From Cantharellus purpuraceus (taxonomy: Eukaryota; Basidiomycota; Agaricomycetes; Cantharellales; Hydnaceae): a DNA stretch of 64,000 nt. Positions 1 through 64,000 of this stretch are shown piece after piece. The stretch spans positions 2,666,001-2,730,000 of the forward strand of contig JALBUN010000001.1 in the NCBI GenBank assembly GCA_025174535.1, given 5' to 3'. The translations under genes were made by a program, and so were the position numbers. Under the pieces are notes generated by a model. It was not told where the DNA came from. It was given only the letters and a program-made list of their open reading frames with translations, and did no database searches. Every line of letters begins with the position of its first letter. The stretch's first letter is position 1.

Positions 1-1129
1 AAAACGATCGGCTTGGGACGGAAAAGTAAAAAGATGGCGCACGAGCAGAGGATGTTGAAGGCAAGTGCCCAATTGCGAAGATCCGTGCACTGAGAAAGGC
101 TAGTCGTAGAGCTGAAACGCAGGGAGAGGGGGAAGAATGACGGGAATGCATTTGATGTGACACCATGGGCAGTCGATGACTCGAACGGACCCTGTGTTCC
201 AATAAGGGATAGTGAGGCGCAGCCTCCTGTTCTGTCGTCAATGACGCCACTGCCGCAGTCCAGTCAGCTTTAAAATTGTAGAACGCATGCTGAAGAAGAC
301 AATTACGCATGGACTGCCGCTGCGCAGACGAAACTATCCCCTCGGTAAGAGCCAGGGAAAGATGCATTGCCTGAATTACCGCCTCCTACAACCAAAGGCA
401 CGAAGTCAACCATATCTGCTCCGACTGCTCGAGGGTTCAGCAGAATTACAGGAAGACACTGTGCCGGGCACCGAAAGTCAAAAGTAGTGTTAGTAAAAGG
501 AGTGCAGTGATCTCCGTTGAGCCCGCAACCATCATTCTGTGACCAGTAAGTCGAGGTGCAGGTAACAAACGAGTCCGAGGGGATAGTGAACCATTGAGCA
601 CGGACGATGAAAGCCAAAGCAATTATATATCCAGCCCCAAAGAGTAGCATTGACCATGTGCGCGTAAACAGGCGTGTTCGGCGGGTGAACCACGTTTCGA
701 TCGGGACAGATATACGTTCAGGCAAATTGAACCCCGTGTGAAGGCGCGGGCAGCGGAAATCGAGATTAAGAAATGGCTTTGGTGCTAGCGTCCCAGTTAA
801 TATGACTCTGACGATACAGCGCCCGGTTTGAGAGACTTACGAGACAGCGGGATAGGAGGGTGCGGTCCCCGAGCGTACAGCAGTGCTCGTGAGATTCGAT
901 GGTGTGCAGCGGGAAAGCTGGTCTTTGTTGTGGTCGATATCCGATTGGACCACGAAGTCTTTTGCACGCCGGCCGCAACCGGGGCCTCGAGCTGTATACT
1001 ATCTCCCTTGGGTGCCACACCAGACTGTGAGCGGAGTGTCTCCTGTTGTGACGAGGAGCTTGACATTGGAGCGGCATGGTGAAGGCCACCATTGTCGGCG
1101 ACAGACTCCATGACTGTGGGAGATACCAA
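1..1129 (-). CDS. LCCL-domain membrane protein (3' end beyond window)
   Basis: Fungal LCCL-domain protein of unknown biochemical role, probably membrane anchored. Exons read 1129-841, 776-307 and 248/249 to the left edge, with canonical GT-AG introns that keep frame. After a Ser-rich, poorly conserved N-terminus comes a basic stretch and one membrane segment (ending near FIVRAQ). The LCCL core follows, with the Cys-rich piece NDGCGLNGDHCTPF, then FDFRCPAQC, VPLVVGGG and YRGDSFVCAAAVHAG. Past the second intron the frame continues GVIDDRTGGCASLSL and then into another hydrophobic segment, where the window ends. The family is usually much longer and polytopic, so the C-terminal half is missing here. 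The start is the first Met of the upstream open frame; Met residues further in are possible. Domain assignment is firm, function is not known. Confidence 0.85.
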
Positions 1130-1717
1130 TTATTATCCCCTGGGATGTTTTGGCTTGACACTATGTTTGGAACATGAGATGAGGTATCCTTGGAGGTGCC
1201 GGTGAGTCCAAGCACCTGGCCGCGGCAATTATTATAATTTTGTCATGCCGCAGTCGTTCCCTGAAAGGCTGAAACAGCGTCATGTCGTTTAGGACCTCCA
1301 GCGGGAAGAAAGTTCAGCAGTGACACCTTCAGTCCACACGCGTTTTTATAAAAGAAAGGTTTTGCGTACCTTCGTCGCTGCGATGACGACTGCAAACCCA
1401 TTAAACTTACTTGTTATGTAAAGTAGTTCATTTAAGTGTGCTCTACAAATTCGTTTATTGTAACAATAAAACAGAAGCTGGTCAACGCCCAGTACTAGTA
1501 CCCCTTAGGCACATCGTTTCCTCCAAATCAGGAGGCCCCGAGTGCCAAGTCTGGGTGACATCAAATTTTCCAGGTGCCGGTCTATCCACTGGCATCTCTA
1601 TTCTCATGGATATCCTTCCATTCGGTAAATCCGCGAAGTGGTATCTCCCCACAAAGGTTCACAGTTATGGCGTGCAGGCGATCAAGCAGCTAAACAACTT
1701 CACTTAACGAGCTGATC
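1130..1717. other. intergenic, nothing recognised
   Basis: About 590 bases between the start of the LCCL gene and the 3' end of the ArAE gene, both on the minus strand. It should hold the promoter of the first and the 3' UTR of the second. A 98-codon plus-strand frame at 1411-1707 has no recognisable domain and overlaps no conserved signal, so I do not call it. Confidence 0.5.
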
Positions 1718-4700
1718 CTACGAAAACGCAACACTCACCGTAAGAATTTTGTACAATGCAGTTACTCCAGCAGCAAAGGCCATGAATTCTGGAGATCGCA
1801 GCTGCTCCCAATCATCAACCGCCGTGGTATCTAGCTCATTCTCTGCATTGGTGCGTCGGTGATGGTAGATTGCTTGATGGAACAAGTTTTTAGGCAAAGT
1901 CTCCTGTAATGGTTCCCCTGTCCTCAAAGATCGAGATATAATAAAAAACACAGACATGACTTCAGCAATCTAGTGCTTATGAGTACCGTTGGTAGTGAAA
2001 GTTTAGATCTCAGCCTCACATAGTTGGGATTAAGAAATCTTGTCCGGTGCAGCAGTCGTGCCCTCCAAGCAGGGTCAAGGTGGTAAACCGCCCCAGCGAG
2101 CTGTCTCGAGCGAATTAGACATGACTTAGTTCAAGCGTGACTCTGCGCAAACATACCTGCGCCATGTATGATAGCATCTCGTATTCAACTTCATTGAGCT
2201 CAGTATACTGATCCACAGGCCATGCCCCTCGTATGGAGCCCTCCCACCGCGCCAAACTAGTTCTCATCTTTAATGCTTCCAGCTGCGTGCCCACTTTGGC
2301 GAACTCTGATCTAAACCTTTTAGACCATAGACCCGTCTGTCGCGCTTCTGCAGAGGATTCTTTGCCCTTCGCTGCTGCCTTCTCTGCCATGATCCACGTC
2401 GACACCAGTAGACTGTACAGCTGGGAGAGTTCGAAGATCATAGAAGCATTTGCCAGCCGAACAGCCGTCTTGGCAGATTTAGGGGGTATGAACATTAATA
2501 ATGCTGAGGCGCCTGACCCTGGAACGACAGATAAGTGAGCAGCGACGTTGAAGCACAGCGGAGACTTGCCGATGAGGACTAGGAGCCACCTTCTCCACGC
2601 CACGGGCCACCCCACGCCCGGGGTTCCAACAAGCTCAAGATGTCTGTAACGGCAGCAGTCAGAAACTGGTATCGCCTGAAGAACGGACATGGCTTACGAA
2701 TCTATCCATGAATATCCCATCACTAAAATGACAGTAATCTGTCGGCACACTCTCAGTCTCCACGTCACAGAAGAGTTCAAAAATATTTAATGGTCCTCAC
2801 CCCACCCATGATAGACGGAATAAACGAAGGGGTGAAGATGCGCCAGAACATGAGGGGGACCAGAAGCACCCCCATAGTGGCCGCAATACCATACGGATTT
2901 CCGCCACCATTCCCAGCACCTATTTTGAGACAGTCAGCGCTGCGGTCTTGTGGTATCAATAGACCATTTTTCACCCACCAATGTACCAGCCCGCGAGACC
3001 CAAGGCAATCCCAGCGGTAGTTGCAGTGAGGCGTGCAAAATATCTATGGTTGCCATATTTGTGAAGCAGGAGACTCGGAGAATGGTGGACAATCATACGT
3101 ACGAATAAATTTGATCTCCCATAAAAGGTTCGAGTGTAGTTTGTGCCCTGTCAGCGAGTTAAGTTGAGTGATACTATGTTTCAAACGCTTTTTACATGAT
3201 AAGAGCCCAGATGCCTTTGTCCACATAGTTGATTACTGCACGACAGCCAATATCAGTACACAGCCAGTTACACATCAAAAGGCAGAAATATGTAGTACAT
3301 GCGCTAGTTTTGAAGACGCCCGGTAGCCATAGAGCTACGCTGATGAAGGTATATTTGAAAGTATACTAGATATGAAAATTACGTTTTGTCTCACAGGGAT
3401 AAGTAAGTAACGCACGATAGCCTGCGGTGTCGAGCACCATTTGTAGCGTTTGTGCAAAAATGCGCCCACATGTTGAAATACGTTTGCTGGCGGCCTGCTA
3501 TCCGGATCACGCTCTGGATATTAAAGCCGTCAGACCACGATACTGAGAACAAAGTCACTATGCTCACTATCCGACATTTGCGCACGTTCCACTTCCACAG
3601 GGTCAACAGGGGGATTTCCACCGCCCAAAGACGAGTCGTCCACATCACGCTTCATCGTCAAAACCTTCCAAAACGACCTCATGCTCTTCGGTGCCCACAA
3701 CCGCGCCTTGGGACGTTTCTCCATAGTCTGTGCCATATCATCCAGCATCGCAATGATAGCTTCAGCAACCCACAGCAAATTCGCCTGGAACACAAGGGCA
3801 TGAAAGACCATTCGCGGAGGTAGCATCCTCTCGCTTCTATTCAACATGGATATATTGAAAGGGTCCAAAACTTCCAGGCGACGGTTCTGTTTGAAATCCT
3901 CCACGGCGTGGCGGATGTCATCTAGCTCTTGATTGATGTTTGGGTTTGGGTCGGTGGATTTCCACCAGCGGACGGTATTTATACGCGTGATGGTCGCGTC
4001 TGCCATTTGAAGTCCATCGATACATGCTGAGCGCAAGTCTGCTGTTGCCGTGTGCAGGAGGGGAAGCAATTCTTCAAGGCCAACATTTTGTGCGGGGACT
4101 CCACGCTCTCGATGATGGCCATTGAGAAGCTCGTCCATGAGATAGCCATCAGCACCATGACCCATGTCAGACACCGAAGGATGAGCTGACGATAATAACG
4201 TGAACAATGACGAAGGGGTAGCCTTCTCGATCACATTCTCTTCCACGGTATCGCCGCTCACCAGCTTAGAGAAGTTCTGGAGTCCAGCTCAAGTAGTATG
4301 TAAGCACTAGAGCACAGGATATACGGCAGATTTACCTATTCTATTGGCGAGAATAGTCAACGGCTCTATGAGAGCTCGTATGTCTTCTCCGTTAAACCTT
4401 CCGACGCTAAACTCCAAAGAAAGCATAGGTGCACCAGCAGATACTGTAGTGGCAGGTGTTATCCAGCTTTCCATGTAACACAGGGAATGAACGTACACTT
4501 CTGCATGCCACCAAACGCACCCGCCGTCAAGGCTTGGACCTGTTTGGAGATTTTAGAGCCTGAGGCGAGATCTTGGGGCTCTGATGTGCTCAGTACTGTT
4601 TCCTGGATCTCGATGAGTTGACGGAGAACACTGAGAAGCTTGGAAACACCGATGAGCGTCTGGTGGTTCAGCGACTCAGGGAAAACTAGCACAATGACAG

Positions 4701-5704
4701 TGCAGCCAATTGCCATGGATGCCGTCGTAGAAAGAAGGAATGACTTTAAAATCAGGTAGTTTGAGGCGGGGAACAGAGGGCCGTAGCTCTGAAGTCGGTG
4801 AATGAGCATGAATCATCTCCTGGAACATCCACAGGCTTACGCAGATGATATCTACGAAAATGGTTCTTTTTGGATGATTAGTTTGTCTTTAGGGAGAATC
4901 AACTGTGTACCAACCCAAAGATACTGAATAACGCAAGTTTAGGAAAGTATACACGCGAGGCAGCGAAGAAGAAGCATCCTATAGCAAGAAAGACACCATA
5001 GACAACACTAGACCTGTGCTGCAGGTTAGGCGGATGAGGCTTCAAGCACATACATGGGGCACCTTGTGTCCAAAAAGTGCCCCTGGAAAACCTCCAGCTT
5101 GAACATAGCATCAGGATTTGAGGACGCTGCAGCACTGTTCGGGTCCAAAAAACCGATTCAAAACAATATCCGTAAACGATCATATTGACGCACGCTAGCT
5201 GTGCCTGTTGGATCTCGGATAGCAGAAGAACCTGGTTTCTGACGGTAAGAGCAGCTTTCATCGCGACGCAGCCCCATGCCCAACCGAGGAGAGAGCCCAG
5301 CACCATGAGGGCCATTGCATAAAAGTACATCTGTACAGGAATCGACGCAGGAACCATGATGTTCGACATGCACGCGAAAAATGCACTACGGGCGAATATC
5401 CTCGTCGGCACACAAACACAGACCACGGCTTTGGGGAAACATGTTCAACTCACGCGTTACCGAATGTGTCGAGAGAGTGGTTTGGAAGAAGGAGTATAAA
5501 TGATGCCCATGACGCTAGCCAAGAGCGAGCGAGCAGCTTGTAAGAAGCCTTGTTGAGGTTGGCTGGAACCCATGAAGGAAGGTGGTTTAGTAGAAACGAT
5601 TTGCTAGACTGTACAAGAGATTGAGGTTGTGGCTGAGGGGCATTGGACTCGACTGTCATGGAGTTCGATTTGGACTCGGACCCCATCGCCGGGAACGGCG
5701 ACAC
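1718..5704 (-). CDS. ArAE-family membrane exporter (ArAE_2_N + DUF2421)
   Basis: Putative plasma- or ER-membrane exporter of the fungal aromatic acid exporter / brefeldin-A-sensitivity (Bre4-like) family. At least eight introns split it. The N-terminal half reads LPSWVPANLNKASYKLLARSW, then VPASIPVQMYFYAMALMVLGS, SSVVYGVFLAIGCFFFA and SYGPLFPASNYLILKSFLLS. A soluble middle exon (about 3540-4280) carries LEFSVGRFNGEDI upstream and RPKARLWAPKSMRSFW near its end. The DUF2421 half is reassembled from small exons: KGIWALIM-AQTTLEPFMGDQI, TAGIALGLAGWYIG, GNGGGNPYGIAATMG and VGWPVAWRRWLLVLIG. The C-terminal exon at 1718-1957 matches the family tail. I ended the gene at the in-frame stop of that exon. 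A tiny 21-nt removal there would give a more family-like end (TDQLVK), but so short an intron is unlikely. Substrate unknown. Confidence 0.85.
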
Positions 5705-5944
5705 ACAGCGGAAAGAAAAGATGCAGGAAACTTAAACTGTAATATAACCATTTAGACAGTAGGCGCCACACTGTAAGGGGTCGAGATAGATCGGATCCGA
5801 GCTCTGATAGTTGACTGGTCTGCTGGTGACCCCCAAGGAAGGACGGATGGTCATGTTTCTCAATCATTATGATCTCCCTCTGGACCGCCATTCTTTCCGC
5901 AGGTGCGCAAAATGATGATATATAGGCCAGACAGTGATGGCATA

Positions 5945-6314
5945 TGACGTGAAATCTGCACAAAAATAAACATGCGAATTTTTAGGGCTGCGCGAGATTT
6001 TTGTTGCCAGGCTCTGTGAAATATTCTTTCAAGTCTCGCAATAGATTTTCCTGCTACATGTCATCCGCGAGATGATCATTATGTTCACCACCAGGTCTAC
6101 TTCGATGTCAAGAGTGTTTTCTAAGTTACTCTGTGTCAATTACTGGTACTGACCATGCTGCAACTGTGTAATGGCCTCTCCAATGAATGACTCCTCATGT
6201 CCAAGCACCCCTTTAGCCATGATCAGAACCAGCATCTTCTGACATTCCAGTGACACACTGGGAACAATCTCTAGCTTTATCAATGCATCCTCAGGGTTTG
6301 AGGGAAAATCTGGG
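5945..6314 (+). repeat. left terminal inverted repeat of the TIR element
   Basis: Left arm. Shared blocks with the right arm include GCGAGATTTTTGTTGCC near 5993, ATGTTCACCAC near 6080, GATGTCAAGAGTGTTTTCTAA near 6105, ACCATGCTGCAACTGTGTAA near 6152 and CTTTATCAATGCATCCTCAG near 6275. Arms of this length are long for Tc1/mariner-type elements. Confidence 0.85.
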
Positions 6315-7648
6315 TTATAGTTGTTTTGGAACCCGCAAAATTATGGTGTTAGGGCAAACTCTAAATCACCACAATTCCATGAATGAACAGCTGAGAAGAA
6401 TATCTAATCCTACTGCAGCACAACTCCAGAAACAATTTAACGTTTGTACTTTGGTTACAATCCGTTGTAATGGTCAATGCAGACAATACGCAGGAAGGTA
6501 ATACGTTTCTTAGCAGTAGGGAATGAATAAGACTTCCAGAGTCTAGAGTTCACAGACGCTTAGGGGTCCAGATATTCCAAAAAGAGGGGAATGCACTTAG
6601 AGGCTAAAGGAAGTAGGTGGATGAATCTGACCGTCCAACCAGTGACACTCTGAAGCGGGTAACAGCGATGTGTGATGCTCTGCAAAGGCAGTACACACTA
6701 GTAACTTAAACAAGAGCACTAATGGCAGGACTATCGACAGACAATCTCACCCTGTAGATTTGTAGTCACGTGAGGCAGATACTACACTCACGCCCAAAGC
6801 AGGAATATCACTACTTTGAGTGCAATCAAGTACAGTTACACAACTGTAAAAGATCCTTGAACTGGTAATCAACAGTTACTGAGATAGAGGATGACACTGT
6901 ATGTCACTCTAGTCACACTGGTGTGCAGAAGATGGGTAGAAGTGGTAGAATATGTTGAATAAGTCCATTCCAGGTACAAGCATCAAATATATGCTGATAT
7001 TTAGGAATGGAAAAGCAAAGAATAGCACATTGGTGCTGCATAAATGGAATTTGATAGGGAAAAGGTGGTTTCCATACAACATGAGTATGTCTGAGTCCGA
7101 TGGGGATGGATGTCTGGGTTCCTATGGTGATGCTGATGCATCAATCGGAACCGGAGACAGATAGGCGGAATCAGCGGTGACAATTGGACAGGTAGATGGA
7201 GACGTGGTGGTTTCCAAATGGAGTATAGATTTCATATGCGTGGGGATCTGAGTGGATCAGATGGGGATCTGGGCGTTAATGAATATAGTCATAACATCAT
7301 TTCTGTTTATCAAAAGTGGATGTTGCTTTGCTATAGATGAACTGAAAGCATGATGGCTTCCACCTATCTGTAAAATTTTGCTGGGACAGAAGCACAGTAC
7401 ATACCTCTTGGGGTGGATTCCAGATGCCTTTCAAGCACTTTTGGCAATTCCCCCAAGTGTCCTCTCCTTCAGTGATTATCAAGAGCTAGGACTACACACC
7501 TACATCCTATATGAAACCTGTTCAAAAATCACCAACCACCGCAAAACTGTTGCTTTTACAGCCCCTACTATTAAACATGATTATGCTGTGTACACATTCG
7601 TACTTGGACCACGGCGTGGTGGGGTGGTTTCGCTCGCCACTATATCCA

Positions 7649-8027
7649 CCCAGATTATCCCTCGAGCCCTGAGGATGCATTGATAAAGCTAGAGAATGCG
7701 TTTGTTCCCAGCGTGACGCCAGAATTCAGAAGAAGACACTGTTCTGATTGCGGCTAAAGGGGTGCTCGGACGTGAGGAGTCATTCATTGGAGAGGCCATT
7801 ACACAGTTGCAGCATGGTCAGTACTAGTAATTGACACAGAGTAGCTTAGAAAACACTCTTGACATCGAAGTAAAGATGAGTGGTGAACATAGCGTTATCT
7901 CGCAGATGACAAGTAGCAGGAAAATATATTGGGAGACTTGAAAGAATATTTCGCGGAGCCGGGCAACAAAAATCTCGCGCGGCCCTCAAAAATTTCGTAG
8001 ATTTATTTTTGTGCAGATTTCACGTCA
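7649..8027 (-). repeat. right terminal inverted repeat of the TIR element
   Basis: Right arm, reverse complement of 5945-6314. Mismatches include the segment next to the outer 26 bases (CATGCG on the left against CTACGA on the right) and small indels around 7720, so the insertion is not very recent. Confidence 0.85.
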
Positions 8028-8220
8028 TACCATTGGGAGGTTTGGCGATCGACTTTTTACTCATTCAGCAAGAAATAGACCATTGTTCTGCTTCAAGATT
8101 GTATACATTTATATTCCTGGAACTCTAAGCTACACTTCTCGTTCGTTCACTCGGTGTACTTCCCCACTATGATACGACCGAGTAAAAATGTCAGAAAGAG
8201 TTGCGTGACAAAGTCGAGAA

Positions 8221-8938
8221 CTAACCGTAATCATAGATAAGTTTTGCAAGAATAGTCTCCTTTCCTGCTGTAAAGTATACATGCCTGACATACCGTCTCT
8301 CTCCGTTGATTTCCTCGAAACCCCAAATCTGACGAATATTAGTCTGGGCGGGACAATCAGACATGGGAGCGCTCCACCTGTTCCGCAGTCCATTGACGCC
8401 CAGACTTGGGGGTATCGCTAATAACATAAGAGTGGACTGCACCATTGGGCTCGAAAGACTCCGGCAGCCAGCCGTTCCTCAGATACTCATTCTGTATCTC
8501 ATCAGCCTTGAGCCTGTTGGTCTTGCTGACTGTCATATACGTAGCATAAATAACGACGCAAGGTAGGATAATGTTACATGGCACGCACTAACATGCCCAA
8601 AGATTTTATCATCGACAGACCGTTCTACCCAGTCCAGAGTCCGGTCCTCCTCATTCCCTTCGATGCCACCTGTAAGGGTCTGCTTGATGTCAATGTGCTC
8701 TAAGCCAGCATCGTCTCTGTAATGCTTGACGTGGAGCGTGACAGTTGCGAGACCGATCATCTTCCGCATCCACCAACCCATACCCTGCAGCTCAAGGATC
8801 TTGTCCGTTGAATCACTGAGGTTTTTGTTCTGGCGCCATAACTTATGAGAGATGGCTTGGAACGGGTAATTGTGTATTCCTCACCATGACGAAATTACCC
8901 GTGAAGCTTATATTGGTCAATTCTGGAGGAGCTGCCAT
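8221..8938 (-). CDS. lipocalin-like domain protein
   Basis: Small fungal protein of the lipocalin-like family (PANTHER-type PTHR38115 by recall), presumed ligand or fatty-acid binding; no experimental role known to me. The start at 8938 gives MAAPPELTNISFTGNFVM. An intron follows, then NKNLSDSTDKILELQGMGWW and VKHYRDDAGLEHIDIKQTLT, then GGIEGNEEDRTLDWVERSVDD. A second intron leads to an exon with LRNGWLPESF and SYVISDTPKSGRQWTAEQ. A third, 45-nt intron leads to IWGFEEINGERRYVRHVYFT and the end KLIYDYG. No signal peptide is seen, so it is probably cytosolic. All three introns are GT-AG and keep frame. The TIR element ends about 190 bases downstream. Confidence 0.82.
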
Positions 8939-9171
8939 AGTGGTGATGGTAATGGGATGAACAATCTTCTGCTGGATTGCCAACTATATGCCCAATCTTA
9001 TTGAGCCCGACAATTGCCCTGATCGTGTAGCCAGCCTATCAGAGTGATTCCACACGTGATCTCACTGATAGACTAAACCTGAGCTGAGGCATTAACGGAT
9101 GCTCGTGATTTGCCTCTCTAAGGATGCGATGCTCGTGATTGTCCTTATTTGATAAATCACGTGTTCTAAGT

Positions 9172-12100
9172 TCATGTCCCTGCAGACTGCACCACTATCA
9201 ACCCCGTCGTCGCGCTGTCAGACATCATGAACGTCGTCGCAACATCTCCAATCGTCTCTCGCAACCATGGCTCAACACTTCTCTCCTCAGCCAACAACTT
9301 CTCAAGCTCTCTAAAGTTCGTCTCCGTCGCCCGCCGCTGCCCCCGACCCGTCACAATAAATGCTTGCGATTTTTCCCGCACAGCTATGTCCGCTTCGCTC
9401 TGTACTCTCGCAATAATTTTGCGCAGAGATGTGGGTGTCTCCATCTCAGTAAACTCGACGCGTTCGAGTGCTGTGCACGGGGACGCTGTGAAGCCGTGCC
9501 AGAGGATATCATCGTCATCGGCATTTGACTGCGGCCGTGTTCGTGTCGTCTTGCTGGTTCCAGAAGTCCCCTGCCCAAATCAGAGCATTAGCCCAATACG
9601 AGCCTGAGTGCCTCCATGATGACCCACCAAGTTGGCGCTATGTGCCCCGTGACGCACATCTGCACCCTCGGCATCTTGATCATGATTTACTGTTGAGTAT
9701 ACCTGTTCAATCTCGTGCTCCTCGACCGCGTGGCTCTGTTTTGCGACACGGAGAATTTTAGCCGTTGTTTTGGGGTCTCTACACATCTGTACCACCATCA
9801 TAAGTGCAAGATGGTCATCTGGTCCACCAAAGAAGGGAAGTATGACGCGTCGGTCGCTATGTCCAGGCTCGGTGCGGCCTCGGTCTACAAATAGGGCTAT
9901 GTTCACGCTTGATTGGGCAAAGATACCCTGTAAAAACTGTGAATGCAATCCAGACGATGGTTCCTTTCGCAACAATACATCGGCCGCGTTCGTCATCTTC
10001 GCGTCTACCCGAGATTGTAGACCGGGATGTTCCCCACTTGAATGAAGAGAATTTGAACTAGTGGAGCTATGATAAGGTAACCACGGGACCAACACAATGT
10101 GCGAGAGGGTTTCCCGAGCATGATCGAGGACTTTCGTTGCGAGACTGTCGAAGGGCACAACCGAGATCGAGGATGACACTGCTACATCATTGAAGTCACA
10201 GAACGTTTTGAACACGCTCAGCAGCGCATCTGTGTGGACCAATAAGTTTGCTGCTGAAGATCTCATGGTGGCGCTTGTGCGATCAGACAGCTCCATGAGC
10301 CTCAGGACTTGTATGGTGGACGGCGGTGCTGTGGTGGGAGTCGGTGGGAAAGTCCCACCCTGTTCCAAGTGGTCTGAATCCGTTGGATCACGCAGAAACG
10401 TCTCCAACACAAGCGGCCGGAAGAGCTGTGCCATTGCTATGATACCTGGTAGGTGCTCCAGCTTGTCAAGAACAGCCATGACGCGAGACATCTTCCCATG
10501 CTGCACTATCGAGGGAAGACACGTACTAGCAACGTCCTTTGAAGGGTCCTCATGATCGACAAGACCATCATAGTCCGGACCAGATATAACCGCGCGCTTG
10601 CGGTGTTGAGGAGGATAAAGTACCATCACGACAGGTGTTGTTGAGAACGTCAGCAGAAGCGCTTCAAGAACAAACATCGAGTAAACGCGCTGCAAGATTA
10701 TGCATGAGCCAGGGTATCCAACTTGTTACGAAGCAGTGACTTACAGTGTTCAAGACTCCAGCTGACAATCCAATATTCAAGACAATGAGCTCGACAAGAC
10801 TGCAAATCCACAGTATCAATGAGAGGCCACATGTACAAGTAGGTCACCCACCCCTTGCAGCTCATCAGCGTCCCAATTGACATTGCCTCGCGCCATTGAA
10901 ATCCAGAGATCCTGGCAGTGATGGTACAACCACCAAACTTGCCGACCCACGCTATAGATATAATCCCAATTGTGTACGCCCATGTGATACCGCTGTTGAG
11001 CAGGCTAAAGTCAGTGGACAAACCCGAGAGTGTGAAGTACTAGATGTGCGCGGTGTTTAAGTCCGGGCATATGTTGTAGGAGACGAGAGAGCTTACCAAA
11101 GGGAGAAATATAATGGAAACCATGTCCTCAAGCTTCTCGGTCAGTGCAGTGGCTAGCCCACCCTTGCGCGGAATGATGAGTCCAGCGAGAAAGCTACCTG
11201 AGTGCATTGGTTGTGTCCTGAGTCTGTCGGTCTCAAAAGCAGAGAATGAATACCAAAGATTGCGTGTATGCCTAGAGAAAATAGTCCAGCATCGCGCATG
11301 AGTCGCTATTTGGCGAACATACCAATTACGTCCGTAACCAATGCTGAGCAAAACATCATGAGAATAGTGGCCTGTGACCAGAGAATTAGCATGGGATATC
11401 CATGTAAGGATGATAGAGTACCGTCATGAAGAACACAGTTGGGCCATTGTCTATCGAACCCGTTTGATGCGCTAGCCAGGAAAAAGCCCTTCGAACTGCA
11501 ACAAGAAGGAATACAGCCCACCCAATACACGCTGCAAGAACCCACAAAGCCGTCAAACCAGATGTGGCTTTAGCAAGGGCCATACTAAATGCTAGCAGGG
11601 TCCAGCCAACAACATCGTTAGCTACTCCTGCACTGAGTACCACAACACCGACGGTGGTATCAAGGAGTTTCAACTCTGAAAAAATCAGATCAGATGGATG
11701 TATGCGCGCAGTGGCTCACATACCCGTTAGAATGCGACACAACACTGGAAACGCTGTGATGGAGAAAGCCACGCCAACAAACAGCAAAAAATGAGTGAAC
11801 TCGGTATCGGGGTCGATGAATTCCTTGTATAACGCGAGGGCGAAAGCGGAACCCAGCGCAAAGGGGATGACCATGCCACTCAGTGCAATTGATGCAGAAA
11901 GCCGTGCATTATGTCTTATCACACCACCTTCGATCTCTAAACCTATTAGAAACATGAATAACACTAGTCCGATGTTGGCTACAAGTGCCAGATAGGGCTT
12001 CGACGCTGATGGGAATACAGCCTGTGTGAAGCCTGGAATCCTCCCGAGAGCAGAAGGACTCAGTATGATTCCTCCAAGAATCTCTGCAATAACTCTGGGC

Positions 12101-12693
12101 TGGCGGATTCTTTTGAGCGGCAAAGAAAGCAGCTGCGTGGTCATTATGATAACGCCTGTACGGTCAATGCAGCTTTGCAGCACTGGCGTTCAACGAATAC
12201 CACGAACCGACTTGTATGATCCATATCTGCAGAGGGTTACGAGTCACCGTGTGCACCTCCCTTAATGAATCATCTAGTTTTAAGGTGGCTTCTGTTGCCG
12301 AATCAGTATGTGTAATTTGAGCGAGGTCGAACACTGTCTCTGAAAAGGAGATCATCATGAGGGGAGCAGTCCCGCGCATGCCGGGCATGTCGTCGACCAT
12401 AATCAGTGTTGGGGAGCGTAGGAAATACTGAACACGCCCCACAGCCAGCCATGTCGTACTTGTAGATGAATTCACTTCAATGAATGGCAAATTTACAAAC
12501 TCCGCCAATTCCGCTGATGGCCAGTTTGACACCCTCTACAGTACACCTGACCAATCTCTCCAACAGGTGCCTCAGGTTTCGTCGGCACAGTGGTATTGAT
12601 GGCGAGCGTTACGGCCCAAGGTGCTGCGCTGCCAGATAGGTTCGCAAAGAGAAGCACGTTCATCGACCCTCGGTCTGCAACGATACTTTGCAT
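9172..12693 (-). CDS. KHA1: K+/H+ antiporter, CPA2 / Kha1-like, with USP-like tail
   Basis: Monovalent cation/proton antiporter of an internal membrane, related to yeast Kha1. The start of the transport domain is clear: NPLQIWIIQ, intron, then VIIMTTQLLSLPLKRIRQP and RVIAEILGGIILSPSALGR, followed by NIGLVLFMFLIGLEIEGG. Several further membrane exons follow down to about 10630. The long cytosolic exon 9580-10695 and the last exon (TEMETPTSLRKIIARVQSEAD ... TGRGQRR ... ETIGDVATTF ... GLIVVQSAG) form the USP-like C-terminal region typical of fungal Kha1 proteins. The N-terminus before NPLQ is uncertain. I took the first Met at 12693, but the reading between 12250 and 12560 does not resemble the family and may hide an intron or an alternative first exon. 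Confidence 0.85.
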
Positions 12694-12965
12694 AGCATTC
12701 GTCGACTAAGTCGTGGAATCGAAACCGCTTTGTTTTCTAAACCGAAACAGCTGATTATGTTTTGAAGAACACTCGATCTTGGAGATGCCAAAATAAAGAC
12801 ATGACGAGATCACGTGACTGCCTGACGCGTTCTTTGACGGTACTTGCTGGTACACTTGGTTCGCCCCGCCAGCCACATGCCTGTATATAAGGAGGGACAA
12901 TGTAGGCCTGCTAGGCCAGCAAGCACCACTGTTGCAATCGTAGCACTTGAAAGATAAGAAGGAAT
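12694..12965. promoter_or_regulatory. divergent promoter region with a TATA box
   Basis: The 272 bases between the antiporter (minus) and the small orphan gene (plus) must hold both promoters. TATATAA at 12884-12890 lies about 75 bases before the orphan ATG, a plausible TATA box for the plus-strand gene. No obvious equivalent was found for the minus-strand gene. Confidence 0.5.
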
Positions 12966-13815
12966 ATGTCAATGATGTCTTCCCTCGGCATTGCGTCAGG
13001 CTTACCCGCGTTCACTGCCATGTTTGCCACCAAATCAGATGCGTTCGCATTTCAAAGCACATTTGTCCGTTGTACAATGTTCAAAGAAAATTTCGACGAT
13101 ATGATTGCTTGGAAAACTCTCCGAACATACACCGGTACACCATGGTCGGCCGTAAGTCTTCTCTTTCCTGCCTATTGAGCGTTCAAACCATTTATTCACT
13201 TAGTTGTGCAGTATGTCTGGGAGAACCATGCAGGTGGGGTGGGATTTGAGGAAGCAACCACGCCAGTGCATTACTACGAACAGGGCATGGGTGCACCGGG
13301 TCCCGAGGAGAACGTCCCCATGGATATAGAAGATCATAATTCTTTCACGCTCGAAATACATACACCGCAATCGATTCCGGGAGGTGGCTTCACTCTTGAA
13401 ACGTATGTACATCAGTCAGTGGTGGATGGATTGAGTAGATTGTTAGCTGACTGATCCATCTGTCAGACCTCATTCCTTCCCCGATGGAACCGAGGTGGCC
13501 AACCCCGACATACAATGCGAGTGGATGGGTGACGCTGCCCATTTCATTGCGTGGCGTGACAACATAGCTGTGAATGGAATCGAAGACGAGCCTGTATACG
13601 AAGAAAGCCACGATATGATGAACGTCGATGAGGGACCTCTTGGCTATGGCCATTCAGTAGTGTCTGCCATCAACAATTGGTTTGGAGAACTAACGAGAAT
13701 ACCCTTCGGTATGTACATGGACGTCATCCACGCGGACCACAGTAACGAGATATCACCTCAACCCTCCTACGCTGACTCCTGTCTAGCATTTGCACTCGCA
13801 TGTGGATCGTTATAA
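12966..13815 (+). CDS. orphan protein, about 215 aa
   Basis: Four exons, 12966-13151, 13212-13402, 13467-13708 and 13787-13815, joined by canonical GT-AG introns, make one frame of 215 residues. I do not recognise the family. The protein begins MSMMSSLGIASGLPAFTAMF, which is mildly hydrophobic but not a convincing signal peptide. It has YVWENHAGGVGFEEATTPVH in exon 2 and an acidic, Met-rich middle (ESHDMMNVDEGPLGYG). The last exon adds only a short hydrophobic tail, FALACGSL. A TATA box upstream and clean splicing support a real gene. The last exon is very short and is the least certain part. Confidence 0.6.
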
Positions 13816-14590
13816 GAGATGGTGTTGGAGAATTGAGATGGACGTGATCATTGATGATGTTACTGGTGTAACCAACAGGCTAGCCATAGAATTCACTGAG
13901 TCCTGAGTGAGCTGACATTCAGAGATTTGAAATGTGAGGACGGGATATGCGTTTTAGCGTGGTGGTTGTGTACAGAGTTATCTGTTCAGTGTAGCTCAAC
14001 ATTGTTACCTTGTGCATCCTGCGGATTATATTCGTCGTCGCATCAATATATGGTGTCACTATTTTTGTGTACTACTAGTAGTATGTCGGGATGAAAAATC
14101 CTTACGTATTGCGCCAGATTTTTTAGCATTCTCGGCTCAACACTGCACGGTCAACTGCAACCATGATCTCCACACACGCCAATTCAATCACTTGTTCCCT
14201 AAGATGCAAGCATCTAGTCTTCAGTTCGGCTAATGAACACACACGCATAACACTGGATAGGCTGGACGGTGTATGTGAAGGGAGAGGGAGGCCACTAGAT
14301 TCACCATTTGCACGACGATGGTGGTGACAAATGCGTCTAAGCTTGACGTAGTGGATAGAGCGCTTGTGATCTGTTCATGTTGATGAGCAGAAGGGATGCC
14401 ATGACCCCCTATTGGTCGAGGTGGCCTTGTATCAAAGAAGTCCTGCCCTGTCTGTGTTGCACCTTTGGCGAAGAAAGCTGGTCAGCGGTGGCTTGCAAAA
14501 GGGGTTATGGGATACGCGAGCCGCAAGAGTTGGGAACCAGCTCACGTGACCCTGAGTTGAGGTTAGCCGCGACGCCACTTAGAGCCCGCC
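13816..14590. other. intergenic, nothing recognised
   Basis: About 775 bases between two plus-strand genes. Only short unrelated frames are present. A D-arm-like stretch near 14345-14370 has no T-arm, so there is no tRNA. Confidence 0.5.
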
Positions 14591-16051
14591 ATGTCTTCAC
14601 CAGAGCTTCAGAGTCGTAGAAAGCTCTTGGGTGGTACGGAAGAACCTACTGCACCAACGGGATTACTGGCCCTCCCTCTGAACCTCCTAGCTGCGTCTTT
14701 ACGTCCCTTACATCCTCTTCTACCCTACTTGTTTCCCGTCCTCGTGTGTCTACTTTGCATACCAATCTTGATATTCTTTTCTGGTGCAGCAGGCTGGGTC
14801 GTATGGCGAAACGTGCCCGTTGGATGGAGCACAGATGTGTACCTGCACTATGGGTAAATACCAACGCCTTGATGATATTCACAAGCACGCCTAATTTCCG
14901 TGGACTAAGCGATGCCTTGAATCCCTTTGCAAATGAGCAGCTCCCTAGAGTAATGGCAGACCAGCCCTACGACATTTCTCTTCATCTTGTCCTTCCTGCA
15001 ACAGAGTCCAACTTTGCGCTCGGAAATTTCATGGCTACATTGCAGTTCACCACTGCGTACAATGAATCTATAGCTACCGTCCGCCGTTCCGTCAGTGTCC
15101 AGAAGTAGTCTATCTTCCATTTTCCAAAGCTTATGACATTCATCTCGGTTCTAGGCTACTCTCGTGCCACCCCATATATCTCTTCTGAAACAATCCATAC
15201 TAGGGTCCCCATCGACGACTGAGGTGGACATACACCTCCTTTCTCAGTTTACCTTCGGTACGAGCACTGTGAATGCACGACTTGAACTGGGCCGTTCAGA
15301 TGGATGGAGAAGCATCGGAAATGGTCAAGGTCGTGAGTTAAGCGTGCTGGAAGCAACGTTGAAGGGGATTGTGCGTCCGAGGGGAATTCGGTATCTCTCC
15401 TACCTCTTCCCCGCTCTATACCCCGTAACTAATCAATTCATTTTCCAGTGCAATCTTGGCACGTTATCCTCGCCTCACCACCTTCCTCTCGACTTTCATG
15501 TTCTTCTTCATATCCCTTACGATTGTTTCCGGCTTTCTGTTTTGGTCCATTCGTCCGAGTTCCTCTCCTACGAAACCACTTTCTCCAAGTGAAAGTAGCA
15601 AATCGGACTTTGAGGGTGGACATGATCCTGCTAGACCTTTCCCTGACATGAGACATATTTCCCGACATAGGCACCATAGGAGGGATAGCGAGTCTGGTTC
15701 AAGTGCTCCGGAAGATGAGATAAAGCACAATGGCGATTCTAGTAACGGCGTACGGGTCTTGGGGCTGAGAAAACGGAGGTCGCATGCATTCCTTGAGAGC
15801 CAGGATATAAGCCCACTACCGAAGTTGCTTAAGGCCGAGGAGGATGTACGCATGCTGTTGGTTGCACGCGTATCATCTCTTTAACTAATTGCTTCCCCCA
15901 GGGGTTCGATTCATTACCCAGTTTAGCGCGTCAACCTCAAGTTAATTCATCAATCCCACATTCCTCATCAAATGGTAATAACGAAAGTTCACAGCAACAA
16001 ATTCCGACAACCGATTTTGCTCTGCCGTTCGAAGCAGACATCAAATCTTAA
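14591..16051 (+). CDS. seipin-like lipid-droplet assembly protein
   Basis: Seipin (adipose-regulatory protein family) of the ER, needed at ER-lipid droplet contacts. Exon 1 (14591-14854) has the first membrane helix (LFPVLVCLLCIPILIFFSG). Exon 2 starts at 14910 and carries the lumenal signature QPYDISLHLVLPATESNFALG followed by NFMATL. Exon 3 starts at 15155 with PHISLLKQSILGSPSTTEVD. Exon 4 carries ARYPRLTTFLSTFMFF and the second membrane helix ending SGFLFWSI. A last exon, spliced from GAGGAT to GGGTTCGAT, gives a polar tail ending at TAA 16049-16051. The cytosolic C-terminal tail is Ser-rich and basic, as in fungal homologues. The neighbouring minus-strand gene is convergent, with about 260 bases between stops. 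Confidence 0.88.
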
Positions 16052-16313
16052 CGAAGATATTTCTTCTTTTTCTTTTGTAGGCCCAATGTGCGGGTGGAGG
16101 ATCATAGTGTCAGTGTCTCTTTGTCTTGTGCTCATGAGTATCGCTTGCAAACAGTCCATTCAAATTTATTGTCCATTGTATGAGTGTCATGAGCATGTAT
16201 CTACGTATCGATTCCGGTCAGGAGAGTGTGTTATTCTATCATCATAGCAATTCATTTTCATTGGGTGTATGGGTTTGAGGACTTCAGCCGAGGACTTCAG
16301 CCAAGGACGTAAT

Positions 16314-18034
16314 CTAAGACCCTGGATTCTCCAAAACCGGGTCAGGACCAGGCGAGAGTTTCATGGGTGCCTGTGGGGTCGGTTTGGACCGCTTCGCAGT
16401 CTGCTTTGGTGGTGTATCTCTCCTCTTATTGGGAATGGGACTAGGATTGGGAGGGGGGCCAGGTGTGATTTGTGGTCCCCCATCCTGGCGTCGATGGTAA
16501 GATGATGGACGCTGACCCCTGTGTGCACCTTGCGCTTGTTTCCTCATCGCATTGCGGGTTTCAAAGCGCTTCGCCTGGCGTATTACGTCTGGGGATGGTA
16601 CCCTAGGAGTTAACCCGGTCAAAGCATGACCAAAGTTACACCTTACCTTCTTTATTGTTTCTATACCATTCTCTCCAAGCATTTGTAGTATGCCTAGGTT
16701 GCTGTCGTTTTTAGTGGGTCAGAACGCATTATTTTACCATTTTAAACATACCAACCATCGCTTGAAACTTTTTCCATTTTGCGGACCTATTTCGTCCGGC
16801 ATCCCATTTCGCCAGTGTTATATCTGCAATAAATTTGGCGAGAGCCCGCCGCTCACCAGGAAGATATGCGTTGCGCGACAAACGACTCATTTTTCTGTCT
16901 CGGTCGCGAATATCGCTTTCGCTTTCGCTTGACGTTATGGAAATATGCTCCGAGTCCTCTACCTCAGATTCATCGTCTGAACTGGGCTCGGCCGGGTTGG
17001 TCTTCGACTCGTCATCGGAGTGCCACTCTGAGGAACTCTCTTCAAGAATTCTCCGACGCCGAGATTTGATCTCACGGATATTGTCCCGTATCCAGGACCT
17101 CCACGACGCATCGGAGTGATGGGATGCCTATCAAAACCATCAGTGTGTAAGAATCAATGACAGCATAGTGTCTACGCACTCCTTCGACCAGTTTGCTAAT
17201 GAAGCCATTTGGAGCATACGTCATGTCTGGGTTTTCTGCCAACGCACGTGCAAAAGTTTCAAAAAAGAACTTCTTGTCCTCTTCAGTATACTTATATCCT
17301 TTTTTCGTTCGTATATGAACAGGCAGTGTAGGTGACCTTGCCCTGGACCTGCCTAGCTTCTTGGGGGGGTGCAGGATCTTCGCTGCGGCCGAAGGACTGT
17401 GATGACAACTTTGTGGAGCACGGCCTGACGTTCCAACATTATCCAATTTCAAGCCGTCGATTCTATTGGAGTTATTCATGTAAAATGTCATCCACTGCTC
17501 CGTGGAGTGATTGTTGCTCTGAAAAACTGGATCAGAAATGCCAGTCAAATCATGAGATACAATTCATACGCCATTTAATGAGCCGAAGATTTCTGCTAGA
17601 CTCCTAGTCTTCTTGCCATCGCAAAGTACTCGAGCGAGAAGCTGTTCGTCAGCAGCTGAGAACTCAAGTTCCGAACTTGGGGAAATAGGATTTGCGCTGG
17701 AGAGCATCATTGGAGATAGGAGAGATGGAAAAGCATATATGTTGCGGGCATCAAAAGGTGTACGGGTGTATGTGTACTGCCAATGAGGCGGCCCTCCCAC
17801 TGCAGGCTGAGGAAGGAACTGGTTTGCTGGGTGCTGCTGGGCCTGCAGGGTATTTGGATACAGACTGACACCCATGAGTCCTGTTTGCGCCATTGGCAAG
17901 ATATTTGGCTGTGCAGGGAGTCCTCCTTGGTAGCCCGAGTAGAATTGGGGTGGTTGGCTATTATGATTGACAGGATGCTGCAGACACACATTCTGCTCCT
18001 GAGACACTGCGGGATGCTCCATGGTCAACAGCAA
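16314..18034 (-). CDS. protein with two Rap1/Myb-like domains
   Basis: Probable DNA-binding nuclear protein. A Gln/Pro-rich N-terminus precedes a small helical motif (DEQLLARVLCDGKKTRSLAEI). The first Myb-like unit reads KKGYKYTEEDKKFFFETFAR, then NPDMTYAPNGFISKLVEG, and across a GTGCGT intron ASHHSDASWRSWIRDNIREIK. After an acidic Ser-rich linker a second related unit reads YLPGERRALAKFIADITLAKW, then WKKFQAM, and across an intron QPRHTTNAWREWYRNNKEDV. The tail is basic and Pro-rich. The spacing and the 'HHS..SW...W' element match the Rap1-type Myb domain found again in the BRCT gene at 48930-51500. The start could be Met at 18034 or 18022. Function as a telomere or promoter binder is inference. 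Confidence 0.7.
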
Positions 18035-18588
18035 AGCAAATGTACCATACTTTACACGAGGTGGTTCTCATGAAAGTATACGTACAAAGCAGGCCTGCAG
18101 GCATTTGTTGAGTAATGGGTTTCTCGACGATGCATCGAGACAGTTTATCGAAGCGACCAAACCCAAGTCCTGCAAGGGATTGTGCTCAAACTTGTAGCCA
18201 ATATAGGCTACAATTCCTTTCTAAGACTGTCTTTGACTAGACTCGGCAACAAATCATGATCATCGCTCCCAGCATACATATATGATCATTATAAATCCCC
18301 TCTGCCTTCGGGCTCTCCGAGTTCACTGTGGAAGGAGTTTAGTGAGTATGTGCCTGCAACTTCAACTTTCAGATCCTGGATTGGAGAAGCTGTCTTGTTG
18401 GACGGTGACGCGTGACGATTAAGAGCTTACTGTAAGGAGGGACGTGAGGCCTCGAGTGCGCACGTGATTACGACATATGGCACGCGTCTGTGAGACCCCA
18501 AAGCCGACAAGGTCCGAAAAGAAAGCGTGATAGTTGAGTGCACTCTCAAGAGTTGTTTAATTTTGGCTAATATTCTCAGGCTTCCTTC
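18035..18588. promoter_or_regulatory. divergent intergenic region
   Basis: About 550 bases between the Myb-like gene (minus) and the MMSDH gene (plus). It contains CACGTGATTACG near 18461, an E-box-like CACGTG, but I cannot assign a factor. No other gene is seen. Confidence 0.4.
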
Positions 18589-21144
18589 ATGCATGTTTTG
18601 ACTGCCTTGCGTACCTCGTCCATTTTCTCACGCTCCATGGCTACCGTGACATCTGCAGGTTCCAAAGGCTTGAATTCGTTTGCTCGTTCTAAAGCTGAGG
18701 AGTTGTCCCGGAATTGGAAGGGCACTAATGCCACCGGTGGAAGAACAAAGTATACTATTGCACTATTTATGCGGTTTCATCTTTCAAAGCCATTATTCCA
18801 AGGAATTATATAGGGGGTCAGTTTGTAGAGAGCCAAACGACAGAATGGTTGGATGTCCTTGACCCGGTCAGGCGAACTTACGCTGCTAGAAACATGAATG
18901 TTGTGGCTGACGTATCGTAACCTTTAGTCCACGCAGACTTTGATTACCCAGGTTCCACAAACGACCCCTGCTGAATTTGCGCAGGCGGTGGCGGCAGCAT
19001 CTGAAGCATTCAAGGCCTGGAGTCGCACTAGCGTTCTGACCAGACAACGTTTCGTGCTTGAGTGCGTGAAATGTCTGCGTTGTCACCTCTAATTCCAAAT
19101 AACCGTGACTTCATGGCAGACTCCAACACCTGATCCGCGAGAATCACGACGCCTTGGCCTCGTCTATCGTTTTGGAGCAAGGGAAGACGTTTGCAGGTAT
19201 GAACTTCTTTTCTGCGCGTACATTCGGTAACCATGTGTGCAGATGCCCGTGGGGACGTTTTGAGAGGTCTACAGGTCGTGGAGACGTAAACATAGCAAAC
19301 TTTACTTCTTATCCGTCTCTAATGTACTGACAGAGCTGCGGGGATTACATCTACTCTTATAGGAGAAAAGTTAGAGGGTATGAATAAAGTATGATATTCT
19401 AGAACTATATACTTAATCCGACTTTCCGCAGTCAGCAAAGACATGGATACAGAGACTCGGAGACTTCCGCTCGGTGTCTGTGCAAGGTATGTGCAAGTCA
19501 CCATCTCTTCTACTGAGACGATGTTTATAATGTTGATGAACATCCAGCATTGCACCATTTAACTTTCCGGCGTGCGTTGTTTTCTTGTCACTGTCTTACG
19601 TAGTTTGAGGATGGCAACCGCAGTATGATTCCCTTGTGGTCTATTCCTATGGCCACGGTCACGGGCAACTGCCTAGTTCTCAAGCCTTCTGAACGGGATC
19701 CTGGGGCAGCGATGATCATTGCTGAACTATGTGAACGTGCTGGTTTGCCTCCTGGTGTTTTGAATGTTGTACATGGTAGTGTTCCGATCGTTAATTCGAT
19801 TTGCGATCATCCGGACATTAAGGCTATCAGTTTCGTCGGTGGCGACCGGGCGGGTCACCACATTTACGAAAGGTCAGGATTATCTTCTGGTTATAATCAT
19901 GCCCTGATTAAGCGTTTTTTAGGGGAACGAAGAACGGTAAACGGGTACAGGTGATGTACTACCGAGCACTTCCGCGTGTTTAAATTTTAACGTGTTACTC
20001 TGAAGGCGAACCTGGGTGCAAAGAATGTACATTTTAACAAGTAATCCGATTTCAACAAGTGCTGATACCATACTTTGTAGCATGCAATCGTCATGCCCGA
20101 TGGTAGATTCCTCTTTGAATCCATAAATTCGGGTTTTGACTTAGCTTTCTTTCTTAGCGAACCAGAATTTAACGATCAATTCGCTCCTCGGGGCTGCATA
20201 TGGGGCGGCGGGCCAGAGATGTATGGCAATATCTGTTGGTTAGTATGCTTTTTTCGACCACTTCGATCATCAACTCATTTATGATATAGCTATTCTTGTG
20301 GGAACTGCGCAAACTTGGCTTCCCGAGCTAATCGAACGTGCTAAACGTCTTAAAGTGGACGGAGGCTTTGAAAAGGGAGCGGATTTGTGCGTTTTTCACA
20401 TCCCATATTTATGTTCTGTTTAAGGTTGAGGTTGTCGAATATAGGGGGCCACTGATCTCACCAGCGGCGAAGGCTCGCGTTGAGGGTTTGATCCAATCAT
20501 GCGTCGACGAAGGCGGAAGAATCCACCTCGATGGACGCGGAATCAAGGTCGAAGGGTACGAGAATGGCAACTTTGTCGGCCCCACCATTCTGGAGGCTAG
20601 TGTTACACAAAGATGCTATAAGTATGTCCAAGTCGTTATCAATGCGAGGTAAGATTACAAAAGGTTATTCCCCCAGGGAGGAGATCTTTGGACCTGCCCT
20701 TCTTGTCATCAAGGCAGACTCCCTCGACGACGCTATTGCTATTATCAATGCCAACAAGTATGGGAATGGGGCAGCTATTTTCACCCAGTCAGGCGCGACG
20801 GCGCGCAAGTTTGAGCATGGAGTCAACGTTGGGCAGATAGGTATTAATGTGCCTATCCCTGTGCCACTTCCAATGTTTGCTTGGAGTGGCAACAAGGTTC
20901 GTACCCAGATCAGTCCTATATATCTCTTTTTATTCACCTTCCGAAATATAGGGCAGTTTCCTGGGCGACGTTGGTTTCTACGGCAAGAGTGGCATCAATT
21001 TCTACACGCAGTTCAAGGTAGGAGAAGTATCTGCAGGTGTCATACCCTAGGTTTTTATACTGTTCACAGACGACCACCAGCCTTTGGAGGAGCGAGGACG
21101 CCATTGGAACTAAGGCCACGGTAAATATGCCGACAATGAAGTGA
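18589..21144 (+). CDS. methylmalonate-semialdehyde dehydrogenase, mitochondrial
   Basis: CoA-acylating aldehyde dehydrogenase of valine and thymine (or inositol) catabolism, converting methylmalonate semialdehyde to propionyl-CoA. About ten introns. The N-terminus [20 protein letters not shown] looks like a mitochondrial targeting peptide. After splicing one reads [53 protein letters not shown] and [23 protein letters not shown]. The catalytic-cysteine exon gives [16 protein letters not shown]. Next come [21 protein letters not shown], then [20 protein letters not shown], and finally [14 protein letters not shown] and [21 protein letters not shown] with stop at 21142-21144. All family landmarks, including the catalytic Cys, are present. 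Confidence 0.92.
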
Positions 21145-21299
21145 TCAATTGTACGATTGGAAATTACCTGAAAGAATATATGGAAATGCGTGTTCTGGGA
21201 TATTATAGTTATTTAAGATATCGTTTGAATTGGGAGGTCCCCTTCAGCTCACGGTTGCATGTGGATCCCTGTTGACGCGTCCGCACTATCCTTCACTGC

Positions 21300-24249
21300 A
21301 TGTTTCTGCGACTTCATCGTCACGCGTTGCTCAGAGTTTCGCGTGGATGGCATAGGTCGTTTTCCCGGCTGGAAGCTCCTATAGACGTCAGTCCAGAGGT
21401 AGAGCATGCACTGCACCATGGCTCTCCAGTGGTCGCTCTTGAATCTACCATTATCACCCATGGCATGCCACATCCCACAAACCTGGAGACTGCCCTCTCA
21501 GTAGAGAAGAAAGTCCGATCTGCAGGATCAATTCCAGCTACAATCGGTGTTCTGGACGGTCGCATCGTAGTGGGACTGCAAGGCCCCCAACTAGAGCGTC
21601 TCGCAGAGGGGAATGGCAAACCAGATCATATGAAACTTTCAAGGCGGGATCTGGCAGCGGCTGTGGGACTTAAAAAGTCGGGGGGTACGACCATTGCTGC
21701 TACGTCGCTCATAGCATCTCTTGTTGGGATTCGAGTGAGTCCTGGACGCTCTAGGTTTGGTCAAAGGGCTCGATGCTATGTTTATTAGGTCTTTGCTACT
21801 GGTGGCCTTGGAGGTGTCCATCGTGGTGGACAACATAGCTGGGATATATCTGCAGACCTCACTGAGGTGCTTCCTCTTGCTATGCAAGCCCCCGCCAGCT
21901 GATTTTCGGCCTTCCCTCCTCCTAGTTGGGACGAACGCCCATTGCTGTCGTCTCTGCTGGCGTGAAGTCCATCCTTGATATTGGCCTCACACTCGAATAT
22001 CTCGTGAGCTGTGATGAGGTACATACGTGATGACCAGTGAATATATACAAAATCACAGGAAACCCAAGGAGTCACTGTCGTAACATACGGTCCAACCTTT
22101 GAATTCCCAGGCTTCTTTTCTCCTCAATCAGGCTATCAGGTTAATCGTGCATTAAGCCGGCTGCAGATGGTGCGAAGGCGTACTGACGTTATGACGTAGA
22201 GCCCTTGGCGAGTTGATTCACCTGAAGCTGCGGCAAACATCATGGGCATGTCCACCCGCAGGTTCCAGCGATAAACGTATGCTGAAATTATGATTTGCCA
22301 GATGCAGGACAACGTCTTGGTTTAAAAAGTGGTGTCCTTTTCGCGGCTCCGATCCCGGAGGAGCATGCCGGAGCAGCTCAGGGGATCCAAGAGGCTGTAG
22401 AAAGAGCTGTCAAAGAATCGGAAAAAACTGGTGTAAGTATGAGTGGGAAAGAAGCCACACCATGGATTTTGCATCGTGTTGGAGAGCTCACGCAAGGCAG
22501 ATCGTTTCCGAGTAGTGAGTCGGGGCACTTCTCAGATATTTTGCGTATTTATTGTGCTTTCATTTAGATATAGCTCTTATAGAGAATACCGCATACATTG
22601 GCGGACAGATCGCTGCGGAATATGCGCGGCGTCACCACAACGGAACCGAGGAAACCAGTGTGAGTGAACGTTGTCTTTTGTTTTAACATCTAAGCGTGAA
22701 CAGTAGACCCCTACGTTGAGCCGTCCCTCGATGCCAAATGCTTCAGAAGATAAGACTCTTACGACACAGACGATCTCTTCAATCGCATCTGTATGTAATT
22801 AGTTCCTGTATTAATCAACGACGGTATATCGATATCTTTTCAGTCCCCAGCCACACTACTGGTGATTGGCGCAGCTGCCATAGACGTGATTTCGCAGCCT
22901 ATGATGTCGTCAACCGCACAGGCTCCAGTTGCTGCCAATTCGACACATCCTGGAAAAGTGACCTTTTCTTCTGGTGGCGTCGCCCGAAATATCGCTGAGG
23001 CTGCTCACCGTATTCTTTCAACTTCCAGACCCGGCTCTCATGAAGTTCTCTTAGTATCGCCTGTCGGGAATGACCTGCCTGCTACCTTGATAATCGAAAA
23101 TGCTCGAAACTTAGGCATGCGAACTGACGGCTTTTTGACTACCCCGGATCAGAGCCTCAGCTCGGCTATATGCAACATGCACCTCGATACCACAGGCGAC
23201 CTCACAACTGGTGTGGCAGATATGTCGATCGTTGAAGCAATGCACCCACATCGCGTGCGTCTTGATTACCGTATATATCACTGTCCGTTCAAACTATTCT
23301 ATCTTTACAGATAATTGAGATGATAGATAAGCATCAACCAAGAGTGGTGGCTTTCGATGCCAATTTAAGTTCGAATGTTATATCATCGCTGGTGCAGTTT
23401 TGCAGCCAACGCCAGATACCTAGTATGTGTAACACGTGTAGTTGCAATATGTCAATCTGATTTGCCTCCTACAGCTTTCTTCGAACCTACTTCAGTCTCG
23501 AAGTCTACGTCCATATTACATGCATTGAATGACAGGATAGGCGATGGAACCTTTTATTCATCACCGATCACATTCGCATCACCAAATCAGTTGGAGTTGT
23601 CACAACTTTTCCAGGCGGTCCGGTCTTGTTCATACGATTTATCCAGTAAGCCCTATTGGTGGTCCATCATGGATGACCTGAATCTGGGAGAGCCCTATCG
23701 CTCCGATCTCACACTATTATCCGAGCATGCGGTTACAACGTCACAAGGATCAAATCTCTTCAAAGGTGGCATTCCTCAGATGGCTGTCAGCTTGCTGCCT
23801 TTCTTCCAACACTTATTTATTAAATGTGGCGAAAAGGGTCAGTTTTGGAGATAAAACTCGCTGATGGCCAACTCACGGATTTCCTAGGTGTCTTCGTGGC
23901 TATGCGTGTAGTTGGGGAAGCAGCTTTGAGCGGCGATTGGACCCTCGAACGTACTCAGCCGGAACAAGGAAAACTTGTGGCGAAAGGTAAAAACAGTCTT
24001 TTGGTCTTGAAACATTATCCTGCAACACCCATCAAGCGCGAGCAAATCGTGAACGTCACGGGAGCAGGTGATTCTTTTGTCGGGTCCCTGCTCACAGCTA
24101 TTGGGAATGATGATTTACTAAACACACCGCGGAACTTCGATGAAGCTGTTGCATATGCTCAAAATGCTGCGTTACTGTCTTTATTCAGTAGTAATGCGGT
24201 CTCCCCGTTGATAAGGGGCGCCGTATCCAAACCAACGCAATCAAATTAA
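21300..24249 (+). CDS. bifunctional pseudouridine-5'-phosphate glycosidase / pseudouridine kinase
   Basis: Fusion of an IndA/PsuG glycosidase and a PfkB kinase, which together phosphorylate pseudouridine and split pseudouridine-5'-phosphate to uracil and ribose-5-phosphate. The N-terminus ([17 protein letters not shown]) is basic and may target mitochondria. Glycosidase landmarks are [41 protein letters not shown] and, across an intron, [21 protein letters not shown], then [16 protein letters not shown] and [15 protein letters not shown]. The kinase starts at [15 protein letters not shown]. It has [23 protein letters not shown] and the catalytic [14 protein letters not shown] near the end. 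More than ten introns. The stop TAA at 24247-24249 overlaps the stop of the opposite helicase gene. The next gene upstream is 155 bases away on the same strand. Confidence 0.9.
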
Positions 24250-26866
24250 GTCCTAAGACTGTTCGTTGATGATAATGGACCGACTTGGACCTGTTCACGT
24301 GCGCGACGTCTTGACTCCTTTTCGATCGTTTGGGCTACTTTAGAGGCTTCTTTCATTTTTTTCCTGTAACGTGCCTGCGCAGGTCGACCCAGTCAAAAGT
24401 CGTTTGCGCGTCAGACGTATAGAAATAGAATTCGAACCTGAGCACCATGTTTCAAACGCGTTATGATGTTGGCAGCCTCCCCTTTGGTTAGCCGGTCAAT
24501 TTTAAGATGTGAATCTGCATCCACTTCTTTCTTGGCGAGGCCCCAACGTTTAGCTATGAACTCTTTTTGACTTGATGATGCGGGTGCCTTTCGCCATTTT
24601 GCAGTACGAAAGAGTCTGTAAACAAACATCATAAAAAAACAAGCGCATTTACAGTAAACCATACTCACGACATGCTTAAACTACCAAACATAACCTTCTC
24701 TGTCGCATATGTATCACATCCTCGGATAGCGTCGCTCAGACTTTGAGCAGTGAGTATTCTTCGGCTGCGACGGAAAGGATTAGAAGGTGCCGTTCCCGGG
24801 TTAGCTGCCGTCCCATCTGATGATGCTGCAGTGTAATATGCTTGGAATGCCGGCTGGCCTGACAATGTTTGTAAAATGTGTCCCTCAAAAGCTAGGGGAT
24901 TTTCATACCGTTCCTATGGTCGTTCGCTGGTAATGGTTCCACCCGAATGTAACCTCTTCCCAGACATGCTAACACATACACCTCATCCCCGCATGCAACC
25001 CATGCATAACTACTCAAGGTTGCAATATGTGGTGAACCAGACGCCTCGGAGATCAAAGACTGTCAACAAGTAAACGAAATGTACATTGGCGTTTGAGGAA
25101 TGAGCTCACAAACGGGTTATCATAGTCGATATAAGTAACGGATGTCGGATCCGGGACATCGCTGGTAGTGAAACCGGGTGCGGCGACGATCAGCCGCTCC
25201 GCACGTTTTTCTAGAGAATCGATTGTCTCATCTGTGAACCATCAAAAAAACGAAGGCAAGTTCTGAATTTAAAACCGCGCACCTTGTACACCATCCTCCG
25301 GCTCCAGTCCAAAAAGTGTTGGCGTCGATACTATGCCTGAGACACGGGAATTGCTATCCACGAAATCAATGATACGACAATCCGTCTTGCCAGTGTTTGG
25401 AGAGAGTCTCATTCCTCGACCAATCTGCCGGGTAAGCTAAGGTGATAGTAAACAAATCTACAACAATGAGCTGTACCATTTGCGCGAAAACGTTTTTAGA
25501 GCGAGTGGGCCGTGCCACAACGACACAATCGATGTTCGGAATGTCGGCTCCTTCAGTGAGAATGGCTGATGATTGCTTAGAACTAGCATATATAATACAT
25601 ACGTGCATCTTACCACAGTTAACCAGAATAGGAAACTCGTTACATTTGAAAGCGTGGAGTAGTCCTTTGCGCTCTGCCACAGGTGTCCCCGAGTACAAAT
25701 ATCGAGCATCGAGGCCCGCAGACCGAAATGCGTTCGTAAGATCTCGCACGTGAGCTAAATTCGCGCAAAATACCAAGGTCGATTTTCGCGTTGCTATAGT
25801 GTGATCTTAAGTGGCTAGACATCTTCGACTGTTAATGAAAGACGTACCCGCTCTGTCAAGCCAGGTTTGCACGACAAGCTTGTTTACCGTCTCCGTATTT
25901 ATTACGTGTGCAAGGCTCGTGGCGTTAAAGTCGCCTGTTCGCGTATTGACTGTTACTTGAGACAAGTCTATTTGCGCTCGAACCGAAGTGAATCGGACGT
26001 CGCAGAGCCTGAGGACAGACATTAAGACGAATCGATGGTGTCAATGGAGACCTACCACTGATCTTTGATCATTTGTAAAAAATCGCGGTGATAAACAATT
26101 TCCTCAAAGACAGACCCAAGTGACAGACCATCATGTCGACCAAAGGTAGCGGAGAACCCAATTATGGGAATCGAGGCTATTCGCTCTTCCCGGGATGGAG
26201 GAATTGTGATCTCGGTGCCGACTGAAGGGTCAAAGTGCCCCAGTATGCGACGATATCTACGAAAGTATAAACCTTGTTAGAAGAACAATGTGGCCAGCGG
26301 AAAGCGCACGATGGTGCAGCAGCGTGATGTGCCTCGTCCACTACCACCGCTTTGAGAAATTTAGGATCAAATTTAGCAAGCCTTGGGGCTTGAAGTAACG
26401 TCTGATACGTAGCAACCGTGCTGTGAAGAATGTGAAATTAGCCTAGGAGAACCAGTTGAACGTATGCTCACACATCTGCAGCTCCTGAAGCACTATGTTT
26501 TGTTCCTTGTTCTATTTCTACGGACAGTTCCGGAAATAACCTTTCTACTTGAGCTGCGGATTGACGAGCAAGCTCGATGCTGTTCACTATAATTAGAGCG
26601 CGTTTGGCGCGTTTATCTCCACCTCTTGGAGGTATCCGTGAAATTAAGGATACGAATACAGTAGTTTTACCAGCCCCTGTTGGCAACGACACACCAATTC
26701 GTCGAACTCCGCTTCCTAGAGCATCCAGACAGGCTTGGAGGCATGAGTCCTGATAGGGCCGAAGTATGATTGGTTCTAGCTGCGCTGCGGTAGCGAAGCG
26801 ATGAAGAATCAAAACATAGGGAGAAGTCTGGAATCGGCACTGGCGGAATGCCTGGAGGAAGCTCAT
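24246..26866 (-). CDS. IRC3: mitochondrial DEAH-box helicase, Irc3-like
   Basis: Superfamily 2 helicase related to yeast Irc3, a mitochondrial DNA branch-migration helicase. The start at Met 26866 gives [18 protein letters not shown], a likely mitochondrial presequence; an in-frame Met lies at 26908. [19 protein letters not shown] leads to motif [13 protein letters not shown]. An exon near 26320-26350 has motif [11 protein letters not shown]. The second RecA domain gives [40 protein letters not shown] and, across an intron, [21 protein letters not shown] (motif VI). The C-terminal exon beyond 24420, after a CAG acceptor, reads [21 protein letters not shown] and ends TNSLRT at stop 24248-24246. 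That stop shares three bases with the stop of the pseudouridine gene on the other strand. Confidence 0.87.
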
Positions 26867-27038
26867 GTCAGGACATTGACGTGACTTTCGCGACCCAGAA
26901 AGGTGCACGTGATCACATTTAGTATAGATAAACAGGACAGTAAAACATGTTCAAAAACTATGGGGATAGCACGAAGCTACATGGTAAAGAATGCAACGCT
27001 AGGAAACACGCGGACGGAAACCTCGTGGCTAATACCAT

Positions 27039-27983
27039 TCAAGAGATCTTGGCATTTGAGAAATCCATCTCAGGATGAGCTGCTTGGAACTTTTTAATAG
27101 CCTATCATGCAATATGAGCTGCACAAAGTTTGCACAAATTCAAAGAGACTCACTTCCATCTTTTTAATGTCATCAGAAGTTGGCTTTCCCATTTGCTAGG
27201 GGTGTGATGAGAAAGCAGATATAGAAGACGTCGTGGCAAGGCCTACCTTCTGCTGATTATCAAACTAAAGAAAGATTCTGCGTTGGCATCAGCAACTGAC
27301 GACAAATCGAAACACATACCATCATCTTCTCTACCATACCTCTATGAGAAGATGTAAGACTGCACACTACATGCGACGAAACCAAGGGATACTCACCGCG
27401 TTTCACCATCGAGGTCACTAAGTTTGCTATTCTCGGGCTGGATCTTTGTCGTGTCGATCTTTGGGTGATGGGTGAGCACGTTTTCCCACCATTGCTGCTT
27501 ATTGACTTTCTCGAGGTGAAAGTGCACGGTCTCCTGATCGACTTTTCGAGGGTGCATCAGGCCTCTGAAACTTGCGACGGGGATTTCAGCGCACCCAAGC
27601 TCCATGTGCTGTCGTCGATTTTGATGTCTTTACAAAGTTCACCATCCAGGATAGCGTCTTGACCTTTGAGACCAACACGCAGCTTCTTTTTTTGCATAAC
27701 GATGTCCAAGTTCTTTGCCCGAGTTCCCTTTGGGACAGGGACGACAACAGACACCTCTCCAAGCTCTTGTCTCCATGTATAAGGCAGTGCTAAGACACCA
27801 AACGTCAGAGACAGACAACTTGAATGACAGCCGAGATGTGCCTTGTTGTTCTCTAGCTTCTCTCCCTCTTTGCTCCTTATCGTACGCCTGTCGGACTAAT
27901 CAATATATACAAGATCGAATACATTCAGGACAAACCTCGCGCTCCTCCTTGCTCATCTTGTCGTATTCCTCTGGTGTTGACAT
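27039..27983 (-). CDS. nudC: nuclear movement protein NudC (CS domain)
   Basis: Cochaperone of the NudC family, which acts with Hsp90 and dynein/Lis1 in nuclear migration. Exon 1 starts at 27983: [16 protein letters not shown]. The CS domain follows: [42 protein letters not shown] and, across an intron, [21 protein letters not shown]. After that come [13 protein letters not shown], then [16 protein letters not shown], and in the last exon [20 protein letters not shown] with stop at 27039-27041. The conserved WWENV element and the usual NudC C-terminus are present. The SUMO ligase gene starts 98 bases away on the opposite strand, so the two share a very compact promoter. Confidence 0.9.
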
Positions 27984-28081
27984 TGTATTCAGATTCCGAG
28001 AACGCCGCGGAGTTCGGAACCCTCAGAGCGATCCCCCCGCCGTTCTTGCCTCCTTGTTGTCTGTTCTCACCCTCGCGCTAA

Positions 28082-30889
28082 ATGGCTAGCTTGGGCTCAT
28101 GGGCAGACTTTGAAGTGAGTACTATCATTCGGTTGCACATATTAATGGTGTCTGATGTCCCCTTGTCTCAAAATTCGGCACAGGCTCACAAGCACAATAT
28201 ACGCCACAACACCGTAGCCAAGCTCCAAGCTATAATATCCGGCTGGACAGAACAATGCCGTGTCGCGATCCCAAAATCGGGAAAAAAGCAAGACCTCATT
28301 GACCGCATGACGAAGACAATGGCCTTTTGGAAAGACAATAACCAGCTTGACAAATGGCTTCGTGCGAAAGCGGTCCTTGACCAAGTTCGGGACACTGGCC
28401 AGTGAGTGGACGTGTTTTCGATGTTTTTTCTCTTGCAATCTCGTTTGGTCCGTTCCAATGGAAACATGTTGTACTGCCTCGACGTCATGAGCGGGCGAGG
28501 CTCCATTGCCAAGAAAATCCTACACCCCCGCTGCACAGCAACACGGAAACTGACATCGTACTTCCACTTAGATATAGCCTGTATGCGATGCCCGCCGAAT
28601 TGACTGGCGGTTACAGCCCACATCAATCGTTCGCGACAAGTAGCTCACAAAAACTCAATGGACAACTTCATTACCCTCCACCCTCTGGAGCCGGTCCATC
28701 TCACTTGCGGTACGACCCTTATGCGTTACCACGGAAGGCAGCCCCCACCACTGCTCCGTCCTCATCTCCAGTAAAACCTGGTTTGTCCTTGTCACTCTTA
28801 TGTCATCGTTATATCTGATAAGGGTCAAGCTATTCGATTCAAGTCATCTCCGTTTTTCCGGGTTGTCCAAACAGTATCTCAAGTCATTGAATGTCCAGGT
28901 TCGTTATCGATGTAGTTGACCTTACCACTGCGAAGTTCAGCTTGAATCACAAACTAATTTGTGATATAACAGAGTCTGCCAGTGCTATGGATAGGCGTTC
29001 TCAGTCTCTTACCTTCACACTTACCTCAGAACAACTCGCGATGCTCCAGCTACCAGGGTATGCTTTAATGTGATGTTTCTGTGTGTGACACTAACACGTT
29101 AATTAGTTCCAAACATCAACTGCGTCTTTTTTGTACCTCCTCTATTCATCATTACCACCATCATACTGGTTTTCGAACCGAAGCGCCATGTCCGATTGAG
29201 TTTCCAGCGACTTGCGAAGTGCGCGTTAACAATATTCAACTTAGCGCCAACCTCAAAGGCCTTAAGAAGAAGCCAGGAACTGCACCCCCTCCAGATCTCG
29301 GAAAGGCTGTTAAACTAAGCTCGCAAATGCCAAATCGTGTAGACATGATATATGTTAATAGCCAGCAACCAGTACAACACAAGGTCTGTGGTGATGTTTG
29401 ACTAGATAATTCTAATGATTAATCATCTCTCTGGTGGCAGAAATTTTACATGGTTGTATATCTAGTGGAAATTTCGACTGTGGTGCAGCTGGTTGAGAAG
29501 TTGAAGAAAGGAAAGTACAAAAGCGAGAGTGAGGTCAGGGCGAAGAGTTAGTATACGGTCCATGTTCCCATGTGCTTCAAGTCTGATTCCAGTCGCTAGT
29601 GGTACAGACTGCTATATATGATGATGACATCATTGCTGGACCGCAGACGATGTCGTTGAAATGTCCGGTATGTCGATCGACGTTTTGAATTTTACACTTG
29701 TTAATGCCCCATTCCAGCTAAGCTACACGAGAGTAAATACGCCTTGTAGGTCCATCCAGTGTTCACACCCCCAGTGCTTTGATGCCACGAATTGGTTTTC
29801 CATGATGGAGCAAACTACTACATGGCTATGTCCTGTCTGTGACAAAATTCTCAGCGTAGAAGAGTTGATTATTGACGGGTAAGGCCCTACACAATTGTCA
29901 GTCTTTTTACTTACTCAAGCTGCGAGTGTAGGTATTTCGACCGAATCTTGATGGACACTCCTGAGAGCGTAGAGGACGTGATGGTGGAGGCGGACGGGGA
30001 ATGGCACACTTCGGATAACAAGTTCGCATCTGAAGGATGGAGAATCTCACATCTTTCATCGAACGTTGTTATTGAAGCTGAGTCACCTCAGAAAGAAGCA
30101 GAGACTACCGCCGCCATTCCCTCACCACCATCTTCGTCAAAGATCAGCAGTCATCCGTTACCAGAAGTCATCAGTCTGACCGATTCCGAAGATGACGATG
30201 AAATGATTGTCAAGCAAGAATTATCGCCGAAGGGCGGGTATACGACTTCTCAAAGTCAGTCATTTGCATCGAATCGGAGCAAATCTGGACGAACACCACC
30301 GCCGCCATCGAAGGCACCTTCATCGATCGAGGTCATTGACCTGACTCTTGATTCGGACGACGATGTTCCCACCCCAGTGCCGGAGAATACCCAGAAGCGC
30401 AAAGGGAGGGAGGACGACGCGTCGGATACATCTGCTGCCTGGAAGAGAGCGCGGTATTGTGCACCTTCGGGTTCTAGTTCGGGTTCTGGAGGCTACCTTG
30501 GCTACACAAATGGCATCGGTGGAACATCAAGCTCTAGAAGTGGGACCACAGGGATGGATGTGAAGAGTCACTCGGCGTATGGTGAATCTTCATTGTCTGG
30601 GATAAATAATAATGGCTCAGGCTGGGGATCGGTGCGCATCCCACCTCTTGCACCGCCGCAGCTTGCATATCAAGGTCCTCTTTCTCATACTGCCCCCTCA
30701 TCGACCGGGATGCCAGTACATTCACAGAACATGAACGGATCGTATGCTAACTATGCCAGCGGTCTTGCTGTCTCACGATCCCCGATGGACATGGCGATGT
30801 CGTCACACTCACCCCTGCCTGCACCACTGCCTGCACCACTGCCACCTTACTTCAATAATCAATACGGCCACCCTCCACCCAGGGCATAA
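28082..30889 (+). CDS. Siz/PIAS-type SUMO E3 ligase
   Basis: Nuclear SUMO ligase. After MASLGSWADFE and an intron comes a SAP domain, VAKLQAIISGWTEQCRVAIPK and then SGKKQDLIDRM, for DNA binding. A PINIT region is spread over several exons: SFATSS upstream, then PGTAPPPDLGKAVKLSSQM, NRVDMIYVNSQQPVQHK and KFYMVVYLVEISTVVQLVEKL. The SP-RING is formed by SLKCP spliced to LSYTRVNTPCRSIQCSHPQCF, then DATNWFSMMEQTTTWLCPVC, with the zinc Cys/His set intact. The C-terminal exon at 29935-30889 is low complexity and carries two SUMO-interacting motifs next to acidic clusters: VISLTDSEDDDE and IEVIDLTLDSDDD. This domain order is diagnostic of yeast Siz1/2, S. pombe Pli1 and animal PIAS; which is orthologous cannot be decided here. 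Confidence 0.9.
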
Positions 30890-31213
30890 CAGGGGAGAGG
30901 CGTTGTGACTTAGCAATATCATGTTTAATTGTTTTGGGCCATTTGTTGATGTACCTTACCTCTCTTCTAGCTGCTTTCCTTGTTGGACTGCGTACTCCTG
31001 TAGTTGTCGGAATGCAAAATGTTCGAGTGATACCCTAACGGGTCCCCTCGGTGCAACGATGACTACTGCAACGGTGTGGTATTAGAGAAGTGTTCACTAT
31101 GATCGTCGAAATTGCAGCGACATTACTCTGATCGTATTGTGACTAGGACACAATCGTACAAGTACATGATTATCTGCGTAAACATATTACATTTGGTCCA
31201 CAAGTGACAAGAA

Positions 31214-32302
31214 TCATGAAAAATCTTCTCCAGAACTAATTCTGATGCGCGGGACATTGCCCTCTCGCTCATGCACTGGCGGTGTCGGTGGAGGTGATAG
31301 TGGGCCTGTACCATTACCTGGCAACATGCCTAGCTCCTTTAATGCCGCGAGATGCAGCGTAGGAGATGGCACACGAACAGTCACGTCGGGTACAACAGGC
31401 AGTTCCTTTTCCAAACTGCTAAATGTTGGAAGTGCCGACGCCGGTGTGCTGGTACATGAGTGAGGGGATGGCTGTGGAAACTGAGATCGATCGTGATCTT
31501 GAATTTCTGTGGGATCTGGTATCTGTACACGGGCGTGCGCGGGGGCAGGATTCCGTTCGGTGTAGTATTGCAGGCCTGTGCCTACTTTGGGTGGTCTGGT
31601 AGCGACGCTATCTGATGGTGAGACTATGGGGGTATCGGAGGTGGAAGGATAGGGTGAGGAAATGGGTCGGATTGACATTGACTGGGCTGATGCAGAGGCA
31701 GCGATCATACTCGGAGATAGCCTGCAAAGAATAAACATCATTAATGTGTGATCGCCGTACAAAATGTTGTGCGGTACGTACTTGATTTCCTTCTGGCTTG
31801 AAGCCGAGGGACTCGCGTCGGTAGGTTCAAAGGGAGCGGAACCGCTAAACCATGATTTAGTGGTAACAAATGCGCTGGACCACGATGCCCTGGGCTTCTG
31901 GACGGGACCCTGGCCACCACCTAAGGTGAGCCTTCCGAAAGTCCAACTCTTGCCTTGGCTGCTACTTTTGCCTGGCATGGACAGATGTCCATCTCCTATT
32001 CCAATACTTTTGGGATCGCCGTGCAAAGACAGGTTATGAACGCTCAAGCTTGTTCTTGAGCTGGCAGGTGTGACGGGGGAAGTCAGGCTAGCAAACGTCG
32101 CGCTCGACGCACGATGCGAGTCGGCGTCATTGGTTGAAGTGGGAGACGGGGGTGCGCGAGGGTAAGGGAAGTCGCTATACGGCGATGAGCGGGATGAGGA
32201 TGATCCGTACTTGGGAGGATTAGCGAGAACAAACTCTTCGCGTATTTGAGGGTTAGATACGACTTCTGGCAAATGGAGTGGGCGAGGTGGTCGTCGAGGC
32301 AT
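31214..32302 (-). CDS. orphan Ser/Pro-rich protein
   Basis: Two exons (32302-31782 and 31721-31214) separated by a 60-nt GT-AG intron give 342 residues. The protein is rich in Ser, Pro and Ala, has no membrane segment, and starts MPRRPPRPLHLPEVVSNPQI. Short ordered-looking islands are KSWTFGRLTLGGGQGP, WSSAFVTTKSWFSGSAPFEP and LHLAALKELGMLPGNG. I do not recognise a domain; it is probably a largely disordered cytosolic or nuclear basidiomycete protein. It converges on the SUMO ligase gene, with about 325 bases between stops. Confidence 0.65.
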   Translation of the reverse strand: MPRRPPRPLHLPEVVSNPQIREEFVLANPPKYGSSSSRSSPYSDFPYPRAPPSPTSTNDADSHRASSATFASLTSPVTPASSRTSLSVHNLSLHGDPKSIGIGDGHLSMPGKSSSQGKSWTFGRLTLGGGQGPVQKPRASWSSAFVTTKSWFSGSAPFEPTDASPSASSQKEIKYVPHNILYGDHTLMMFILCRLSPSMIAASASAQSMSIRPISSPYPSTSDTPIVSPSDSVATRPPKVGTGLQYYTERNPAPAHARVQIPDPTEIQDHDRSQFPQPSPHSCTSTPASALPTFSSLEKELPVVPDVTVRVPSPTLHLAALKELGMLPGNGTGPLSPPPTPPVHEREGNVPRIRISSGEDFS

Positions 32303-33898
32303 TGTGCTGTGGTGATGGGTGTAATACTAGTTGAGAGTGAGTTGTATATGTAGCAATGGTGGCGAAAGGAGAGGACGAGGCTCGATCCACGGCCTCTTTT
32401 GTCCACTCAGACTCGAGAGCGCATTCAGCACACAATTGTCACAATTGTCACGGTCACACTGATCTGTGAATGTAAATCAAAGTGTAAACAATGTAAATCC
32501 CTTTGACACCCCGCACATCACATCACTAACACATCTCAGTTCTGGTGCTACCACTCTGTCTGGCAGTGTGATGTGACTGATGAGTTCCGTACCCGAGAAG
32601 CTCCCTGGCATCCTTATCGTATAATCAAGCACCGTCCTCGGTGGGCTGACCAGAACTGGACACGAGTGACTCAAACCGGCAATCTCAACGGAATCACACT
32701 CCGTTGTGATTTTCAAGACCATCTTTACAGAGAAAGATCCACTCGTCCTACTTGAAATACCGTATTGTTTGTCAGACAGTAATCAATCCCAAAGCATTCA
32801 TTTTCCATTGTTACATTTCGTGAGCTCTCCAAACCCGTTTTTGATAGCGGACACCACTGATGGACCGTCACCTTGACGTTCCTCATCGACGTCCCTCATT
32901 CCAGGAGTTCCTTCATCTTCATTACCGTCACGTTATGCACCTTACTTGCGACACACCTATTCAGTCAAATACGTCCTTGAGGTCGACCACGCTTAGGCTG
33001 GTGGGGAACGGCGTGGCTTTGTCGGATAGAAATATCAACCAGCAACTACCCAATCTATTCTACGTTTTGTTCGGACAGGTGCATACGTCTCTGGATAAGA
33101 GAATCCCTTTTTGCTCTTTCATAGGCGCACCATCGTTTAAACGCGAAATACCAAATACCATGTGATCCCCTTCTTCCTACCTGATTCACATCAGGTGGTA
33201 CATATTGTCGTTTCACATGTAGGAGCGGATGAACATGCACGGATAAAGAGAAAGGCTCATATGTTGATTACAGTATATAGAGTGGGACTGTTTTCGACTG
33301 TGACCGAGACTTTTACTGATCCTCATGCGAAACAAAATGTTCTCTCATTTGTGAGGGCATCATACAGAGAAGAATACACCAAAAACTCGTCAATAATTCC
33401 TTGGAATTCATTGAGTGTATTCAAATATTGACATCTGTCAGAGATATCATCCAGCTAGATTGCAACTGGTGATACAGTGAGAGAGGGTGTGCAGCAAGAA
33501 ATCTCCTGGTCTTTCTTTTGATCCAAACTAGCTTCATGGATCGGCGTTGTTGAAAAAACACCCATAATCAAGAACGCGCCCGCGTGACCGTCGCATTCCC
33601 AAAAACTCAGAGGTTTGAAACAATTGTCGCGACAAACAAAAGCTAGACAGCTAGCTTGAGGAAGACATAACGCAGCTAACGTCCTGCGAGGGGACTCTAG
33701 CTGGCTTCTTTGTCCAATCAAACGACGCATTCAGGCGCGATTCTCGTGTGTACAACTATGCAAATTATGTCCTTCCAGACTGACGATATTACAGCAGGAT
33801 ATCAAACCTGTACACACAAGACTAATGGTGGTATAGCTTTTCTTCCCGAGGATCCGGGATCAGCAGGTGGCAGCAAAGGGTATAACGGGGCCTGAGAA
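32303..33898. other. 1.6-kb gap without a recognisable gene
   Basis: The second longest unexplained stretch of the window after the TIR element. Only short frames are present, none with a family signature or a convincing chain of splice sites. A direct repeat of ACAATTGTC lies near 32430-32450. It includes the promoter of the Ser/Pro-rich gene and the 3' flank of the P450 gene. Confidence 0.4.
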
Positions 33899-36168
33899 TT
33901 AGCATGGTCTAACATTCATCGGACATTGGCTTCCTTCCTTGAACCGACCACGAACGAACGGTCTCATCAGCACCCTAATCGACTCATAAGAAACCACAGA
34001 GTCATAGACTGGATATGACTTACACGTTCATCTTTGCGATCTGCTCTACTTCAGAAAACACGAAAGAAGAGACCAACGTATATAGGATAATCTTCATCCT
34101 ACATTGCGGAGTTGGATTAGTACCAAGGGGTCAATTACGATAATCTGAACACCTACTCAACAATGGCATACCGCATGCCGATACATGACTAGCGACAAGA
34201 TGAGCACCTCTGAGGACTTCGTTTCTACGACAACTCACCCGAGGGCCCGCGGAGAAGGTCAAAAGATTTGAATAGAGTCCAGGCTGCTGCTTAGCTCGCT
34301 CCGGGAGGTCCAGCCAACGGTCCGGACTACGATCATTGTCTCAAGTTCATATACATACGTGAATTGATGGAATAACACTGACTCAAACTCCCACCCTGTC
34401 TCTCCCCATGCCCCTCTATCCAGGTTCAAACCCTCGACAGCCACATGGGCGAACTGTCCCTTTTGGATACGCACACTGGATCGCTTTGTTCCGTCCTTCA
34501 TGGTAACAGGCTCCGAGAGCGGAATCTCGTCATCCTGTGTCGCTACCCGGAGTGAAGAATGCACGGCTGGAATCAATCGTAATGACTCCCGCAGTACGCA
34601 ATCCAGCAACGGTAAGGCATCAATTGCTGAGAAGAGAGAGGTGTAGTTGTTTGACCCCGCCGAACTGGCCTCCGCTGGACCATCCACCATAATCCAGGAC
34701 TCTGTCAGCTTGGCGCGTAAGCCACGCATCTCAGTCCTGAGGCGTGTTTGAATAACTTGGTGCTGGGAGAGAAGATGAAGAGTCCACGTCATGGTCAAGG
34801 ACGATGTGTCAGAACCAGCGAATAGAAATGTTGATATCTGGTTCAATATCTCATCGTCAGATATACGTTGGTCGGGAGGAATGTCGCTTGAAAGATTTGA
34901 TTTCACTGCATGGAAAATGAGTCAAGAACTAGTCAAGAAATTCTGCAGGAGAGTGGTCATGACGCACACAAAAGACTTAGGAGGTCTTTGCAACCTCCTG
35001 TTTGGTCATCGTCCAATAATTGCTTCTTCTTTTCTTGTACTAGCTGCCTTCCAATTCTGTATATAATTTCCTGGCTTTTTGCAACGACTCGAGTTGTTTC
35101 ATCAGGCTATAGTCTATGATCAGTCTCTCCGTTCCAAGTGATAAAATGACTAAGAAGGCAACACGAACCAAGAGGTAATGAATCGACGGAAAGTATATAC
35201 CCGCTACGGTCTTCCAACTTTGATTTTGCGAGATAGCGATCTCGAACATGTCGCGATAAGCCAGGTACACTTCGTTCGATTCATCTTGGATTGCATGAAA
35301 TTCATAGTCGAAACCTGTGCGTTGCTTAGTTTGTGAAAGCAAATGAAAAAAGAGAGCAATGAGCAACCTGAGAGACCGATGATGTCGAAAGCCGTGCGTC
35401 CAATCCAATGAGAAACGTCGACCTTGGTACCCTCTGCCTGGTCTGTCATAAGACTCAACCATCTGTCACGAAGCTGCATAATGCCAAAATGCAGATCGTC
35501 GGCAGCGCACCAGACCAAGGCACATGAACAGCGTATTTACCTCTTCGGCTTTTGTAAAGAAAATCGGCATAAATGCGCGCAAGTTTTGAGGCGAGAAAGC
35601 CGGATTAGACACTTTGCGCTATATGTGCGGATACACAACTATCAGTGGATCTCATACACCTGCGGTCATATAACAAGTTTACCAGTCGTTTATGCAGATG
35701 TCCTTCTGATGCAAGCAATCCTTCCCCAATCAGTCGAGTAATCAACCTCCGCGACTGCCATGGCTTCTCATATATTGTTGTCCTGTTCAAAATATGCGAA
35801 ACAGCGAGAGGATCCACAGTCATCAATCGCTGGTCATGCTGCGTGCCCCCATGCCGTCAGTTCACTTGCACAGGGGACTGCCTGAGCGATCCCTGAATAA
35901 TACGCACAGCACTCATTCCCAATATACGGAAAGTTCGACCATACTGCTTCACCATCCGTTCAGTTTCTCGTGCTGATACCGCAGCATTTAGCAGCAAATG
36001 CAAATGTGTGCTCAGGAGCCCTGACGCAGGAGGGCCCTGAAGATCATGTAAAGGTGAGAGGGACGGTACGACCAGGAAGTAGTAGGTAGCATATAGCAGC
36101 AGGAGCAAAGTAAGGAGCAGTAAAATGAATATCACGTATGTTGTGTGAATCATAGCAGAGCAAGGCAA
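33899..36168 (-). CDS. cytochrome P450 monooxygenase
   Basis: Microsomal haem monooxygenase. The N-terminus has a strong membrane anchor (TYVIFILLLLTLLLLLYATYY). The start is Met 36168 or Met 36153. Next come the Pro-rich GPPASGLLSTHLH and DPLAVSHILN, then GEGLLASEGHLHKR. Across an intron follow RKVSNPAFSPQNLRAFMPIF and the I-helix ISTFLFAGSDTSSLTMTW. The K-helix ExxR lies in LRESLRLIPAVHSSLR. A PxRW-like DPDRW follows, then the haem loop FSAGPR spliced to SCIGMRYAIVE with the thiolate Cys. The last two exons end LMRPFVRGRFKEGSQCP and MNVRPC, with stop at 33899-33901. At least eight introns. All key residues are present, so it looks functional; substrate and CYP family cannot be told. It lies about 2.5 kb from the peptide precursor gene, with the ADP/ATP carrier between. 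Confidence 0.88.
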
Positions 36169-36616
36169 GCTTCGTTAGCTTTGGAACCATTTTATTTTGC
36201 TCTTGAGTGTCCTTTGTTCAAAGAGTAAACTCCGACGTCTCACCCCACCTGTAAGCCTCTTGCGCTGTATGGAGCTTGGACTTGAGCTTCAAACGTGGCA
36301 TAGTAACGAATAAAATATGAAGAGATGCTTCTGACGACATTACGTTACTAACAGTGCCGCAACCACGTCCGGTCAATATGGCATCAATCTAGCCTGTCCG
36401 GTGTCAGTCACTTGCATCAGGCATGAATCACGCTCGCTCAGGACCATGTTTTGTAAAATTTCCAAGGATATAGACAGGGCGGATAGAAATTCTTCATTGT
36501 CACCGAGAATAGAATAGGAGGCGCAATATGAAGATAGCGGGTAATAAAGCGAGGGGAAAAAGGGTCTATGAGTTCGTAAGACGGAGGGTGGCGAGTGGAA
36601 GAGTGTACAAGGCGCT
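36169..36616. other. intergenic, nothing recognised
   Basis: About 450 bases between the P450 start and the 3' end of the carrier gene, both on the minus strand. No gene signal seen. Confidence 0.4.
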
Positions 36617-38140
36617 TTAACCAGAGCCTGTTCGTGAAAGTTAGATGGGCCTGCTGGAGTGAGCAGAAAACCCTTACCACTGGCGTAAACCTTGCCAAAC
36701 AGGACTTCTTGCAGCTTGTCGTAGAGGGAGAGCACACCAGCACCGGCAACACCTCGGAGGATATTAGCACCTGCACCCTTGAACAGGGACTTTGTGCCTT
36801 CCTTGGCAATGATCTGGAATACGAATCCACGTCAGCACAGCTTCTCTCTCGAAAAACATATAATCACCTGCGAGCCAGCATCGAACATGGATTTATAGTG
36901 AACGCCACCGCCAGAAGTCATCATCATGCGACGTCTGCGGTTTCAGATGAACAACAGTGCAAGCATGATCTGGATTCGCTGCACAAACCTAATAGTGTCC
37001 AGAGGGTAGGAAGCAAGGCCAGCACCAATAGTAACACCCCAACCAAGCATGAACGAGGCGAAAAAGCTGCCCTCAAGAGCACCAGTGAGAACAACAGGCT
37101 CTGTATAGTTGTCAGATGAGATGTCATTGACAGAATCAGGGCCGACGTACTAAGTGAATCATAGACACCGAAGCTTCGATGAATGTCAGATAAGAACCAC
37201 GACAGATCGCATGGATATGGGCTTACTAAAGACCACGGTAGACAATGATACCGACGACAGAGGGGACGAATCCACGGTAAAGACCTGCGATACCGTCGGA
37301 AGCGAGGGTCTTCTTATATACATCGACAAGGCCGTTGAATTGCCTGGCACCTCCACTCTTCGCCGACTTTGCGTCATTTGCAAGACGTGTACGGGCATAG
37401 TCGAGGGAGTAGACAAAGAGAAGTGACGAGGCACCGGCAGCACCACCAGATGCAACGTTGCCCGCGAACCATTTCCAGTAGCCTTCATTCTTCTTAAAGC
37501 CGAAGAGTGACTTGAAGTAGTCCTCTGCATAGTGCTCTGAGATATATGCACAGAAAAACAACAAAAACGTGCGTACTGAAAGCAAAGTTCAAGGCTTGTG
37601 TGGGGAAGTATCGGATGACGTTAGCAGTGTTGCCTCTCCACAAAGAGACGAGCCCCTCATCCCGGTATGTACGGGAGAAGCAGTCAACAATGCCCTTGTA
37701 CGGGCTCGCCAATCGGCCTTGTTTAATCTGGCAAAATGTGAGCACGCGCATTGGAATGGGTCGTCAGACATACCATTTCATCCTAACGACAAAACCCAGC
37801 GCATCAATATCCCAGAGGACGATAAGCCCAGAACACCAAATACCTGATTTTGAACGAGAAGCTGGGATGGAACGGTAAGTGATCGTCGCTATCAACGATG
37901 GGCAATCGCAACAGACCTTTATACGCTCAATGGGGGCCGCACTTGTCTTTGCGACAGCCTATGATGTTCCGACAGTTCAAGGGCCCTTCTGCAGACTGTA
38001 AGTTTGCACGCACCGCGGACACACCACCCATCATGAAATCGACTGTTTGACGTGTCAATGACACCGTCAACGAAGAGCTCGAAATATGGCTGCTTACTGG
38101 CAAAGTCCTTAGGAGACTTGACCTTTTTTGCGTCGGCCAT
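36617..38140 (-). CDS. AAC: mitochondrial ADP/ATP carrier
   Basis: Inner-membrane adenine nucleotide translocator exchanging ADP for ATP. It is split by about nine short introns, dense even for this window. Pieces in order: [101 protein letters not shown] and [20 protein letters not shown]. The last pieces are [18 protein letters not shown], the nucleotide-carrier signature RRRMMM and [22 protein letters not shown] final intron brings the end to GKVYASGSG with stop 36617-36619. The start is the Met that opens the conserved MADAKK; an in-frame Met 108 bases upstream is probably 5' UTR. All three carrier repeats and the P-x-D/E-x-x-R type motifs are present. Confidence 0.95.
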
Positions 38141-38564
38141 TTTTGAGCGTGAAGGCGGGCGACCAGGAGAGAGAGGAAGAAAGAGTCTGAGCTGTGGTTG
38201 TAAGAGGGAAAGCGGGAAATGAAGTTTCGTCAAAAATTTATCTTTCATCCGGCTGGTCGGCGCAGGCGTCTATATCGGACGTGACCGGGATCTCACTATC
38301 GGCATACGGGTGTAGCCCATTCCGTCTCGTAAATACAAACCATCTCGAATGTTGTGTATTCAAAAACAAAAATTATAAAGATTGCACGAAAGAATATCAA
38401 TTCCTTCGAAAAATGTGAACAATGCCTACTCCAACCTCTCCAGCGTGGCGAGCAAGAAACCGCTAATCGCAACATGACAAACAAGAATAAACCACGCGAA
38501 GGTGTCCAGAAACCCATCACTCAACACGGTGACTCTGATTGTTTACTGCAGGGGACCGATATTA

Positions 38565-38628
38565 TCAGACATGATCATGTAGGGCAGCTGAGCGTCCACT
38601 AACCATGTACGGAACAACAATTCCGCGT
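38565..38628 (-). CDS. possible alternative last exon of the repeat-peptide precursor
   Basis: If the GTGAGT at 38684-38679 is used as a donor, a 56-nt intron with a CTGAT branch-like motif and the acceptor CCAG ends at 38629. The frame then continues RGIVVPYMVSGRSAALHDHV to TGA at 38565-38567, replacing the stop after MAP. Both forms are open; which is used cannot be told from sequence. Confidence 0.4.
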
Positions 38629-38680
38629 CTGGATGATCAGGTAATGAGCAACCTACGCACATAGCATCATTATCTTTTAC

Positions 38681-39733
38681 TCACGGTGCCATTACTGGGG
38701 AACCCAGGGACTCCCAACGCTTATATGGCTGGGGATCTCCGCCACTTTATGGGACGCGTTTCAACATCTATGCTGCGTGCAACTAGTGACTAGACTCACT
38801 TGGCCACGGTAGGGATCGAGTCTGGGATGGACGCCCGCTTGTATGGCTGGGGATCACCGCCACTTTATGGGACGCGTTTCAACATGCTGCTGCTGCGTGC
38901 AACTAGTGAATAGACTTACTTGGCCACGGTAGGAATCGAGTCTGGGATGGACGCCCGCTTGTATGGCTGGGGATCTCCACCACTGTGGAGTACGTTTCAA
39001 CATCTATGCTGCTGCTGCGTGCAACTAGTGAATAGACTTACTTGGCCACGGTAGGGATCGAGTCTGGGATGGACGCCCGCTTGTATGGCTGGGGGTCTCC
39101 ACCACTTTATGGAATACGTTTCAACATCTATGCTACTTGCAACTAGTGAATAGACTCACTTGGCCACGGTAGGGATCGAGTCTGGGATGGACGCCCGCTT
39201 GTATGGCTGGGGATCTCCACCACTTTATGGAATGCTTCAACATCTATGCTGCGTGCAACTAGTGAATAGACTTACTTGGCCACGGTAGGGATCGAGTCCG
39301 GGATGGACGCCCGCTTGTATGGCTGGGGGTCTCCACCACTTTATGGAATACGTTCAACATCTATGCTACTTGCAACTAGTGAATAGACTCACTTGGCCAC
39401 GGTAGGGATCGAGTCTGGGATGGACGCCCGCTTGTATGGCTGGGGGTCTCCACCACTTTATGGAATACGTTCAACATCTATGCTACTTGCAACTAGTGAA
39501 TAAACTTACTTGGCCAGGGTAGGGATCGAGTCCGGGATGGAGGCCCTCCTCGCCAAGGCAAGATCTACATCCTGGGGCAAACCACGGGCATTAGCCATGT
39601 CCTTGAAGTAGCATTACAATTATAGATTGCACTTATGAAGAGGGAGAAAGCTTACCTGGATGGGCATGGGCATTGCCGAGGACTTTGCAAAGATGCATGC
39701 CATGACGGCAAGCAGGATGGTATTGGACAACAT
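38681..39733 (-). CDS. secreted repeat-peptide precursor (Kex2-processed type), mini-exon array
   Basis: Predicted secretory precursor of 203 residues. Exon 1 (39733-39656) encodes a signal peptide, MLSNTILLAVMACIFAKSSA. Exon 2 (39601-39510) gives a short leader ending LALARR, then ASIPDSIPTLA. Six 63-nt exons follow, at 39455-39393, 39338-39276, 39222-39160, 39104-39042, 38982-38920 and 38862-38800. Each adds NGGDPQPYKR plus ASIPDSIPTVA. The last exon starts at 38744 with NGGDPQPYKR and ends WESLGSPVMAP with TGA at 38681-38683. Introns are 53-59 nt, start GTGAGT or GTAAGT and end AAAG or ACAG. Every cassette is bounded by Arg-Arg or Lys-Arg, so Kex2-like cleavage would free seven 19-residue peptides. 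An alternative 3' end exists: the stop is embedded in a strong GTGAGT donor. No match to a named peptide is known to me. The structure is seen directly; secretion and processing are inferred. Confidence 0.82.
38685..39510 (-). repeat. tandem exon-intron units, period 116-122 bp, seven units
   Basis: Seven head-to-tail units, each made of one mini-exon plus one intron. Exon starts on the minus strand are at 39455, 39338, 39222, 39104, 38982, 38862 and 38744. Exons are constant in length (63 nt) except the terminal one. Introns vary through a GCT/GCTGCTGCTG-type length difference near their middle. The array lies entirely inside the secreted precursor gene. Confidence 0.9.
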
Positions 39734-40756
39734 CTTGACTGAAATGGTTGCTTTTTTATCAGTACGAAATGAACGGTATTCGAAACGAAGGGTCGTCCGG
39801 CGGCCAACGTGGTCGGGTAGTAACTATACGAGGTTGTGAGCGAGAGAGGAAGCAACGACAAGGAGATAGGCTTACAAGGAAAAAGGTGAAAGGGAGATGG
39901 AAGTTGGAAGGAAGAGTGGTCTTGTCTGGGAGCGCTGACCGTTGCCGCCATCAGTCGTTACTACTTAAAATAACATCGGCTACCGTAAGGCTGTTTCTCG
40001 ATGCTATGGCTCCCGAGCGCTTACCGTCACCTGACAGCCATCACCGGCATTTGACAGACCACAAAGTGCGTGACAAGGTATCCCACCCTGCACCGCCGCC
40101 ATAGGACTATATGTGACCTTAGGGGGATCCCAGTGCGGCCTCCTTCCACCGTTACGCCTGATCCCCTTTGGATGTTCCATACTAGAGCAGCACATCCTGT
40201 GCCTATTCCGACTCACCATTCCACGTCGTTTTTCTCAATATATCTAAAGGGTATGAAGCCTGTTGAAAGCAGATGAAGATATCCCCAAACTTTCCTATAT
40301 AAAATACATGCACATCCAAATACAATACAGACATACAGCGTACATACATGCATAGGCTAAAATAACAGATACATAGTGGCGTAACACACACAATCCCAGC
40401 CCGCACTTGACCGTCAGCCAAGACTGTCTGTGATCTTGGACAGTTTGGTGTCGAAACTGTCACGACACACAGGATATCATGTAGAAGATAGGGGTAGCTT
40501 TGTGGACGTATAAGTCATACATCGAGATTGTGGAAATATGCAGCCGTGAGGGGATTAACCATAGATTTAGAGGCAATTCTTAGCAAGGAGGTAGCCCGTT
40601 CTCAGAATTTGTTTAGGGCTACCGTGATCAATTTCTGGCTCGGAGTCGGCTCCTTCGAGCGCTGGTGGCTTTCAAGCGCTTGACCTGACCCGACAACTCT
40701 GAAAACGCCGGTACAAATCATCGGTGTCCAATATCCCGCCATAATCCTAGCGTTCA
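39734..40756. promoter_or_regulatory. divergent intergenic region
   Basis: About 1 kb between the peptide precursor (minus) and ESF1 (plus), holding both promoters. A minus-strand frame at 39652-39951 is only the precursor exon read in another frame. A stretch rich in ACATACATGCA-type motifs lies at 40310-40350. No further gene is seen. Confidence 0.4.
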
Positions 40757-43067
40757 ATGTCAGATCCTCGCTTTGCACGTCTCAAAACAGATCCTCGCTT
40801 TCGCAAGCCACGTAGAAAGCAACAGAAAGTCGTGCTAGATGATCGTTTCAGGTCCATATTTGACGACGGGGACAGGAAACCAAAAGGGAAAGCTAAAAGT
40901 ATGTCCAGGGCATCTATATTCTAGTAGCCAGCGGCTGACGTTGTAGTGCGACAGTCGATAAGTACGGTCGTAAAATATCAGCGAGCCAGAACACCGACAA
41001 CCTAAAACGTTTTTATCGGCTTGAAGACGATGAAGAAGCTTTAGAGAAGCCTGCTGTCCCCGACTACGCTCGTGGCGAGATCCTCATGGACAGTTCAGAC
41101 GAAGAAGACGAACAAGTCCACGAATCAGATGACGACCATGGCGAGGTCATTCTAGGAAGAGATATTCGCAAGCCCATCAAGGTTTCTGCAGAAGAGCCCG
41201 AGGTTGACTTGGACGAATCACAGTTTGCTGAACTCGATGCCCTCGCAGAAGTCAATGCTGCCGCAGCCAAGGATGACGACGTGTCCGGTGCCCTAGCTGG
41301 CGGCGAACAAACAAACCGCCTGGCAGTCGTCAACCTGGACTGGGATCATGTTCGAGCGTCTCATCTGTTCAAAATTTTCTCTTCTGCACTCGCCCCCTCA
41401 CCACACGAGCGAGAGCGAGAGGCACCGAGAATACCACAAGGGAGGGTCCTAAAAGTGCAAATTTATCCCAGTGAGTTCGGGAAAGTGCGATTGGAACAGG
41501 AGCGAAAAGAAGGGCCACCAAAGGAACTCTTCAAAAAGCCTGACTTATCTCGTGATGGTGACCATGAGTCACATCTCGCGGAGGAGGATGATGGCAATGA
41601 GTACGACGAAGATGCGCTCCGATCATACCAGCTGGAACGACTTCGGTGTGTGTTCGTTCATCACTCCAGCGGAGTGAACTTATATTATGTAGATATTATT
41701 ATGCCATTGTCACCTGTGATGCTGTCAAGGCTGCTGCTCACATATACTCAGAACTTGACGGAACAGAACTCGAGCGTTCGGCAAACATGTTTGACTTGAG
41801 TTTCGTACCGAAGGACATGGTTTTTGACACCGAGGTCAGGTACGAGTATACTACTATCTAAAATTTTACCTATCCGACGACATTACTATAGTGACGAGGC
41901 CACACAAGAGCTTTCTGACAACCACAAGGGTGTAGACTTCGTCACAGATGTGAGTGGCTGCAGCCACCTTCCACTACTCCAATTTGACACATCACTAGGC
42001 CCTTCGTCACTCTCGAGTTAAATTAACTTGGGACGACGACGATCCGGAGCGGATGAAAATCACTCGCCGCACACTCTCGCGAAAGGAAATTGAAGAGTCC
42101 GACTTCAAGGCATACCTTGCCTCTTCTGACAGCTCTGATGAAGACTATGATGTTGATGATGCATCCGCAGATGCGGCTGCGAAACGGGAAAAAATGCGCG
42201 CACTCTTATTGGGAGGTGGCGATGACGACAATGAGCTATTACCAGAAGGCTGGGGCAAAGATGCTGAAAAAGCGGGAGAGATGGAAATAACATTCACACC
42301 TGGGCTGAGTGGGAAACATGATGAAGCGGAAGGTGAAGAAGAGACAACATTGCAACGGTATCTGAGGAAGCAGAAAGAAAAACGGAAACAAAAGAAGAAG
42401 GCGGCAAAAGCTGGAAGAGAACATAATGAAAAGGAAAGAGATGATGAATTTTTCGGAGAGGATAGTGATGATGAGGGAGAAGAAGTTGCGTTAAGGACTG
42501 GGAAGGGCAAACCCCCGGCCGTGGAGTCCAAACCCCCCAAAGCCAAGCACGTGGAGTCGACCCCAGCTGAACTCGAGCTTCTTCTGTCGTCTGTAGAGCC
42601 CTCTCGTGAGCCCAAGCATTTTGACATTCGCTCTGTCATCAAAGCCGAGAAGGCTGAGTCAAAGAAGCGAGGGAAAAAGAACCGGAAGACAGGTTCAAGG
42701 GCTGATGAGGACGAGGCTCAAGAGCATTTTTCCATCAACGTCAAGGACGAGCGATTCAAGGCCTTGTTTGAGGATCACGAGTTTGCAATCGACCCCACCA
42801 ACCCTCAGTGAGTGATCGTTTCGGTTTTCTCAACTTGTCGATGTTGAACGTTTGCACCTTTACAGCTTCAAAAAAACCAAGAGCATGTCGGCGCTGTTGG
42901 AAGAGCGTGCAAAACGACAACATAATGATTCAAAAGTGGAAGGAAAATCGGAGGGGAATCACGCGGGTGGCGAGAGAAATGCCACAAGCATCAAGAGCCT
43001 CGTCGAGAGAGTCAAACGCAAGAGTGCAATGTCAGATGAACAGAAGACGAAGAAAAGAAAATTATGA
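40757..43067 (+). CDS. ESF1: pre-rRNA-processing protein ESF1
   Basis: Nucleolar protein required for 18S rRNA maturation. Exon 1 starts MSDPRFARLKTDPRFRKPRRK and LDDRFRSIFDDGDRKPKGKA. After the intron (acceptor CGACAG) comes IDKYGRKISASQNTDNLKRFY. An acidic stretch is followed by TNRLAVVNLDWDHVRASHLF and LKVQIYPSEFGKVRLEQE, then across an intron YYYAIVTCDAVKAAAHIYSEL and NMFDLSFVPKDMVFDTE. Another exon has VKLTWDDDDPERMKITRRTL. The second half is highly charged with long Lys/Glu blocks. The C-terminal NUC153-like piece is DERFKALFEDHEFAIDPTNPQ spliced to FKKTKSMSALLEERAKRQ. It ends in a basic nuclear-localisation-like tail, KTKKRKL. The domain order is the full ESF1 architecture. Confidence 0.93.
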
Positions 43068-43427
43068 TCGTTGTTCCTCGCGGTACATGTTTTTTTTTTT
43101 TTTTTTTTCACCTGGATTGTGTGGATATCACAGCTAATGACATGGCACGCTACTGTCATCCAAAATTACTCCCCATGTTGTGCTGAACTGGAGTAATTCA
43201 TATCGAGGATGTGGTTTGGTGAAGGCGTGTAGGTTTTAATAATCCATACGTCCAAGTTGCAACTGCGCCACCAGGAGTAAGCTTGAGCCCATTTAAAGCT
43301 CGATCGAGACGTCATTTCATAAGGAGCGTGCCTGCCGATCCTCAAACCAAAAAGGTTTTAAAGTACGAAAGCACCCCATTTCTACTCTTCTCCCATACCG
43401 TATCATTCTTATAATCTGAAGCACAAT
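43068..43427. other. intergenic with a poly-T run
   Basis: Separates ESF1 from the aquaporin gene (same strand). It starts with a pure T run of about 20 bases at 43090-43109, which may belong to the ESF1 3' UTR. Nothing else is recognised. Confidence 0.5.
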
Positions 43428-45139
43428 GCGCTCTACAAGTATCAATAAAGCCGCCTCTAATGTATTTGCTAACTTCAAGACAGACGTCCAAGCCGCCACG
43501 CTCGAGTTTATAGGAACGGTGAGAACACTTGCTACGGCTGTTATTTTTTACTGATTGGAGACTCAATGCTAATCTCAGGTTGTGAGTCAGTCCTTGATAT
43601 CACAGATGGAATGTCTCCAAGTCCGAGTGACCGGTGTCTCTCTTATTCCTTGCTAGATGTTCTTGTTGCTCGGCCTTGGGGGCGTCCAATCTGCGGCGTT
43701 CTCCAACCAAGAAGCAGCTCGAGCCGCCAATAGTGCACAGGGTGGAAAGTCCATCAATAAGGTTGCCTCTATAGAACAGTTAACCTACATTGCGTCAGTC
43801 ATCATGCTAAGCACACTTTATCCCGAGTATGTTTTCATGCAAGCGCCTCTGTCGAAAGTATTTCGATGGGTCTTTCCTTGTTGGTCTCGGCATGGTTATT
43901 CTTTCGGTGCGTGTCTTAATCCTCATCGATGGTATTAATGGAGTGGATGGAAGTACGAGCTCAGCGTCACTGGGGGATTGTTCAACCCTGCCGTTAGCAC
44001 GTCCCTTCTTCTCATAGGCGCCATTGGACCAGTCCGCTTCGTACTGTATTGTATTGCCCAGGTCTGTGGTTTTCTATTGCCTTGTCGTCAACCTCTCACA
44101 TCTCGCATATTGCAGCTGGTGGGGGGTATCGTGGCATCAGCCTTACTCCTCGGACTTGTTCCAGGACCTCTTGTATTTAAGTGAGTGTAGTGAACCACCC
44201 AACTTTCATGCCACAATAACCTATTTACGTAGCACAAGCCCCAGCCCATCAACCAGCCTAGCGCAAGCTGTTTTCATTGAGATGTTCATCACAGCTGCGG
44301 TATGTTCCAGTTCAATGTCCCCCTTCTCCACTCTGAATATTTCAAGCTGTGCCTAGCAGTACTCATGCTTGCCGCTGAGAAACATCGTAGCACGCCTTTT
44401 GCACCTGTAAATAACTCTGACGGAGGGAAGCAGCCACTAATTATCCTTTCCAGATTGGCATTGGTCTCACGCTGCTTGTTTGTCATCTGTACGTGCTAAA
44501 TGAGGTGCACGTTTTGTGCACGTTTTGTTGCTGATGCTGTCTTATCCCAGCTGGGCTGTATGCAGCTAATTATGTCCTCACTATGCCGTTTATTGAACCT
44601 CCTACTCCAGGTACCTTATACAGGAGCCGCTATGAATACTGCGCGTGCCTTTGGTCCTGCGGTGATCACATCGTTCAACACCTCGCACTGGGTTTACTGG
44701 GTTGGTCCATTACTAGGAAGCCTTCTGGCCACAGGTGAGTACAGGCTCGCAGGAAACCTCCCATTAAACTTCATTGATACTTGAACACCACGTAGCCTTC
44801 TATACTTTCTTAAAATCGCAAGTTTTTTTAGAACTCACAATTTTTTGATAGTTAACATTTTGTGAATAGGATAAAGTACTGGCATCTCAACCCAGAGCAA
44901 GACAACCCCAAAGCGAAGTCTCCTGCCAATCCCGTCGACACGTACGCTGTTTCATTATACACTTTCTTGCTCTTCCTTATATAAGTAAAAACGGTATCAG
45001 CATCAGCCATGCAATATACGTAGCCTCCCCGAACCCTCATGTTTCTGGCGGTCGACATATCGAAGACGCCCATGGTAGAGAAAAGCCTGAGCACGCTCCT
45101 GGGCAACGTCACACGATGACTGACGACAGGTCGGTGTAG
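43428..45139 (+). CDS. aquaporin / MIP-family channel
   Basis: Six-helix water or small-solute channel. Exon 1 gives MRSTSINKAASNVFANFKTDV and ATLEFIGT. Next are MFLLLGLGGVQSAAF, a loop SAQGGKSINKVASIEQLTYIA, and the first pore loop, GGLFNPAVSTSLLLIG (canonical NPA). Helix 4-5 exons carry QAVFIEMFITAA, then VLMLAAEKHRSTPFAP and IGLTLFVCHL. The second pore loop reads YTGAAMNTARAFGPAVITSFN, so the second motif is NTA rather than NPA; the following Arg and AFGPA are intact. Helix 6 is SHWVYWVGPLLGSLLAT. The C-terminal tail after two more introns is polar and ends RHTMTDDRSV at TAG 45137-45139. About ten short introns. An NTA second loop occurs in fungal aquaporins as far as I recall; selectivity cannot be predicted. 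Confidence 0.87.
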
Positions 45140-45881
45140 CATTTTCCTCACTTTCACTTGGATCATCTCGATTTGTACTGCTTTCACAATGAGTATCACG
45201 CGTTGTGCTTCCGCGACCATTTCCATCAGTTGATGGGATTAACCAGTCTTCTGAAGCATGAGCTGCCATGCACTTCAAGTTACGAAGTAGGGGGGGCGAA
45301 CTTGTCCGACACATCGAGAGAGAAAACTTGTAAGAAACGGAAAATTGTATATTAGATCAATCGGACAGCTAGAGAAGAGCTCAGTGAAGAAAATTCACCC
45401 TGGTATTGTGCAATTCCCAGATAAAAGCCAACCTACTGTAAGTAAGTTACAACGAAAACAACTTCAGTGAATGTTACATAACGTGCGTGTGACTGTACAG
45501 TAGCAACTAGTCACGTGCGTTCCAGCTTGCCACGCGGCTCCCTCAACATTGTAAGCCCCTGATTTTGAATTTAGCTAAAATCTCCACGTTCTATAATGTA
45601 ACTTGAGCGAATCGATCGCGATCGTGATAAAAGATCTAGTGCCAAGTACTGACCAGCAGCACCGTGGCGCTGCGGAGCTTGAATTTCCTGAACTGTTAAG
45701 TAGTCGCTCACTTTCAGCTTCACTGTCAATAGCATAGCGTCAATAGGTGGAATCCAGGTTGTGTCTTTGCACAGGCGTGCAAATAACCGTAGAAAACCCA
45801 CAGGTTACACGGACATTTATCAGCGTCAAGTTTACTCAGCAGTTTGGCTGATGGTAACATCCAAGTTCTCTTTGGTGTACC
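45140..45881. other. intergenic, perfect 12-bp palindrome
   Basis: About 740 bases before the F-box gene. CGATCGCGATCG at 45613-45624 is a perfect palindrome; no factor is assigned. No gene is recognised. Confidence 0.4.
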
Positions 45882-47791
45882 ATGACTCAGAGTGCTGGAT
45901 TCGATAATCTTCCTGAAGAATTGATTATACGCATCTTTAATGAGTTGGATGTATATGACATTTCCAGTTGTTCGCTGGTAGGCCCCTAGTTCCAGGCCGA
46001 TGGGCTTCCCTGAACTGTATTCAACAGACATGTCGTCTCTTCCATGCGGTGATCAGGGATGATCTCATTTTACAATACAAAATGAGCCTTACCATCGCGG
46101 GGGTTGAGGATGGGGACGCAGAGAGTCGCCTTCCAGTCGTTGATCGATTAGCCCAACTCAAGACTATCGAGCAAGGTTGGGCTGATCTACACTTCCGCAA
46201 GAGGTATCGACTACGGTATCCCTCATCACCCACTTGGATGGTGTATGGTGGTATTCTGGCGCAATGCCTTCCGTTCACCGGTCTGCGTGGAATGTCATTC
46301 ATGGAGCTGCCGTCTGCAGAGCACGAATCCTCTGGACGCGTTTGGCAACATCATGACCTGGGAGTAGGGATAAATGACTTTTCGATGGATCCTTCACAGG
46401 ATCTCGTTGTCCTGGTCAATGTCCCAGCGGTTATTGAATCGTGCGTGGACTGGTTTCCTCAGAACGGGATTGTTAACCTTACCCACCATGTAGAGCTTCT
46501 TCTGCTCCATTCTTACGCTTTCAAATTCATTTACGGAGCATGAGTACCGGCGGAACACACCCTCGCGCTGCAGATCCGGTCCTCCTTTCCGAACTGGGCA
46601 TTGACCAGCCGATTTACACCTTTATCATTCGGATTATGAGCGATTTTCTTGCCATCCATTTCTATACTGTAGTAGGCGCCGGGGAAGATCGGTTGTATAT
46701 ATGGAACTGGACAACAGGCCAGTTGGTCACTGTGAGCTAGTCACCTTTTAGAACCGGCCTGACACGACTACTTACCGGTGCCACAGGACTTGAAGACTTC
46801 TTCTTATAGTGGGAAAATGGAGGGTCTCTCCTTTCTCTCTCCGCGACATTTCATCATAGGGAGGTATTTGTATGACACAAGATACGTTTATCAACCACCT
46901 GCACTTGATGTGTTCGACTTCCTCGCTCCACAACTCAGAGGATCCACAAAACCGCAGCTCATCCGCACATATGAACTGCCGTCTGCAGGAGAAAACATCT
47001 CTGTTTTAACCTTAATCCCTCGATCCGACCCTTATCCGGGATTTTCGCCACCCCCCACTCCACGTAGCAAACCTTTCTACGCTGCGCCAGATTCTCGCCT
47101 AATGTCTATCGGCATGGATTTCATATCCCACTCTGAATATAAATGGTATTACGTGCTCTTCGTGCACCAGTCGTTGTTTCTAGAAGATCTAGAACCCAAA
47201 TCGAGACAAGAAGACAGAACCATACCATGGGAGCGCTGGGGACCCGCAAAGACCAGGTTAATGCGTACAGACGCCAATGAGTATCAAAAACCCCTTCATG
47301 TTTATGGAACACGGTATATACGGTTGGAACCATCGCCTCTCACTGCGGTGGGATTTTACCTCCGGGTGTTGGATTTCAACCCACTGACACTCAGGCGTGG
47401 TAGGTTTGAGTATGCTATTGCTTGAAACAAAACGTTCTAATCGACTTGTCCATGAACCGTAGTGCCCCCATCTTCAGCGGAACCGAGGTCATCTCCATCA
47501 GAAGGCAGTTACGAGCCCATGAGCAGCACTAGTGTTCTTGTATCTCAACCAACGGTCCACTCTGCACCCCAGTCACCGTTCTCCGAAACGGTGTGTACCA
47601 GCCTCCCATACCGGGACGTGAGGAGCAGGGAGACTTTTAATTATTCGGCCGTCATGATTGACCAAGATTGCGTGGTGGGATATCGTAATAAGAGGGTACG
47701 TGTCGGCCTGGTTGGACTTACAACGGTAGTTCATTGCATGACATCGCAGAGGGATCGAAGGAACAAGTTTATAGAGCTCTTGTGTGTCTAA
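45882..47791 (+). CDS. F-box protein
   Basis: Substrate adaptor of an SCF ubiquitin ligase by family. Exon 1 (45882-45977) has the F-box start: FDNLPEELIIRIFNELDVYDI then SSCSL. An intron leads to TCRLFHAVIRDDLILQYKMSL, then IEQGWADLHFRKR. The motif INDFSMDPSQDLVVLVNVPA is typical of a large basidiomycete F-box group. After a GTGCGT intron the protein has a beta-propeller-like strand pair (GEDRLYIWNWTTGQLV). A further exon carries GLSFLSPRHFIIGRYLYDTRY and YYVLFVHQSLFLEDLEP. Two more introns lead to the end at 47791; using a GAG instead of CAG acceptor for the last exon would move the stop to 47844. No homologue of known substrate is recognised. Confidence 0.75.
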
Positions 47792-48167
47792 GAGCACCTG
47801 CATTCTCGCACGGCAAGCCAACTATTCTTGGTTGGATCTGTTGAGTCGAGCCATGCTAGCCGCGGAGATCAACAATTTGAATACCTATGTGGGCGTCGAG
47901 GGCAAACGACGGAGCGGGTATGTAATCGACTAAACTGCCATGGCTCAGAATTGCGGTGAGGACAAAGAGCCTGACAGAGTCGGTGGTACAGAAGATAAGA
48001 GTGAGCCATCCCTTGCAATATTACCAACAATATACCTCGGTCACCACCGAACATAGAACATCGCGAACCATCTTTCAACAGTCGGTTCCATGTAGATACA
48101 CCTATTTACATAAGCTACTGAAGTACATAGACGCTCAGTTCTCACTCGAATTCCGTTCCGTGCAGCC
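47792..48167. other. intergenic, nothing recognised
   Basis: About 375 bases between the F-box gene and the complex I gene, same strand. It may contain the last codons of the F-box gene if the alternative acceptor is used. Confidence 0.4.
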
Positions 48168-48822
48168 ATGACTGAATCTACGGCAGACGAACAAGCACGT
48201 CCAGCACCCGTATACGAGGACCGACCATCCTTGAGGAATGCGGCACTCGTTGGTCTGCAGGGCGGAGGAGTAGGCCTCCTTGTCGCGTCAGTCCAAAATG
48301 CACTAGACCATCACAACCGTGGTGCGATGGGTGTACTCACACGCAGTGGGGGCACAATTGGCTTTTTCGGTCAGTTCATACTTTTTCTTGTTTGCTTTCA
48401 TATACAGTGTTGATGTTTGTTTGATTTAAATCTGTTGCTGCATCCTGCAGCTGCCATGGGCACGACATTTGCCTTCACTGATTCTTACGTGGCGAACCTC
48501 CGACAGACGGATGATCCCTTCAATGGCGCAGCAGGCGGTTGCGCAGCTGGTCTGCTGGCTGGGGTGCGCGGTGCGTACCGTGGTTGTTTGCCTCCCGAGA
48601 CGCCGTACTCATGTTGTATTGATCAAAGCGCGATCGATACCAATGGCATTCGCTTCGTGTGCGGTACTTGCAACTTTGATTGGGACTTTTGACGCCACAG
48701 GAAGCAGTCTGATGGGTGACGGCCGAGATAAAGAACCACCACTCACTCGAGAGGAGAGGAGGCGACGTTTCTTCAAGCATGAACCTCCCGTGTCAGCCAC
48801 ACCATTGCCCGGTGATGCATAG
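48168..48822 (+). CDS. complex I accessory subunit, NDUFA11 / B14.7-like (Tim17 family)
   Basis: Membrane-arm accessory subunit of mitochondrial NADH:ubiquinone oxidoreductase. Three exons. The first gives RPSLRNAALVGLQGGGVGLLV and LTRSGGTIGFF. The second gives AAAMGTTFAFTDSYVANLRQ and FNGAAGGCAAGLLAGVR. The third, after a GTGCGT intron, gives ARSIPMAFASCAVLATLIGTF and the polar end TREERRRRFFKHEPP. Four hydrophobic Gly-rich segments are typical of the Tim17/22/23 fold, and the RRRRFFKH tail is typical of the fungal 21-kDa complex I subunit. It converges on the BRCT/Myb gene with about 107 bases between stops. Confidence 0.85.
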
Positions 48823-48929
48823 CAGTTTACCGTAAAAAATACAACTATATCCATCCAAACCATTGGCTATTCTACGCTAGGAAACGGCTGACCACCGTGT
48901 ATAGCAAGTAGCCACTAGGTTGGCTTGAG

Positions 48930-51500
48930 CTATGAATTTGAAAGGGAATCTACATCAATGATATTGCCTTGTGTTGTCTTGATCCTCTTATTTTGTTGCT
49001 CTAGGGCTACAGGGTCGACTGGTTCTTCAGTTGGATTCTCTTTCCGCTTGAGAGGTGACGTGCTACTGGATTCTGCCTGCAAGCTGTTCCAAGTAGGTGC
49101 GTTGTTGGGTAGCCAACCAGGGCGGCTAACTTGACTTGGCAAGGGTTTAGAATTTTCTGAAAGTATTAGTTCATTCTGTGTCTCTTGAGTCGTACTCGGG
49201 TTAGATGACGAAGGTGGTGCTATAGTTCTCCGTTTGATAAGGGCGTCGACCTCTTGCTTCAATATTCTCATGTCATTTGGCCACATTGTACGCCACGCAA
49301 TGTCCCAACTTTGCGTCGAATGGTAAGGCGCCTGGGGTAGAAGAGACAACGTAAGAACCAATATAGGTGAAGGCAACATAGCTCTGGACCTCGGGCCAAG
49401 AAGCGCGAGGAAATCATAACGCACCTTGCGCCCCACTGCATGTATCAGTGCATCGTAGGTCATGCCAGGATTGTGTTGAAGCTTGAACCGTACATATGTG
49501 AGAAACCACGCTCGATCGTTCTCAGTAAACTTGCTGTCGCTCCCGATGGGCTCAACATCAGTTGGAGGGAAGGGCGATGGAGACCGTGCTCGCGGGATAG
49601 TTAAAGCTTGGGGTTGTACATTCGGTGCAACCTTGCTCGGTGTTGGCTTCGGTGTTGGCTTCGATGCTGGCTTCGGTGCTAGCTTCGGTGCCGACTTCGG
49701 TGTTGGCTTCGGTGTTGGCTTTGATGCTGGCTTCGGTGTCGGCTTCGGTGTCGTATCCTGCATACGAAGTGGAGAAGAACCCGCTTTGTTCTTATCATCC
49801 TCAGAGGTAGAAAGTCGTGCTTTTGAAGAAAGGGGTTTCTTTCGCGCCGCCCCTCGCCCAACACCCGACGTAACGTCAATGACGTACGGCGCCACGGCAA
49901 GTAACTTGTTCGCCTTTTCGCATTCCTCGATCCATGTCGGGGAGATGGCTATTTTGTGGACAGGCAGGATGTCGAGAGCTTTCTGAAACTGGGTTGACCC
50001 TGAAAGCGTGATGAGTTATACACACGGCGAGGATGAGAAGAAAAAGAAGTACTGACGGATATTCAAGATGATGTAGTCGGCATCATCCATCTGCGAGACT
50101 ATGGCACCGTTATGTTTCTAGTAGGGGGTCAAACGTCATTGACAATAAAACGAGTTCAACTCCAACGTACCCGGATGATTTTTAACAGATCCTTTCGGTT
50201 CTTGAGGTCTATCATGACATAGAACGCCTGAGACACCCCCCTTGCATTCACAAAGATGCCACTCTTCATCTTGGGAACAGTCTCCTGTGGTTTTAGTGGC
50301 TTGCTCCGGATTGCCGTTTGAATCTCGTGGTCAGAGGATGAATCGTTTATCACCCGCCTTCTTGCTCCACTCCTACGAGAAATTGAGCGTTCCACTTCCT
50401 CTTCCTCAGATGTGACGGATGAGGTATCTGAATCTGACACAAAGTCTGAGCCAACATCTTCTGGAGTAGCACGGCTCGAGGTTCCTTGGTTGCTGCTAGA
50501 TGGAACGTCCGTGCCTGTCGATTGCTGTCCTATGTTGCCTACTCCTGACTGTTCAGGAAACCCCGCAGGCTGGGAGTTCAGGGCTTGCTGATTGACCGCG
50601 AATTGTTGAGCAAGAAGCTGCTGGAAAATTGTCGGTGTGAGGAAAGGAGCTAGTTGCGGTAAGGCCGGTAACTGTCCCGGGGCATGCTGATCCGGGCTAA
50701 CTTGCTGCTGAGGGAGTTGTAAAGCATTACTGAGCAATGATGCCAGAAGAGACTGTTGTAGAGCCATCTGTGAAGATGGTGGAAGTGAGATTGGAAAGGG
50801 TGTGTTCGTTGGCATTGCCGGATTCTGGGAATTTTGAGGGGTATCCTTTGAGCGTGACTGGGGAGTTGAAATGTGAGGATTGGCAGAGGTGCTGGGATGT
50901 CTCTGTTCGCCAGTACGTTCAGCATTTGAGGGATGACGCTGATGTGACTTGTTCGAGGATGTAGTGCTTGATCTCAAACGATATGGACCGGTCTTCGATG
51001 ATACTTGCTTGCTCCGGGAAGTCTTGGCAGCTTGGGATGAAGAAGCAGTACGACGCGAACGGGTTGGTCTGTCGACAATCTATAAGTCGGTTCTTGACCT
51101 CAAGAAGACATACCCACTTTTCTGGCTCTTCCTCTTCCTCTTCCTCTTCGCTAGCGTCATTATCTGCTATACCCTGGCGCAGAATTTCCGAGGTAAGCTC
51201 ATAGCCTGCCCATCCACGATCGCTGCCCAAGAACGCGTTCTCATCCAGACAATGAACTATCCATCGGGTGCTTAGTAGAATCTTATCGTTACGCCATGCC
51301 TCGAAGAGTTCTAAAGCCTCCTTAGTGTTGCTTTCCGCAAGTAAAATGTCCGCATCGAGTGCGGTGTTGACAATTGAACCGCCATTCTTGACTATTTTAC
51401 GTATGAGTGCGGCACGGTCCCTGACAGCAGCGGCTTCCACAAAGAATTTAAAACGCTCTCCTTTGTCATTAGCAAACACATGAGTTTGGAGGGAACTCAT
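48930..51500 (-). CDS. BRCT-BRCT-Myb protein, Rap1-like
   Basis: Probable telomere or chromatin protein resembling fungal Rap1. BRCT 1 spans roughly residues 5-105: FANDKGERFKFFVEAAAVRDR, IVKNGGSIVNTALDADILLAE and KILLSTRWIVHCLDENAFLG. An acidic run of consecutive Glu and a long Gln/Pro/Ser-rich linker follow. BRCT 2 begins GIFVNARGVSQAFYVMIDLKN and continues over introns KHNGAIVSQMDDADYIILNI and KIAISPTWIEECEKANKLL. A Lys-Pro-Thr-Pro repeat tract follows (coding 49620-49755). The Myb-like domain is SKFTENDRAWFLTYVRFKLQ and NPGMTYDALIHAVGRK, then across an intron APYHSTQSWDIAWRTMWPNDM. The C-terminus has KRKENPTEEPVD. BRCT plus this Myb type is the Rap1 signature; a second BRCT is unusual. 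Orthology is inferred. Confidence 0.75.
49620..49755 (-). repeat. in-frame KPTPKPxxKP tract
   Basis: Imperfect tandem hexanucleotide-type repeat (plus strand GGTGTTGGCTTC and GATGCTGGCTTC blocks). It encodes alternating Lys-Pro with Thr, Ala, Ser or Leu between the second BRCT and the Myb-like domain. It is likely a flexible linker prone to length change. Confidence 0.8.
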
Positions 51501-52263
51501 GGCTACGAGGGTAATGTTGCCACTTAAGAGCTTGTTGTGGGATTAGCAGCCTCGACGCAAGATAAGCCAACAGGAGGCAGGCGAAGGCACAATGTGAAGA
51601 GATCACCTCCAATCCAAACGACAAATGTGATGCTTAAGCAGGTAGAGGACAACGCTTGATTACATAAACGTATTCGGCATCTTCCGAGAGCCACTGTGTG
51701 TGTACAGGCAATAGTCCAAATTGCTAGAATCCTATGTCAAAGTAGTAACTCACTTGTTTGGCGGAGTACTTGGCCACCGCTTGCAAAGACTTGTAGTGCT
51801 CCGACCAGCAGCATAGATTAACTCACACTTTGGCTAGGACGTGCACTTTTCGTGCCCTCTTCATGCCCTCACTGTCTCACTGGGCACAGTGCCAGGTGCC
51901 AGCCACACTGCACGCTGTCCTTGGAGATCGTGGCCCGCCTGGCAGGTTACTAGGTCATGGGAGACTCGCAGACGGAACCTTTGCGTTGATTTGACTATGC
52001 ACGACGGCAGATTGTCGGACCGGTGTTGAGCTACTATTGCTGGGCCAAGTCACGAGTTTCTAGGTGCTCCACCGCTGGTCCGAAACTCTCGCTGGCCACT
52101 AGTACTTGGCTTGCCTATCAGATCGAGAGCGGCAACAACCACAGGCAAATATTTTATGGCCGTCTGGTGACGCCGTGTGACCACGTGTAAGCCTACGTGT
52201 TTTTGAAACTCAGCTGCTTCAGGCGTTAAACCTCGTTCACATCCTGTCTCCGTCCTTTTACTT
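51501..52263. promoter_or_regulatory. divergent intergenic region
   Basis: About 760 bases between the Rap1-like gene (minus) and the RS-rich gene (plus). It includes a GCAC/TGCC-rich stretch near 51840-51900. No gene is recognised and no clear TATA box was found. Confidence 0.4.
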
Positions 52264-53283
52264 ATGGACGTGAATGAGACATACAATTCGCGTCATCATC
52301 GACGCGACTTCACGCCAGACTCGTACAGGAGGGACAGATCCCCGTCGTATAAGGATTTCGATCAACAGAACGGTGAGTGCAGCCATTCACTGTAGAGGCA
52401 AGGAAACTTAATTGTCATCCCCCACCTCCCGAACGAACATGGGGCGACTCGAATGCGATCACACACATACAATGATGCTGGAACGTCGATGCAAAATAAT
52501 GATTACCATCCTGTCACGATGCCATAGGCCGAGAACGGTCACGTTCGCCACGACGGAGAAAGGACGAGGCGTCGAACCAAGACTATAGGAGACACAGATA
52601 TCGCAATGGATCCCGCGAGTACAGAAGGCCTCAGAGCCCAGATAGAGGCAGTGAGCGACGGAGAGAAAGGAGCAAGGGGCCTGAGCGCGAAAGAAAAAGG
52701 GATAAGAGTCTAGATATGGTGAACACTTCGCCTCATTCTACATCCCTTGCGCTTACTCACATGATCTGGATCCGTCAGTCTCGGTCACAATCGCCGGATT
52801 CCCGTCGGGACACGCACGAGAGGGTTTGTTTGTTGATGCTGCGCATTTTCAAAGTCTTGACGGCATATATTTCAGGGCCGTCAATTCTCTCGTTCGCCGC
52901 CTGCATCGGCCCCTTCCTCTTCGGATTCCCGCAGCTCGTCTCGCCACAGATCGAAGAAGCACCGCCACCGAAAGCACCGCAGTCGATCTCCGAGTGGGCA
53001 CAGTCACCGGTCGAAGCAATCGTCGTCACGACACAAGGGCAAACACAGGTCGTCTCGAAGGAAACGAAAAGACGAGGATAAGGATGAGAGGCGCAGCGTG
53101 TTGACAGGCAAAAAGGTATGTCCATTGGTGGTACTGTTGAGCGATTGGGCTCACAGCGAGAACTGCCGTTGGGGCACGATGGCGGAAAAGATCAAGCTGA
53201 AGGTTCACAAGGACGCTGCGGATCACGAGAGAGATGCGAACCGGGAGAGTTTGCTACAATTTTTGAACTCGGCATACGAGTAG
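52264..53283 (+). CDS. RS-rich protein, putative RNA-processing factor
   Basis: Small, very basic protein rich in Arg-Ser and Arg-Asp dipeptides. Exon 1 reads MDVNETYNSRHHRRDFTPD and RRDRSPSYKDFDQQN. Exon 2 is GRERSRSPRRRKDEASNQDYR onward, exon 3 SRSQSPDSRRDTHER, exon 4 a Ser/Arg/His/Lys-rich block (SRHRSKKHRHRKHRSRSP). The last exon carries the only ordered-looking part, MAEKIKLKVHKDAADHERDA followed by NRESLLQFLNSAYE, ending at 53281-53283. Splice choice at the last intron is ambiguous (acceptor CACAG or CGAG); only the second keeps the conserved-looking C-terminus in frame. A role in mRNA processing is inferred from composition only. Confidence 0.65.
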
Positions 53284-53514
53284 ACAGCGTGTAATCGAAG
53301 CTTTTTTTGGTTGCCAACATATTTGATATGCAATTTGATACGCTTATACCGTGTTCGGACGATTGACCTCGAAGAGGACAGCCGGCGCCTAAGCCTTGGT
53401 GGGGGGGGTTCAGAAACACTGCGTGCCTCTCTAAAAACACCACAGCCTGTGTGCTCTCCAACAATCTCCAGCCGCAAAGCTGGCTATAATCGTTCTTTAC
53501 TCTTCTTATCTATA

Positions 53515-56033
53515 ATGCCTTATGCTCTCAATTTGCTCCCTCCTAGATCCTCTCCTTCCAGGTCCCACAGGCCCTTAGACGACTATGATGGGAACTCTTC
53601 TAGTACCTCTTCCACAGAATCAAATGTGACTGTCAGGTCTTCAAGGGGATTTACAGCAGCCCCTATGGCACGCCCACGCAGCAGCATGCAGCGTACGTCG
53701 TCTTCGACACAGATCACATCAACCACCATGCAGGGGCCGCCCGAATTTCTGCTTCCACAGTCTGCAAATCCCTCACCGGCACCTTCACGGTCCCCGTCCC
53801 CGCTTCCTATACACTATGCCTCTCCAGGCGCGTCGTCGTCGTCGTACACATCCGATGCAGACTCAGAGCCAACTTCCCCACTCCTCGGCCTGGCGAATAC
53901 CCATCGCAGATCTTGGTGGAATGACGATGCCCATCGGTGGTGGCTTATGGGCAGCCGTCCTGAAGATTCACGGCGTCGAAGACGCAGGCTACATCGTGAG
54001 ACTCGTTTTGGTTTCCGATCGTTGAAGCGTCAAGTACGGCGACTAATACGACATCCTCTATTCCCAAAACAACCCACAACCATCGTGAGCGCACCTGGAC
54101 TATCTATCTATATATTCTTACTGTTTCTCAGATCCTCACCCTCCTTGTTTTCACCGTTATCGCCATACTCATTACCCTCCTCTTAATGCACATACTGAAC
54201 CCTGATAAAGCTTCACTCCCTTGGCGCTCCTACTGCTCCATCCCTTCGGCTTCCACTGCCCCTCCGTCTGTCACTTCACCAAGAGATGAACATTTCACCA
54301 TGCAAGTCCCCATTGGCTACGATCCGACATCGCCCCATGAATCGCTTGTAAACAACCCATTCCCCCCCCCGCATTTGGACGATATCCCTCCCGCGGGCCT
54401 CTTCCTTGGGGTGTTTACGACTGACTCGGCTGTGGAACGCCGGATGCTTATCCGGAGTACCTGGGCTAGTCAGGAACGCAGTCGGGCAGGTGCTGTTGAT
54501 AGTGACGGTGGCAATGGTACCAGCCGTACTATTGTTCGATTCGTGCTTGGAAAGCCTCGTCGTGATTGGGAACGTCGTATTCAACTCGAGTCCGAGGGTG
54601 CGTTGTTCTGTTACCTTTGTCTCATTTAATATCTAAGCGCAGGCTGTTCCATAGCCTATAATGACATGGTACAACTGCCAATATCGGAGAACATGAATTC
54701 CGGCAAGACACATGCGTTTTTCACTTGGGCTGCTGAGAATGCCTGGGTTCCACCTCCTGCTCAATCTCACCATTCGCAATGGTTTTCGTATGCCAATCAT
54801 ACCACCACACCACCACCACACGCTCCTCACGATCCCCTGTCAGATTCATCGACCGTCCAGTGGGTTCGTCCGGATTTCATCGTCAAAGCTGACGATGATT
54901 CGTTTGTGATGCTCGCCGAGCTCGAAGCACGCTTACGCGTCCAGCTTGACAATGCAATGCGAGAAACTGCTGCTCAACGTGCAGTACCTCACAGCTTCCA
55001 GGAGTTTGTTAATCTCATGTATCCTGTGTCGCATCCACACACGGCCATACTCTCCGACTCACATCTCCCTTCGCAAGTGCTTTCAGAAACTCGAGCTCAG
55101 TCTAGGGTATGGTTCTCTGGCGATGCACTTTATTCTTCAGAATATGCATCACTTCCAAATGCCGTATCGTCTATTTTCACCGGTATACCAAGCTCCCGTA
55201 CCGACCCACTTATTTACTGGGGTTACCTTGTCAAGAACCGCTTCATGGCAGGGGAATTATACGCACTTTCATGGTCGCTGGTAGACTGGATCGCGACCGA
55301 ACCCATGATCAAAGGCATGACGCGAGGCGCAGAGGACAAGCAGACCGCAAAGTGGATGCGTTTACATCCCCATGCGAACGAGATCAGATGGGCATCGGAA
55401 CGGTGCTGGATTTATGACCATCCCAGAGCTGGTACTGTGTATTCACATGGATTTTTGTTCCCGTCCGAAGCGACTCGTGTGAGGCAGTCGATTTTGTCGT
55501 TGCTTAGGCCGGTTGGAGGTTCTTCATCGTCGACGTCTACATCTGGGCCCTTGCCTTCGTCTACTACCTCAACACCACATCCGAATGGAAGTAGAGGTCC
55601 CGACTCTCCAACCTACGGACTGCCGTCACCACTGCTTGCGACAACACCCTCATATTCTTATTCTTCCGTTTCGCAGTTTGGAACCCGCTACACGTTCCCA
55701 CTTTCAAATTTAACACCGCTGCAGTCGATTGAGGCTCTTGTGGAAGGCAGCCCTATGAGTGGGCTATTCGAGGGCGGTCCCGAGACGGCTATGCAGGCAT
55801 GGGAGAAACGGGAGGGGCGCCGGAAAAGGTATGAGGGGAAGCGCGTTGGTGGAACAATCGTGGTGCATTTCATCAAACGAAATGAGTGGTTTTTGGAAAC
55901 AGCTCTCGCACTACTAGCTGGCGAGGAGGTTCTTGAGGGCGAAGATGGATGGCGGCCAGAAAAACCGACGCTGCCCGCGAACGACACCGATATGGTAGAG
56001 GAGGGCGACTCAGCCCACCAGACGCTATCATGA
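53515..56033 (+). CDS. GT31-family glycosyltransferase (beta-1,3-galactosyltransferase-like)
   Basis: Type II Golgi membrane glycosyltransferase. A long Ser/Pro-rich, Arg-rich cytosolic N-terminus ends at RHPLFPKQPTTI. An intron leads to the signal anchor ILTLLVFTVIAILITLLLMHI. The lumenal domain begins DIPPAGLFLGVFTTDSAVERR and MLIRSTWASQE, a clear GT31 motif. Then come RFVLGKPRRDWERRI and, after an intron, YNDMVQLPISENMNSGKTHAF. The metal-binding acidic motif is in DFIVKADDDSFVMLAELEARL. Next are YWGYLVKNRFMAGELYALSW and EIRWASERCWIYDHPRAGTVY. The C-terminal 150 residues are Ser/Pro-rich. It is longer than animal GT31 enzymes because of the two disordered ends, which is usual in basidiomycetes. 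Acceptor substrate unknown. Confidence 0.85.
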
Positions 56034-56451
56034 CGACGAGATCGGTGACGATTCCATGGATAGACCCCCCACCCATCGCGTTGTCTTTGCACGTTGACTT
56101 TAATGAGAACTACATCGTCTCATCATTACCCTTTGTCCTGCTGCTTCCATATCCCCTATGTATATTCTTTTGCATACCTTTCTCACGTTATTTCCGTCTT
56201 TTCCTTCTGTTGTCTCTCTTTCATCATCTCTTGCGGACGCCAAATATTCCCCCATACTGATAATCAAGAGGTGACAAATGACTACAAGGAAAACCTAAGC
56301 TCATATCAGTAACCAAAGCCCTTCCTTTCTACCACTTGCAGATGTTGTCAGATCGGAGATGCAGGGAAAGCGAGGTGGGAGGTGGACAATGGTTTTTATA
56401 TTTATCTGACGCGTCAAATTGAGAGTCCACTCGGCTAGAATAGGTTACTTG

Positions 56452-56459
56452 TATAAAAG
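56452..56459 (+). promoter_or_regulatory. TATA box
   Basis: TATAAAAG in the 550-base gap between the GT31 and RBR genes, 56 bases before the first ATG (56508) and 136 before the ATG chosen for the RBR gene. The rest of the gap shows a T-rich GT31 3' flank and no gene. Confidence 0.5.
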
Positions 56460-56587
56460 CAGGCGGATTCCTGCTGCTACAGATCATCGTTCTCTTACTA
56501 CTTGTCTATGGTTCCAGTTCGTCGCCGATTTGGAGTGGTAACTGATTGGCGCCGACTCTCTGGTTCAACTTCATCCACCACCACAAA

Positions 56588-58527
56588 ATGGCCACACGCA
56601 CCGGCTGGCTATCATCTCTCTTCCTTCCTAAACACAACTCTAGGCCTATTTTGCCTGCCCAACATGGAGAGACAGTCGAGCAGGTATCCTTGGCAGAAAT
56701 GAACAGTTTGCTCCAAGTTCTTGCAGAGGTATTCCCGGAGCATCAAGTTACCCTCTTGCGCGAGCTGCTTCTAGACGCTTCACCGGAATCCAGACTATCA
56801 GTGGCAGCGAATGCCCTCGTGCAAAATCCGGGACGGTATGCTCAACGAGTAACTAGATTACCATCCACAGCTATTGAAGAGTGGGAGAAATTTCGCTCGG
56901 CAAAATACAGGGCCATCGTGGAGAAGCTGCTGTACGCCTCTAGTTCCTGTCTGGAATCACCTCGGCTATGGTTCTAAAACCTGAGTCTTCTAGGCTCGAT
57001 GAATTTCAAGGACTTGCCAAGTCCACAGTTTGCAATATCATCTCTGAGCACAACGGCGACTACATCCGGAGCCGTGAAGCGCTCATTTTTGTTGCCTCCC
57101 AATCCTGGCGTTTCAGTCTCACCGCCTGGTTGTCACGTAAACCCAAGCCGGCCCCCCGGCCTCCTATTGATATCACAAAGCGTTCTACGGGCTGTGTACG
57201 ACTCGATGGGGAGATTTATGCTCTTGGCCGACCTGAGCGTGATGAACAGTCATCAAAAGATACACTATTGGCTAAATCCGTCAATGAGGATGAATATGCA
57301 CAGGCACGGGCTTTGCTGGAATGCGAATGCTGCTTTGGTGATTTCACCTGGGAGGATATAACCGTGTGCACCCACGGGCACTTTTTTTGTCATGGATGTC
57401 TTGATCGTAGTGTGAAAGAGGCGTTATACGGCCAAGGGGGGTGTTTATTTCAAGAAAAAGGATCTGTGCGTTGTATTTCGTCTGTTGCTTTGCCGGCTTG
57501 CCAGGGATTTGTCACACCTACATTGCTCTCACAAGCCCTCCCCGCCGACACATTTGATCGACTGGAAGAGCGACTCGCTCGCGATCAACTTCAAAGTTCT
57601 GGTTTGCAGTTGGTGCGTTGTCCTGCCTGCACGTATGCCGCCGTCGACATCGCCGTCTCGCCTCGGCTTCGCCCTGTAATGATAGGACCATTGGCTCTCC
57701 TGGCGATACTCGCCGTACGACTCATCCCTCGATACCCCATTTTCTTCTTGATGCTTCCCCTCACGATCTTCGGATTTCAGTATAACACCCGAAATGCATA
57801 TGACATGAACCCCGTGTCCTCTGGGACTTGGATTGTTGACGCCATGGCGCGTGTCCGCCGACGGCGTGCTGGCGTGCCCCAGATTTTCAAATGCGAGAAC
57901 CCACGGTGTAGAGTTTCAACGTGTATTGACTGTGGCAAAGAGTGGGCCGCCTTTCACAATTGTCGCAACGAAAATTTTGATAATCAGCGGCTGTATGTTG
58001 AACGTGCCATGTCGGAAGCCGTGAAACGGACGGTATGGATGCTTGTGCTTGCTAGTTGACCTACCTGACAATATGTATTGTCAAATCAGTGCCCCAAATG
58101 TCGCATGTCATTTGTGAAGTCGGGGGGTTGCAATAAGCTCACTTGCCCATGCGGTTATGAGATGTGCTACCTCTGCCGAGCAGACGTCCGTGGGGTTCGG
58201 TATGGGCATTATTGCCCGCATTTCCGTCCTGAACCTGGTCAAGCCTGCACAGAATGTGACCGCTGTAATCTGTATGAGATTGAGGACGAAGATGCGGTTG
58301 CCAATGCTGCTGCACGGCATGCAGCTAAAGAATGGTTGGAAAAGCGAAATGCTAATATCACTGGCGGCAGCTCAGTAACAGATCCTTGTGAGTCCTTAAA
58401 GTTGCTTTCGTTTTATAATTACTTAATTACCGAAATAGCATGGAGACATTCAGACAACACGTGGTTATTCTGGCTGGAACAAGGCTTGGAAGGCATGATA
58501 GGGCTTTTATTCGAGTGGGAATATTAA
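56588..58527 (+). CDS. RBR E3 ubiquitin ligase, RNF216/Triad3-like, with membrane segment
   Basis: RING-between-RING ligase. An N-terminal CUE-like helix set reads LAEMNSLLQVLAEVFPEHQV and TLLRELLLDASPESRLSVAAN. RING1 is CECCFGDFTWEDITVCTHGHF then FCHGCLDRSVKEAL. The IBR starts LVRCPACTYAAVDI and resumes IFKCENPRCRVSTCIDCGKEW. Between these lies an insertion with hydrophobic stretches (GPLALLAILAVRLIPRYPIFF and LMLPLTIFGFQ). RING2, after an intron, is QCPKCRMSFVKSGGCNKLTCP and CGYEMCYLCRADV, with the catalytic Cys expected at the GCNKLTC element. The CECCFG RING1 is typical of the RNF216 group. The start could be the in-frame Met at 56546 or an upstream exon at 56508. A 51-nt intron before the last exon is a multiple of three, so retention would also stay open. 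Confidence 0.82.
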
Positions 58528-58683
58528 ACAGTATGAAACAGTCAGTGAAGTACAACCAGTCGTCTATAATGTTCAAGGACCGAAGAATATGTGGGATCTA
58601 TGCGACAGTATAATATCTTCTAGAATGAGACCGTAATCCAGTGCTTTACACCACACTCAAGGAACTCGGAGATCCAGATTCCA

Positions 58684-59433
58684 CTACTCCAGCGAAGAAC
58701 TCGACCTCCTCCGTTTAAGAACCTCCACGTAGTTTGCCACATTACTGAGCTCCTCGTCCTTCAAACTGCCAAGCAGTTCTGACAGGCGGGTCATGGACTT
58801 CTGCGCGTGCTCGTCAATGGGTGTATCGAGCGAGAATGATGTGTCCGTGCTCTCGGTGCAGGTAGGGCTGCTACGACTGGGCGGGTAGGATAAATCGGAA
58901 TACGGCGGAGTGAGAGGTAGTACAGGAATTAATTTGGATACAGGGAAGTCTTGAATGAATAGCGGCGTGCGAGGTTGGCGACGAGACGAAGAAGGGGATG
59001 ATACGTTCGTCACTTCCGGCTCCGTCGGAAGAGGGTTTATATTGAACAAGACCAACATTCCGTATATGCCCATGTATGCGATTTCGTGTGCATGGGATAT
59101 AATATGAATAGCTTGTGACAGGAAGGCGATATTCTGGGCTAACACCGCCACCATCTTCTGGACGGAGTTTAGAGAGTGTATGACGAACACGACGAGATGC
59201 CAGCTCGCGAGGACTACACCAGAAATAGCGATAAGAGGAATAATGATAGGAAATATGATTGCAAGGAGTATGCTGATGGGAAGGATGGTTCCGAACAAGA
59301 AGACGGCTTCGATTGAGGCGTTGACTATGCCCAAAGGGAATGCAAGCACGGTGCCAAGGACGGTGTTCACGAGAAAACGAGCGTAATGGGCTTGCTGTGC
59401 ACGAGGATTCGAAGCTCCCATTCTAGAGGCCAT
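58684..59433 (-). CDS. orphan multi-pass membrane protein
   Basis: Single-exon gene of 249 residues. The first half is strongly hydrophobic, with about three segments: VNTVLGTVLAFPLGIVNASI, AVFLFGTILPISILLAIIFP and IPLIAISGVVLASWHLVVFVI, plus a weaker one, IYGMLVLFNINPL. The second half is polar, Ser/Pro-rich, ending in an amphipathic stretch (SMTRLSELLGSLKDEELSNV) and basic RRRSSSS. No family is recognised. The absence of introns is unusual for this window. Its stop lies about 155 bases from that of the RBR gene, which it faces. Confidence 0.65.
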   Translation of the reverse strand: MASRMGASNPRAQQAHYARFLVNTVLGTVLAFPLGIVNASIEAVFLFGTILPISILLAIIFPIIIPLIAISGVVLASWHLVVFVIHSLNSVQKMVAVLAQNIAFLSQAIHIISHAHEIAYMGIYGMLVLFNINPLPTEPEVTNVSSPSSSRRQPRTPLFIQDFPVSKLIPVLPLTPPYSDLSYPPSRSSPTCTESTDTSFSLDTPIDEHAQKSMTRLSELLGSLKDEELSNVANYVEVLKRRRSSSSLE

Positions 59434-59838
59434 GAAGGATAAGAAAGAAAAGGATGGGGTTGGCCAGAGCTATCGGCGGGAATATTTATCAAAGACCGAT
59501 CAGGCGCAAACTGGAAATTAGTGCTTATGCGTCTCAGCAACCATTCGTCCTCGACCAGTAGTATGTGAAATTTTGTACACTGAGAGCCAGTCAGTGAACG
59601 CTTGAGCTACTGACTGCAAGAGTGGCAGCCGCGAGTCGGTTTGAGACCCCGTCACGCGTGACATAATGCTGACGCTTACCAAACAAAGACTGCGACGCGT
59701 GTCGTCCGTGATCGAATTGATCCAGCTTCAGGCTACAAGTTACAAGAGTCAAAGATGCATTCGAATACAACACAAATTACACAGGTAAAGTTCGAAACGT
59801 ATCTAAATATCTAATCCCATTCGCTACAACCCGCACTT
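59434..59838. other. intergenic, nothing recognised
   Basis: About 405 bases between two minus-strand genes. It holds the promoter of the membrane orphan and the 3' flank of the kinase-like gene. Confidence 0.4.
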
Positions 59839-62800
59839 TCAACTCTTGTGCCTCTTGGCATCGGGTTGCTCCCCATCGTCCAAATACAGCGCCTCACTGT
59901 CCCCCGTATCCTCACGTTTCCTCTTCGTCTCAGAATTCATCGAAGGCGAAACACCTTCAATGAGCAGCAAGGAAGGCGCTTCAGCAGAAGTCTCTCCATT
60001 GGTTCCCGTCGAAGCCCCCCCCGTTGAAGCCCCTTCCATTCCCCTTTGCGAAGCCTCTTCGACAGTACCTGGTGGAGAATATTCCTTCTTGGGGACTGTC
60101 GGACTTCCTTCCGCGGCTCTCATCTGATGATACCTTGGCACACTTCCCAAGTCCCGGGAAGATAAAGTCCGGATAAGAGGCCTCCCCATCGATCTTGACG
60201 CTGGGTTCGACGGTCCTGTGGGTGCGCTGTATCTGCGCATCGATTGGCCTTCCAATGCCAGTATGTGTGGAGGCACAGAGTACGAGAAGACTGCGCTTGA
60301 GCTGGCGTTGCGGGCCTCGTCTATCGTCTCCCGCATTCTATCGTAGAAGCGGCGGTAAAACAAAGGGTCTGCTGGCCGCTGAGCACTTGTGGATCCTTGA
60401 TGAAGTAGTCCTTGAGGGACAGAAGACGACGACGATTGTGAAGCGCTTCCCAGCAGCAAGGAATGGTAAGACGGAGGGACTGCTGACCGCTGAGCACTTG
60501 TAGATCCTTGATGAAGTAGTCCTTGAGGGACAGAAGACGACGACGATTGTGAAGCGCTTCCCAGCAGCAAGGAATGGTAAGACGGAGGGACTGCTGACCG
60601 CTGAGCACTTGTAGATCCTTGATGAAGTAGTCCTTGAGGGACAGAAGACGACGACGATTGTGAAGCGCTTCCCAGCAGCAAGGAATGGTAAGACGGAGGG
60701 ACTGCTGACCGCTGAGCACTTGCAGATCCTCGATGAAGCAGTTCTTGAGGGGCAGGAGGCGACGACGGTTGTGAAGCGCTTCCCAGCAGGAAGGGATGGT
60801 AAGACGGAGGGCTTGCTGACCGCTGAGCACTTGTAGATCCTCGATGAAGCAGTCCTTGAGGGGCAGAAGACGACGACGGTTGTGGAGTGCTTCCCAGCGG
60901 GAAGGGACCTGAAGAGTGGTACACGTGAGGCCTCCTCGGAGGGACCGATGGCGCTTTGAAAGTGCTCATAGTCTGCGAGGCGGTGCTTTCTGTCCTATTG
61001 GTTGGAGGCGGTGGAGGCGGCATTGCTAAGCGCCGCTCAATCTCTAGCCGTCTCTGTAACTTCTCCCTGGTGCTTGACTTCACGTTCACATCCTCTTTCT
61101 GTTCCAGGGGCAGCCTTGGGGGCGCATTTTCCGATCGCGAAGAAATCCGTCTCAAACTAGACTTCCCTAGAGCCTCACGGCGCATGAATGGACGCAGACG
61201 AGATGACATGGTTGAGCTGTTCCCTCGTGCTGTGCCTATAGCATGTGCTGGTTGTGGCAGGGAACTTGTGAGAGAACTGTCTTCTCTCGGACGAGGGGGC
61301 TCGGGCAGAAAACCTAGAAGAGCTCGTGCGTCGGGCTGGCCCACATTAGTCCATAGAGTTGTCCGGTCATTTCTAGGCAACATGACGATCATACGTAGCA
61401 GCTCGGAACGGCACTTCTCGAGGTTGTGCCTCTCTTCACTGTACCCCGTTTCATGGGGCTGAGCGCGCAAGTTGGCGATAATGAAACGAGCGAAGGCTCT
61501 TGCGGCTTCCCGACGAAGGAATGCATGCTCTTCCGAATTGAGCTGGTAAGACGTAGGGTCTGCGTCTTCATCATCGAGCAGTGGATGCATTACGTCATCC
61601 TCGTCCGAAGAGGTACTACTGCTGATATCATCGCTGTCCATCTGACGAGCATTGTCCGATGATGGATTGGGGATAGCCCTTCCTTCTGTTTCACGAGACG
61701 TTGACGCTGTTTTCTGACGCTTCTTCGCAGGTTCGTCGTTATCGTCGGCGTCCCAGTCGTCCACAAATCGTACCGCCTTGGAGTCGACATTCTTCTCCCC
61801 AGTCCGGTCCTCTGGCTCGTTCGGTTCCTCTTCGAGACGTCGTTTCATCGCAGGCTTCCTGGGAAGTTCGGCGTTGCCTTCATCTAACGAAATGGTCATG
61901 GTATGTTCTGTTTTGACGGTCGTCCGCTCCTCGGGCACTGTCACCAGCACACCTAGTTCCTTCGCTGGTACCTTCCTGATGCGCTGCTTCCTCGGATTCA
62001 CTTTTGCACGGTCGGCTTTACCATGTCTATGGACCACTTCCTTGACGGGCTCTGAGGCGATTTCCTTCTGCTCCGGCTTATTCGTCTCGAGCTTCTTCTC
62101 TTCGGTCTCCTCCGCTGCTCTGTTTCCCTCCGTGTCACCGTTCTTCTCATCTGTGCCGTTGTTCTTCTCTGCCCTCTCAATATTCTCTTCCCTCTCGGTG
62201 TTCTTGTTCTCGTTCCCCTTCTCGACCTTGTGCTGTTCTTTCTCCTCCTCCCCCTCCCCCTCCTCCTCCTCCGTCTGTTCCTGCTGCTCCTTCTGTTGCC
62301 TTACGAGCAGCCGCTGAATCGCAGTCCTGTGACGATCGCCCTTTTCATATCTGGGCATATTTGACGTTGCAGGGTCCACGTTCAGAACACCCCGCGTCGG
62401 CCGTTGCTGCTGCTCCGGTTCCTCTTGGTGGGGTGTCTTGTCAACTGAATCTGACGGTGTGGGTTCGACAACAACAGCTGGAGCACTCGACGGAATTGAG
62501 GCAGGCGGATGGGGTATCTCAGACTTCTTGACGATGACTTTGTAGGTGTAACAATCAAGTTCGTAGCGATGAGCTGTCCAGGTGTCACCGCACGACCAGG
62601 CATCGAGATCAGATAATCGTAAACCACCATCGGGTTGCTGTTCATTCGTGTGAGCGAAGCTGTGGATGATGTTCAATACGAGGACCTACCTGCTGCTGCT
62701 CTTCTTCGGACAATGTCTCTTTCGAGACTTCCACCGTCTCGAACGGATCTGTTTTGGCAGAGTCGGCGAGATCACGATCCCTCGCTTCCCTGGCAAGGCG

Positions 62801-63738
62801 AAGCTTCGCAAGTCGGAATTCGGTCTCTCTCGAGTCCTTCCAATCCAACATAAACTTGACTTTGCGCATCTCGGTACGAATGCACGATGGAGTACAGCCT
62901 TCCAAACCCGCCTTGCGGTCCCACTCGTCAGGATCTACAACTTTACTTAGTCCAAAGTCTATAATCGTGACCCTGCATTGTGCCCTCTCTTCAGGAGATG
63001 GCTTACTTCAAGATGGGGTTTAGCACTCACTTTTCGTCGTCACCGATCAACATGTGTCTGTACTCGGCGTCCCCGTGGAGGACTCCTCGATCATGCAACT
63101 TCTGGTATGCTGCAATGATAGCTTCTTTCTGTGACTCCTTCAGGAACATGTCGGCCTCTCTCCAACCCGTTGGATGAGGTAAGTCTAGCGAAACACCGAT
63201 GCGACCGCCAAGGCAATGGTTGACACTGATGACCCATGGCACACAGTCCCCTTGTAGGGGTCGAAGGTATTTAGAAGTTGCATTCAAGTAGAGGGAGGTG
63301 AAGAACGGCTTCCAACTGTCCCAGACGGATGTCCTACCATAATCAAAGTTAGATGAGTTCAAGGAGCTGTCATCCGGGATTGAAGGGTGGGCCACGTACA
63401 TCTTGGAAATGTGAACAAAGCTTTTGTTATCTATATAGCTGACCTTCAGGTCAACCTGTCCTTCAAGTCCGGCTGTAAAAGAGAGATGAGCAACTCGTGT
63501 GGCGTATGGCACTCAATAACATACAGCCTAAGGGTGTTCCCGGGTCGTTGCTGAGGAACTCTTCACCGTTCACCCATGCCCATTTTCCATGGGCAACGTA
63601 CAGTGGCTTGTGGTCAGGGAACTTCAACTTACGGATCTCGTCTGCCGTCAATTGCTTGGCTTCGGCCTGCGTGAGCGCGTCGACAGCCCGACGAGGTTCA
63701 CTGGCTGGCGGTGTGGTTGGGGATGATGAAGCGTCCAT
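59839..63738 (-). CDS. protein-kinase-like protein with long repetitive C-terminal tail
   Basis: Starts at 63738 (MDASSSPTTPPASEPRRAVD). The N-terminal third is a kinase-like fold: AGLEGQVDLKVSYIDNKSF, VWDSWKPFFTSLYLNATSKYL, a hinge-like LQGDCVPWVISV, catalytic-loop-like YQKLHDRGVLHGDAEYRHMLI and, across an intron, a metal-binding DFG-like VTIIDFGLSK. The loop has HGDAEYRH where a canonical kinase has HRDLKxxN, so activity is doubtful. A coiled, charged stretch follows, then the intron from EEEQQQ to QPDGGLRLSDLDAWSCGDTW. The last exon alone encodes over 900 residues: Glu/Lys-rich, then Ser/Pro-rich with five 37-residue repeats. Basidiomycetes carry many such divergent kinase-like genes with unknown roles. 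At least four introns, all near the 5' end. Confidence 0.72.
60370..60915 (-). repeat. five in-frame 111-bp repeats in the kinase-like gene
   Basis: Units begin (plus strand) at 60370, 60481, 60592, 60703 and 60814, exactly 111 bases apart. They encode 37-residue copies with the pattern SxxPSYHxLLLGSASQ, SSSSSVPQ, GLLHQGSTSAQR. The middle copies are almost identical, the outer ones diverged. A second minus-strand frame is also open through the whole array. Confidence 0.92.
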
Positions 63739-63802
63739 GAGTGTCTAAGAAGTTGAGGGTGTGTTGCAGTGGGAGAAGGTTGGTGGCACAGGTAGAGAGA
63801 GG

Positions 63803-63809
63803 CTTTATA
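63803..63809 (-). promoter_or_regulatory. TATA box of the kinase-like gene
   Basis: TATAAAG read on the minus strand, about 65 bases before the ATG at 63738. The rest of the window to 64000 shows no gene. Confidence 0.5.
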
Positions 63810-64000
63810 GCCACTCGCCAAACAGCAAGTGGCGTAGTGGAGTGGCGATGCCCTTTGTGGGCCTAAAGAGGAAGGTAGTCTACGCCCATATTGTTAAATC
63901 TAGCCGCCTTGTTTTCGATCATCCTATGGCGTCACGTGGCATTGTCGCGATGCAGACTAACAAGGGGCGCATCTGTCCCGTTGGCAACGAGGTGAGCTTG

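What the first reader, a model, noticed from the sequence alone, without database searches (positions are those of the whole stretch)
38565..39733. Secreted precursor with seven Kex2-bounded copies of one 19-residue peptide
Seen: a signal peptide, an Arg-Arg, then seven copies of a peptide of the form ASIPDSIPTVANGGDPQPY (first copy has Leu for Val), each followed by Lys-Arg, and a different terminal segment starting WESLGSP. Established: fungal Kex2-processed repeat proteins, including dikaritin/ustiloxin-type RiPP precursors, share the layout signal peptide plus repeats plus dibasic sites. Inferred: this gene makes a secreted peptide, possibly modified, of a kind I cannot match to a named product. 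The Tyr just before each Lys-Arg is a possible modification site. This is my best candidate for an undescribed system.
Basis: partly seen in the sequence, partly recalled or inferred. Interest (0 to 1): 0.92.

Follow-up and report, generated by a model that had tools for sequence, protein, structure and literature searches.

The report
Mushroom-type secreted repeat-peptide precursor gene
This fungal gene makes a secreted protein that is probably cut into seven near-identical small peptides; it belongs to a peptide family already known from mushrooms, and its unusual point is that every peptide copy is interrupted by its own intron at the same place.

Summary
On the minus strand (ATG 39733, stop 38565) ten exons join into a 223-residue secreted precursor with seven repeats ASIPDSIPT[V/L]ANGGDPQPY, each followed by Lys-Arg. 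Selection supports the splicing: 9 of 21 codons vary among the repeats, 8 of the 9 only synonymously (pS 0.177, pN 0.006; introns 0.140). This is not an undescribed system, and nothing points to a dikaritin: the 11 UstYa matches found in the 40-Mb genome all lie on other contigs. The core matches the peptide QIPAELPTKSINGNIEPY of Coprinopsis cinerea KEP 497993, detected there as a linear peptide (PMC9769878). Protein P0001 holds cores of both kinds, and a profile search found 18 relatives, among them Serendipita vermifera and Lentinula raphanica. New here: each repeat carries an intron at core codon 11, phase 2; the site is inferred from protein letters in two relatives. The terminal WESLGSP segment is probably a decayed eighth core. 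An unrelated precursor near a UstYa gene in this genome also has one intron per repeat. Verdict: new member of a known kind. Expression and function are untested.

The parts
38565..39733 (-). Whole coding region of the precursor: 10 exons, 9 introns, 223 aa (a 203-aa variant ends at 38681 if the last intron is not spliced)
39656..39733 (-). Exon 1, 78 nt, residues 1-26: signal-peptide-like MLSNTILLAVMACIFAKSSA, then MPMPIQ
   Evidence: hydropathy only; no SignalP run
39602..39655 (-). Intron 1, 54 nt, phase 0, after MPMPIQ; relative P0014 seems to have an intron at the same place
   Evidence: the P0014 reading is by eye from the letters, not tested
39545..39601 (-). Spacer DMANARGLPQDVDLALARR ending in the first dibasic site
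39428..39544 (-). Repeat 1: ASIPDSIPTLA(N) in exon 2, intron 39456-39509, then (N)GGDPQPYKR
39311..39427 (-). Repeat 2: ASIPDSIPTVANGGDPQPYKR with intron 39339-39392
39195..39310 (-). Repeat 3, same peptide, intron 39223-39275
39077..39194 (-). Repeat 4, same peptide, intron 39105-39159
38955..39076 (-). Repeat 5, same peptide, intron 38983-39041
38835..38954 (-). Repeat 6, same peptide, intron 38863-38919
38717..38834 (-). Repeat 7, same peptide, intron 38745-38799
38607..38716 (-). Terminal segment WESLGSPVMAPRGIVVPY: probable decayed eighth core, intron 38629-38684 (56 nt) at core codon 11, phase 2
   Evidence: 0.65 bits, 47 of 200,000 shuffles as good; 9 of 18 identical to a P0016 core; intron
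38565..38606 (-). C-terminal tail MVSGRSAALHDHV and stop

Best explanation
This is a single-copy KEX2-processed repeat protein (KEP) gene of a basidiomycete-type fungus, a member of the conserved family that includes C. cinerea KEP 497993. The transcript is spliced at nine introns. The protein enters the secretory pathway, a kexin cuts after the RR and each KR, a Kex1-type carboxypeptidase trims the KR, and seven molecules of a linear peptide of 19 residues (18 if Ala is lost), (A)SIPDSIPTVANGGDPQPY, one of them with Leu, are released per precursor. The array grew by tandem duplication of a unit of about 117 nt made of one exon and one intron, so every peptide is split by an intron at core codon 11, phase 2. 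The six inner repeat exons are all 63 nt and keep the frame, so unequal exchange or exon skipping would change peptide number but not sequence. Shown by computation: gene structure, selection on the peptide, family resemblance, no UstYa match on the contig. Inferred: shared intron site in relatives, expression, processing, a linear product. Unknown: function. A signal to other organisms is my guess, because the C. cinerea knockout had no apparent axenic phenotype.
For: Structure. Selection. Family: the C. cinerea peptide aligns without gaps, 8 of 18 identical over IP...YK; 1 of 20,000 shuffles of ours and 0 of 20,000 of theirs score as well. A two-row profile of our precursor and that peptide repeated found 3 proteins at E<=10, the best P0001 at 6e-18; P0001 holds both SIPVEIAVKSNGGDPVAY (twice) and QIPAELPTKSDKGVLSPY. 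A four-row profile (P0001-P0003 and ours) found 18 proteins at E<=1, three with organism names: Serendipita vermifera, Lentinula raphanica, Hydnum rufescens. A core profile made from the relatives without ours gives our core 30.9 bits, 0 of 200,000 shuffles as good. An intron at core codon 11, phase 2 fits P0010 (57 nt; 464 of 100,000 shuffles of the insertion also fit) and P0014 (79 nt). P_proprotein (kexin-type) domain in the genome: 1 match. Repeat DNA at one place only. C. cinerea facts: PMC9769878, results parts 1-2 and discussion read, rest as passages.
Against: The search with the precursor alone found nothing at E<=1 among 7994 candidates. The C. cinerea peptide and P0001 found nothing in this genome at E<=10, although the gene is there: the similarity is distant and exon-by-exon search is weak. 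The relatives were collected with profiles that contained our sequence, so the core score is partly circular. Only 7 of 18 core residues equal C. cinerea's. Ours lacks the N-terminal Gln that becomes pyroglutamate in C. cinerea. The named Hydnum protein P0018 matches through its leader and shows no clear core. Introns in relatives were inferred from protein letters, not DNA; for P0014 1 of 3000 shuffles fit under tight rules and 91 of 3000 under loose ones. No expression data.
Confidence: 0.87

Rival explanations
1. A dikaritin-type RiPP: the cores are cross-linked through Tyr by UstYa-like oxidases, encoded elsewhere and acting in trans.
For: Same precursor layout; one Tyr per core; the genome has at least 11 UstYa matches, one near another repeat precursor. 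A P450 exon lies about 3.6 kb away.
Against: None of the 11 matches is on contig C1. The related C. cinerea peptide was reported linear. The nearest Pfam matches among the scanned frames, a mitochondrial carrier and ESF1, look like housekeeping. Umemura's most widespread type G-1 has 0 of 64 members with DUF3328 within 15 genes (PMC7329392), but whether this gene belongs to that type was not tested.
Confidence: 0.06
2. An alpha-pheromone-like KEP, trimmed by STE13 and acting as a mating or self signal.
For: Such precursors occur in Basidiomycota (PMC6339444, passages).
Against: After KR the sequence is AS-IP, not a run of XA/XP dipeptides, and the core ends in Tyr, not in AADW or PSW (PMC9769878).
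Confidence: 0.04
3. A structural wall peptide like Ustilago Rep1, in which repeated peptides act on the hyphal wall.
For: Repeat precursor cut at dibasic sites; Rep1 peptides control hyphal wall properties (PMC6339444, passage).
Against: The peptide is short, Pro-rich and acidic, and does not look amphipathic by eye (not computed); C. cinerea lacking the homologue grew normally.
Confidence: 0.02
4. A decayed or non-coding tandem repeat.
For: Exons and introns are duplicated together as one tandem array.
Against: Strong synonymous bias of changes, intact splice sites in all seven repeats, relatives with open frames.
Confidence: 0.01

Closest known systems
Coprinopsis cinerea KEP 497993 (PMC9769878)
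   Same: Secreted Kex2 repeat precursor; core of 18 residues from S/Q to Y, aligned without gaps, sharing IP...PT....G...PY.
   Different: Ours: N-terminal Ala-Ser instead of Gln/pyroglutamate, seven near-identical cores, Lys-Arg directly after Tyr; C. cinerea's continues YKV. Its full precursor was not seen.
P0002, P0003, P0016 (unnamed contigs), P0014 and Hydnum rufescens P0018
   Same: IPDSIPT, IPDSNPT or IPDTIPT in the N-half (not visible in P0018); 11 of 18 identical for P0002 and P0003. By eye P0014's leader resembles ours (MPLPLR / MPMPIQ, then AHARSL / ANARGL) with an intron between.
   Different: Two clear cores in each of P0002, P0003 and P0016, with other spacers.
P0001 and P0005-P0008 (unnamed contigs); P0010 of Serendipita vermifera
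   Same: C-half NGGDP..Y or DGGDP..Y in P0001 and P0005-P0008; some cores of P0005 and P0006 start KR-A-x-IP as ours do.
   Different: Several unlike cores per precursor; Tyr followed by PKR. P0010 has DGGAIVAY instead.
Dikaritin precursors (ustiloxin, phomopsin, asperipin) and epichloecyclin GigA
   Same: Signal peptide plus Kex2-bounded repeats.
   Different: Those are made with UstYa-type enzymes, clustered with the precursor for asperipin and GigA (PMC9233826, PMC8982410, passages); no UstYa match is on this contig.
Second KEP of this genome, C23 about 21,354-23,056, minus strand
   Same: Kex2-bounded repeats with one short intron per repeat; 9 of its 14 modelled exons are also 63 nt.
   Different: Unrelated core SLTPEQLKAESLTDVGTSG without Tyr, intron phase 1, and a UstYa match about 1.3 kb away.

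Membership tests
KEX2-processed repeat proteins (KEPs) | Signal peptide | tested here: met
   Hydrophobic N-terminus, best 12-residue mean 2.73; no SignalP available
KEX2-processed repeat proteins (KEPs) | Repeats separated by dibasic Kex2 sites | tested here: met
   7 repeats, each ending KR, preceded by RR
[quoted passage not shown]
   P_proprotein, 1 match, E 1e-20, contig C23, one TAA inside it, perhaps an intron; the catalytic domain was not checked. C. cinerea has three kex2 genes
KEX2-processed repeat proteins (KEPs) | Peptides actually released | not testable with these tools
   Needs LC-MS
KEP 497993 family | 18-residue core of the type xIPxxxxxxxxxGxxxPY | tested here: met
   30.9 bits, 0 of 200,000 shuffles, partly circular because the profiles that gathered relatives held our sequence; bridged by P0001; direct comparison 1 of 20,000
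KEP 497993 family | Intron inside the core at codon 11, phase 2 (proposed here, not from the literature) | tested here: inconclusive
   In this gene: 7 of 7 repeats and the terminal segment. In relatives: fits 2 of 2 examined, which were chosen because an intron seemed retained; protein letters only. Not known for C. cinerea
KEP 497993 family | N-terminal Gln giving pyroglutamate | tested here: not met
   Ours starts A-S; relatives also vary (Q, S, D, G, E, N), so I do not treat it as family-defining
Umemura type G-1 (type 7) | Grouping with its 64 members | not testable with these tools
Dikaritins | UstYa (DUF3328) gene beside the precursor | tested here: not met
   0 of 11 genome matches on contig C1
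Dikaritins | Cross-linked core | not testable with these tools
   Needs LC-MS
Alpha-pheromone-like KEPs | XA/XP dipeptides after the Kex2 site | tested here: not met
   KR is followed by AS

The most novel reading that the evidence does not exclude
In basidiomycetes, KEP genes commonly carry one intron per peptide, at a codon and phase that is fixed and old within each family (here seemingly shared with Serendipita and with P0014), and the same layout arose in an unrelated KEP of this genome with another phase. The intron then acts as the recombination and splicing joint that lets copy number change without altering peptide or frame, and it explains why gene predictors and protein databases miss or garble these genes.
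Probability: 0.45. Interest if true: 0.55.

Novelty: new member of a known kind. Interest (0 to 1): 0.42.

Why it matters
It extends a conserved mushroom peptide family of unknown function, gives exact masses to look for, and shows a gene layout (one intron inside every peptide copy, at a site seemingly shared with distant relatives) that I did not find described: the word 'intron' occurs 0 times in the main texts of PMC6339444 and PMC7329392 and once, in passing, in PMC9769878. If general, many such genes are mis-annotated and the number of basidiomycete peptide precursors is underestimated.

Tried and rejected
Rejected: dikaritin cluster, STE13-type pheromone (sequence), pseudogene, paralogues or dispersed copies of the repeat (6 matches, all in this gene; one place).

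Led nowhere: precursor alone against 5.8 billion proteins; C. cinerea peptide and P0001 against the own genome; Rfam on the window (0 matches); tRNA scan (0); Pfam on the precursor (0 families); P450 exon against the PDB (17 general P450 matches, no subfamily); tandem repeats in two of the 16 UstYa stretches (nothing useful); text search for pieces of the peptide (6 papers, none relevant). Literature on introns in Kex2 repeats: searches listed 5, 1, 1 and 0 papers; passages of five of them (searches cover these and one more) describe nothing of the kind. Newer or Serendipita KEP papers: searches listed 4 and 0 papers, none opened. The original GigA paper is not held, so whether gigA has introns in its repeats is unchecked. 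The organism was not identified.

Full report
Observation. The minus strand of 38565-39733 encodes, after removal of nine introns, a 223-residue protein: signal-like N-terminus, spacer ending in RR, seven copies of ASIPDSIPT[V/L]ANGGDPQPY each followed by KR, and a terminal segment. A 203-residue form results if the last intron is kept. Each of the seven repeat introns begins GTAAGT or GTGAGT and ends in AG; keeping any of them gives a stop at once (GCC AAG TAA or GCC AAG TGA; sequence). The array is a tandem repeat of period 117, 7.0 copies, and was found at one place in the 40.15-Mb genome.

The spliced frame passes an internal test. Between the seven repeats 9 of 21 codons vary, 8 of those only synonymously. 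The pairwise sums are 62 synonymous and 6 nonsynonymous differences (pS 0.177, pN 0.006). The introns, aligned, differ by 0.140 per site, with indels besides. The peptide is held constant while silent sites and introns drift. This rests on seven related copies in one genome, not on different species.

What it is. Kex2-processed repeat proteins were defined and surveyed in PMC6339444 (passages) and PMC7329392 (passages; section 6) and studied in mushrooms in PMC9769878 (outline, results parts 1 and 2 of 3, discussion, passages). The last reports that C. cinerea KEP 497993 yields pyro-QIPAELPTKSINGNIEPY, with and without a further K, mainly in premature caps. It also reports at least 13 homologues in other species and no apparent phenotype on knockout. 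I noticed the resemblance by eye and then tested it. The local score of 44, ungapped, is reached by 1 of 20,000 shuffles of our core and 0 of 20,000 of theirs. Of the seven other peptides of that paper compared, the best is the GH128-derived one, reached by 43 and 82 of 3000 shuffles in global mode.

A profile of two rows (our precursor, and that peptide repeated) found three proteins at E<=10. P0001 (6e-18) holds both kinds of core: SIPVEIAVKSNGGDPVAY twice and QIPAELPTKSDKGVLSPY once. A profile of P0001-P0003 and ours found 18 proteins at E<=1. Three are named: P0010 from Serendipita vermifera, P0015 from Lentinula raphanica, P0018 from Hydnum rufescens; P0018 shows no clear core and matches by its leader. 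The rest come from unnamed contigs whose longest is 0.9-2 kb; open frames across several cores there suggest transcripts (inference), though P0014 looks like unspliced DNA.

From the 18 proteins a regular expression drew 57 cores, 48 distinct. At least three of the 57 are not true cores (two of P0014, one of P0018) and were kept. Scored by a profile of these, our core has 30.9 bits and C. cinerea's 41.1, with 0 of 200,000 shuffles as good for either. Our closest cores are in P0003 and P0002 (11 of 18 identical), then P0016 and P0001 (10 of 18), against 7 of 18 for C. cinerea's. Because our sequence was in the profiles, this score is partly circular; the direct comparison and the introns are the more independent evidence.

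The intron. In all seven repeats the intron lies between the second and third base of core codon 11 (AA|T, Asn; counting S of SIP as 1). The terminal segment, read through its own intron, is WESLGSPVMAPRGIVVPY. Its intron also splits codon 11 in phase 2 (CC|A), and it scores above every other window outside the repeats, though only 0.65 bits. It is most likely a decayed eighth core. Two relatives seem to have introns left in their protein models. In P0010 an insertion into the second of two otherwise identical QLPAEVASKS-GGAIVAYPKR repeats fits a 57-nt GT-AG intron at codon 11, phase 2; 464 of 100,000 shuffles of the insertion also fit. In P0014 a 79-nt intron at the same place restores an ending of the family's type, (D/N)GVIVPF; 1 of 3000 shuffles fit under tight rules, 91 of 3000 under loose ones. 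P0014 also seems to share intron 1, by eye only.

Surroundings. UstYa (PF11807) has 11 matches in the genome (a lower bound by the tool's own note), none on the window's contig C1. Of 46 open frames of at least 150 codons in the window, 30 were scanned with Pfam. They include a P450 exon at 34.3-34.9 kb, a mitochondrial carrier at 36.4-36.8 kb, ESF1 at 40.9-42.8 kb, and farther off an aldehyde dehydrogenase, a helicase, seipin and others. No peptide-tailoring cluster is visible, but 16 frames and all smaller exons were not scanned. A kexin-type P_proprotein domain exists on contig C23.

A second case in the same genome. Sixteen stretches around the UstYa matches were scanned for repeated peptides beside dibasic sites. 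On C23 a minus-strand gene with a start codon at 23,056 has at least 14 units, which join into one open frame of the type SLTPEQLKAESLTDVGTSG-[KR]R (short forms end DVGG or DVGN). Its exons are 63 nt (9 of 14) or 57 nt (5 of 14) and its 14 introns are 47-49 nt, GT...AG, phase 1 (A|CC). It lies about 1.3 kb from a UstYa match at 24,378. So one intron per repeat occurs in two unrelated precursors of this fungus. The other dibasic hits (L023, L034, L035) looked like charged low-complexity repeats by eye and were not pursued; the stretches on C30 and C9 gave no hit.

Mechanism and limits. Secretion, kexin cleavage, carboxypeptidase trimming and a linear product are inferred from KEP biology; expression and function are untested. 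Literature searches on introns in such repeats found nothing relevant, but the library lacks most subscription papers, including the GigA paper. PMC9769878 mentions only that cDNA was used to obtain intron-less KEP sequences.

Verdict: ordinary in kind, a new and well-supported member of a known mushroom peptide family, with a gene architecture worth reporting.

Noticed in passing
G000 contig C23, about 21,354-23,056, minus strand (L030, L036): A second, unrelated Kex2 repeat precursor: at least 14 units of SLTPEQLKAESLTDVGTSG-[KR]R, one 47-49-nt phase-1 intron per unit, no Tyr in the core, about 1.3 kb from a UstYa match: a candidate dikaritin-like cluster.
   Followed up: partly
G000 contigs C30 38645-45771, C9 714287-718916, C18 143481-145068: UstYa matches in groups of three, two and two. 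No repeated peptide beside dibasic sites was found in the stretches scanned on C30 and C9; on C18 only a charged low-complexity repeat.
   Followed up: partly
window 60364-60905: 111-nt tandem repeat, 4.9 copies, 94% matches, inside a 948-codon minus-strand open frame (59839-62685) without a Pfam family.
   Followed up: no
window 49637-49751: 12-nt repeat, 9.6 copies, inside the minus-strand open frame 48930-50015, whose only Pfam match is below the cut-off.
   Followed up: no
P0010 (Serendipita vermifera), P0014, P0018 (Hydnum rufescens): Public protein models of this family seem to retain or misplace introns inside the peptide (P0010, P0014 tested; P0018 by eye), so such precursors are probably under-annotated.
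   Followed up: partly
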